Source: Deltaproteobacteria bacterium
GTDB taxonomy: Bacteria; Desulfobacterota; Desulfobulbia; Desulfobulbales; Desulfocapsaceae
DNA: 40,784 bases
Direction: 5' to 3'
Assembly: GCA_024280265.1 (NCBI GenBank)
Contig: JAJRQL010000112.1
Span: forward strand, 1-40,784
Made by a program: the position numbers and the translations under genes. The notes under the pieces were generated by a model. It was given only the letters and a program-made list of their open reading frames with translations. It was not told the origin of the DNA and made no database searches. Every line of letters begins with the position of its first letter. Positions within the stretch are counted from its first letter, which is position 1. Below, piece after piece: positions 1-40,784 of this stretch.

Positions 1-1157
1 ACAGGATCAAAGGTGGTGAAAATTGAAAGCCCTTCGCTTTGGAGATCTTCATCCCGATAATCGCGTTTCAGTTGACGGCGTACAAGCTGCACAAAGGCAG
101 GGTAGTGGGTTATTCCAGAGGGCACCCCCTCACGTATTCCAAGAGGTCTCTTCTGTAAATTCTGTACTTCTACCATGGAAAGCAGGCCAGATTCACCCAT
201 CTCTCTGAGGATAAGATTGCGCCGGGATATTGCCCGCTCGGGATGCCTTCTCGGGTTATAAAAAGAAGCACCCTTAGCCATCCCAACAAGAAGAGCAATC
301 TGATCCGGAGAAAGTTCTTCGATATTTCTTTCAAAATAAAAACGACTGGCCAGCCCGAAACCATGGATGGCTCGTTTTCCGTCCTGCCCCAGATAAATCT
401 CATTGAGGTAGGACTCCAGAATATCTTCTTTGGAATAATGATATTCCAGCAGAAGTGCCATGACAGCTTCGTTGAGCTTTCGCCCAATACTCTGCTCACT
501 GGAAAGAAAGAAATTTTTCACAAGCTGCTGGGTAAGGGTGCTGCCCCCCTGTACCGTTCTGCCAGCTTTTATATTTGCCAAAAGGGCACGGAGGATAGCC
601 AGAGGACGGATACCTGCGTGCTGATAGAATTTTTTATCTTCGGTAAGCAGCAGGGTCCCAGAAAACAGGTGGGGAACCTCGCTGAGCCGAACAAACAGAC
701 GATCTTCATTATCACCAGGATAAATGGAGGCGATAAGCAGTGGTTCCAGTCGAAAAAGATCCAGCTGGCGCAGAGACTGGCCATCGCTCAAATCAGTTAC
801 TCTGCCATCAGTTATCTTTATGTTAACAATAGCTGCAGTCTGCAAACCTTCCGGAAAGGGAACATCACGGCTGTGAACGGTAAAAGAATTGCCGGTTCTG
901 CGAAATTCACCTGGCTTTGCGACTGAGGCGGTGGCAGCATACTGAAGGAGATCCAGTTCCTGTTGCAATTCATCAGCCAGGAGTTCTCTGCCAACATACA
1001 ACTCGAGTGGTCGCCCAAAGATCCGCGCCGGTACCTCCCAGCGCCGCCCCTCAAACCGAGTTGTAACCTGATCATTGAGGCGGGTCACAACACTCCAGAT
1101 ACCAACCCCAGCCATTAGAGACAGTACAAGAAGGAGAAGAAGAGAAATCTTTTTCAT
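1..1157 (-). CDS. mrcB: Penicillin-binding protein 1B (class A bifunctional PBP), C-terminus beyond window
   Basis: Class A PBPs polymerise lipid II into glycan strands (GT51 glycosyltransferase) and cross-link them (transpeptidase) on the outer face of the inner membrane. The 385 visible codons give a short cytoplasmic start, one membrane anchor (about residues 4-23), a region like the UB2H domain of PBP1B (about 40-150), then the GT51 domain. GT51 signs are EDKKFYQHAG with the likely catalytic Glu173, QGGSTLTQQLVKN (203-215), and ESYLNEIYLGQ (248-258). The frame is still open at base 1, so the transpeptidase domain lies outside the window. The start is the ATG at 1155-1157, directly before a Lys-rich hydrophobic anchor; its ribosome site is weak. 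PBP1A is less likely because the segment before GT51 resembles PBP1B. Family call is firm, 1B subtype moderately so. Confidence 0.9.
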   Translation of the reverse strand, partial: MKKISLLLLLVLSLMAGVGIWSVVTRLNDQVTTRFEGRRWEVPARIFGRPLELYVGRELLADELQQELDLLQYAATASVAKPGEFRRTGNSFTVHSRDVPFPEGLQTAAIVNIKITDGRVTDLSDGQSLRQLDLFRLEPLLIASIYPGDNEDRLFVRLSEVPHLFSGTLLLTEDKKFYQHAGIRPLAILRALLANIKAGRTVQGGSTLTQQLVKNFFLSSEQSIGRKLNEAVMALLLEYHYSKEDILESYLNEIYLGQDGKRAIHGFGLASRFYFERNIEELSPDQIALLVGMAKGASFYNPRRHPERAISRRNLILREMGESGLLSMVEVQNLQKRPLGIREGVPSGITHYPAFVQLVRRQLKRDYRDEDLQSEGLSIFTTFDP

Positions 1158-1489
1158 GGAAGCACCCGTTTCACCCTGTTGTGAATCGCTCTTTCTCAAG
1201 GGTGCCTTGAGAATTGGGATTCTTGCTCAAGATCAAGGCATGTGCAAACTCTCACTACAGGCATACGGCTGATATTCAATTGATAATACTCTAATAAACA
1301 TAACGCAGAAGTTGAGCGATAAAACACATTTGCAAGGCACCTCAAGTCATTGCCCTGGATCTGGGTTCATCAATCAAAAACATACAAAATTTCTTTTTTC
1401 CATAGTACTTATAAGAAAACGATTCCGCCCCATTTAGCTTTTGCGCGGCCAACAGGACATACACAGGAACATTCTACTGCAGGAACAGC
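1158..1489. other. Intergenic region between divergent mrcB and nlpC-like genes, with dyads
   Basis: I see no gene in these 332 bases. Two adjacent dyads lie near the mrcB start: CTCAAGG-GTG-CCTTGAG at 1195-1211 (perfect 7-bp arms) and a short one, TCTTG-CT-CAAGA, just after it. The CTCAAG motif recurs near 1340. The region must hold the promoters of both divergent genes, but no convincing -35/-10 pair could be assigned by eye. Confidence 0.4.
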
Positions 1490-2014
1490 ATGAAAACCAG
1501 AATAACCCTTGTCACAGGACCGTTTTTTTTACTCCTTATGGTACTTCTTACAATCAGTGGCTGTTCCACAAGAAACAGCGTCAGAATTGCAGAAACATCA
1601 TCAGTAGTCAGAATTGTAAGCGCTGTCAGACTCAGTGACAGTTCAACAATAAAGGATGCCCTGCTGAAGCAGTATGCCGAATGGCACGGTACGCCGTACA
1701 GAATGGGAGGACTTGATAAACGCGGCATAGACTGTTCCGGTTTTGCCTATATAACATTCCGCTCAAAACTTGGCTACTCTATTCCGCGAACTACGAAGTC
1801 ACAGGCCCAAAGTGGCCGATACGTTCCATTAAAAGATCTACGCATTGGGGATCTGGTGTTCTTCAAGACCAGTATTCGCTACAACCATGTAGGAATATAC
1901 CTCGGCGACAGGCAATTCCTTCATGCCTCTTCAAGCAAGGGGGTTATGATCTCCGGGCTGAACGAAACCTACTGGAAAAAGCATTACTGGACAGCAAGAC
2001 GAATCAGCGATTGA
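1490..2014 (+). CDS. NlpC/P60 family cell-wall peptidase, lipoprotein
   Basis: Predicted periplasmic cysteine peptidase that cuts peptidoglycan stem-peptide bonds, of the Spr/MepS type. It has a 24-residue lipoprotein signal with lipobox ISGC (Cys25), which predicts attachment to a membrane. The NlpC/P60 domain spans about residues 56-172. The catalytic Cys is in GIDCSGF (Cys82), the His in YNHVGIYLG (His133), and the third polar residue is His145 in FLHASS. At 174 residues it matches small single-domain members. It is monocistronic, divergent from the PBP1B gene, and ends at a hairpin terminator. Its placement beside a murein synthase fits a wall-remodelling role, but the exact bond cut is not known. 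Confidence 0.88.
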   Translation: MKTRITLVTGPFFLLLMVLLTISGCSTRNSVRIAETSSVVRIVSAVRLSDSSTIKDALLKQYAEWHGTPYRMGGLDKRGIDCSGFAYITFRSKLGYSIPRTTKSQAQSGRYVPLKDLRIGDLVFFKTSIRYNHVGIYLGDRQFLHASSSKGVMISGLNETYWKKHYWTARRISD

Positions 2015-2020
2015 AATAAA

Positions 2021-2054
2021 AAAAGGGTGCTGGAGAAACTCCAGACACCCTTTT
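2021..2054. terminator. Bidirectional intrinsic terminator
   Basis: The arms GGGTG-CTGGAG (2025-2035) and CTCCAG-A-CACCC (2039-2050) pair around an AAA loop with one bulged A. A-rich sequence precedes the hairpin and T-rich sequence follows it. It lies between the convergent NlpC-like and CsgG-like genes and can serve both. Confidence 0.85.
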
Positions 2055-2073
2055 CAGAAACGATTCAGACCTA

Positions 2074-3021
2074 CTATCGATCCATCGGGAAAACTGACAT
2101 CCCCTTTGCTATCCCACTTCCTGATACCGGAACGCAGTATGATATTTTTTCTTTGGTCTTAGTCACCTTGATTCTGCCCACTTCAGTCATCTCAGAATCA
2201 AGCACTTCACCTGTGTCAGGATCAACGAGCTCTTCCACAGCACCAACCCTGAACTCACTCCCCACAGTCACTCCCTCACGACTGCCACGATTGATTATCA
2301 CCTTGTCACCTTTGACTAGGATAACCGATCCTTCCCATGGGATATACTCCAACTGCTTAATCAGAAAAAGTACTGCCTGACCAACTGCATCCTCCAGAGC
2401 CTTTCCCACGTTATCCTTTTCAGCACCACCGAAATTTCCACCAAGGCCACCAAGTGCACCTCCATGATATCCAACGGTAAAACCGCGCTTACCTGAAACA
2501 CCCACAACATCTGTGGAGGCCTTAACCTGCCCGGTCTCGGAATCAACAAGGTAGATGGTCACATTTATTTCTGCCTTTCCGGCAGAACCACCGATACTGA
2601 ATCCCTGAAAACTAAAGCCACCATCACCGGAACCGGTCTCATCCTGTACATGAGTAACGGAACCTCGAACCAGAAGCTGGGCCGGAGTCATCTTGCCTAT
2701 CTTTGCAGTCTTCTTCCCCTGGGCAGTACGGCCTGAAGCAGCAAAATCCTGCTCGTCCATGGCCGCTTTTCGCATTTCGCTATCACCAAGGACAACAAAC
2801 CAGCCAGAGTCATGAAGTAGATTGGTCATAACAGTTTTCATACTGTCCCCCACACTCCACTTGCCACCCCAGCCCGCTTCATTCTTAAACTTGGTGACGG
2901 TGATGGAATACCTGAGGTTCCCGGCCGGCGGAGCCGGAATTGCATTTTCAGCAGCCACCCAGCTTGCAGGCAGAACAAGTGCAAAGAAAAAACACAACCC
3001 TGTCAGTATAGATCGTTTCAT
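2074..3021 (-). CDS. CsgG/HfaB-family outer-membrane-associated protein
   Basis: The 315-residue product has a Sec signal peptide (about residues 1-24, cleavage near VAA/EN). A CsgG-like domain follows: a segment of the type 'VTKFKNEAGWGGKWSVG', then 'ARGSVTHVQDE'-like and 'VDSETGQVKAS' strands (about 35-225). The C-terminal 85 residues resemble the small beta domain seen in FlgT-C type proteins (GDKVIINRGSREGVTVG). CsgG itself is a lipoprotein secreting curli; this protein lacks a lipobox and no curli subunits lie nearby, so a curli function should not be assumed. A Gly-rich stretch (GGALGGLGGNFGG, about 193-205) is notable. The start ATG at 3019-3021 follows a purine-rich AAGGGGTGAG. Role unknown; envelope location is likely. 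Confidence 0.75.
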   Translation of the reverse strand: MKRSILTGLCFFFALVLPASWVAAENAIPAPPAGNLRYSITVTKFKNEAGWGGKWSVGDSMKTVMTNLLHDSGWFVVLGDSEMRKAAMDEQDFAASGRTAQGKKTAKIGKMTPAQLLVRGSVTHVQDETGSGDGGFSFQGFSIGGSAGKAEINVTIYLVDSETGQVKASTDVVGVSGKRGFTVGYHGGALGGLGGNFGGAEKDNVGKALEDAVGQAVLFLIKQLEYIPWEGSVILVKGDKVIINRGSREGVTVGSEFRVGAVEELVDPDTGEVLDSEMTEVGRIKVTKTKEKISYCVPVSGSGIAKGMSVFPMDR

Positions 3022-3151
3022 ATCTCACCCCTTTTACTCTTTTGATATGTACCATAGCCATTACGGCAGTTCATAAACCCATTCCCCGTGGTACCATGAT
3101 TTTATCGCGACAAGAACAATAAATCAAACACTTTATACTCATCAAATTGTA

Positions 3152-4420
3152 TCATGCAAGTTTACCAAAACGCTCCCAGAAGTCCGGGAATGACTTGGCG
3201 ACACAACCTTCACCTGTTATTTTAACCCCTGGAACCACAAGACCCGCCACGGCAAAACTCATGGCCATACGATGATCATTATATGTTTCGATTTCAGCGC
3301 CCCGCAATCGAGCCCCGCCATCACCGTGAATAACCATGTAATCCTCCCCTTCCTCAACCTCAGCACCCATTTTAACAAGTTCTGTCAGAGTGGCTGTCAG
3401 GCGATCACATTCCTTGATACGCAAGTGGGCAATATTATTTATAACTGTCTTTCCATGGGCAAACGCCGCAACAACTGCCAAGGTAGGAACAACGTCAGGC
3501 ATATTGCCCATATCCACAGTAATTCCATCAAGATGGTCATTACCCCTGAGAGTTATTCCACCACCATCCATTGACACCTCACAGCCCATTCGGGCCAGAA
3601 GCGGCACAAGTCCGGCATCACCCTGCAATGAGGGCACAGGTACGTTGGAGACCGTAACCCGGCCGCCCGTAATCGCTGCCGCAGCCCAGAAATATGAGGC
3701 ATTGGAGGCATCACCCTCAATTTCATATTCCATTGCCCGATAGCTTCCTTGGGGGATACTGAAAGAAGTAAACTCCTCATTACATTCAACACTCACCCCG
3801 AAATCGGACATTACAGAGAGTGTCATGGCCACATAAGGCTTCGACAACACCTCACCACGAACTTCCAGGGTGGCAGGCTCCGAAGCATAAGGGGCAACCA
3901 GGAGCAGGGAAGACACATACTGGCTCGATTTCCCTTCAGGGAGAACAGTTGCTCCACCACGTATTCCCTTACTCTCTACTTTCAGAGGCGGACACCCAGT
4001 GCCACTCACAGAACTGATTTTCACCCCCCAGCCCTGCAATGCCTCCATGAGCGGTCCAATGGGCCTCTCCCGCATTCGTTCTTCTCCGTCTATTCGAAAA
4101 TTCCCATTACCAAGAGCCACCACAGAGGTGAGAAAACGGGTGGCAGTACCATTGTTTCCAAGAAAGATCTCTTTTTCGGGAGTTGCCAATGTTCCACCAC
4201 AGCCATGTACAACCCAGGATTTTTCACCACGTTCCACTGTAACGCCCATCTGCTCGAGAGCCTTTGAAGTGTAACTCGTGTCTTCACTGAAAAGGGGACC
4301 AATAAGCGTACTGCTTCCATCAGCAAGCGCGGCCGCAATGAGAGCCCGCTGAGTAAGACTTTTTGATCCCGGTACGACAACGTTGACGTCAACTCCTGAT
4401 ACTGGTGTAATTTCAATCAT
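3152..4420 (-). CDS. aroA: 3-phosphoshikimate 1-carboxyvinyltransferase (EPSP synthase)
   Basis: Sixth step of the shikimate pathway: transfers the enolpyruvyl group of PEP to shikimate-3-phosphate to give EPSP, in the cytoplasm. The sequence shows the N-terminal GSKSLTQRALIAAAL, a LGNNGTATRFLTS segment where many family members have GNAGTA, RPIGPLMEAL, GDASNASYFWAAAA, RIKECDRL and the late YNDHRMAMSFAV motif. From the ATG at 4420 the protein has 422 residues, the usual family length. The frame stays open up to 4588, but that extension overlaps aroE and has no family resemblance, so 4420 (MIEITPV) is chosen. It is the last gene of the pyrK-to-aroA run, 43 bp after aroE. Confidence 0.95.
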   Translation of the reverse strand: MIEITPVSGVDVNVVVPGSKSLTQRALIAAALADGSSTLIGPLFSEDTSYTSKALEQMGVTVERGEKSWVVHGCGGTLATPEKEIFLGNNGTATRFLTSVVALGNGNFRIDGEERMRERPIGPLMEALQGWGVKISSVSGTGCPPLKVESKGIRGGATVLPEGKSSQYVSSLLLVAPYASEPATLEVRGEVLSKPYVAMTLSVMSDFGVSVECNEEFTSFSIPQGSYRAMEYEIEGDASNASYFWAAAAITGGRVTVSNVPVPSLQGDAGLVPLLARMGCEVSMDGGGITLRGNDHLDGITVDMGNMPDVVPTLAVVAAFAHGKTVINNIAHLRIKECDRLTATLTELVKMGAEVEEGEDYMVIHGDGGARLRGAEIETYNDHRMAMSFAVAGLVVPGVKITGEGCVAKSFPDFWERFGKLA

Positions 4421-4463
4421 TTTGGTGTTTTGTATGGTTGTTCTGATTTGTATTTTTGCTCTG

Positions 4464-5291
4464 TTACTGCTGCTCAGAAATTCCCAGTGCCTTCCATAGT
4501 GCACTTCGCATAACTGATACTGGTGCTGTTTCCCCGGTCCATATCTCAAACTGAGCAACACCTTGGAAGAGCAGCATCTCCAGACCATTGATGATCTCGC
4601 AGCCTTTTTTTTCCGCCTCCTGCAGCAAGCGGGTTTTCAGGGGGGCGTAAACAATGTCCATGACCACCTTGAACCGTGAGGTCAGCCCAGGGGGCACAGG
4701 GCTGTTTTCTGCATGGGGTTGCATACCGACCGAGGTGGCATTAATCAGGACTTCTCCTGTTAAAGATTTACTTTCTGCAAGGGATACCCAGGAACAGCCA
4801 AGCTCTTCAGCGAGAGACCGTCCCCTGGATTCTGTGCGGCTTGAAAGCAGCACCTGCGCGCCTTTTTCCAATAGACCAAAGCCGATAGCCCGGGCCGAAC
4901 CACCAGCCCCAAGCAGCACAGCTCTACTCCCGGAAAGGACAAATTTATCTTCAAGGGCCCGCATGGCCCCTACCCAGTCCGTATTAAGCCCCGTAAGTAC
5001 ACCCTCTCTATTGACCAGTGTATTTACCGCACCGATCTTTGTGGCCACCGGATCGATTTCATCAAGCAGTGCCATAACCTGCTCTTTGTGGGGAATAGTA
5101 ACACTTGCGCCCTGCACTCCAAGGCCACGGATGCCGGTAACCGCAGCGCTGATATCCGGAGCAGGAAAGGGCAGGTACACCCCGTTTATCCCACAGGAAG
5201 ACAAGGCTGCATTATGCATGGCAGGACTTAATGAATGGCTCACCGGGTTTCCCACTATTCCATACAATACCGTTTTTCCATCTATGGCCAT
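4464..5291 (-). CDS. aroE: Shikimate dehydrogenase (NADP+)
   Basis: Reduces 3-dehydroshikimate to shikimate with NADPH. The 275-residue protein shows the shikimate-binding SHSLSPAMHN motif (18-27), catalytic Lys69 in SVTIPHKE, and Asp105 in GLNTDWVG. The dinucleotide loop GAGGSARA lies at 128-135, followed by INATSVGM. The C-terminal GLEMLLFQGVAQFEIWTG is typical of the family. It sits 3 bp downstream of aroD and upstream of aroA, so three pathway enzymes are consecutive. Length is normal and no key residue is missing. Confidence 0.95.
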   Translation of the reverse strand: MAIDGKTVLYGIVGNPVSHSLSPAMHNAALSSCGINGVYLPFPAPDISAAVTGIRGLGVQGASVTIPHKEQVMALLDEIDPVATKIGAVNTLVNREGVLTGLNTDWVGAMRALEDKFVLSGSRAVLLGAGGSARAIGFGLLEKGAQVLLSSRTESRGRSLAEELGCSWVSLAESKSLTGEVLINATSVGMQPHAENSPVPPGLTSRFKVVMDIVYAPLKTRLLQEAEKKGCEIINGLEMLLFQGVAQFEIWTGETAPVSVMRSALWKALGISEQQ

Positions 5292-5294
5292 GTT

Positions 5295-5984
5295 CTATAC
5301 CCCCATCAAACTATGGATCTGTCGCATGCTGCCGGCCGTCAACTGCCCTGGAGCAGTCAGTTCTGCCTCGCTCATCGCACAATAGGTCATGTAACCGCCA
5401 AGCTCACAGGTTGCCACCCGGCTGACAACCCCGGCTTTCCCCATACAGAATGTAATGAGCGGAAAATCCAGCTGTTCTGCCCCTTCAAGAAGTTGCAGAA
5501 CCCGTAACACATCATGATGATCATGGGCCGTTGTAATAATCTTCCCGATATCAGCCCCCATATCCTGCATCAAGGCCATACGGCCCATCAGCTCCTCCCG
5601 CGATGGAGTCTCTTTGAAATTATGCCAGGAGAGAAGGAGTTTTGTACTGCTCTGCTGCAATGCCGTGTACATCTTTCTGTGAGATTCATCAGGGGCAAGG
5701 AGTTCAAGATCAACATAGGAAGCGTTTTCAGCCACGGCCTCAAGCAGAGTACCAAGGCGCTGCTCCTCATCACCTGTGAACTCTCCTCCCTCCCAGGCAG
5801 CCCTGTTGGTAAAAAGCAGTGGGGTTTTAAGAGTGGTGAGAAACGGTGAGACAGCGGGAACCTTGAGATAATCAAGCCTGATTTCCAGTACATCAGCATC
5901 TGCTGCGACAGAATCTGCTACAGCAAGGGCGTCGTCAATGCTGGCGCGGCCGATGGAAATACAGATACGTAAATGTGAGTTCAT
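5295..5984 (-). CDS. aroD: 3-dehydroquinate dehydratase, type I
   Basis: Dehydrates 3-dehydroquinate to 3-dehydroshikimate through a Schiff-base lysine. Visible motifs are the N-terminal EIRLDYL substrate arginine strand, LLLSWHNF with the likely general acid/base His121, and GADIGKIITTA with the likely Schiff-base Lys148. Substrate-binding FCMGKAGVVSRV follows. At 229 residues it is a normal stand-alone type I enzyme. The start used is the ATG at 5982-5984; an upstream in-frame TTG at 5987 adds only one residue. It begins 6 bp after the DUF1232 gene and ends 3 bp before aroE, which fits co-transcription. Confidence 0.94.
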   Translation of the reverse strand: MNSHLRICISIGRASIDDALAVADSVAADADVLEIRLDYLKVPAVSPFLTTLKTPLLFTNRAAWEGGEFTGDEEQRLGTLLEAVAENASYVDLELLAPDESHRKMYTALQQSSTKLLLSWHNFKETPSREELMGRMALMQDMGADIGKIITTAHDHHDVLRVLQLLEGAEQLDFPLITFCMGKAGVVSRVATCELGGYMTYCAMSEAELTAPGQLTAGSMRQIHSLMGV

Positions 5985-5990
5985 CAAATA

Positions 5991-6251
5991 TTATTTTTTC
6001 TGTTTTGCTGTGCCAGCAACTCTTATAGCCCAGGCCACCAGTAGAGACACAATGGTTAAATCATCGAGGAGGCCAAACCCTGCAATCCAGTCAGGAACAA
6101 GATCAAAGGGAGAGAGAAGATAGACAATTGCCGAAGCAAGGATCAGCTTCACTTTCCATGGCGTCTCACGCCTGAAAAGAAGACGGGCCCATGCTCGTAT
6201 CCTACCCCACAGAAACAATTGTGAGGGACCGTTATGAGGAGGGGGAACCAT
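5991..6251 (-). CDS. DUF1232 small membrane protein
   Basis: An 86-residue protein with the DUF1232 (YkvA-like) signature YLLSPFDLVPDWIAGFGLLDDL at about residues 43-64. This is a helical hairpin with a conserved SPxDLxPD motif. A basic N-terminal stretch (WARLLFRRETPWKVK) precedes it and the C-terminus ends in lysines. The family has no established biochemical function. It starts 2 bp after the pyrD stop and ends just before aroD, so it is embedded in the biosynthetic run, though it need not share their pathway. Confidence 0.8.
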   Translation of the reverse strand: MVPPPHNGPSQLFLWGRIRAWARLLFRRETPWKVKLILASAIVYLLSPFDLVPDWIAGFGLLDDLTIVSLLVAWAIRVAGTAKQKK

Positions 6252-6253
6252 AA

Positions 6254-7186
6254 TCAGGGAAGCACCAGACCACCAATCATTTCTCTGATTGAGCCCATCC
6301 TCTCAGTGGCGACATAATGTGCCAGGCCTTCCACTGCTTCCTCGCTGGCCCTCGGGTTCACAAAGTTCGCAGTACCAATCTGTACCGCTGTGGCCCCGGC
6401 AAGCATAAATTCCAACACGTCTTCAGCCGTCTCAATCCCACCTACTCCAATCACCGGAACAGACACAGCCTGAGCTACCTGATATACCATCCGCAAGGCA
6501 ACAGGTTTAATGGCTGGACCTGACAATCCACCGATAACATTGGCAAGGGCAGGTTTACGGCTCCGATGATCTATGGCCATGCCAATAAGGGTATTAATAA
6601 GAGAAACAGCATCAGCCCCTGCATCTTCCACTGCCCTGGCAATCACCGTTATATCAGTTACATTTGGTGAAAGCTTCACCATAACCGGTACTGTTGAGCT
6701 TTTTTTCACCACCGTTGTAACCGCAGCGGCCATTTCAGGATCAGTTCCAAAGGCCACCCCACCCTTTTTCACATTGGGGCAGGATATATTCACTTCAATC
6801 CCAGAGATCCCTTCCACATCAGCCAAACGGTTGGCAATTTCACGATACTCATCCAGGGTATCACCTAATATATTTACAAATACCGGGACATTAACCTGCC
6901 GTAAGGTTACCATTTTTTCCGAGATAAAACGATCCACTCCCACATTCTCAAGCCCGATGGCATTGAGCATCCCACAGGAAGTCTCAACAATTCGTGGTGG
7001 TGGATTACCAAACCGCGGTTCGAGCGAAATACCCTTTACGACGACAGCACCAAGTCGGTGCAGGTTCACATAGGGTTCAAATTCACGGGCATATCCAAAC
7101 GTCCCGGACGCTGTCATCACAGGATTCTTCAACTTCAATGAACCTATGGAGACCCTGAGATCTATACTGCTTACTTCACTTGCCAT
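6254..7186 (-). CDS. pyrD: Dihydroorotate dehydrogenase 1B, catalytic subunit
   Basis: Oxidises dihydroorotate to orotate on FMN, the fourth step of pyrimidine synthesis. The 310 residues form an FMN-binding TIM barrel with GNPPPRIVET, the loop VNISCPNVKKGG carrying catalytic Cys136 (Cys rather than Ser marks class 1), and the phosphate-binding GVGGIETAEDVLEF and GATAVQIGT. Partnership with PyrK directly upstream identifies the 1B heterotetramer, which passes electrons to NAD+. The start at 7186 has a good AAAGGAG ribosome site and overlaps the pyrK end by 16 bp, implying translational coupling. Confidence 0.95.
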   Translation of the reverse strand: MASEVSSIDLRVSIGSLKLKNPVMTASGTFGYAREFEPYVNLHRLGAVVVKGISLEPRFGNPPPRIVETSCGMLNAIGLENVGVDRFISEKMVTLRQVNVPVFVNILGDTLDEYREIANRLADVEGISGIEVNISCPNVKKGGVAFGTDPEMAAAVTTVVKKSSTVPVMVKLSPNVTDITVIARAVEDAGADAVSLINTLIGMAIDHRSRKPALANVIGGLSGPAIKPVALRMVYQVAQAVSVPVIGVGGIETAEDVLEFMLAGATAVQIGTANFVNPRASEEAVEGLAHYVATERMGSIREMIGGLVLP

Positions 7187-7959
7187 AACAGCTCCTTTGA
7201 GTCAAAGACCGGACCATCTGAGCAGGCATGCGCATAAGCACCACTTTTGACAGGAACAATACAGCCCAGACAGGCGCCCATCCCGCATGCCATACTGGTT
7301 TCCATGGAGACCTGACAGGAATACCGACGTTCCTCACAAAAAAAATGTACCGCCATCATCATGAGGTGTGGGCCGCAGACAAATATTTCGCTGTCCTCAC
7401 GCAGATCCAGCTTTTTCAGTACATCGGTTACAAGCCCATGATGTCCCAGGCTACCATCATCAGTTGCCGGATGAACAGTGAGACCGATTTCGTTAAAATC
7501 ATTCACCATTGGTTCCAGTTCGTCTTTGCTACGCGCGCCGACAACCACAAGAGGCCGATTTTCAGGACAGGTACGGGACAAGGTCTTACCAAGAAAAAGA
7601 AGGGGGGCAATTCCCATACCGCCTCCAACCAGGCAGTTCATCCGTTGACAATCAACAGTGAACCCTGTGCCCAAAGGCCCAAGAACTGACAGAAACTCTC
7701 CTTCTCTGCAGTGGGACAACAATGATGTCCCCCTACCGACAACCTTAAAAAGGATCTGAAAATGTTTTCGGTTACTGGTCTGGGAGATAGAAAAAGGCCT
7801 GCGTAGGAGCGGATCTTTTCCATTTCCGGTTCGGACCATGACGAACTGACCAGGCTTGGCAACAGAGGCAATATCTGGAGAGTCCAGCGTCAATCGGACA
7901 ATGTCAGACGAGAACCGCTCGATTCGGGTTATCTGTGTTTTTTTCTGGAATTGAGGCAT
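7171..7959 (-). CDS. pyrK: Dihydroorotate dehydrogenase electron transfer subunit
   Basis: FAD and [2Fe-2S] subunit that carries electrons from PyrD to NAD+. The 262-residue protein has a ferredoxin-reductase-like FAD domain with RRPFSIS (53-59), then the NAD-binding GGGMGIAPL (112-120). The C-terminal cluster loop has Cys225, Cys230, Cys233 and Cys246 in the pattern C-x4-C-x2-C-x12-C typical of PyrK. It is the first gene of a six-gene minus-strand run and is divergent from the prepilin peptidase gene, with 71 bp between the starts. Confidence 0.95.
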   Translation of the reverse strand: MPQFQKKTQITRIERFSSDIVRLTLDSPDIASVAKPGQFVMVRTGNGKDPLLRRPFSISQTSNRKHFQILFKVVGRGTSLLSHCREGEFLSVLGPLGTGFTVDCQRMNCLVGGGMGIAPLLFLGKTLSRTCPENRPLVVVGARSKDELEPMVNDFNEIGLTVHPATDDGSLGHHGLVTDVLKKLDLREDSEIFVCGPHLMMMAVHFFCEERRYSCQVSMETSMACGMGACLGCIVPVKSGAYAHACSDGPVFDSKELLWQVK

Positions 7960-8030
7960 AGTAACGACTACTATCTAAGGATATCTGAAGGTTTCACTCA
8001 TTACTTACATTTAACATCACTTTATAATTA

Positions 8031-8825
8031 ATGGATATCTCACTCCTGGTTTACATAACTGCCGGATGCTTCGGAGCAATTGTCGGAAGCTTTCTGAATG
8101 TAGTCATTCTGCGCCTTCCCGGAAAAAAAGAATCCATTGTTTTTCCAGCCTCCCACTGCACCAACTGCATGGCACAGCTACACTGGTATGAAAACATTCC
8201 GATTCTCAGCTTCCTGATTCTCAGAGGCAGATGCAGCCACTGCAGAGAAAAGATTTCCATTCAATACCCGCTGATTGAAGCAGGTATGACTCTGCTCTCT
8301 CTGGCACTGGTACTGCGTTTTGACCTCAGTATTGCAACCGCCTTCTATTTCCTGTTCAGTGCTGCTCTTCTGGTAATTATTATAATTGACATCCATCATC
8401 AGATTATTCCTGACGTTATCTCTCTGCCGGGAATAGTAATCGGCCTACTCTTTTCATTTGTCAGCCCGGCTCTCAACTGGCAGGATTCACTCATCGGCAT
8501 CCTGGTCGGTGGTGGTATCCTCTACTCCATCGCTCTGCTCTACTATCTTTGGCGCAAAGTCGATGGTATGGGGGGCGGTGACATCAAACTGCTGGCCATG
8601 ATTGGTGGTTTCCTGGGATGGCAGGCCCTGCCCTTTGTTATCTTCACAAGTTCGGTAAGCGGTCTCATCGTCGGGCTGTTTGCAATGACCAAACAAAAAA
8701 AAGGTGGTCAAACCCGGATTGCTTTTGGTCCGTTTCTCTCAATAGCTGCCCTTCTCTATCTCTTCTTTCAAGATAAGGTACTCCAGCTCTACCAACTCTA
8801 CCTCAATCTGACCATACCTGGTTAG
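8031..8825 (+). CDS. pilD: Prepilin peptidase / N-methyltransferase (A24A)
   Basis: Integral inner-membrane aspartic peptidase that cuts leader peptides from type IV prepilins and pseudopilins and usually methylates the new N-terminus. The 264 residues contain the N-terminal methyltransferase-type domain with the two Cys pairs (Cys43/46 and Cys68/71). The peptidase domain carries the two aspartate motifs: one in IIIIDIHHQIIPD (Asp120 region) and GMGGGDIKLL (Asp184). Seven to eight hydrophobic segments are visible. This is the long PilD form, not the short TadV/CpaA form. It lies about 12.4 kb from the Tad genes, which appear to lack a peptidase of their own, so it may process their pseudopilins (inference). 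Confidence 0.92.
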   Translation: MDISLLVYITAGCFGAIVGSFLNVVILRLPGKKESIVFPASHCTNCMAQLHWYENIPILSFLILRGRCSHCREKISIQYPLIEAGMTLLSLALVLRFDLSIATAFYFLFSAALLVIIIIDIHHQIIPDVISLPGIVIGLLFSFVSPALNWQDSLIGILVGGGILYSIALLYYLWRKVDGMGGGDIKLLAMIGGFLGWQALPFVIFTSSVSGLIVGLFAMTKQKKGGQTRIAFGPFLSIAALLYLFFQDKVLQLYQLYLNLTIPG

Positions 8826-8963
8826 TGCCTGTTAGACATGGCCTTATTCTCCTAACTCTTTGTTGCTTTAAAATTTTATCCTCGGAATAGTATCTATGCC
8901 TGCGGTATAGTTTTTTTACGCCTCGATTTAGAAGAAGAAAATCTCATTTATGGACGAATACTG
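8822..8963 (+). repeat. Dispersed ~142-bp MITE-like repeat, copy 1 (degenerate)
   Basis: Matches, in inverted orientation, the sequence at 40600-40743. Shared blocks in order are AGTGCCTGTT, a CTTTAAAA stretch, CCTCGGAATA, an 18-nt exact match CGCCTCGATTTAGAAGAA, TCTCATTT and TGGACG. Identity by eye is about three quarters, with small indels. In the better-kept copy the ends form an imperfect inverted repeat starting TTAGTG, which suggests a TA-flanked element. Copy 1 begins inside the pilD stop codon. The remaining bases to 9137 are AT-rich and show nothing else I can name. Confidence 0.75.
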
Positions 8964-9137
8964 GATAGTACCTTACTCCATAAAAACTGTAATTAAAGAC
9001 AGGTACCTGAGACTCCGAGAATATATGAGAGTGACACAACATTAAGATTTTACAAATAGCAACAAGGCACTTATCCGGTGACTCTAAAAACTTTTCCGAC
9101 TTGTCGAGTCAGGTTTCATTCTTCCGACTATCAAGGA

Positions 9138-9827
9138 TCAGATACGCTCAGTTGGTATCGGCGTTTCAAAAGAGAACTCTGATGCCTTCTTTTCAGCGCT
9201 AAGATCTCTACCCAAAACCTTTCCGACTTCACAGGCCATTTCTATCTGTTTTCTGCTGTGACCATATTTGGGATAAAATTTCCTGTACCACCCCTTGCCA
9301 CGTTCGGGCATTTTCCCGGCTAGTTTCAGGAACACTCCTATGGTATTCCAAGGCTCAGCAGTTGGATGTTTAAACACTATCGGATCGGCAACAGTTCTGG
9401 CTCCACATTTTTTCAGAAGAGATTTCAGGCCCCAGAAATGCACACGCCAATACCCACGACAGGATATAAGGGGCAACACTTCCTGACCTGAAAACAGCCT
9501 TTCACCATCACGGTCAAGGAATGCCAAAACAACGCCGGAAGGACTATAAGACCAGGTGGGCCCTGCAAGGATAATAAGATCCCATTGGGTAAAAATTTTC
9601 TCATCCACCGATTGTATAGGAAAACGCTTTCGGAAAAAGGTCTGAACCATCATTAAAACCGTGGAAGGTATTGTACCTATGGGAAAACGTAATTCCTGCT
9701 CACTGACAAGCTCTTCCCAGGTGACATTGACACCACTCTCTTCAAGGCCGAGTATCATCTTTTTCAGAAGATTCCGGGTCTGATGGCTATGAGAATATGA
9801 GACAATGAGTATTCGCTTTCCTGACAC
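9138..9827 (-). CDS. Flavodoxin-fold protein, possible NAD(P)H-dependent reductase
   Basis: A 229-residue flavodoxin-like protein. It opens with beta strand RILIVSYSHSHQT, whose SxSxxT loop fits FMN phosphate binding. It continues with WDLIILAGPTWSYSPSG, the typical second FMN loop, then VLPLISCRGYWRVH. The family includes proteins annotated as DarA-like 'condensing enzymes' and general flavodoxin-family oxidoreductases; the substrate cannot be read from the sequence. The C-terminal ~60 residues are basic and extra to a minimal flavodoxin. The start is a GTG at 9825-9827 because no in-frame ATG lies nearby; its ribosome site is weak. It is downstream of the dsr operon terminator and stands alone. 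Confidence 0.7.
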   Translation of the reverse strand: MSGKRILIVSYSHSHQTRNLLKKMILGLEESGVNVTWEELVSEQELRFPIGTIPSTVLMMVQTFFRKRFPIQSVDEKIFTQWDLIILAGPTWSYSPSGVVLAFLDRDGERLFSGQEVLPLISCRGYWRVHFWGLKSLLKKCGARTVADPIVFKHPTAEPWNTIGVFLKLAGKMPERGKGWYRKFYPKYGHSRKQIEMACEVGKVLGRDLSAEKKASEFSFETPIPTERI

Positions 9828-9895
9828 AATCGCAACCTATAACTTCAATTTTCTGCACAACTCCATTACCAGCATGTACTATACCGTAGAAAAAT

Positions 9896-9927
9896 ACAAA
9901 AAAAAAGCCCCCGATTACTCGGAGGCT
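9896..9927 (-). terminator. Intrinsic terminator of the dsr operon
   Basis: On the minus strand AGCCTCCGA-GTAA-TCGGGGGCT forms a 9-bp stem with one G-T wobble and a GTAA tetraloop, followed by an eight-T tail. It lies about 30 bp after the dsrP stop codon. Confidence 0.92.
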
Positions 9928-9958
9928 CGAAAAATAGTAAATGAATCTCTTTCTACTA

Positions 9959-11128
9959 CTACCCTTCTACTTCATGCTCAACACCAATAGCGATTTTATA
10001 GAGAAGAGTCACCACCATAAAGCCTGTGGCCCAGACGCCAAGAGTGATTCCTATCTCATTCATTGTTGGTATATATTCAACAATTTCACCAAGTGGATTA
10101 GGAACAAATCCCGCCAGAACAAATCCTACACCCTTGTCGAGCCAGAAGGCGACAAAGAGCATGAGACAGGCAATACCAAGAACCAAGTCATTCTTTCTAG
10201 CAGCTGGAGTAACAAGGAGTGCTATGGCACCAAAGGCAAGAACCACGAAGGCCCACATAAATGGTACAAGATTATTATACATCACCCCATGATGCTCCAT
10301 ACCAAAGAACATGTATTGAAGTGCCTCGATATGACCCGGCATATTGGAGTAATATGCGACAAAGAACTCAAGACCTACAAAGAACATGTTGAGCAGTGCG
10401 GCGTAAATGATAATGGTAATGAGTTTATTCATCGCCTTACGACCGGCATCAAAGTTGGCAACACGTTTTAAAACCAGACATGCAATAAGGATAAGAGCAG
10501 GTCCCGCTGCAAAGGCTGACGCCAGAAAGCGAGGAGCAATAATCGCGGAGAGCCAGAAGTGGCGTCCGGGAAGTCCACAGTAAAGCATGGCGGTAACGGT
10601 ATGAATTGAGACAGCAAAAGGGATGGACAGATATACAAAGAAGTATATCCATTTTGGTGGCTTAACCTGTTTTTTCTCAGCGGTAAGAATAACCCAACCA
10701 CAGAGAATATTTAAGAATAGATACCCATTCAAGACGATGGCGTCATAAAAAAGCATGGAATTGGGACTAGGATGCAGCACCACGTTCAAGGCACGCATAG
10801 GCTGACCGAGATCTGCCATAATAAAGAGCAGACACATGATGATGGCAGCAATTGCCAGGAACTCACCTAAGATGGTGATCCTTCCGAACTCTTTATAGTT
10901 ATGAACATAATAGGGGAGAACCAGCATAACACCTCCAGCCGCGACTCCAACCAGAAAGGTGAACTGGGAGATATAGAGTCCCCAGGAGACATCCCGGCTC
11001 ATGCCGGTTAGCCCAAGACCAACGTTGTACTGCCTGATATAACAGGCGGCACCGACAGCCATGAACATTCCTAAAAATGCAAGCCAGATCCAATAGGCTG
11101 GTTTGCCTTTGAGTGTTTTTTCAATCAT
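9959..11128 (-). CDS. dsrP: Sulfite reduction-associated complex membrane subunit DsrP (NrfD family)
   Basis: DsrP is the polytopic quinone-interacting membrane subunit of the DsrMKJOP complex, which links the membrane quinone pool to DsrC-trisulfide reduction in sulfate reducers. The 389 residues show about ten hydrophobic segments of the NrfD/PsrC type, beginning ending-KPAYWIWLAFLGMFMAVG near residues 9-26. No cofactor cysteines are expected or seen. It starts 7 bp after dsrO with a good GAGGAAG ribosome site and ends at a strong terminator, so it is the last gene of the operon. Length and gene order match known dsrMKJOP clusters. Confidence 0.93.
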   Translation of the reverse strand: MIEKTLKGKPAYWIWLAFLGMFMAVGAACYIRQYNVGLGLTGMSRDVSWGLYISQFTFLVGVAAGGVMLVLPYYVHNYKEFGRITILGEFLAIAAIIMCLLFIMADLGQPMRALNVVLHPSPNSMLFYDAIVLNGYLFLNILCGWVILTAEKKQVKPPKWIYFFVYLSIPFAVSIHTVTAMLYCGLPGRHFWLSAIIAPRFLASAFAAGPALILIACLVLKRVANFDAGRKAMNKLITIIIYAALLNMFFVGLEFFVAYYSNMPGHIEALQYMFFGMEHHGVMYNNLVPFMWAFVVLAFGAIALLVTPAARKNDLVLGIACLMLFVAFWLDKGVGFVLAGFVPNPLGEIVEYIPTMNEIGITLGVWATGFMVVTLLYKIAIGVEHEVEG

Positions 11129-11135
11129 GACTTCC

Positions 11136-11981
11136 TCACACTATGTAAAAGACTGATGGTTTAGAACCAATGGATGGCTTTCTCTGGATACTAAATTCTT
11201 TATCAAGTAACCGCCTCACCCCTGAATTCGGATCATTAAGATCACCAAAGGTTATGGCACCTGTCCCCTGGCAGGCCTCAACACAGGCAGGTTCCTGCCC
11301 TAGGGCCAGACGCTCACTACAGAAATTACATTTTTCAACAACACCCTTCATTCGTGACGGGAAGTCTTTATTGTATTTCTTGATGTAGGGACGAGGATCA
11401 TACCAGTTAAAGGACCTGCTACCATAGGGACAGGCAGCCATGCAGAAACGACAACCAATACAGCGGTGGTAGTCCATTGCAACGATGCCATTTGCACTGT
11501 TGCGGAAGGTTGCCTGTGTCGGGCATGCCCGGACGCAGGGTGGCTCATCGCAATGATTACAAAGGGATACCGCTGGATTACCTGTGATTTTCTTTGCAGA
11601 ATGTTGTGACGAGTGCTCCGGAAACACACCTGAAAACGGTGCCTTCCAGATCCATTTGACCTCATCTTTGCTGTTTGGGAACTCAGGTATATTATGGACG
11701 GCGATACAGGTTGCAATGGCAGCATCAAGCAGTTCCGGTCTCTCGTTGAACTTACGCAGGTCAATGACCATTCCAAGACGAACACCCTGGGGTGCTTCTT
11801 CGCCATGTCCGCCCTGCCCACCATGTTCAGCAGCGGGTGCAGCTTCGTGTCCTGCTGCAGCGACACCTTGCCCGGAGGCAAGGGCTGGAGTGGCAGTCAG
11901 CTTGATAATGGCTGGCGCTCCAATTCCTGCAACCACTGACGCACCTGCAATTTTCAAGAATTTTCTTCTGTGCTTATCCAT
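11136..11981 (-). CDS. dsrO: DsrO, periplasmic iron-sulfur subunit of DsrMKJOP
   Basis: A ferredoxin-like electron-transfer protein exported by Tat. The N-terminus has the twin-arginine motif RRKFLK (residues 5-10) followed by a hydrophobic stretch ending ALA. Cluster motifs are [14 protein letters not shown] (141-153), [12 protein letters not shown] (174-185), and [21 protein letters not shown] (218-238), giving several [4Fe-4S] sites. A His/Gly/Ala-rich linker (about 38-65) follows the signal. The frame is open up to 12110, but the Tat motif sets the start at ATG 11979-11981, overlapping the dsrJ stop by one base (TAATG). It is predicted to relay electrons between DsrJ and DsrP. Confidence 0.94.
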
Positions 11982-12382
11982 TAGTGAATCGCCTCCTTCG
12001 ATGCTGTCTCTTTGGGCGTCAGGTGACAATCCCAGCAATACGGTTCGACTGCGGCATAGGTATGGCAGCTGTCGCAAAATTTTTCTTTCTGACTGTGACA
12101 GTTCATACAAGCCGTCTGCAAACCTTTGGGATATTTTTTCCCATCAATCTCAAGAATCTCACGATTTCCATCACGCAGAACGTTATCGCGCCACTTGTTG
12201 AGCAGTTGCATATGGCTGGCCCGCATGTAATCAGCGGACTCCACACACTTTTTTTCCCCACCTGGCGGTAACTCGGGCTTGGGCAGATCACCTGCCGTGG
12301 TCAACCCGTTGAACCAGATTGGAAAAGTCACAAAAAGGACGAAAATAATCAGTCCCGGTATGATTGTTCCTTTGTTATACAT
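11981..12382 (-). CDS. dsrJ: DsrJ, periplasmic triheme cytochrome c
   Basis: A 133-residue cytochrome with an N-terminal anchor (about residues 8-25) and three heme-binding motifs: CMNCH (92-96), CDSCH (103-107) and CWDCH (116-120). Known DsrJ proteins have one unusual His/Cys-ligated heme; Cys46 in [15 protein letters not shown] is a candidate for that ligand. The start has a strong GGAGGA ribosome site. It lies between dsrK (27 bp upstream) and dsrO (one-base overlap). It is thought to exchange electrons with a periplasmic partner. Confidence 0.95.
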
Positions 12383-12409
12383 TTAAGATATCCTCCGTTC
12401 CGGTTCCTG

Positions 12410-14071
12410 TTAAACCATGGTCCTGAGACCGTCAGGGAGTTCAGACTCATTCCCTTCAGCATCATAGCCCATGGCTCGTTTCTCGTTATCCATCACCAGT
12501 GCATTTCCGACAAGCTCAGAGACACCACAGACATCACAACCCGGATTCCAGTATCCCATTAGCGATGAAAGGGTTGCACGATCAATGGCGCAGACACAGG
12601 AGAGCATATTAACATCATGTTTATCAATGACATGCTTCACCGCATTGGCCCGTGGTAAACCAGCACGCATACGAAGCTCCATGATCTCGTCAGTGTTCAG
12701 TCCAGTTCCGGAACCACAGCAGAAAGTCTGCTCGCGGATGGTATTTTCAGGCATCTCAACCCAGTCCGGTACAACATGGTCAAGGATATATCGCGGCTCA
12801 TCCAGCAGTCCCATGGCACGTGCTGGGTTACAGGAATCATGATAGGTAGCCTTCACATGCTTGTTACGACTAGGATCAAGTTTGATCTTGCCATGCTTAA
12901 TAAGATCAGCGGTGAATTCGCTGATGTGAATCATCTTTGTAGATTTGGCATTTTCAAAAACAGTCCCCGTTATTGGAGATCGTGGAACCTCCAGAAAGTC
13001 TGCTGGTCCATTCATGGTATCCATGTACTGATGGATGACACGCCACATATGACCACACTCACCACCGATGATGTATTTCACACCGAGTCGCTTGGCCTCA
13101 GCATACATCTTGGCGTTGAGTTTCTTCATCAATTCGTTGTTGGTGAAGAGCCCGAAGTTACCACCCTCCGAGGCGTAAGTAGACCAAGTGTAATCCAAGC
13201 CAATCTGCTCAAAAAGGGCCAGATACCCCATGGCAGTATATAACCCGGGTTCCGCAAAGACATCAGCTGATGGGGTAATGAAAAGAACCTCAGCACCTTT
13301 ACGGTTAAAAGTGTGGTTAATTTTCACTCCTGTGAGGGATTCCACATCTTCGGCCAGGAAGTCAACATTGTCCTTGAAAGTGTGAGGCTGCAGTCCCATG
13401 TGGTTACCGGTGCGGTTGGAGTTGGAAGCCGGTTCCAGAATCCAGTTGATACCGACCCCCACGAGATGAAGAAGCTCACGAAGCATCATGGTAACTTCTG
13501 CAGTGTCAATACCATAGGGGCAGAAGACCGAACAGCGACGACATTCCGTACACTGATAGGAGTACATGAACCACTCCTTCAGGACACCAACTGTCATTTC
13601 ACGTCCGCCTGCCATCTTCCCAAACAACTTACCCGCCAAGGTGAAATCGTTACGATAGACTGAGCGAAGCAGCTCAGCTCTTAGTACCGGCATGTTTTTC
13701 GGATCACCAGTACCAAGGAAGAAATGACATTTGTCTGCACAAGCGCCGCAACGAACACAGCAATCCATGAAGATTTTAAGAGATCTGAATTTATCAAGAC
13801 GCTCTTTGAGACCTTTAAGGATGGTCTCCTGCCAGTTTTCAGGCAGTTTCCAGTCATCTTCATCAGGTGACCAGATACGGGCATTGGGAAAACTCAGTCC
13901 GTCCTGGCTGTCGAGATATTCAACCTTTTCCTGTTTCGCAGGGTAGGCAAAGTTCCCCTCTTTAAATATAACCGGGGTTTCCATCCAGTCTTTGGTTGGT
14001 ACTGCTCCTGTTGCCAAAGACGGACCCTGCACTACGCTTTTTGATAGTTGTTCTAATTTTGCAAGTGCCAT
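12410..14071 (-). CDS. dsrK: DsrK, HdrD-like catalytic subunit of DsrMKJOP
   Basis: Cytoplasm-facing iron-sulfur protein related to heterodisulfide reductase HdrD, believed to reduce the DsrC trisulfide. Of 553 residues, two [4Fe-4S] motifs are visible: C105-x2-C108-x2-C111-x3-C115 and C174-x2-C177-x2-C180-x3-C184. The C-terminal CCG region has Cys414, Cys451-Cys452-Gly, Cys492/494, and Cys512/515, matching the noncubane-cluster domain of HdrB/HdrD-type proteins. All expected cysteine motifs are present. It follows dsrM by 38 bp (when the shared gap is counted from the dsrM stop) and precedes dsrJ by 27 bp. Confidence 0.95.
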   Translation of the reverse strand: MALAKLEQLSKSVVQGPSLATGAVPTKDWMETPVIFKEGNFAYPAKQEKVEYLDSQDGLSFPNARIWSPDEDDWKLPENWQETILKGLKERLDKFRSLKIFMDCCVRCGACADKCHFFLGTGDPKNMPVLRAELLRSVYRNDFTLAGKLFGKMAGGREMTVGVLKEWFMYSYQCTECRRCSVFCPYGIDTAEVTMMLRELLHLVGVGINWILEPASNSNRTGNHMGLQPHTFKDNVDFLAEDVESLTGVKINHTFNRKGAEVLFITPSADVFAEPGLYTAMGYLALFEQIGLDYTWSTYASEGGNFGLFTNNELMKKLNAKMYAEAKRLGVKYIIGGECGHMWRVIHQYMDTMNGPADFLEVPRSPITGTVFENAKSTKMIHISEFTADLIKHGKIKLDPSRNKHVKATYHDSCNPARAMGLLDEPRYILDHVVPDWVEMPENTIREQTFCCGSGTGLNTDEIMELRMRAGLPRANAVKHVIDKHDVNMLSCVCAIDRATLSSLMGYWNPGCDVCGVSELVGNALVMDNEKRAMGYDAEGNESELPDGLRTMV

Positions 14072-14109
14072 TATTCTTTATCCTTATATAATTTGGATCA
14101 ACAATCCTG

Positions 14110-15135
14110 TTATTCCTCGTCTTTTTTAGGAGGCAACTCTTTTTCAACAGGGATGCCGGCATCAACCATAAACTCTCTGAACTCATCCTCATATCCTGCA
14201 TAGGAGTGAGGCTTGATGGAAGGATCGTTCCATGGATTGATATGACGTTTGGCACGACTGTCGTTTGCCATGTTTCTGGTGGGGCTCATGAAGATACCAC
14301 CCATGTGCATCAGCTTACTGAATGGGAAATAAATAAGCAGGGCAGAAACCAGGAAAACATGGATATAGAAAATAGAACCAATTTCAGCATTGATGACCGG
14401 TGAGAAAGTAACCAGCCCCACAAGCAGTTGTTTTACGACTACGATATCAGTATGCAGGAAATACCGCATAAGCATTCCCGTTGTTACAATGGCAAAGATC
14501 AGGAATAATGGGAAGTAGTCGTTTGCAAGTGAAATATAACGCACATTGCGGCTCACCAGGCGACGGCCAAAAAGAAACAGTATACCGGCAAGGATTGTCA
14601 GGTCTGATGCGTAAAGCAGTGGTGCCCCCACCTGAAGCATGGCCCCCGCGTCCAGAAAGTCCAGAAATCGCAGCCACTCTGGCACTGGATTCAGGAAGAG
14701 GCGCATATGCCGGATGATAATCACCAGAAAGGAATAGTGGAACAGCAAAGCTGCTATCCATAACCATCTCGATGACTCGTAAGTGATTTTAGGTCCCTCG
14801 TGAAGCTCGGATTTAGTATTCCGAAACAAGGACCTGAAGGCAACAATTTCCAGGAACATCCTGGCCACAACTTCTGATGTCTTGGTGGGACAGTCAAGCT
14901 TATCTTGTTTGATAAAATCCAAAGATTTCCCCTGACCACAAGTGGTTGGAATGGAAAATGGCACAGGCGATTTAGCCCATTCCACAACTTTGTAAACAAA
15001 GCCACCCAAGAAGATCAGGATCGCAAGATATGGAATTGCAACACCAAACAGGTACTGCATACCCGGTATCATGGATCCCAGCCACGCAATCAGTACAAGC
15101 GCTAAGACTGCCAGGAATGAGAAGGCATACTTCAT
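14110..15135 (-). CDS. dsrM: DsrM, membrane cytochrome b subunit of DsrMKJOP (NarI-like)
   Basis: Heme b membrane protein of the NarI type that oxidises menaquinol and passes electrons to DsrK. Six or so hydrophobic segments are visible, and histidines such as those in IIRHMRLF and LMHMGG fit heme and quinone sites. The C-terminal cytoplasmic tail (about the last 65 residues) is charged. I place the start at ATG 15133-15135 (MKYAFSFLAV), which has GAGG nine bases upstream and begins right at the first membrane helix, giving 341 residues. An in-frame ATG at 15177 with its own AGGGG is an alternative that adds 14 residues. First dsr gene of the operon, 120 bp after the RsbRD-like gene. Confidence 0.93.
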   Translation of the reverse strand: MKYAFSFLAVLALVLIAWLGSMIPGMQYLFGVAIPYLAILIFLGGFVYKVVEWAKSPVPFSIPTTCGQGKSLDFIKQDKLDCPTKTSEVVARMFLEIVAFRSLFRNTKSELHEGPKITYESSRWLWIAALLFHYSFLVIIIRHMRLFLNPVPEWLRFLDFLDAGAMLQVGAPLLYASDLTILAGILFLFGRRLVSRNVRYISLANDYFPLFLIFAIVTTGMLMRYFLHTDIVVVKQLLVGLVTFSPVINAEIGSIFYIHVFLVSALLIYFPFSKLMHMGGIFMSPTRNMANDSRAKRHINPWNDPSIKPHSYAGYEDEFREFMVDAGIPVEKELPPKKDEE

Positions 15136-15255
15136 TTCTTCTAACCTCGCTTCAAATTGAACTGTGTAGAGTTCCATCCGGTAATTTCCCCTGTCCCGAA
15201 GCAGAACCCTGTTAATAACTCTTTGATGCCTTGTTACTTTCCACTGTGCAACACA

Positions 15256-15792
15256 CTACACCTGGATCTGAACAGGATCACCTTTATCTTTATTCAACAA
15301 GTTGGAAGGACACTTGCTGTCTGTAAGAATAATGGTACCGGTCTTAATTTCTTTTATTCTGACCTTATAGAGCTGCTCACGACACTGCATATACAGGTCG
15401 AAGGCAGCAAGAACAGCCATATCAACAGCAAACTCAAAATCATACAGATCTGCGATGAACTGTTTGCGCTCTGAATCTTTGGCTAAGATTTCACGAGTAA
15501 TATGTTTGACGGCATGAATAGGGGCAACTGCCTCTGAGGCGGAGAACTCCTGAATGGAGCGAATACGCATAATCTGATCAAGCGGCCCCACAAATTCCTT
15601 GGGGTCGGCACCCCTTGTGAGCAGCTTAAAAAGTTTACCCAACGCTTCACGGGTATTTCCACCCACCGGATTGGAAAACTTGTCTGGCCCTTTTTTGAAA
15701 AATGTGGACGACTTATAGCTGGACAAGGTGTAGTCAACCCACTGATCCACTACTTTATCCTCGTAATTACGAAACGCTTCAGCAAGATCCAT
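15256..15792 (-). CDS. RsbRD N-terminal domain protein upstream of dsrM
   Basis: A 178-residue soluble protein, mostly helical. It resembles the RsbRD_N domain (sensor globin-like N-terminal part of RsbR-type stressosome proteins), with DQWVDYTLSSYKSSTFF near residues 16-32 and YDFEFAVDMAVLAAFDLYMQCREQL near 117-141. There is no STAS domain. The C-terminal ~35 residues are an extra tail ending in IQV. Genes of this type are known next to dsrMKJOP in sulfate reducers, but their function is not established. It is co-directional with dsrM, 120 bp upstream, and may be the first gene of the operon. Confidence 0.7.
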   Translation of the reverse strand: MDLAEAFRNYEDKVVDQWVDYTLSSYKSSTFFKKGPDKFSNPVGGNTREALGKLFKLLTRGADPKEFVGPLDQIMRIRSIQEFSASEAVAPIHAVKHITREILAKDSERKQFIADLYDFEFAVDMAVLAAFDLYMQCREQLYKVRIKEIKTGTIILTDSKCPSNLLNKDKGDPVQIQV

Positions 15793-15826
15793 CGAATCTC
15801 CATTTTTATTTTATAAATCCACTGGT

Positions 15827-15844
15827 TGAATGAACAGCCATTCA
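15827..15844. promoter_or_regulatory. Perfect dyad upstream of the RsbRD-like/dsr operon
   Basis: TGAATG-AACAGC-CATTCA is a perfect 6-bp inverted repeat with a 6-base spacer. It lies about 35 bp upstream of the RsbRD-like start, next to an AT-rich TTATAAAAT on the minus strand. It could be an operator, but a chance dyad of this size is not excluded. Confidence 0.3.
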
Positions 15845-15924
15845 CAAGACTCGAGATCTAGCATTTTTTGGCCTGTTAATCAATGATTTTTTTAAATGCA
15901 GCCCTTACCAGAAAACCGATATCC

Positions 15925-16956
15925 TTACATATCATCCATAATATGAAGAGCCTCATTAATATACGGATCTTCTTTTATTTCCTCTTTCCATTTGTTATGG
16001 TCCTTCTCTTCCTCCGCCAAAGATCCTGGGTCTTCCCCATTCTCCACACTCTGTTCTTCACGGTACTTCAGGTAATGAGCACCTATTTTATTCCGAGCCA
16101 CCTCAGCCTCGTCACGCTTGGCCTGCATATCTGTGAAGCTGAGTGACATGGTAGTCTTCTCAGCACGTTCTGCAGCCTTTTTCGCCTCATCGGCGATTAC
16201 CTGCAGGCCTTCATCATGCTGAACCCTCTTGACAGAACGTTCCTTCAACACCTTCAGGTCAACTGCGGCTGGCGTGTAGTGTTTGTAGGGCACCGGATCC
16301 ACCTGATCCCAGGGAAGTGAATTATCAAGGTATTGCTCCCCGGATTTCAGATGCTGAAAGAGGCTTGGCAGGACAATATCCGGCTCCACACCCTTATACT
16401 GAGTGGAGCCACCGTTCACACGATAAAACTTCTGGATGGTCACTTTCAAGGCCCCAAGATCTTCATATTTCTTCAGGTGCAGCAGGGGAAGATTATCATT
16501 CATATCAAGGATTGTCTGCACAGTACCCTTACCATGAGTATGAGCACCTCCTACAATAACTGCCCGGCCATAATCCTGCAGAGCTGCCGCAAGAATCTCA
16601 GACGCCGAGGCTGAAACCTGATTCACCAGAACCAGCAGAGGCCCATCCCAGGTAACAGAAGAATCATCATCACTCAAGATGCGCTTGTTACCATAGCTGT
16701 CTTTCACCTGAACTACAGGACCTTCCGGAATAAACAGGCCAGTGGTATGAACGGCATCCATCAGAGATCCACCGCCGTTATTGCGAAGATCTATAATCAG
16801 GCCCTTTATTCCCTGCTTTTTCAACTCTTGAATTGCGATCCTGGTATCATCTGTGGAATTTCTTGCATTGCTTCCAGTCCGGGTTTTCTCAAAATCCCGA
16901 TAAAAACTCGGTATCATCACATACCCGACCTTCTCTCCCCTCGGACTCTCCATCAA
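15925..16956 (-). CDS. prc: Tail-specific protease Prc, C-terminal (S41 catalytic) part, frameshifted
   Basis: The catalytic half of a Prc-type periplasmic protease that degrades proteins from their C-termini. It carries the S41 domain: IDLRNNGGGSL (55-65), the serine box VNQVSASASEI (111-121), and THGKGT with the dyad lysine Lys143. A coiled, charged C-terminal domain (DUF3340-like, about 240-343) follows. The reading frame begins at a TTG (16954-16956) followed by ATG 16951-16953, but the protein logically continues from the upstream fragment. Restoring one base near 16965-16970 joins the two in frame, giving a ~700-residue protein of normal length. As written, translation would need re-initiation at the overlapping TGATG. 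Confidence 0.85.
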   Translation of the reverse strand: MMESPRGEKVGYVMIPSFYRDFEKTRTGSNARNSTDDTRIAIQELKKQGIKGLIIDLRNNGGGSLMDAVHTTGLFIPEGPVVQVKDSYGNKRILSDDDSSVTWDGPLLVLVNQVSASASEILAAALQDYGRAVIVGGAHTHGKGTVQTILDMNDNLPLLHLKKYEDLGALKVTIQKFYRVNGGSTQYKGVEPDIVLPSLFQHLKSGEQYLDNSLPWDQVDPVPYKHYTPAAVDLKVLKERSVKRVQHDEGLQVIADEAKKAAERAEKTTMSLSFTDMQAKRDEAEVARNKIGAHYLKYREEQSVENGEDPGSLAEEEKDHNKWKEEIKEDPYINEALHIMDDM

Positions 16957-18050
16957 TGCGGATTTAACAAAGTCTCCTCGATCTGGACGACATCACGCTG
17001 TATGGGTATGGTTTCCTTGGTGCCATCAGGTTTGCGTATCGTAAGACGAACCTCCGATCCTTTGGGGCCACGGATGAGACGTACCGCATCCCGAAGACGC
17101 ATATCGGTAATCTCAACCGGCTCCTTTGCTCCCTGTCCCACTTCCAAAATAATATCCTCAGCTTGTAAACGCCCCTGACGGGCAGAAGCTGATCCTGGAA
17201 TAATGTTCACTACTTTTATATATCCATCCTCTTCCCTCAGGAGGGCACCTATACCTTCAAGGCTGCCACGCATATGAATATCAAAATTTTCCTTCCCAGC
17301 GGGAGCCATATAGTTTGTGTGAGGATCAAAGGCCCGGGCAACTGCATTAAAAAACCTATCATAATGATCCTGCCTGGTTTCCTGATGCATACGTATGAAA
17401 AAGTTCCTGGTGCGCTTGGCCACCTTCTTTTCAGCCTCAGCCCACAACTCCTCATCACTCTTCAACTCATTTTTTGCTTCAGGATCTTTTTCAAGGCTCT
17501 TTTCCTGTTCCTCCTGCAAGTCAAGGTAACGAGAGATAACCTGCCCTTTGAGAGTCTTTCTCCAGCGCGAACGCAAGTCATCAAGGCTTGTGGCATACTT
17601 CAGCTTGTCAGGATCCGTCTCATAACTCTCATCACGGTTGTAATCAAAGCCGGCGTCCAAAATTTCCGCAGTCATGTCCTCCACCTGCTTCATACGTTTG
17701 GCCAGAATATGATAACCTACGTCAGGGAGAACAATTTCACCTTTCAACATATTATTATCTATGCCAGGAGCGTATACAGAAAGTTTATCCACATCTTCCT
17801 GGAGCAGAAAACGTTTTTGAAAATCAAGCTGTTTGAGGTAGAGATCAAAGGCTGCAAAGGCCAGTTCATCATCCATGACCTTGTCACTGAAGTGCATCAC
17901 TGGCAACTGCTTGCTGAGCATGTAGCCAATAAGCATATTCCTGGTTTCATCTGTTTCTGTTGCGGCAGGGGCCTGCACTGCAATACAGGAGGAAGCATAC
18001 AGCGTAACAGCCAGGACACTAGCTATTACTACACGATATATATTTTTCAT
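16953..18050 (-). CDS. prc: Tail-specific protease Prc, N-terminal (PDZ) part, frameshifted
   Basis: The first half of Prc. It has a Sec signal peptide (MKNIYRVVIASVLAVTLYAS), the N-terminal TSP domain, and a PDZ domain near its end (GSLEGIGALL, then GSASARQGRLQAEDIILEV and RLIRGPKGSEVRLTI). It breaks off after QIEETL with four unrelated residues and a TGA. Family members continue with a segment like VKSALMESPRGEKVGY, which is exactly what the next frame encodes, so the stop results from an apparent one-base deletion. The start ATG at 18048-18050 has AGGA six bases upstream; an in-frame codon at 18083 is less likely. Divergent from the MazG-like gene. Confidence 0.85.
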   Translation of the reverse strand: MKNIYRVVIASVLAVTLYASSCIAVQAPAATETDETRNMLIGYMLSKQLPVMHFSDKVMDDELAFAAFDLYLKQLDFQKRFLLQEDVDKLSVYAPGIDNNMLKGEIVLPDVGYHILAKRMKQVEDMTAEILDAGFDYNRDESYETDPDKLKYATSLDDLRSRWRKTLKGQVISRYLDLQEEQEKSLEKDPEAKNELKSDEELWAEAEKKVAKRTRNFFIRMHQETRQDHYDRFFNAVARAFDPHTNYMAPAGKENFDIHMRGSLEGIGALLREEDGYIKVVNIIPGSASARQGRLQAEDIILEVGQGAKEPVEITDMRLRDAVRLIRGPKGSEVRLTIRKPDGTKETIPIQRDVVQIEETLLNPH

Positions 18051-18110
18051 CTGATTCCTAACGGAGTAAGAGGAAAAGTCCATTGCGATTTAGCGCATCG
18101 ATAGTACATT

Positions 18111-18485
18111 ATGTCAAATAAAACAAAAAAAACAACTACCAGAGTCTGGCAAGAAATACCAATAGAAACACCAAATTCCATGGAAAAATTAAAAAGAAGC
18201 CTACAAACCTTCGTGGCAGCCCGAGACTGGGAACCCTTCCACAGCCCTAAAAACATTGCCATGGCCCTCAGTGTTGAGGTTGCGGAACTCACTGAAATTT
18301 TTCAGTGGAAGACTCAGCAGGAGAGCATGGAAGTAGACGCGGCCACCAGAGAACATATCGCCCAGGAAGTTGGAGATGTAATGATCTATCTCACCATGCT
18401 GGCTGACAAATTCGACCTGGACCCCCTGGACTGCGCCACAAAGAAGATGAAGTGTAACGCAATTAAGTATCCTGCCCAAAACTAA
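18111..18485 (+). CDS. MazG-like nucleotide pyrophosphohydrolase
   Basis: A 124-residue all-alpha NTP pyrophosphohydrolase of the RS21-C6/dCTPase type, which hydrolyses non-canonical or excess (d)NTPs to NMP and PPi. Metal-binding motifs are ExxE at Glu56/Glu59 (EVAELTEIFQW) and ExxD at Glu86/Asp89 (EVGDVMIYL). ARDWEPFHSPKNIAMAL (37-53) is typical of the family. An N-terminal ~20 residues are not part of the domain; ATG at 18180 is a possible shorter start, and neither start has a good ribosome site. The usual KKIxxNxxKYP ending is present as KKMKCNAIKYP. Divergent from prc with 60 bp between. Confidence 0.85.
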   Translation: MSNKTKKTTTRVWQEIPIETPNSMEKLKRSLQTFVAARDWEPFHSPKNIAMALSVEVAELTEIFQWKTQQESMEVDAATREHIAQEVGDVMIYLTMLADKFDLDPLDCATKKMKCNAIKYPAQN

Positions 18486-18598
18486 TAACATTTCTCATAT
18501 CGCTCCAAGCCACAACAATGACTTGAACTTTGCTACCCAACTGTGATACCCTCCACTTACAAATGGTCACTAGTCATGCACACTCAACAGAGGGAAAC

Positions 18599-18934
18599 AT
18601 GTCAGAAGAAAAACGAAAGCATCCAAGAAAAGCAGCCTGCGGCGAACTGCAGATCTCCACAGAGAAATCAGACTCGAGACACAACGTCTTTGTCAAAGAT
18701 GTGAGCAAAGGTGGAGCTTTTGTGTTCAGCCTCAACGTTCCCGCCGTTGGGGAAAAAATCGGCTACGAACTGTTAGATGCGTATGGTCTGGTGCTGACTG
18801 CAGGAACCGGTCGAGTAATCCGGGCCATCGATGTCAACTCCGAGGCACTTTCCGGATTTGCCATTCAGTTCGACCAGGAGCTGGATCAGGCAATGCTGGA
18901 TTATCTCTGCGAAGTCCGCACAGGAAAGAAATAA
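18599..18934 (+). CDS. PilZ-domain c-di-GMP binding protein
   Basis: A single PilZ domain of 111 residues. Both c-di-GMP motifs are kept: RxxxR as RKHPR (6-10) and DxSxxG as DVSKGG (34-39). Such stand-alone PilZ proteins act as c-di-GMP effectors by binding a partner. The start ATG at 18599 has GAGGG four bases upstream; the frame is open from 18530, but that extension lacks a ribosome site and lies before the RxxxR motif. It sits tail-to-tail with an EAL-CBS-GGDEF gene and about 2.2 kb from the Tad pilus operon, so a link to pilus control is plausible but unproven. Confidence 0.88.
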   Translation: MSEEKRKHPRKAACGELQISTEKSDSRHNVFVKDVSKGGAFVFSLNVPAVGEKIGYELLDAYGLVLTAGTGRVIRAIDVNSEALSGFAIQFDQELDQAMLDYLCEVRTGKK

Positions 18935-19017
18935 ACACCTGCAATTCCAATCTGTCCGACAATCATCTTCGAAAGGGATCATCCCCCCACCCAACCTGCC
19001 TATTCCGGCCCCACAAG

Positions 19018-20823
19018 TCACTCTGCTATCTGTTTTTCAGGGAGTGGCTGATGGGTATACAGAAAACTGCCCTGCCTGCATTTGGCATGATGTTTAGCGA
19101 TGGCTGCCTCCTCAGAAAGATCTATATGCTCCAGCCCTTCAGGATCCTTAATGACTACAGCACCCACCGACAATCCCATTCGATCATAACTGCAGAATTT
19201 CCCCTGTCGATCAGTGATTATAAGCTTCTCATCCACCATTCGGCCATTGTAATAATCACTTATCCTGGCATCAAACTGCTGCAGAATATCATGAACCTTC
19301 TCCTGCCACCTGTCCTCTTTGAAGACCACCACAAAATCATCACCACCAATGTGTCCCACAAAGTTTTTCTTCACATCAATGGTGTTTTTCAAGAGATCCG
19401 CAACCAGCATAATCACCTCATCCCCCGTGCTGAATCCAAAAAGATCGTTAAATGGTTTGAAGTTGTCCAGATCAAAATAACAGATAGTTACAGGATTTCG
19501 CTGTCTAAAAAGTTTCTGGAGCTGTTTATGGATAGGGACATTACCCGGTAACAACGTCAAGGGGTTGGCATGTCTTGCCCTGTTAACTTTCAGCCTGGTT
19601 ATGGCGTACAGAAGATCCACCAGCCGCGCCTTGCCTGCCAGTTCGCAGCCGTCGAGCAGAATAAATTCCCCGGTATAAAGGTCAAGAGATGTGGTCAGGC
19701 GATAACTCACTTCTTCAAGGGAGAGACTTCTTTCAACCTGCAGCACATTGCGATTCATAAATTTCAAGACAGGTTCCTTACCATACAGCTCTTTCCCGTA
19801 CAGGCTGGCATACATATTCATAAATTCCTTTTTCAATACCATCCCGAGAACTTCACCATCATGAACAACAACCATGGATTCCACATCCGGAGTTTCAGTA
19901 AACATTTCTCCAACAGTGAGTACCTTTGTCGCAGCATCTATGGAAATCGCAGGACGCAGCAGGATATTCACCGATGGAGAGTCTGACTCTTCATCGGACC
20001 GCACATCGCTTCTAAAAAGGGTACCTGGTATTTCACTGGGAGGAACCAGCTTTGGACGACTGAAATAATATCCCTGGACAAGCCCAACACCCAGTTTCCT
20101 CAAAGTGGCATACTCCCCCTCTGTCTCAACACCTTCAGTTATGATCTTACAACCCATGGCAGTCGCAGTGGCAATGATATTCCCAAGAAACTGCTGTTTA
20201 ATCCTGCTCTCATCAACTCCCTGAATAAAATGACGATCCACTTTCACAAAATCAGGCTTGATCTCCGACCAGAGTTTGAGGCCGGAGTACCCTGTACCGA
20301 GATCGTCAAGGGCCACCCGGAAGCCCATATCCCGATAGTAAGAAAGGGCTTTCTGCATCAAAGGCATATCATCAACAGGGTGGGTTTCAGTCAACTCAAT
20401 AACCACCCGACTGGTGTTAATACCGCATTTCTTGACCCACTCCATGGTTTTCCCTTCCCGAAAATTTTCATGTAGGATACTTACGGGCGACACATTAACA
20501 AAAAGCCGACCTGACAGGTTAAGCCTCGCAAACTGAACGACAACCAGCTCCCTGCACAAATAATCCAGTTGAGCCAGACAACCAAACCTGGTTGCGGCAC
20601 CAAACAGCATTGCCGGCGAATGAAAGAGGGTGTCGGCTGGCCCGCGAATCAACCCCTCATAACCGTAAATGGATTGACTTGTCAGGCAGACAATGGGCTG
20701 GAAATGCACGACCAGATCCCTTTTACGCACAATAGCGTCAAACAATGAACGAAGCATTGAATCTGAACTATTCATGCTCCCCCTCTCACTCATGCCATAC
20801 GTTCCTAGTCCTGGTTCAAACAT
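19018..20823 (-). CDS. EAL-CBS-GGDEF c-di-GMP turnover protein
   Basis: A cytoplasmic three-part protein of about 600 residues. The EAL phosphodiesterase domain comes first, with YEGLIRG, NVSP, ELTETH, DDLGTGYSGL, KVDRHFI and EGVET, so metal and catalytic residues look intact. A CBS-pair-like region follows (VGEMFTETPDVESMVVVHDGEVLGMV). The C-terminal GGDEF-type domain has FDLDNFKPFND and the signature GHIGGDDFVVVF, where Asp replaces the usual Glu of GGDEF; cyclase activity is uncertain. No RxxD I-site is seen. The start is likely ATG 20821-20823 with GAGG seven bases upstream; ATG 20829 is close behind. It diverges from the Tad pilus operon. Confidence 0.88.
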   Translation of the reverse strand: MFEPGLGTYGMSERGSMNSSDSMLRSLFDAIVRKRDLVVHFQPIVCLTSQSIYGYEGLIRGPADTLFHSPAMLFGAATRFGCLAQLDYLCRELVVVQFARLNLSGRLFVNVSPVSILHENFREGKTMEWVKKCGINTSRVVIELTETHPVDDMPLMQKALSYYRDMGFRVALDDLGTGYSGLKLWSEIKPDFVKVDRHFIQGVDESRIKQQFLGNIIATATAMGCKIITEGVETEGEYATLRKLGVGLVQGYYFSRPKLVPPSEIPGTLFRSDVRSDEESDSPSVNILLRPAISIDAATKVLTVGEMFTETPDVESMVVVHDGEVLGMVLKKEFMNMYASLYGKELYGKEPVLKFMNRNVLQVERSLSLEEVSYRLTTSLDLYTGEFILLDGCELAGKARLVDLLYAITRLKVNRARHANPLTLLPGNVPIHKQLQKLFRQRNPVTICYFDLDNFKPFNDLFGFSTGDEVIMLVADLLKNTIDVKKNFVGHIGGDDFVVVFKEDRWQEKVHDILQQFDARISDYYNGRMVDEKLIITDRQGKFCSYDRMGLSVGAVVIKDPEGLEHIDLSEEAAIAKHHAKCRQGSFLYTHQPLPEKQIAE

Positions 20824-21193
20824 AGACATCCCTCTCCAAATTATTTCCCGCAAACACTGAAATCATTATCTGCTTCTCTTTATCCAGCCTTTGTTAAGAT
20901 TTGGTTTGATTTATATTACAAACTCATCGGACAGGAGAATTTCTCTATCCAGACAAGTATCCCCAGGCAGCCGCCCCCTTCACCCTTGTTATGACAACAC
21001 AGAATCTCTTTTCTGGTGGTTTTTTTTGAATTTTAAAATGTAATATGATAGCATTGTCACAGATAATGTTGAATCCATGATGGTTTTTTTACGGGATACC
21101 ACCAGTCACATTGATTTATTGATACCAGATGATGCAGCTCAGGTGTATTACTGAAGATGCGTCGCAACTCAATTACTACAGGAGGAACACCAT
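20824..21193. other. Regulatory intergenic region between EAL-CBS-GGDEF gene and Tad locus
   Basis: No gene is seen in these 370 bases. They must hold divergent promoters. A perfect 8-bp inverted repeat, CTGGTGGT at 21013-21020 and ACCACCAG at 21098-21105, brackets an AT-rich segment. Within it lies a weak candidate TTGTCA-N16-CATGAT promoter (21055 onward). A direct repeat of TGGTTTTTTT also occurs. The pilin gene that follows has a very strong AGGAGG ribosome site at 21180-21186. Confidence 0.35.
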
Positions 21194-21454
21194 ATGAGAA
21201 TCTTTCGAAACCAGTCAGGCCAGGGAATGACAGAGTACATTATTATTGTTGCCGTAGTTGCTTTAGCCGGGATTGCTGCTTTTTCATATTTTGGGAAAAC
21301 ACTCCGTGGTTCTGCCGCTGACATGAGTGAAACATTGGCTGGAGCTCCCCCCGCAGAAGGTTCAACAAAAGCCAATGCTGCCGCCAAAGAAGCTGACACT
21401 GCTGCTGATCAGGACGCAGACATGAAAACGTACGTGGATCGCAACCAGAACTAA
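21194..21454 (+). CDS. flp: Flp-type (type IVb) pilin-like protein
   Basis: An 86-residue prepilin, probably the major Tad pilus subunit because it is first, short, and has the strongest ribosome site in the locus (AGGAGG). The leader is MRIFRNQSG, with predicted cleavage at G9|Q10. This places Glu14 at +5 and Tyr15 at +6, as in Flp pilins. A single hydrophobic helix (about 16-34) follows. The remaining 50 residues are rich in Ala, Asp, Glu and Lys and likely disordered or helical. It is longer than the ~55-75 residues usual for Flp. Separated by 83 bp from the next gene. Confidence 0.78.
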   Translation: MRIFRNQSGQGMTEYIIIVAVVALAGIAAFSYFGKTLRGSAADMSETLAGAPPAEGSTKANAAAKEADTAADQDADMKTYVDRNQN

Positions 21455-21537
21455 AACACACGATGGTTGCCACACATGCAAAATCCATATACCTAGGAAG
21501 CACCGTGTAACACCCAGACTCCTGTTACAAAGGAAAG

Positions 21538-23325
21538 GTGATTCCTTACTTCACCCCAACCGACCCGGAGCCGGCTAGACGAATGAAATGCACGAACCAG
21601 AAGGGGCAGGCGTCACTCTTTGTACTGGCGTTTACAGGTGTTATTCTGGTCTGCAGCATTTTTCTCTACCAGTCCGGTCGCATCACCAGTGAAAAGATGC
21701 AGCTTCAGAATGCTGCTGATGCTGCAGCATTCAGTGCTTCAACTCTCGAAGCACGTTCTCTCAACTTCTGTGCCTATACTAACCGGGCCATGGTGGCCAA
21801 CGAGGTGGGTATCGGCCAACTGATAGGTCTCCTCTCACTGGTGGATGAAGTAAAGACCGTTGGCAGCAATTTTGAAGACTTTGTGGCTGCCATTGAGACC
21901 ATTCTCAATGCCATCCCTATTGTGGGCAACGCTATCGCACTGGCCATCGACCCCTTTCTGGCACCCATCGAAGCCATCGGTATAGTACTCAATGATACGG
22001 GTGCAGCCATGGAAAAAGTCCTGGCCAAAGTTGCCTCTCCACTGATTCGTGTCCTCTCAGTTGTCAACGAAGCTTACAGTTACAGCCAGATGGGCTATCA
22101 CGGGGCCACGATTTTCATGGTAACCACCACTCTTTTTAAAACCATTGAAGATAATGTACCGGGCACAGATCCCTTCCCCATAACGGAAATATTTGATCAG
22201 AACAGATCCGGCGCTCACCTCTCAGACCTTGGTATTCTGGCCATGGCAGGCCACATCCCCTCCTTCTGGAAGGGCTACACCACAATTCACAAAACCGGTA
22301 AAAACGGCACAAATTCCGGGATGCGGAGGATGGCTGCAACCATCAGGGAAACACGTGACATCTTCAGCAGCGGCGCAGCTGCTGAAGATGAACCATGCAG
22401 CAAAAAGTTCACTCCCTACACCAGGGACTGGCATGTATGCCTGGATCTTAAAATTGATTTTGACATTGATGTCGAACTGGCCTCCGTTGATTTCTGGCTC
22501 GAATTCAAAACCGGGGTGGACAGTCAGGGTACCTCGGAATTACGATTCAAAGAAGACAACTATCTTTGGTCTGCAGTGGATACTTCAATTTTTGTCGTAG
22601 ATATTTCAGCAGGATACTGGGTTACCGACCCGATTAAAGACTTTGGAGGCAGCATTGATATTGGCCTTGATGTACCCACGGGGGGTGGCGGGTATCAGGC
22701 CGCAGGAAATGCCATACTTACTGTCAGCGACATGACTGAAGGTCTTCGAAAAAATGATCCCATCCCTGGTTCCTACGGCTACAGGCTCAAGGAAAAAAAC
22801 TGGCTCTCCTGGGAACAGGCCTCTTTTAAAATGGAAGAAAACATTATTGATACGTACTCAGGTCTGGCCCCGTACCGTGGCATGGGAAGTACAAAACCAG
22901 AATCTTCCAATTACAAACTGCCCTTTGTTTCACCCTACTACCTGGTTGGGGTGGTCAGGAATGTCACAGATGTCCACAAGTCAGGTCCGAAGTTCAGCGG
23001 AAACCTCAACATTCTCAAAAAAGAGCCAAAGATCACCGAAATTGGGGCCATTGCCAAATCTGAGGTCTATTATAGTCGCCCCACTGACCTCTCCTATTTC
23101 CTGCGCCAAGACAACAAGACGGAAAGACCCAATGTCTTCGGCCCGTTCTGGCAAGCCAGACTCTCGAAAACCAGCGACCTGGACCGTTTCCTTGCCATGG
23201 CCATACAGCACGAAACCATTTGGCTTGCCAACCATGATTCAGGGGAAGTCCCCGGGCTGCAGGAATTAAAGAAAGACCTTGAGGCCCTGTCAACAGACCT
23301 CAACAAACTCTTAAAGAGCTTTTAA
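21538..23325 (+). CDS. TadG-like pseudopilin protein
   Basis: A 595-residue protein whose N-terminus matches the TadG-like N-terminal domain: KGQASLFVLAFTGVILVC helix, then SEKMQLQNAADAAAFSAS (about 51-68), the QnaaDaaA motif typical of the family. The rest is a large predicted periplasmic/extracellular region with no von Willebrand A motif seen. It has the G|Q leader motif at G23|Q24 but Phe rather than Glu at +5. The start used is the GTG at 21538, close to AAGGAAAG; ATG at 21583 (MKCTNQKGQ) is a shorter alternative that keeps the leader. Minor pilin or tip/adhesin role is inferred from family and context. Confidence 0.72.
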   Translation: MIPYFTPTDPEPARRMKCTNQKGQASLFVLAFTGVILVCSIFLYQSGRITSEKMQLQNAADAAAFSASTLEARSLNFCAYTNRAMVANEVGIGQLIGLLSLVDEVKTVGSNFEDFVAAIETILNAIPIVGNAIALAIDPFLAPIEAIGIVLNDTGAAMEKVLAKVASPLIRVLSVVNEAYSYSQMGYHGATIFMVTTTLFKTIEDNVPGTDPFPITEIFDQNRSGAHLSDLGILAMAGHIPSFWKGYTTIHKTGKNGTNSGMRRMAATIRETRDIFSSGAAAEDEPCSKKFTPYTRDWHVCLDLKIDFDIDVELASVDFWLEFKTGVDSQGTSELRFKEDNYLWSAVDTSIFVVDISAGYWVTDPIKDFGGSIDIGLDVPTGGGGYQAAGNAILTVSDMTEGLRKNDPIPGSYGYRLKEKNWLSWEQASFKMEENIIDTYSGLAPYRGMGSTKPESSNYKLPFVSPYYLVGVVRNVTDVHKSGPKFSGNLNILKKEPKITEIGAIAKSEVYYSRPTDLSYFLRQDNKTERPNVFGPFWQARLSKTSDLDRFLAMAIQHETIWLANHDSGEVPGLQELKKDLEALSTDLNKLLKSF

Positions 23326-24324
23326 ATGTTTTTTGCACCCAAAAACAATACGGTTCTTAACCAACAGGGGCAGGCTGCGACAGAATTTATTATTGCCGCA
23401 GTCTTTGTCCTCATTCCCCTCTTTCTTCTCATCCCCATCCTCGGAAAATACATAGATATCCGACATGCCGCAATCAACAGAGCACGCTTTGAAGCATGGG
23501 AATATACGGCGTGGAATATCCCGGGACAAGACAAGAGGGTCGCCATAAAGAGCAACCAAAGTGCCGGACAAAGAAAATTTCAAATCACCCAGGCCAGAGC
23601 AGAACACTATTTTTTCAGTGATCCCACCAGCCCCGCCTATACCAACCCGGACAGTCCCTTCACCCCTAACCCGTTATGGGTGGACCACAAAAGCGACTCC
23701 CTTTTTACAGATCCCAGCACAGCAGTCAGTTCCATAAGTGTCAATGAAACCCCAACAAAATTTAAAGGAAACTCTCCAGATGTTCTCAATTTTCTGGTGG
23801 ATGGGATGAATGTCGTTGCCTGGGTATTTGATGAAATCTTGAAAATTGAGCATGTTGACGGGAAGTTCGATGTACTTGAGCCGGAATACAGAAAAAACTA
23901 CGTTCGTTCCGAAGTCACAGTCAAAGTTCGTCCGCTTGATGATATACTACCTCACAATTCTCTTGGCACAGGCCCACAGGAGAACGACACAACGCCGCTT
24001 ACAATACACAGCAAAGCCTCTGTTCTGACAGATTCCTGGAATTCCGGCAGTACCCTGAATGCCAACACTGAGACCAGGGGACTGGTTTTCACAGCGTTCC
24101 TGAACCCCCTTTCACAGGCTATAAACACGATTATCAGCGGGATAAACACAGGATTGAATGATATTCCGCTGATCAGTATCAAACTACCCAACATGCCCGA
24201 CTTTGGTTTAACAGGGCCGCCGGCCAGCAATACAGAAAGTTTCGATGACCTCATTCCCCTTGAATTCCTTGAGGAATCTTCTGCGGAAGTGCAGGAAAAA
24301 TATTCTCTGGATTATTATGAATAG
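23326..24324 (+). CDS. TadE-family pseudopilin-like protein, large
   Basis: A 332-residue protein with a TadE-like N-terminus: leader up to G15, then QAATEFIIAAVFVLIPLFLLI, with Glu20 at +5 after the predicted G15|Q16 cut. The single N-terminal helix anchors a large outer part. There, DFGLTGPPASN and a patch of prolines are seen but no known domain. Its ATG directly follows the TAA of the preceding gene (23323-23325), so the two are likely translationally coupled. TadE/TadF-type pseudopilins are processed by the Tad prepilin peptidase and needed for pilus assembly; this one is much longer than typical TadE (about 150-200). Confidence 0.72.
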   Translation: MFFAPKNNTVLNQQGQAATEFIIAAVFVLIPLFLLIPILGKYIDIRHAAINRARFEAWEYTAWNIPGQDKRVAIKSNQSAGQRKFQITQARAEHYFFSDPTSPAYTNPDSPFTPNPLWVDHKSDSLFTDPSTAVSSISVNETPTKFKGNSPDVLNFLVDGMNVVAWVFDEILKIEHVDGKFDVLEPEYRKNYVRSEVTVKVRPLDDILPHNSLGTGPQENDTTPLTIHSKASVLTDSWNSGSTLNANTETRGLVFTAFLNPLSQAINTIISGINTGLNDIPLISIKLPNMPDFGLTGPPASNTESFDDLIPLEFLEESSAEVQEKYSLDYYE

Positions 24325-25030
24325 CGCTCCTGACTTCAGAAGAAGATACTACCGGATTTTCATCTTCTGGCTGCTCTTTATGGCTATGACAGCCTCAGAC
24401 GTCGCCCATGCGGGTCCGGCGAAATTCCCGGTTCCCGACTGGCTGACGACAACTCAAATTGCAGATGAAATGATCATAAATGGACTCCCTTCGCAGGTGC
24501 AGTACTTTGAGTCAGACAACAGCATCCCAGAACTTCTTGTCTTTTATAGAAATAACTGGCAGGATAAACTTTCCGAGAGCCAGATTTACAAAGAGACCCA
24601 GGCAGCCCCCTGGCAAATCATCTCAAAATTTGACGGCAGATACCTTTACACAGTTCAGGTACGATCGAAAAACCCCTGGGCCATCACAGGCTACCTTGCC
24701 ATAGCAGATCTCAAAGCTGCGAAGAAAAAACCGAAAAAGAAACCTGCAGTGCCACAGATGAGTGGCAGCACTGTCATGAGCGACAGCAGCAGCAGTGATT
24801 CCGGCACACTGGCGCGAACGCTGATGCTCATCAACAGCTATTCTGCAGAAAGCAACGGCAGCTTTTATCGAAACTATTACAGCAGCAGAGGCTGGACGAA
24901 AGTAATGGACACACAAAGTGAAAACACATTTGTCCTGACATTCAAAAAAAACAGTAAAGATGCCCACCTGGTCATAAATCCTACTGGCAACACAACCCAG
25001 ATCGTTATGAATATAACCGAGCAAATATAA
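24317..25030 (+). CDS. Unrecognised exported protein with two similar halves, Tad locus
   Basis: About 237 residues from the ATG at 24317, which overlaps the end of the preceding gene by 8 bp. A signal peptide is visible (FRRRYYRIFIFWLLFMAMTA, cleavage near AHA/GP). Two small alpha/beta segments follow, joined by a KKKPKKKP stretch and a Ser/Asp-rich linker (SDSSSSDSG). The halves look alike: each has FYRN followed by a W, then a hydrophobic strand (YLYTVQVRSK in the first, TFVLTFKKNSK in the second) and a closing strand. I do not recognise the family. Its place between TadE-like genes suggests a periplasmic part of pilus biogenesis. Confidence 0.65.
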   Translation: MNSAPDFRRRYYRIFIFWLLFMAMTASDVAHAGPAKFPVPDWLTTTQIADEMIINGLPSQVQYFESDNSIPELLVFYRNNWQDKLSESQIYKETQAAPWQIISKFDGRYLYTVQVRSKNPWAITGYLAIADLKAAKKKPKKKPAVPQMSGSTVMSDSSSSDSGTLARTLMLINSYSAESNGSFYRNYYSSRGWTKVMDTQSENTFVLTFKKNSKDAHLVINPTGNTTQIVMNITEQI

Positions 25031-25032
25031 GC

Positions 25033-25443
25033 ATGAAAAAAACACCACTTATTCAGAACACACCAATGAAGCTATTGCGCGACCAGAGGGGGCAATCTAC
25101 TGTTGAGTATCTGGTTATCTGTACCGCAATGGTAACACTGTTTCTGGTCTCCTCCTCACAGGACAGTGTTTACAACATGATGAGCCACACCATACACGAT
25201 AAATATGAAAGCTATGCCTTTGGCATCTCCATATCAGATCCTCCCAGCAAAGCCTTTGACGATGCTGTCAAACAGGATGCAGCCAAAATCCAGAAAGCTT
25301 TACATGAACTGGAAGATGTCGCGGATTACATCAAAGACCACCCTCTTCCCGAAACAATTCAATCTGGCGACCTTCCTTCCACATTCGATACAGTCATAAA
25401 AGGATTTAAGGATCTGGTGCAGGATTTGAAGAACCTGCTGTAG
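25033..25443 (+). CDS. Pseudopilin-like protein with G|Q prepilin motif, Tad locus
   Basis: A 136-residue protein with leader ending RDQRG (G20), then QSTVEYLVICTAMVTLFLV; Glu25 is at +5 and Tyr26 at +6, just as in the Flp-like protein at 21194. After the helix, the body is short, acidic-amphipathic and predicted helical (DAAKIQKALHELEDVADYIKDH), unlike large TadE proteins. It starts 2 bp after the stop of the preceding gene. It may be a second minor Flp-type pilin or TadE/F-like pseudopilin; I cannot decide which. Confidence 0.68.
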   Translation: MKKTPLIQNTPMKLLRDQRGQSTVEYLVICTAMVTLFLVSSSQDSVYNMMSHTIHDKYESYAFGISISDPPSKAFDDAVKQDAAKIQKALHELEDVADYIKDHPLPETIQSGDLPSTFDTVIKGFKDLVQDLKNLL

Positions 25444-25507
25444 CCAAAACAACGACAGGCACTCAGAAACAGTACTCTCAATACTCAACAAAAACTGACC
25501 TCAGACT

Positions 25508-27436
25508 ATGGCACAATCAGAACAGGACCAAATCAGAAAAAAAACCTGGAGGCTTTTCACAGCAGCAGTGATTTTCGCACTCCTTGCCGGCCTCGGCACC
25601 ATGCTTTACCTGAAATTTCTTGAGAAAAAACTCGAGACACGTCTCACTCCCCCTCCAAAAGAGATGATCCATGTCATTGTAGCCAGCAAAGATCTACCCG
25701 TTGGGAGTACCATAAACGGCTCCACGGTGTCCAGTCGCCAGGTTCCCCGCACCTATGTCAACAGTGATATTCTCACTCCAGCTGAGTTTGACTCGATCAA
25801 GGGAGCGGTCCTTATAAAACCCCTGAAAAGCGGTAGAATGCTGAGCCGTAGTGCCATCGACTTGAAAATCCCCGAAGATTTTTCAGGAACCATACAGGAG
25901 GGACATCGAGCTATCACCATCCAGGTAGATGAAATAAATTCAATTTCCGGCATGGTCAAGCCTGGAAACGTCATCGACCTCTATACCAAAATGGCATTAC
26001 CCAAGACAGCAGGTACCGGGGTCTCAGGTTTCCGTGAGGCCATCATACCTGTTCTCGAAGATGTACTGGTGCTGGCCACGGATAAAATTTCCGCAAAAGC
26101 AAATAAAGATGAATTTAAATATCTCAATTCCGACAACCGTCATCGCGCATACAATACTCTCACCCTGGAAGTAACCCCAAAAGAGGCTGCATTGATTGCC
26201 ATTGCACAATCCAGGGGAGAACTCATAACCACTCTCCGAAATGCAAATGACACTGGGGGAATACTCTTCAGCAAAGTAACCCTTGCCGACCTGATTGCCC
26301 ATTCCGGCGAGATGCTTGAAGCAGCGGTCAGCAAACAGCACAACAGAAGTACAAGTGGCATTCACTTGAACAAAGAAGGGCAGCTGGTCACACGGAACGG
26401 TGTGATCATCACTGACCCTGACCTCCATCTCGACAAAAATGGCCTACTGGTCACTAAAAACGGGACAATTCTCTCTGGCCGCAACCTGTTCGTCGGTGCA
26501 GATGGGCGCATTCGTGATAAAAACGGTAAACTCATCGACACAGCAAGCCTGAAACCCGGAAAAAACGGTACCCTGGTTGATAAAAACGGTAATGTCCTCA
26601 CTAGTAACGGCTATACAAAGGTAAAGGGCGGTTTTCTGGTGAACCAAAATGGTAATGTTCTCGCTCCGGATGGACATATTCTTTCAGGTCTCACTGTAGG
26701 AAAAGATGGTCGGGTACGCACCAAAGACGGCCGCATTGTAACGGCTGGTCAAATAAGCGTGGGAAAGGATGGTAAGGTACGCATTAACGAGTCCCCCCTT
26801 GCCACTGCAAAGATGGACAAAGACGGGAATCTGCGAACTGCTGACGGCAAAATTATCAAGGCCATCGACCTTGTCACAGTGGGATCAGATGGAATCGTCC
26901 GCAGCAAAAACGGCAAAATCCTGAGGGGAGTACATATGGGCAAAGACGGGAATCTGTACAATGCCACAGGGAAAGAGCTGAACGCTGCCGACATACTTGC
27001 TGCGACAAAAGGATTTACAGCAAACAGTGATGGCACTGTGAGCGACACAAATGGTAAAACGTACACCGCCGAAGATCTTGTAACCGTAGGCAAAGACGGA
27101 ACCATACGAACAAAAGACGGAACCATTTTGAATGGTGCATATGTGGATAAAGATGGCAAGCTGAGGAATAAAGACAGCTCCCTCCTCACTGCCCGGGATA
27201 TTATTGCCCAAAATGCAATTACCAGAGCCGCAGCAGCAAAGGGAGTGATCCTGAAAGGAGTTACCGGCAAATACTCCCCCACATTCAAAGATTACATCAG
27301 TAAGGGAACTCAGCAGACTCCAGGCACTCTTATCCCCTACGAAGTCGAATACATCATTGGTGGCAGCAGCAACGGGCCAGCTCCAACTTTTAAAGTACAG
27401 ATTGATGATGGTAGCCATCAAATCAAGAATAAATAA
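25508..27436 (+). CDS. cpaB: CpaB/RcpC pilus assembly protein with long tandem-repeat insertion
   Basis: CpaB/RcpC is an inner-membrane-anchored periplasmic protein of the Tad apparatus that works with the secretin. The 642-residue product has one N-terminal membrane helix (about 15-36). A SAF-type domain follows (HVIVASKDLPVGSTI, 55-69), then the RcpC core (AITIQVDEINSISGMVKPGNVIDLY, 135-159; TLTLEVTPKEAALIAIAQSRGELITTLRN, 217-245). Residues about 285-566 hold roughly 13 degenerate repeats of ~20 residues of the form VGKDGxVRTKDGKIL. The expected CpaB end, a strand of the type VEYIIGG, reappears at 613-619. Typical family length is about 260-350. Start ATG at 25508 lacks a clear ribosome site. 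Followed 4 bp later by cpaC. Confidence 0.88.
   Translation: MAQSEQDQIRKKTWRLFTAAVIFALLAGLGTMLYLKFLEKKLETRLTPPPKEMIHVIVASKDLPVGSTINGSTVSSRQVPRTYVNSDILTPAEFDSIKGAVLIKPLKSGRMLSRSAIDLKIPEDFSGTIQEGHRAITIQVDEINSISGMVKPGNVIDLYTKMALPKTAGTGVSGFREAIIPVLEDVLVLATDKISAKANKDEFKYLNSDNRHRAYNTLTLEVTPKEAALIAIAQSRGELITTLRNANDTGGILFSKVTLADLIAHSGEMLEAAVSKQHNRSTSGIHLNKEGQLVTRNGVIITDPDLHLDKNGLLVTKNGTILSGRNLFVGADGRIRDKNGKLIDTASLKPGKNGTLVDKNGNVLTSNGYTKVKGGFLVNQNGNVLAPDGHILSGLTVGKDGRVRTKDGRIVTAGQISVGKDGKVRINESPLATAKMDKDGNLRTADGKIIKAIDLVTVGSDGIVRSKNGKILRGVHMGKDGNLYNATGKELNAADILAATKGFTANSDGTVSDTNGKTYTAEDLVTVGKDGTIRTKDGTILNGAYVDKDGKLRNKDSSLLTARDIIAQNAITRAAAAKGVILKGVTGKYSPTFKDYISKGTQQTPGTLIPYEVEYIIGGSSNGPAPTFKVQIDDGSHQIKNK
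26360..27205 (+). other. Region coding ~13 tandem ~20-residue DG/NG repeats within cpaB
   Basis: Encodes CpaB residues about 285-566. Recognisable units begin at IHLNKEG, LHLDKNG, LFVGADG, LKPGKNG, LTVGKDG, ISVGKDG, VTVGSDG, VHMGKDG, VTVGKDG and AYVDKDG, among others. Each unit has two beta-turn DG/NG sites, so a string of beta hairpins is predicted. The units are diverged in DNA as well as protein, so this is not a recent slippage expansion. Confidence 0.8.
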
Positions 27437-27440
27437 CCAT

Positions 27441-28988
27441 ATGAAACCAGCTATACCCAATAAAATTTCTTTTATACGGACAAACACAATGACCGCAGCC
27501 AGGGTTTTTCAATTATTCACAAGGCAGTCAACGTTTCCAGCTCTGATCTTTCCAATTCTGCTCATCCTACTCATCAGCCCCCTTGAAAGCATGGCTCGAG
27601 AAACCATCAATATGTTTCTTGGAGAGGTTCGGGTGCTCCCGACCGACACCATTGAACGGGTGGCCATAGGAAACCCGAAAATTGCTTCAAACTCCATCCT
27701 CCCCCAGGGGCAGTTAGTGTTGCTTGCTGATTCTGCCGGTGCCACCACCATGCATATCTGGCTGAAAAACGGGAAAGAAAAAGATTTCGACATCATTGTA
27801 AGCAACAAGAAGGTTCTTGATGATTACGAAGAACTCGTCTCCCTGCTCAAAGGATTTACTGAGACCAACGTGGCTCGTATTGGTGAACTGACTGTTGTCA
27901 GAGGTAAGGTACCCAAAAAAGACAAAGCTCAATTTGATCGTATCCTGAAACGCTACCAGGACGTTCTCGATCTGGTTACAGCAAGAGACACCAAAGCTGA
28001 AATCTCCCTTTTACTGCAAGATATCCCTGGTATGACCATTAAAGAAGTTGGTGGCCAGACAGTTCTCTCCGGTGAAATCAGCCCGGAGTTTTCTCCACTC
28101 ATTGACATTGTAAAGGACCGATATAATACGATTTTAAACCTGACCCGAGTCCACGATGCCGTAGCAGGAAAAATGATTTACATGAATGTCAAAATCATGG
28201 AACTCAGTAAAAGTATTACTCAGAATCTTGGGATCGAATGGGGAAACTTAGGGATCGTTGGCCCTTCACTGCAATTTGGACTGGAGACATCTGCTGATGG
28301 CGGTACAGTCTTGAATGCTGCCGACACGTCTAAGGTATTAACAAAGCCTGGTGGTGAGAGCCTGAGCTCGACAAGGGGCTACTTTGGCATAGCCACAGGT
28401 ATCACCTCTGTTATCAATCTCTCTTTGCAAAACGGGGATGGCGTCATTCTGGCCGAGCCACAGTTGAGCACCCGCTCCGGTGGAAAGGCAAAATTCCATG
28501 CCGGAGGTGAATACCCCCTTGCCACCACTTCGGTATCCGGACAGGTCAATATTCAATACAAAAAATATGGTATCATTCTCAATGTTGAACCAGTTGCTGA
28601 TGACAACAATAATATCCTGGCCCATATTGAAACAGAAATCAGCAACATTGATCACGGAACAAGTTACAGTGGCTACCCGGGAATCTTCACAAGAAACACC
28701 TCAACTGATGTCAGCCTGCGGGAGGGTGAAACCCTTGTTATGGCAGGGCTGGTTCAAAGTACAGCCCATGACAATTACAACAAGGTTAAATGGCTTGGTG
28801 ACATTCCCATTCTCGGCCCCCTGTTCCGTTCCCAGGATTTTCAAAACCAGCGAACAGAGCTCGTTATTTTTGTAACCCCCTACATTTATGACGCATCCTC
28901 TAAGCTGAATATCAGAAAACTGGTGGAAGCGGAAAGAATCCAGGACCAGTTCGATAAAATTGTAAAAAAACACCAACTCGTCGACTAA
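27441..28988 (+). CDS. cpaC: CpaC/RcpA outer-membrane secretin of the Tad system
   Basis: Forms the outer-membrane channel for the pilus. The 515 residues contain a hydrophobic export signal (about 31-50) and the T2SS/T3SS pilus N-terminal domain (RETINMFLGEVRVLPTDTIERVAIGNPKIA). A BON-like middle part follows (about residues 100-220). The secretin domain includes VNIQYKKYGIILNVEP, ISNIDHGTS and SLREGETLVMAGLVQS, ending with GDIPILGPLFRSQDF and RTELVIFVTPYIYD. The frame is open from 27357, but that part overlaps cpaB; I choose ATG 27441, 4 bp after the cpaB stop. ATG 27489 is an alternative just ahead of the signal. Confidence 0.9.
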   Translation: MKPAIPNKISFIRTNTMTAARVFQLFTRQSTFPALIFPILLILLISPLESMARETINMFLGEVRVLPTDTIERVAIGNPKIASNSILPQGQLVLLADSAGATTMHIWLKNGKEKDFDIIVSNKKVLDDYEELVSLLKGFTETNVARIGELTVVRGKVPKKDKAQFDRILKRYQDVLDLVTARDTKAEISLLLQDIPGMTIKEVGGQTVLSGEISPEFSPLIDIVKDRYNTILNLTRVHDAVAGKMIYMNVKIMELSKSITQNLGIEWGNLGIVGPSLQFGLETSADGGTVLNAADTSKVLTKPGGESLSSTRGYFGIATGITSVINLSLQNGDGVILAEPQLSTRSGGKAKFHAGGEYPLATTSVSGQVNIQYKKYGIILNVEPVADDNNNILAHIETEISNIDHGTSYSGYPGIFTRNTSTDVSLREGETLVMAGLVQSTAHDNYNKVKWLGDIPILGPLFRSQDFQNQRTELVIFVTPYIYDASSKLNIRKLVEAERIQDQFDKIVKKHQLVD

Positions 28989-29020
28989 TTGACATAACTC
29001 CATGAGCAACAATTAACAAA

Positions 29021-30739
29021 ATGTTTAACATCATAATTCACGACGATAAAGGTAACAAAACAGCAACCCTGTGTTGCACAAAGGACAGTTGTGGTATTGG
29101 CCGTTCTGGAAAAAACCTGATTCAGCTCAGCGGTTGGCGCATTGCCGGGGTCCATGCAGAACTGACCGAAAAACAAAACGGTGTTTATATCACCGACACC
29201 TCATCGGGTATTGGCACCCAGGTTAACGGAGAAGACACAACGACATATGGCCCTCTTTCCTCCCAAGACATTGTAAGCATAGGCACCTACCGACTGTCCA
29301 TAAAATCTGAACAGGATACTGCCAAACCACCCCCCAACGAGAGCCAGATCACCACCGAACCTCCTGCTGGACAGGGTAAAGCAGACGATGTGCAGATCAC
29401 GCCAGACAACACCCTGAAAAAAACATTCGGGGTAAAACAGGACTCAGACGCACCAGTCTCTGCACCGGATAACACAGCCCATCGCTTTGTATGGCACGAA
29501 CGAATCCACAAAGAACTACTGGGTGCTATGGATCTTCGCCGTACCGATGTTCAGTCTATGAACGACGAAGAGCTAACCACAACGGTAAAATCCCTTATCC
29601 AGACAATAATTACCAAACTGGACAAAATCCTTCCCGCTGAACTCAACCGAGAAAAGCTGGCCAAAGAAATTCTGGATGAAGCCATTGGACTTGGACCCCT
29701 TGAAGACTTTCTGGCCAATGATTCAATAACCGAAATAATGGTCAACAACTACGATACCATTTTCTACGAAAGCCGTGGTAAATTACACAAATCGGATGTC
29801 ACTTTCAGTAGTGACAATGCAGTACTCTCAGTCATTGAACGTATTATTTCCCCACTGGGAAGACGTATTGACGAAAGTTCTCCGATGGTTGACGGAAGGT
29901 TGAAAGACGGTTCCAGAATCAATGCAATTGTCCCCCCACTGGCCATAAAAGGTCCCTGCCTGACCATCCGGAAATTTGCGAAAAACAAACTTAACATTGA
30001 GGACTTTGTTTCATTTGACTCAATTTCCCATGAAATGGCCCTTTTTCTGGAAAAAGCAGTTCACTACAGAAAAAACATTATTATTTCAGGAGGTACGGGA
30101 AGTGGTAAGACCACATTCCTCAACGTTTTATCGGATTTTATTCCTCGGGACGAACGAATAATTACGGTGGAAGATTCCGCTGAGTTAAAACTGAATCAGC
30201 CCCATGTTGTTTCTCTGGAAGCCCGTCCTCCCAATATGGAAGGAAAAGGATCCATTACCATACGGGATCTGGTAAAAAACTGTCTCCGCATGCGTCCTGA
30301 CCGTATCGTTGTGGGGGAGTGTCGGGGAGGAGAAACCCTTGACATGCTCCAGGCCATGAATACCGGCCATGACGGATCTCTGACAACAGTACATGCTAAC
30401 AGCCCCAGAGACCTGGTATCCCGGCTTGAAGTAATGGTGATGATGGCCGGTATGGAGCTTCCTGAGAGAGCAATCAGGGAACAGATCGCCTCTGCCGTTC
30501 ATGTCATTGTTCAGCAATCTCGATTCTCGGATGGTACACGAAAAATAACTCATATCACCGAGATCACCGGTATGGAAACCGGAGTAGTTCAGATGCAGAA
30601 TATTTTTGTGTATAAACAACACGGAATTGATCAGGATGGCAATGTAACCGGAGAATTTAAGGCCACGGGACGCATACCGGAATTTTATGAGGTACTGCAG
30701 CAACAAGGCGTAACTGTGGATATGAAAATATTCGCCTAA
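29021..30739 (+). CDS. cpaF: Tad secretion ATPase CpaF/TadA with N-terminal FHA domain
   Basis: Hexameric cytoplasmic ATPase that powers pilus assembly. Residues 1-95 form an FHA-like domain (GIGRSGKN, GVHAEL, GTQVNG). A Pro/Thr-rich linker (about 98-150) leads to the CpaF domain. That domain carries ISGGTGSGKTTFL (Walker A, 357-365), the Asp box ITVEDSAELKL, Walker B RIVVGECRGGE (428-438) and the His box TGHDGSLTTVHANS. Fused FHA-CpaF proteins are known in other proteobacteria. Here the usual FHA phosphothreonine-binding Ser-Arg before the His is replaced (AGVH), so binding may differ. Separated from cpaC by 32 bp; 12 bp before tadB. Confidence 0.92.
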   Translation: MFNIIIHDDKGNKTATLCCTKDSCGIGRSGKNLIQLSGWRIAGVHAELTEKQNGVYITDTSSGIGTQVNGEDTTTYGPLSSQDIVSIGTYRLSIKSEQDTAKPPPNESQITTEPPAGQGKADDVQITPDNTLKKTFGVKQDSDAPVSAPDNTAHRFVWHERIHKELLGAMDLRRTDVQSMNDEELTTTVKSLIQTIITKLDKILPAELNREKLAKEILDEAIGLGPLEDFLANDSITEIMVNNYDTIFYESRGKLHKSDVTFSSDNAVLSVIERIISPLGRRIDESSPMVDGRLKDGSRINAIVPPLAIKGPCLTIRKFAKNKLNIEDFVSFDSISHEMALFLEKAVHYRKNIIISGGTGSGKTTFLNVLSDFIPRDERIITVEDSAELKLNQPHVVSLEARPPNMEGKGSITIRDLVKNCLRMRPDRIVVGECRGGETLDMLQAMNTGHDGSLTTVHANSPRDLVSRLEVMVMMAGMELPERAIREQIASAVHVIVQQSRFSDGTRKITHITEITGMETGVVQMQNIFVYKQHGIDQDGNVTGEFKATGRIPEFYEVLQQQGVTVDMKIFA

Positions 30740-30751
30740 CCACGACATACT

Positions 30752-31603
30752 ATGATTATAAACATTCTTATTTCCTGTCTGGCTGCAGCTTCCGCTGGGA
30801 TTTTTGCCTGGTTGTTCTTCATGAAGATGTACGAAAAAATGACCTTCTACAGAAACACAGTCGAAGAAATCGCAACTGACAAATTTTCCGAACTCTTTCT
30901 GTTCGTCAATATCAGCAACTATTTCTATTATTATATCGCAGCCCTTATAGTGTTTCCGATCATCACAATAATCCTTTCCGGCGATATCTCCATCGGTATT
31001 CTTCTGTTTTTCTGTATTCTTTTCTCTCCATATGTAATTCTGACCACCATGATCAGGAAGCGGCAGAAAAAGTTTGAGAAACAGCTACCGGATGCCCTGA
31101 TCATGATTGCCGGCTCGATCAGATCCGGTTCCAGTCTTCCCATTGCCCTGGATAATCTGATCAAAGAAAGCGAGCCACCACTTTCACAGGAATTCGGCCT
31201 CTATGTCCGTGAGCGTAAACTTGGCCTGGACAGAGAGACTGCGTTTAAAAACCTCGAACACAGAATGCCCCTTGAGGATCTTGCAATTTCACTTTCTGCG
31301 GTACGTATATCCACTGAAGTTGGTGGAGACCTTGCCCAAACACTGGAATTACTGGCCGAAACATTAAGAAAAAAGCTCACCATGGAAGGAAAGATAGAAA
31401 GCCTTACCTCCCAGGGAAAACTTCAGGGGATAGTTATGAGTTCCCTTCCACTGTTCCTTATTGTCTGTTTGATGAAACTTGAACCCGTAGCCATGGGTCA
31501 GATGTTCACAACTAAAATTGGTTGGATGGTACTGTTAACAGTGCTCTGTATGCAGATAATGGGCTATCTCTTTATAAAAAAGATCACCACGATTAATGTA
31601 TGA
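30752..31603 (+). CDS. tadB: Tad inner-membrane platform protein TadB
   Basis: T2SSF-domain membrane protein that forms the assembly platform with TadC. The 283 residues have an N-terminal hydrophobic helix (about 5-25), two further helices (about 50-97), the cytoplasmic T2SSF domain (FEKQLPDALIMIAGSIRSGSS onward, with AVRISTEVGGDLAQTLELLAETLR), and two C-terminal helices. The order TadB then TadC and the four-base overlap (ATGA, 31600-31603) with the next gene are typical of tad operons. Length matches the family. Confidence 0.9.
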   Translation: MIINILISCLAAASAGIFAWLFFMKMYEKMTFYRNTVEEIATDKFSELFLFVNISNYFYYYIAALIVFPIITIILSGDISIGILLFFCILFSPYVILTTMIRKRQKKFEKQLPDALIMIAGSIRSGSSLPIALDNLIKESEPPLSQEFGLYVRERKLGLDRETAFKNLEHRMPLEDLAISLSAVRISTEVGGDLAQTLELLAETLRKKLTMEGKIESLTSQGKLQGIVMSSLPLFLIVCLMKLEPVAMGQMFTTKIGWMVLLTVLCMQIMGYLFIKKITTINV

Positions 31604-32487
31604 TAACTGACAATTTTTACAATCTGATAGTAGGAATGAGCGTCTCCCTGTCACTTTTCTGTTCTTTTCTGGCAGTTCTGCAACTGAGTAAACTGGTTCC
31701 CCAGGAGGATCGTGAATATATGGATTCACTTCCACCGCTTCTGGATTTCATCTGGCCGCTGGTTCGCATTGTTGCCTATTACGGATGCAGCCTGATTCCA
31801 TTTTCCTATATGAAAAAGGTTGACGAACGTCTAAAACGAAATGGGCTCGGGTACATGATGATAGCTGAAGAGTTCACAGCTCTCAGAATCATCGCCGCAT
31901 TCACAGTCCTTCTTTTTGGGTATCTTGCAATCTCCTTTATTGGAGAATGGAATCCTCTTCTTTTTATTGTCCTGCCAGCCCTTGGGTTTTTTTATCCAGA
32001 CATATGGATTCGAGACATCAGGAAAAAGCAGGTTGAAGAGACCCTCCGCTCTCTCCCCGCATTCCTTGACTTTATTACCATGGCCGTTGAAGCAGGTCTC
32101 AATTTTTCAGGAGCAATCGAGCAGGCAAGACAGAAAGGGCCTTCCGGCCCACTGGCAATTGAGTTCGGGGTGGTCCTTCGAGACATCCGTTCCGGCGTCC
32201 CGCGTACCAAAGCCCTGCAGCGAATGGCCAGGCGCCTTGACATCCATGAGGTTACAAGCTTTGTCAATGCTGTGGTGCAGGCGGAAAAAATGGGTTCAAG
32301 CATGGCAGCCGTACTCCGGATTCAAGCAGAACAACGCCGCGACGAACGTTTCCAGAGAGCTGAAAAAAAAGCAATGGAAGCGCCGGTGAAACTTATCGGT
32401 CCCCTGGTCATCTTCATTTTTCCAACAACTTTTATAGTTCTGGCTTTCCCCATTGCCATTAAATTTATTCAGGGAGGATATTTTTGA
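31600..32487 (+). CDS. tadC: Tad inner-membrane platform protein TadC
   Basis: Second T2SSF-domain platform subunit, 295 residues. N-terminal membrane helices (about 8-28 and others to 130) precede the domain with RSLPAFLDFITMAVEAGLNFSGAIEQA and VTSFVNAVVQAEKMGSSMAAVLRIQAEQRR, a typical T2SSF signature. Two C-terminal helices end in PLVIFIFPTTFIVLAFPI. It overlaps tadB by four bases and the DUF192 gene start by four, which predicts tight translational coupling. Confidence 0.9.
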   Translation: MITDNFYNLIVGMSVSLSLFCSFLAVLQLSKLVPQEDREYMDSLPPLLDFIWPLVRIVAYYGCSLIPFSYMKKVDERLKRNGLGYMMIAEEFTALRIIAAFTVLLFGYLAISFIGEWNPLLFIVLPALGFFYPDIWIRDIRKKQVEETLRSLPAFLDFITMAVEAGLNFSGAIEQARQKGPSGPLAIEFGVVLRDIRSGVPRTKALQRMARRLDIHEVTSFVNAVVQAEKMGSSMAAVLRIQAEQRRDERFQRAEKKAMEAPVKLIGPLVIFIFPTTFIVLAFPIAIKFIQGGYF

Positions 32488-32840
32488 TTACCGGTCAGAT
32501 TCTCATTAACCCTCCCTTGGGAAAGTCCCTCCGGTTTATCAGAAAAACCGAAACTTTTATTGACCGGAGCCGTGGGTTACTGGGCTGTACAGTTCTTGAG
32601 GAAGGCCATGGCATGCTCATCACCCCATGTAACTCTATTCATACTTTTTTTATGAAAATCCCCCTGGATATCATCTTCCTGGATCAAAACAGTCGAATTA
32701 TCAGTATGAGAGGAAGCATAATGCCCTACCGTTTCAGTATGTGTCGTGGTGCCTCATCAGTTCTGGAATTACCGGATGGACAAATCCAGATCTCAGGTCT
32801 GAAAAAAAACGATCTGCTTCAATGGGTGGCACTATCATGA
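32484..32840 (+). CDS. DUF192 protein embedded in the tad operon
   Basis: A 118-residue protein with the DUF192 signature: FIDRSRGLLGC, ITPCNSIHTFFMKIPLDIIFLD (about 47-68), SIMPYRFSMCRGASSVLELPDGQ. No signal peptide or membrane helix is seen, whereas many DUF192 proteins are exported. The start is a TTG at 32484-32486 inside the end of tadC, with AGGGAGGA at 32471-32478, well spaced, supporting real expression. It overlaps tadD by four bases. DUF192 function is unknown; its tight packing between tadC and tadD suggests a role in pilus biogenesis. Confidence 0.82.
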   Translation: MITGQILINPPLGKSLRFIRKTETFIDRSRGLLGCTVLEEGHGMLITPCNSIHTFFMKIPLDIIFLDQNSRIISMRGSIMPYRFSMCRGASSVLELPDGQIQISGLKKNDLLQWVALS

Positions 32841-33292
32841 CCATTCTGAAATATGTTTTCCAAATCACCCTCCTGTTTCTGCCACTCTTTGCTGGCTGCG
32901 CAGCACATAGCAACCTCCTGCTTGTTCGGGAACAGGCATATGAAGCATATCAAAACAGAGATTATGACAGAGCCGTCAGAAAGTTTGAATTACTGGTATC
33001 CAAAGCACCAGAAGATGGCGAGCTCTGGTTCCGCCTTGGGAATTCATACGCCAGATCCGCAAGACCACAGCTTGCTATTAATGCATACCAGAACGCACTG
33101 CTACGTGTCCCTGGCAATGAAAAAGCATGGTATAACATGGGACTGATCCAGGCTAAAACAGCATTGAAAACATTTGTTGATATGCAGCAATATTCAGATG
33201 ATAACAGCCCCATAGGAAAAAAGGGTGGGAGTATGCGGCAAGGCTTATTCAATCTGCTGGAAACTGAAGATGACCACAAAAAAAACAACTAG
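32837..33292 (+). CDS. tadD: TadD-like TPR lipoprotein
   Basis: A 151-residue lipoprotein, lipobox FAGC (Cys21), then TPR units: REQAYEAYQNRDYDRAVRKFELLVSKAPED and GELWFRLGNSYARSARPQLAINAYQNALLRVPGN and EKAWYNMGLIQAKTAL. TadD is a pilotin-type outer-membrane partner of the secretin in Tad systems. The ATG at 32837 overlaps the DUF192 stop (ATGA); the frame is open from 32741, but that would bury the lipobox. It is shorter than classical TadD (about 200-250), with perhaps three TPRs. Confidence 0.82.
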   Translation: MTILKYVFQITLLFLPLFAGCAAHSNLLLVREQAYEAYQNRDYDRAVRKFELLVSKAPEDGELWFRLGNSYARSARPQLAINAYQNALLRVPGNEKAWYNMGLIQAKTALKTFVDMQQYSDDNSPIGKKGGSMRQGLFNLLETEDDHKKNN

Positions 33293-34049
33293 ACGAAATG
33301 CCAGTATCTTTTTTCTGATCATGCCCAGATCAGAAGCAGGTCAGAGCATGGCTGAATTTTTGATAATCCTGCCCGCCATGATCCTGCTGATCTTTGGCAG
33401 CATTCAATTTGCACTCATCTATCACGCCAAAATAAGCCTCAACTATGCAGCCTTCGAAGCAGTTCGTGCCGGAACACTGGGACAGGGAAAATTTGTTGAG
33501 GTAAAAGAGGGCTTTGCCAGAGGTCTGGCACCCCTTTACAGCTATTTCGAGTCAAACTCAGCCCTCCGGGATAAGCGAGATCCGGACAGCACTGCCCAAG
33601 ACCAGGTCGAAGCCTTCCAAATGGCACGTGATGAAATATACAGAGAATTTGATTCACCCAGCAAACTGATCAGGATTGAGCGTCTGGGCCCCTCCGAAAA
33701 GACACTTCACGTCTTTTCGCCAGACGACACCATGCCAAACGACAACCTCAGATACCGTTCATCAAAAAAACAGGGAAAAGCTCAGGTATCATTACAGGAT
33801 GCGAACCTGCTCCACCTCCGTGTTACTTACTGGTATCCCCTGTATGTCCCCTTCGTGAACAAACTGATATTCAACACCTTTATCTGTCGCAAGAAATCAA
33901 CGAGCTCTTCAGGAAAATGGGACAATGACCCTGTCTGCCTCGACCAGGGGCAGCGACCGGTTATTCCGTTGACAGCCACGGCAGTTATGCGAATGCAAAC
34001 ACCGATGGTTAAAAGTAATGGTTACTTCGATGCCAGTGATCTTCAGTAA
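33270..34049 (+). CDS. tadE: TadE-family pseudopilin, end of tad operon
   Basis: A 259-residue TadE-like protein. Leader to G24, then QSMAEFLIILPAMILLIFGSIQFALIYHAKISLNYAAFEAVRAG, the clear TadE motif, with Glu29 at +5 of G24|Q25. A large outer part follows that ends with FNTFICRKKSTSSSG and a region rich in Thr/Met. The start at 33270 overlaps the end of tadD by 23 bp; ATG 33321 (MPRSEAGQS) would give a much shorter leader and is an alternative. Last gene of the locus; no convincing terminator seen after it. Confidence 0.82.
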   Translation: MTTKKTTRRNASIFFLIMPRSEAGQSMAEFLIILPAMILLIFGSIQFALIYHAKISLNYAAFEAVRAGTLGQGKFVEVKEGFARGLAPLYSYFESNSALRDKRDPDSTAQDQVEAFQMARDEIYREFDSPSKLIRIERLGPSEKTLHVFSPDDTMPNDNLRYRSSKKQGKAQVSLQDANLLHLRVTYWYPLYVPFVNKLIFNTFICRKKSTSSSGKWDNDPVCLDQGQRPVIPLTATAVMRMQTPMVKSNGYFDASDLQ

Positions 34050-34051
34050 TA

Positions 34052-34078
34052 AGCAGGAATAGCAGGAATAGCAGGAAA
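34052..34078. repeat. Three 9-bp direct repeats (AGCAGGAAT-type)
   Basis: AGCAGGAAT occurs twice and then a third time as AGCAGGAAA, directly after the last tad gene stop. It is small and may be replication slippage. No function is inferred. Confidence 0.7.
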
Positions 34079-34187
34079 CTCTACACTTATGATTTCAAAA
34101 AGATCTCACGGTTTCTCAGAGTCTCCTACCTCGCTTATCTGTTTTTTTATTACGGTTTTTATGGAGTAAGATACTGACCGCAACAGG

Positions 34188-35624
34188 CTACATCTTGGTC
34201 TTTTCAAGGGAAATTTTCTGTAATGTGCGTTGAATCAAAGCTGCAACTTCTGCACGAAGCTCTAGCAGTAACTCCGAATTCCTCTCTCTTTGCAGCGCCT
34301 CAAAGAAACGACTGCATATCCGGCGATCCTGCCTGCTCCACTCTGCAGTATAGCCAAGCTTTGCCGGAAGGGTTTCGTCTCCGTCGACCAGACTTCCATA
34401 GTCTCTTCGTCCGTGGGCCCAGTTGACGACATGGCTGTAGAACAGAAACTGCCTGTCGAGCAAAACAAAGAGGAGCTGGATATTTTTCACCGGCCCCACT
34501 GTCACCTGTTGAGTATCAAGCCGCACCCCTAGCAGACGTGTACCTGACAGAAAATCTTTCCCTTTCAGCGCAGTTCCAGCAGCACCCATGAAACCGCCAA
34601 TGGTTGAAAACACCCCAAAAGACAAGCCGGCAGCCGCCACATCAATACCTGCACCGATGGCAGCACCGCTCAATGCTCCCGCCATTACAAGCTGAGAAGT
34701 GCTCAACCCCAGAAATTCCCATGTTTTTTCTGCAAACAGATCCTCCTGGAGAATGGGATGAGACGGAAGTTCCAGGTTAAAGATATTGTGCTTATAGAGA
34801 GCTCGTATCTCCTTTTGACATCGCTCCTCACGCCTGCGAAGAAAATGTTCATACTGTTTATGGAGTTTTTGTTTGACTTGCTTTTCATCTTCTCCGGTTT
34901 TAAGCGGTAGCGAACGGGTATAACCGAGCCCCTCTGCAATAAGGTCAAGGAGCAACTCCACCACCTGGGCATTACGCTGTTTCCAGTCCTCTTTAAAGGC
35001 TTTTACCACCTTATCAAGCACAGGCTGCAGCCCCTGGTCTATCCCCTTGAGACTCTCGAGCAGTTCAATGCGTTCGCCATACGTCGCCTTGCAGGAGTTA
35101 AAGAGTCGAATAGAATTAAAATGTTTTCTGAATTCAGACTGCCACCTTCCAAGCCAGGCTGTTTCTGTATCTTTACAGTTGATAATGGCCATCCGCGGAC
35201 ATCCGGTAAGACGTAAAATCTCCATTTCCGCCTTATCCATATTGCGCAGAGGCCTTGAGCCGTCAACGACAAAGATAATTCCAGCCCCACGTAACAGGGG
35301 CATCAACAGTCTGCAGTCATCCTTAAAATCGGATTCATCCTTGTGGGCAGCAATGAAATCTGCTATCAGATCACCATCATCCCCCTGATACCCCTGCATC
35401 CACTGCAGGCTCTTCTGCGGATTCTGGAATCCGGGAGTATCCGTAAAGCGGATAATCTCCCTGCCATCTACACGCACTGGAAAGGTTTGACACTCCCTAG
35501 TTTCGCCAGGCATGGGACTGATACGTACCGAATCGTCCTCAGCTAACGTGGACAGCACCGAAGATTTTCCTTCATTGGGATGGCCAACAACTGCAAATTC
35601 AGGAATATGCTCGGCCATTTTCAT
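34188..35624 (-). CDS. GTPase with DUF3482 domain
   Basis: A 478-residue Era/TrmE-type GTPase fused to DUF3482. G motifs: GHPNEGKS (P-loop, 14-21), DTPG (62-65), and NCKD (149-152, a variant of NKxD). The middle has a charged helical stretch, and the later part a hydrophobic glycine/alanine-rich segment (SGAAIGAGIDVAAAGLSF, about 315-340) that may insert in or press against a membrane. It overlaps the upstream DUF2868 gene by four bases (ATGA 35621-35624). DUF2868-DUF3482 gene pairs recur in many proteobacteria; the cellular role is unknown. Confidence 0.86.
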   Translation of the reverse strand: MKMAEHIPEFAVVGHPNEGKSSVLSTLAEDDSVRISPMPGETRECQTFPVRVDGREIIRFTDTPGFQNPQKSLQWMQGYQGDDGDLIADFIAAHKDESDFKDDCRLLMPLLRGAGIIFVVDGSRPLRNMDKAEMEILRLTGCPRMAIINCKDTETAWLGRWQSEFRKHFNSIRLFNSCKATYGERIELLESLKGIDQGLQPVLDKVVKAFKEDWKQRNAQVVELLLDLIAEGLGYTRSLPLKTGEDEKQVKQKLHKQYEHFLRRREERCQKEIRALYKHNIFNLELPSHPILQEDLFAEKTWEFLGLSTSQLVMAGALSGAAIGAGIDVAAAGLSFGVFSTIGGFMGAAGTALKGKDFLSGTRLLGVRLDTQQVTVGPVKNIQLLFVLLDRQFLFYSHVVNWAHGRRDYGSLVDGDETLPAKLGYTAEWSRQDRRICSRFFEALQRERNSELLLELRAEVAALIQRTLQKISLEKTKM

Positions 35625-37252
35625 ATCTCCACCAAAAGAAGTACCTGCAGGCAGGGATCCTCCAGAGTTACAGTCTTCTGACGCCAGATAGACAGATCTG
35701 TATCTGTGGCCCTGGTGAACAGTGTCTCAGAGGTAGGCTTACCAACCAGGCCTACGATTATGGTCATTTCTTTGTCACAGCAGTCACGAAGAGTCTTGAG
35801 AAAACGTAAAAGCTCATTGATTGGCGGTTGCCACGCCTCCTGCAGCAGAAGCAGTGCTGCGCAGTTATGCTTTAGCAGCAGCTCCTGGAGACGGGCGGTA
35901 AATTCTCCATTCTCAGCATAGCCGCCATCCACCCTCATGGTACCACTGACCAGGTACCCGCAGGCCTTTTGGCAATATGATCCAAGTTCAGCAGGATCGC
36001 AGTCCGTAAAGAGCTCATCGGGAATAAGTGCCACCAGAGCCCCATTCACCGCATCACCCGGATGAGATACACTTTCTGAAACATCCGGAACTCCCCCATT
36101 GCTTTCTGCCTGTTTCAAACCGACAGGCATGGTTGCAGACCGGACGTCTTCCTGTTTTGCGTCCTCTTTTTTTGTTGTCTCAAGACGGGGTGAGAGCAAA
36201 CGATGCAACAGCTGATTGTGATCGGGTCTGCGAAAAGTTATCCGCGCTAGGGATCTTTTACGCCCCATAGTTCCTGCGACAAAGAGGAATATACGCGGGA
36301 GAAGACAGTAACAGCAGATGGCCAGGCAAAGAAACGGCCACCAGGAGACAAGATCAGAGTTCACCAAGTGATAGAAACCATCTTTCAGGATCATTCTGCT
36401 TCCTGCGACCTGCTCCGGATCGGGGTAAGATCCTGGCCCAAGAACCCAGGACCATGGCAGGGAAACCCAACGCACAAGATCTGCGACAAAAACAGAGGAG
36501 AGCTGAATGGTTGACTGCCAGCCAAAGGCCAGGTCCGAGCTGGCCACTTTGACAAGAAGCACCCCCAGCACTCCAAAATTGAAGGCAATACCGAAGAGCT
36601 GAAAGAGTAGAAACAGCGGCCAGTAAAAAAGGTCCCCATAACCGCTACCACGGATACGCACAGCAGCAAGAGCCTCCGCAAACTGGACCCGTTTTGTACT
36701 GGCCATACTGTCCAGGCCATACTTTCGCACCTTAAAAAGCACCCCACTCAGTCCCCTGTTCACGAGTGAGAGCAGAAGAGATGAACGCAGACCAAAACCA
36801 CGTATCCTGCGATACACCCAGAGTAACAGCAGGGCCATGAGAAAGCAGACTTGCAAGCCCACAAAGACAAGAAAAAACAGCGATACATTGACAGGTTGTT
36901 TCCCAGAATAGCTCAGAAACGACCAGGCAAGGCCAGCACCTGAGGCCATGGCAAGAAAAGAGAACAGAGACCAGAAGAGGCCATAAATCTCATACCACAT
37001 TCTCCCTGGAAGCAGAGCCTGACCGCCACTGCTTGCGTTTTCAATACTTCGGCGTTCCTGCAGCCATCGATAGATGAGCCATTCACGATCATGTTCTACA
37101 GTTTTATCCAGAGTGGGAGCAATCGCATCAAGGTACAATTTCCGGTCTCGCTCCTTCAGCACAGTAACACCTTCTTCTTCTGCCAGAATGTTATCCTGGA
37201 TAAAGAAGTATTCGAGATCCAGAAAATCAGGAATACGCCACAAAGTTTTCAT
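35621..37252 (-). CDS. DUF2868 membrane protein
   Basis: A 543-residue multi-pass membrane protein. Hydrophobic segments lie in the first two thirds (for example MWYEIYGLFWSLFSFLAMASGAG, about 85-107; LFFLVFVGLQVCFLMALLLLW, 125-145; and others to about 320). A long cytoplasmic C-terminal part follows (about 350-543) with NNGA-like acidic and serine-rich stretch before an alpha/beta region that ends in LLLVEI. It forms a translationally coupled pair with the DUF3482 GTPase. Function unknown; a membrane protein whose activity is tuned by the GTPase is a reasonable guess only. Confidence 0.8.
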   Translation of the reverse strand: MKTLWRIPDFLDLEYFFIQDNILAEEEGVTVLKERDRKLYLDAIAPTLDKTVEHDREWLIYRWLQERRSIENASSGGQALLPGRMWYEIYGLFWSLFSFLAMASGAGLAWSFLSYSGKQPVNVSLFFLVFVGLQVCFLMALLLLWVYRRIRGFGLRSSLLLSLVNRGLSGVLFKVRKYGLDSMASTKRVQFAEALAAVRIRGSGYGDLFYWPLFLLFQLFGIAFNFGVLGVLLVKVASSDLAFGWQSTIQLSSVFVADLVRWVSLPWSWVLGPGSYPDPEQVAGSRMILKDGFYHLVNSDLVSWWPFLCLAICCYCLLPRIFLFVAGTMGRKRSLARITFRRPDHNQLLHRLLSPRLETTKKEDAKQEDVRSATMPVGLKQAESNGGVPDVSESVSHPGDAVNGALVALIPDELFTDCDPAELGSYCQKACGYLVSGTMRVDGGYAENGEFTARLQELLLKHNCAALLLLQEAWQPPINELLRFLKTLRDCCDKEMTIIVGLVGKPTSETLFTRATDTDLSIWRQKTVTLEDPCLQVLLLVEI

Positions 37253-37495
37253 ACTGTATTATAAATTGGCCAGACGATGAATAAGTAGAGCGAGTGAAAC
37301 AAAGTGGACAATACCAGTTTTTATACGCCATGCAAAGGGGGATTCCGCTGTCAAACACCATTTTCGCGCCATATTTTCATCGCTAATACTGAGAGGAATG
37401 TGTATAGACTGAAACCCTCAGAACCGTCTGATATCAGAAGAACTTATATCATTCACCAATACAGTTAATCACAGCTGAAAAATACCTGAGGGATA

Positions 37496-37528
37496 ATGCC
37501 CCAAAAAACAGATGCAGACAACAAATAA
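37496..37528 (+). other. Short upstream reading frame (10 codons) before the EamA gene
   Basis: ATG-CCC to TAA at 37496-37528 encodes MPQKTDADNK with GAGGG four bases before its ATG. It overlaps the EamA start (37512) in a different frame. The main gene has no obvious ribosome site of its own, so this mini-frame could drive coupled translation or be meaningless. Confidence 0.3.
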
Positions 37529-38411
37529 CTGGCGGGCCAACCTGCTGCTTCTTATCACAGCCATGATCTGGGGATTTGCGTTCGTTGCCCAGCGTCAGGG
37601 AATGGAGCACATTTCCCCATTCACCTTCAACGGCTTACGCTTTGCCATCGGCAGCCTGTCACTGCTGCCGGTTGTCCTCCTCCTGAGACGACGTCGCAAG
37701 ACCGTTACCCGCACTGAAATGCTGTCATTGCCAATGCTTGCCGGTGCGCTCGGCCTTGGCATTGTCCTTTTTCTCGGCTCATCCTTCCAGCAGTTCGGAA
37801 TAGTCTCAACCAGCGCCGGTAAAGCAGGCTTCATCACAGGTCTCTATGTTATCCTGGTTCCAATTCTCGGGCTTTTCTGGAGACAAAAGACCACACTCCC
37901 GACCTGGTTTGGTGCCCTACTGGCCGTTGCCGGAATGTATCTGCTCTGTGTCACCACAGAATTTTCAATCTCCAGAGGTGACCTGCTGGTCCTGATCAGT
38001 GCACTGTTCTGGGCCATGCACGTACTGTTGATCTCGTGGTTGAGCAGAAAATTTGATGCCCTGCTGCTCTCCCTGTACCAGTTCGTTTTTTGTGCAATAT
38101 TCAGTCTGCTGGCCGCTGTCGAGATAGAAACAATCACTATTGCCGGTATCCAGGATGCCACGCAACCCATACTCTACACGGGAATATTTTCGGTGGGTAT
38201 CGCCTACACATTACAAATTGTGGCCCAGCAAAAAGCTCATCCAGCCCACGCTTCGATAATTCTCAGCCTTGAGTCCGTCTTTGCAGTCATTGGCGGCTAC
38301 TTCTTTCTGAATGAACTTATCCCGACACGCGGCCTCATCGGCTGTGGCCTAATGCTGACCGGGATGTTGTTATCCCAGTTATTCAGTTCAAAACAGGCAC
38401 AGTCACTGTAG
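37512..38411 (+). CDS. EamA/DMT-family transporter
   Basis: A 299-residue inner-membrane protein with ten hydrophobic helices in two EamA halves. The first starts LLLLITAMIWGFAFVAQRQGM, typical of the family; the second half carries SALFWAMHVLLISWLSRKFD and ILSLESVFAVIGGYFFLNE, both DMT signatures. Substrate cannot be told from sequence; members export amino acids, metabolites or drugs. It has no partner genes. The start is at ATG 37512; no good ribosome site is seen directly upstream. Confidence 0.88.
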   Translation: MQTTNNWRANLLLLITAMIWGFAFVAQRQGMEHISPFTFNGLRFAIGSLSLLPVVLLLRRRRKTVTRTEMLSLPMLAGALGLGIVLFLGSSFQQFGIVSTSAGKAGFITGLYVILVPILGLFWRQKTTLPTWFGALLAVAGMYLLCVTTEFSISRGDLLVLISALFWAMHVLLISWLSRKFDALLLSLYQFVFCAIFSLLAAVEIETITIAGIQDATQPILYTGIFSVGIAYTLQIVAQQKAHPAHASIILSLESVFAVIGGYFFLNELIPTRGLIGCGLMLTGMLLSQLFSSKQAQSL

Positions 38412-38619
38412 GATATTAGGACGATACCAGAAAAAAGACCCAGGAGTCAGCCTCTGTTTTAATGAACAGTAAAGGGTGCCTTGAAAAACCAGATAAGTTC
38501 CTGATCCTTAAGTCAGATTGTTGTCATCCAGCTAAAGCGCTTCTTTCATGGAAGGTGCTATCGTACATGGGATATTGGGGAAGTGTGAACTGCAGCATCG
38601 GGACCATCAATTGTATTTC

Positions 38620-39597
38620 TTATCGATCAACATCAATACCGCGATCTTCAAGGGCTGTTTTATAGCCCCAGTTTTTTATGGCCGTCCTGAATTTTTCTAC
38701 CAGTCCCTTGTCTTCTATAACTTTCCAGACACAGTCAACAATTCCTGCCGCAATTTTCTCTTTGGGTACATTGTCTGCAAACGTTATTGTCCCATCATAC
38801 TTGAGCTCATAGAGATTCCTGAACGGATCCAGTACGGAATATTCATCAATATGGTCAAGGAACTTTTGTTTCAACTCAATCAGAGGGTCAACCTTGGTAT
38901 TCTTACGAACTATCTGAAGAAAGATCTCCATAAATTCTTTTATGGCAAGCGTGAGACTCGACAAATGGAGCTGTTCACTACTGGTGTTGGAAGAAACGCC
39001 GGTAACAGTTTCAGGAGTAAACTGCCCTACGGAGAAGATCGCGACATTGCTCTGCAGCATATCAAGAAGACAATTGTAGTCTTCCAGAGAAGGACTCCCT
39101 CCCCCGTTACCCCAGGAGTAGGATCCTACTTTGCGCTCACCCTGATGAAAAAATAGAATTGCACCGGTATCATGACCCGGGACGTTCACATCAATAAAAC
39201 CGGAGAATTTCTTTTTCTCAAAACGATGCGTAAGATTCGTCAGGCTGACATCTATTGAGCTGAATTTGGATTTAGCACGCTTAAAAGGCGGCATCTGTCC
39301 CCAGAAAAAGATTGCGCTGGCTTCAAGGTAATAAATGGTGACTATGAAATTTTTCTGGGACAGGCGTTGAATAACAGGTTCAAGACTCTGTGAGACCTCA
39401 GCATGCTCACCATTATTCTGTGTTACCCCGCGTACTATTTCCCGTTCATCAAAATAAACCAGCAGTTCCTGGTCTGACGCCTGACAATACAGACATCCCG
39501 ACCCGATTTCCCCCTGAAGATGTTCAATAAACTTGTCAATATACAGGTAATAACTATTTAGTCCTGCCAAGTATGGTTTCTCTTTTGGTATAAGCAT
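38620..39597 (-). CDS. Unrecognised protein with two PATAN/DUF4388-like segments
   Basis: A 325-residue soluble protein I cannot assign firmly. Two similar beta-rich segments are visible: GSGCLYCQASDQELLVYFDEREIVRG (about 33-58) and FSGFIDVNVPGHDTGAILFFHQGERKVG (about 135-162). Both follow the DUF4388/PATAN style of a small domain seen in bacterial signalling proteins. A helical C-terminal part (about 230-325) has FRNLYELKYDGTITFADNVP. No signal peptide or membrane helix. It lies 163 bp downstream of a PhnD-like gene on the same strand, possibly one operon. Domain assignment is tentative. Confidence 0.55.
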   Translation of the reverse strand: MLIPKEKPYLAGLNSYYLYIDKFIEHLQGEIGSGCLYCQASDQELLVYFDEREIVRGVTQNNGEHAEVSQSLEPVIQRLSQKNFIVTIYYLEASAIFFWGQMPPFKRAKSKFSSIDVSLTNLTHRFEKKKFSGFIDVNVPGHDTGAILFFHQGERKVGSYSWGNGGGSPSLEDYNCLLDMLQSNVAIFSVGQFTPETVTGVSSNTSSEQLHLSSLTLAIKEFMEIFLQIVRKNTKVDPLIELKQKFLDHIDEYSVLDPFRNLYELKYDGTITFADNVPKEKIAAGIVDCVWKVIEDKGLVEKFRTAIKNWGYKTALEDRGIDVDR

Positions 39598-39760
39598 TAT
39601 TGAAGTCCTGATGAATCATGTACAAATCGAGTCGATACTCAGTGACAACGCACGGTACCATAGAGACCAAGTAAGATCACAGACTTCTTCATCCTCAGGA
39701 GAAGGATCAAGTCCGCTCTTTCTCAATATGCTGCCTCTACTTGAACAAATACCCAGACGC

Positions 39761-40108
39761 TTACTCTATGAATTCACGCATAATTTCGTAATCATCATCA
39801 GTAGCGGCAACAAAAGCTGTAAGCCCCATGGCCTGCAGTACACTGGAATCACGGGTCAATTTCAAAACAGCCGTCTGGATTGCCTCTTGTTGTTTTTCAG
39901 GCATATCCCTGCTCACAGATAGCGCCCAGTTCGGAAGCCAATCCGTTTCCGCAACAGTTTTCACCGTCCCCGGCATGATGTACTCGTCTGCCATATGCAG
40001 GGCAGATTCACGGATAAACCCGGCATCAACGTCACCAATACTCACTGAAATGATCACATTTTCCTGCCTGTTCGCTGCAGCCTCCACAAGTTCACAGTCC
40101 CGATACAC
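39761..40108 (-). CDS. PhnD-like substrate-binding protein, C-terminal part, frameshifted
   Basis: The C-terminal ~115 residues of a phosphate/phosphite/phosphonate-type ABC binding protein, with VYRDCELVEAA followed by IISVSIGDVDAGFIRESAL, a typical late lobe segment of PhnD proteins, and ending REFIE. The first in-frame start codon is a GTG at 40106-40108, but the true N-terminus is in the upstream frame. Adding one base to the run of seven T (plus strand) at 40119-40125 joins the two parts as KKNGLDVYRD, which fits the family. Confidence 0.75.
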   Translation of the reverse strand: MYRDCELVEAAANRQENVIISVSIGDVDAGFIRESALHMADEYIMPGTVKTVAETDWLPNWALSVSRDMPEKQQEAIQTAVLKLTRDSSVLQAMGLTAFVAATDDDYEIMREFIE

Positions 40109-40572
40109 ATCAAGTCCGTTTTTTTGAGAGACAGGCTCTGGGAAAGAAAACCACCAGCCGAGGATTTGCTGACGATCATTACTTTTTTTCCTTTCAGGTG
40201 GGCCGGCTTTGTTATACCTGAATCCGGCCTGGAAATCACAATACCTCTGAACTTATCTCCACCTTCACCCTTAACAGCAATGGCAAGGACCTTATGGTTC
40301 TCGGCAACCTTGGCATATACCAGCGGATTTTCAAAACCGATAGCTATTTTACCTTTCAAAACCTCCGCCTCATAAATAGCAAAATTATCAGTTAAAATCG
40401 GCTCAATTTTCAGGCCGGTTTCACTGCTGAGATAGGCAGCCAGTGGCTGGATCATCCTGTTAAGTTTCTCTGGAAAATAACGGGGCAGCATGGATAACTT
40501 ATACTCTTCAGCCTGGACCAGGCCGCCATTAAAACTCAGTAGCATCAGGGTAAGCAGAAATACATTTTTCAT
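40054..40572 (-). CDS. PhnD-like periplasmic binding protein, N-terminal part, frameshifted
   Basis: Signal peptide (KNVFLLTLMLLSFNGGLVQA, about 2-21), then the type 2 periplasmic-binding fold: YKLSMLPRYFPEKLNRMIQPLAAYLSSETG, IAIGFENPLVYAKVAENHKV, FRGIVISRPDSGI, HLKGKKVMIVSKSSAGGFLSQ, as in phosphonate/phosphite binding proteins. After SLSLKK the frame shifts and ends with unrelated residues at 40054. No permease or ATPase gene of the transporter is next to it in the window. As a standalone binding protein it may instead serve a sensor; ligand unknown. Start ATG at 40570-40572. Confidence 0.8.
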   Translation of the reverse strand: MKNVFLLTLMLLSFNGGLVQAEEYKLSMLPRYFPEKLNRMIQPLAAYLSSETGLKIEPILTDNFAIYEAEVLKGKIAIGFENPLVYAKVAENHKVLAIAVKGEGGDKFRGIVISRPDSGITKPAHLKGKKVMIVSKSSAGGFLSQSLSLKKTDLMCIGTVNLWRLQRTGRKM

Positions 40573-40599
40573 AGTCTGTCAGATCATTTCATTGGTTAG

Positions 40600-40743
40600 T
40601 TAGTGTCCGTCCAGAAATGAGACTTTTCTTCTAAATCGAGGCGCAGAAGAAATTTTACCGCAAGCATATATCTGATATTCCGAGGGCAAAATTTTTAAAG
40701 CAGGGAAGAGTCAGAAAAAAGGGCCATTCCCGAACAGGCACTA
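40600..40743 (-). repeat. Dispersed ~142-bp MITE-like repeat, copy 2
   Basis: Inverted copy of 8822-8963. Its ends form an imperfect inverted repeat: TTAGTGTCCGTCCAGAAAT at 40600-40618 against ATTCCCGAACAGGCACTAG at 40726-40744. All mismatches between the two arms are transitions, so a transcript could still fold with G-U pairs. The element is flanked by TA at both ends. The contents show no reading frame. The sequence beyond 40744 is not visible. Confidence 0.75.
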
Positions 40744-40784
40744 GTTATTCTTATTCAGCAACAGTGATACTCTGGGCTCAGGAC

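Follow-up and report, generated by a model that had tools for sequence, protein, structure and literature searches.

A probable periplasmic spacer of beta-turn repeats inserted in the Tad pilus protein CpaB of Desulfobulbia

In one group of sulfur-cycling bacteria, the Tad pilus protein CpaB (RcpC) carries a long array of beta-turn repeats, probably a stiff spacer that extends in the direction of the outer-membrane pore. The window, i.e., the whole 40,784-nucleotide stretch of DNA analyzed here, encodes one such protein of 642 aa on its forward strand (25508..27436, +), in which the array separates the ring domain (D2 with the linker L3) from a predicted C-terminal hairpin (VEYIIGG...TFKVQI). 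No literature report of repeat arrays in CpaB was found.

A CpaB with an inserted repeat array in a conserved Tad operon

The 642-aa frame was identified as CpaB through a match to TIGR03177 (E 1.6e-35, 122.6 bits against a cut-off of 71), along with matches to the RcpC domain PF16976 (E 4.6e-22, 78.5 bits against a curated cut-off of 28.8) and the SAF domain PF08666 (E 3e-7, 31.3 bits against a curated cut-off of 21). Its first 284 residues are those of an ordinary CpaB, including a membrane helix, a SAF domain (D1), and an RcpC domain (D2). The N-terminal transmembrane helix occupies approximately residues 14–36 (25547..25615, +; TAAVIFALLAGLGTMLYL), with an AlphaFold2 model placing the helix at residues 4–46, and is followed by D1 at residues 52–120 (25661..25867, +; PF08666; VIA Z 11.6 to FlgA) and by the D2 ring domain at residues 125–244 (25880..26239, +; PF16976 E 1e-22). 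The predicted D1/D2 fold resembles that of P. aeruginosa RcpC, whose cryo-EM structure (9gzr) was the best Foldseek match to CpaB (E 1.5e-10), and D2 was aligned to 9gzr_A by VIA with a Z of 10.9 over 104 residues (rmsd 3.5).

Beyond D2, residues 250–283 (26255..26356, +) form an L3-like linker with a '(V/T)LxxLL'-like motif common to array-free CpaBs, which by its position would be equivalent to the oligomerization linker L3 of RcpC. The repeat array then spans residues 284–565 (26357..27202, +) and is followed by a connector (residues 566–611; 27203..27340, +), the start of which is predicted to be helical, with an AlphaFold2 pLDDT above 80 up to about residue 590 and below 50 from residue 597. 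Close to its end, the protein has a putative C-terminal beta-hairpin (residues 612–631; 27341..27400, +), predicted as two strands at pLDDT <50 in a full-length model that is itself weak (pLDDT 66.9, pTM 0.39). Since this element shares its pattern and position with the 'VEVIRG...V.F' end of array-free CpaBs, it is, by analogy with RcpC, the presumed secretin-docking element. A first-pass annotation had taken VEYIIGG for a final strand coming back to the core after the repeats; it does follow the array, but it is not a strand that returns to the core, and its position makes it the opening strand of the C-terminal hairpin.

In most of the array-free CpaBs examined, a short, variable, and often Pro/Lys-rich linker precedes the 'VEVIRG...V.F' type end, while array-bearing CpaBs display, in this order, the L3-like motif, the array, and 'VEYIIGG...TFKVQI'. 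The array thus stands in the place of the linker. In the nearest array-free relative (L041), the core leads almost directly into 'ITFYIGGKG'.

The cpaB gene is part of a 13-gene Tad operon (21194..34049, +) delineated from Pfam matches and the gene order shared by relatives: flp, tadG, a tadE-like gene, a gene for a 231-aa protein, a pilin-like gene, cpaB, cpaC, FHA-cpaF, tadB, tadC, a DUF192 gene, tadD, and tadE. Every array-bearing locus with sufficient flanking sequence has this same order, observed in five other loci (L043, L044, L045, L047, and L089), and two more are cut by contig ends (L042 and L046). The cpaC gene (27441..28988, +) encodes the secretin (PF00263 8e-40; PF13629 5.1e-15), the sole PF13629 protein found in the genome, and PF13629 is the N-terminal domain on which the hairpin would dock. 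A search for CpaD (PF09476) that does detect the protein in Caulobacter found none in this genome (G000).

Other members of the operon were also surveyed. The CpaF ATPase (29021–30739) combines an N-terminal FHA domain (PF00498, 2.4e-11) with PF00437 (3.1e-64), and its homologues in the array-bearing loci that reach this gene are frames of similar length (581–615 aa). The DUF192 gene (32484–32840; PF02643 4.3e-18), located between tadC and tadD, has the same position in those array-bearing loci whose flanks extend far enough. The 231-aa protein (24335–25030), whose gene precedes the pilin-like gene and cpaB, had no Pfam or NCBIfam match, and this gene is kept in all array-bearing loci as well as in the array-free relative L093.

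Composition, age, and selection of the array

Residues 284–565 split without remainder into 13 contiguous units of about 21 aa (range 19–26 aa), which confirms the array first noticed at residues ~285–566. These units hold 24 DG/NG dipeptides against 7.1 expected, with a maximum of 17 across 10,000 shuffles of the array's own composition. DG and NG are mixed among these turns rather than strictly alternating, as the first-pass annotation had described them. Spacing between turns is mostly 7 and 14, so that a unit corresponds to about three heptads, and autocorrelation peaks at 21, 7, 14, and 28. Hydrophobic positions lie between the Gly turns (123 regular turn pairs from eight proteins). The profiles PF22692 (flagellar FlgE/F/G D1 domain) and PF12396 (DUF3659) scored above their cut-offs on the array, and no further copies of it were found elsewhere in the genome.

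The units are diverged, as Tandem Repeats Finder reported no DNA-level tandem repeat in the array. Orthologous units are 46–77% identical between species, compared to means of 26–38% for paralogous units, and dN/dS was estimated at ~0.1, the same as for the core, with synonymous sites near saturation. From this better match between orthologues than between paralogues, along with the low dN/dS, the array is old, kept, and under purifying selection equal to that of the core, in agreement with the age initially proposed from its diverged units.

Distribution across Desulfobacterota

Within the window's GTDB class (Desulfobulbia), CpaB was detected in 33 of 219 genomes with a completeness of at least 80%, eight of which encode the array (G000, G006, G008, G012, G042, G063, G084, and G172). 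These eight belong to two families, and named records are Desulfobulbaceae and Desulfocapsa MAGs. At the phylum level, CpaB was found in 93 of 395 Desulfobacterota genomes. Leaving the window's CpaB aside, above-cut-off frames in this sample did not exceed 481 aa, and the 481-aa frame has no array; the other CpaB frames of the sample are hence too short to hold the array or lack it, and the array is as unusual for this protein as had been suspected. A 665-aa CpaB-like frame in another genome (G459) was rejected as CpaB, being a weak match below the cut-off that reads as Ig-like repeats. When an array profile was searched against 297 Desulfobacterota genomes, the only matches beyond CpaB were proteins reading as flagellar hook proteins, which likely share the same kind of turn but are not the same protein. 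The phage records searched gave no match. Outside Desulfobacterota, array-bearing CpaBs were likewise absent from one contig scan with two core peptides and from a plasmid collection.

The cores of array-bearing CpaBs form one clade (support 96/85), to which L041 is adjacent, though on a long branch. As estimated from tail lengths, the array of relatives extends over ~181 to 368 residues, or ~8 to 17 units. An assembly artefact was ruled out by the presence of the same architecture in independent MAGs. In two related genomes, the array is split by contig ends, its 3' portion being carried by a separate contig (L003, L005, L009, and L010), and because of such breaks array genes are under-counted in draft assemblies.

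Predicted fold of the array

Modeled alone with AlphaFold2, the array displayed a pLDDT of 84.2 without any residue stretch below 50, and a pTM of 0.58; the structure prediction thus came back ordered throughout, with short strands about every 7 residues. The array is probably a turn-rich, elongated beta structure, whether a rod, a solenoid, or an intertwined fibre. The beta-hairpin rod initially envisioned fits the 7-residue strand period, but a solenoid or an oligomeric fibre fits it too, and the structural matches obtained are local. A sequence search against solved structures returned nothing significant for the array (best E 0.06), and VIA alignment to the PDB yielded a Z of 2.1 at most, with no whole-fold match.

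Against viral models, the Foldseek list consisted mostly of shafts of adenovirus fibres, whose fold is a trimeric beta-spiral. An unlikely alternative is an oligomeric beta-fibre, in which strands of neighboring subunits would intertwine into a continuous tube or fibres and, in place of separate arms, would add another walled barrel on top of the ring. Such a structure would suit the short hydrophobic pairs found between Gly turns, the membership of CpaB in an oligomeric ring family, and a monomer model that is confident locally but unsure globally, although the viral matches themselves are local only (rmsd 20–60 A, probability <0.65).

In the PDB, Foldseek matches to the array were also only local and included glucan-/choline-binding repeats, toxin repeats, and Rhs, with glucan-binding sucrases at the top and LytA choline-binding repeats lower down. 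Choline- or glucan-binding repeats attach proteins to the wall, and the array might by analogy be a module binding peptidoglycan or another glycan, which would anchor the Tad machine to the cell wall. This would be in line with a CpaD that was not found, and hence a wall or outer-membrane link that might be missing, and with the recruitment of Caulobacter CpaI near the wall (PMC13170226). For the choline/glucan-binding fold, Foldseek gave an E of 4.6e-6 with a TM of 0.12, and VIA did not list it. We nevertheless consider wall binding quite improbable: the sucrase- and LytA-type matches have low TM-scores and an rmsd ≥14 A, VIA gave a Z of at most 2.1, and no sugar-binding family scored above its cut-off on CpaB. 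Moreover, the 282 residues of the array include no Trp, 4 Tyr, and 3 Phe, and thus lack the aromatic stacks on which sugars usually bind.

A probable spacer between periplasmic ring and secretin

The RcpC of P. aeruginosa assembles as a 12-mer periplasmic ring conduit with a pore of ~5 nm, its linker L3 is required for oligomerization, and its C-terminal hairpin is required for pilus function and was modeled on the secretin N-domain, which in the published RcpC–RcpA model also contacts D2 (PMC12307814). The explanation we favor, and regard as reasonably probable, is that the array is a structured periplasmic spacer that bears the secretin-docking hairpin, in place of a flexible linker. The linker between D2 with L3 and the docking hairpin would have been replaced by, or expanded into, 13 beta-turn repeats. 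If the ring is like that of RcpC, twelve copies would provide twelve arms around the pilus path, which would hold the docking hairpins several nanometres further out from the inner membrane, allowing these to contact the N-domains of the secretin across the periplasm. Both the rod-like shape of the array and a ring and hairpin working as in P. aeruginosa are here inferred. By our own estimate from general fold geometry, the array would measure ~6 nm if a beta-solenoid (0.48 nm per coil) or ~13 nm if made of stacked hairpins (~1 nm per unit).

A spacer is favored by the match of the core to RcpC in both sequence and fold, by the linker that array-free CpaBs have at this point, by the predicted order, purifying selection, and unit-by-unit conservation of the array, by the single clade of its carriers, by a conserved operon whose secretin possesses the docking domain, and, as a parallel, by similar arrays in DotG, where they separate the membrane helix from the TrbI domain of a conduit protein that also spans the envelope. 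Conversely, the published contact between secretin N-domain and D2 argues against it, as a long spacer would separate the two, and so do the weak full-length model with its low-confidence hairpin and the number of units, the variation of which means that array length is not tightly fixed.

The same variation bears on the suggestion, made in the first-pass annotation, that the array sets channel length: while its placement towards the secretin fits a channel extension, the setting of an exact length is weakened by units varying about twofold between species with the same operon. A length ruler, whose unit number would precisely determine the length of the channel or some property of the pilus, would suit an array that has a fixed place and units that can be counted, and both the window and L043 have ~13 units; with relatives ranging from ~8 to 17 units in the same operon, and one relative differing by an insert of ~85 residues, we consider it very unlikely. 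Finally, although repeats expand easily and their number varies here, a neutral repeat expansion in a linker without specific function is highly implausible given the dN/dS equal to the core, the orthology of units by position, and the ordered prediction for the array.

The crossing of the periplasm by the Tad pilus was modeled only in 2025. If the array is indeed a structured spacer, a docking hairpin placed behind a countable number of units would offer a natural test of array length against ring–secretin distance.

Comparison with known systems

Across the plasmid collection, only two records matched the array, and both are DotG/IcmE/VirB10 proteins encoded beside DotH/IcmK genes. In the Teredinibacter purpureus plasmid protein (L081:2275-8670, 2131 aa), the DG/NG array ends before the TrbI domain, is much longer than that of CpaB, and has a mixed 7/8/9 spacing, and the Salinimonas iocasae plasmid protein (L096:1640-5815, 1391 aa) also includes long DG/NG-turn repeats. 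As in CpaB, the array of DotG/IcmE (VirB10/TrbI family) is located between an N-terminal membrane helix and a C-terminal domain; unlike in CpaB, it is associated with an unrelated core domain and an unrelated secretion system. The CpaB and DotG arrays aligned at 28% over 229 columns (E 9e-11 if the database is taken to be 50 million residues), a match clear of reversed and shuffled copies (best of 20 shuffles E 0.23). In the Legionella core complex, a beta-helix was provisionally assigned to DotG (PMC7511231). The CpaB and DotG arrays may share an origin or may have converged on a simple repeat. More doubtfully, DG/NG arrays may represent a shared, portable, periplasm-crossing module, i.e., a rigid or tubular extension from an inner-membrane assembly to an outer-membrane pore, used in both Tad CpaB and type IVB DotG with a length tuned by unit number. 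The DotG parallel hints at a construction principle of general use in machines that span the envelope.

Among Tad systems, P. aeruginosa RcpC (9gzr) shares with the window's CpaB the transmembrane helix, D1 (SAF), D2, an L3-like linker, and, by prediction, the C-terminal hairpin, as well as a Tad operon with a secretin. It differs in its length of 303 aa and in the short linker before its hairpin, where the window's CpaB carries the 282-aa array. Caulobacter crescentus CpaB is likewise an alignment protein of the inner membrane, and its C-terminal hairpin is predicted to pack on CpaI (PMC13170226); C. crescentus has CpaD, unlike the window's genome, in which CpaD was not found. The Kil system of Myxococcus xanthus (PMC8460266) is, like that of the window, a Tad-like system whose CpaF-type ATPase (KilF in Kil) bears an FHA domain at its N-terminus. 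However, neither TadG nor TadD nor a secretin N0 domain is present in Kil, whereas the window encodes a secretin N-terminal domain (PF13629), a TadG-like protein (PF13400), and a TPR TadD-like protein.
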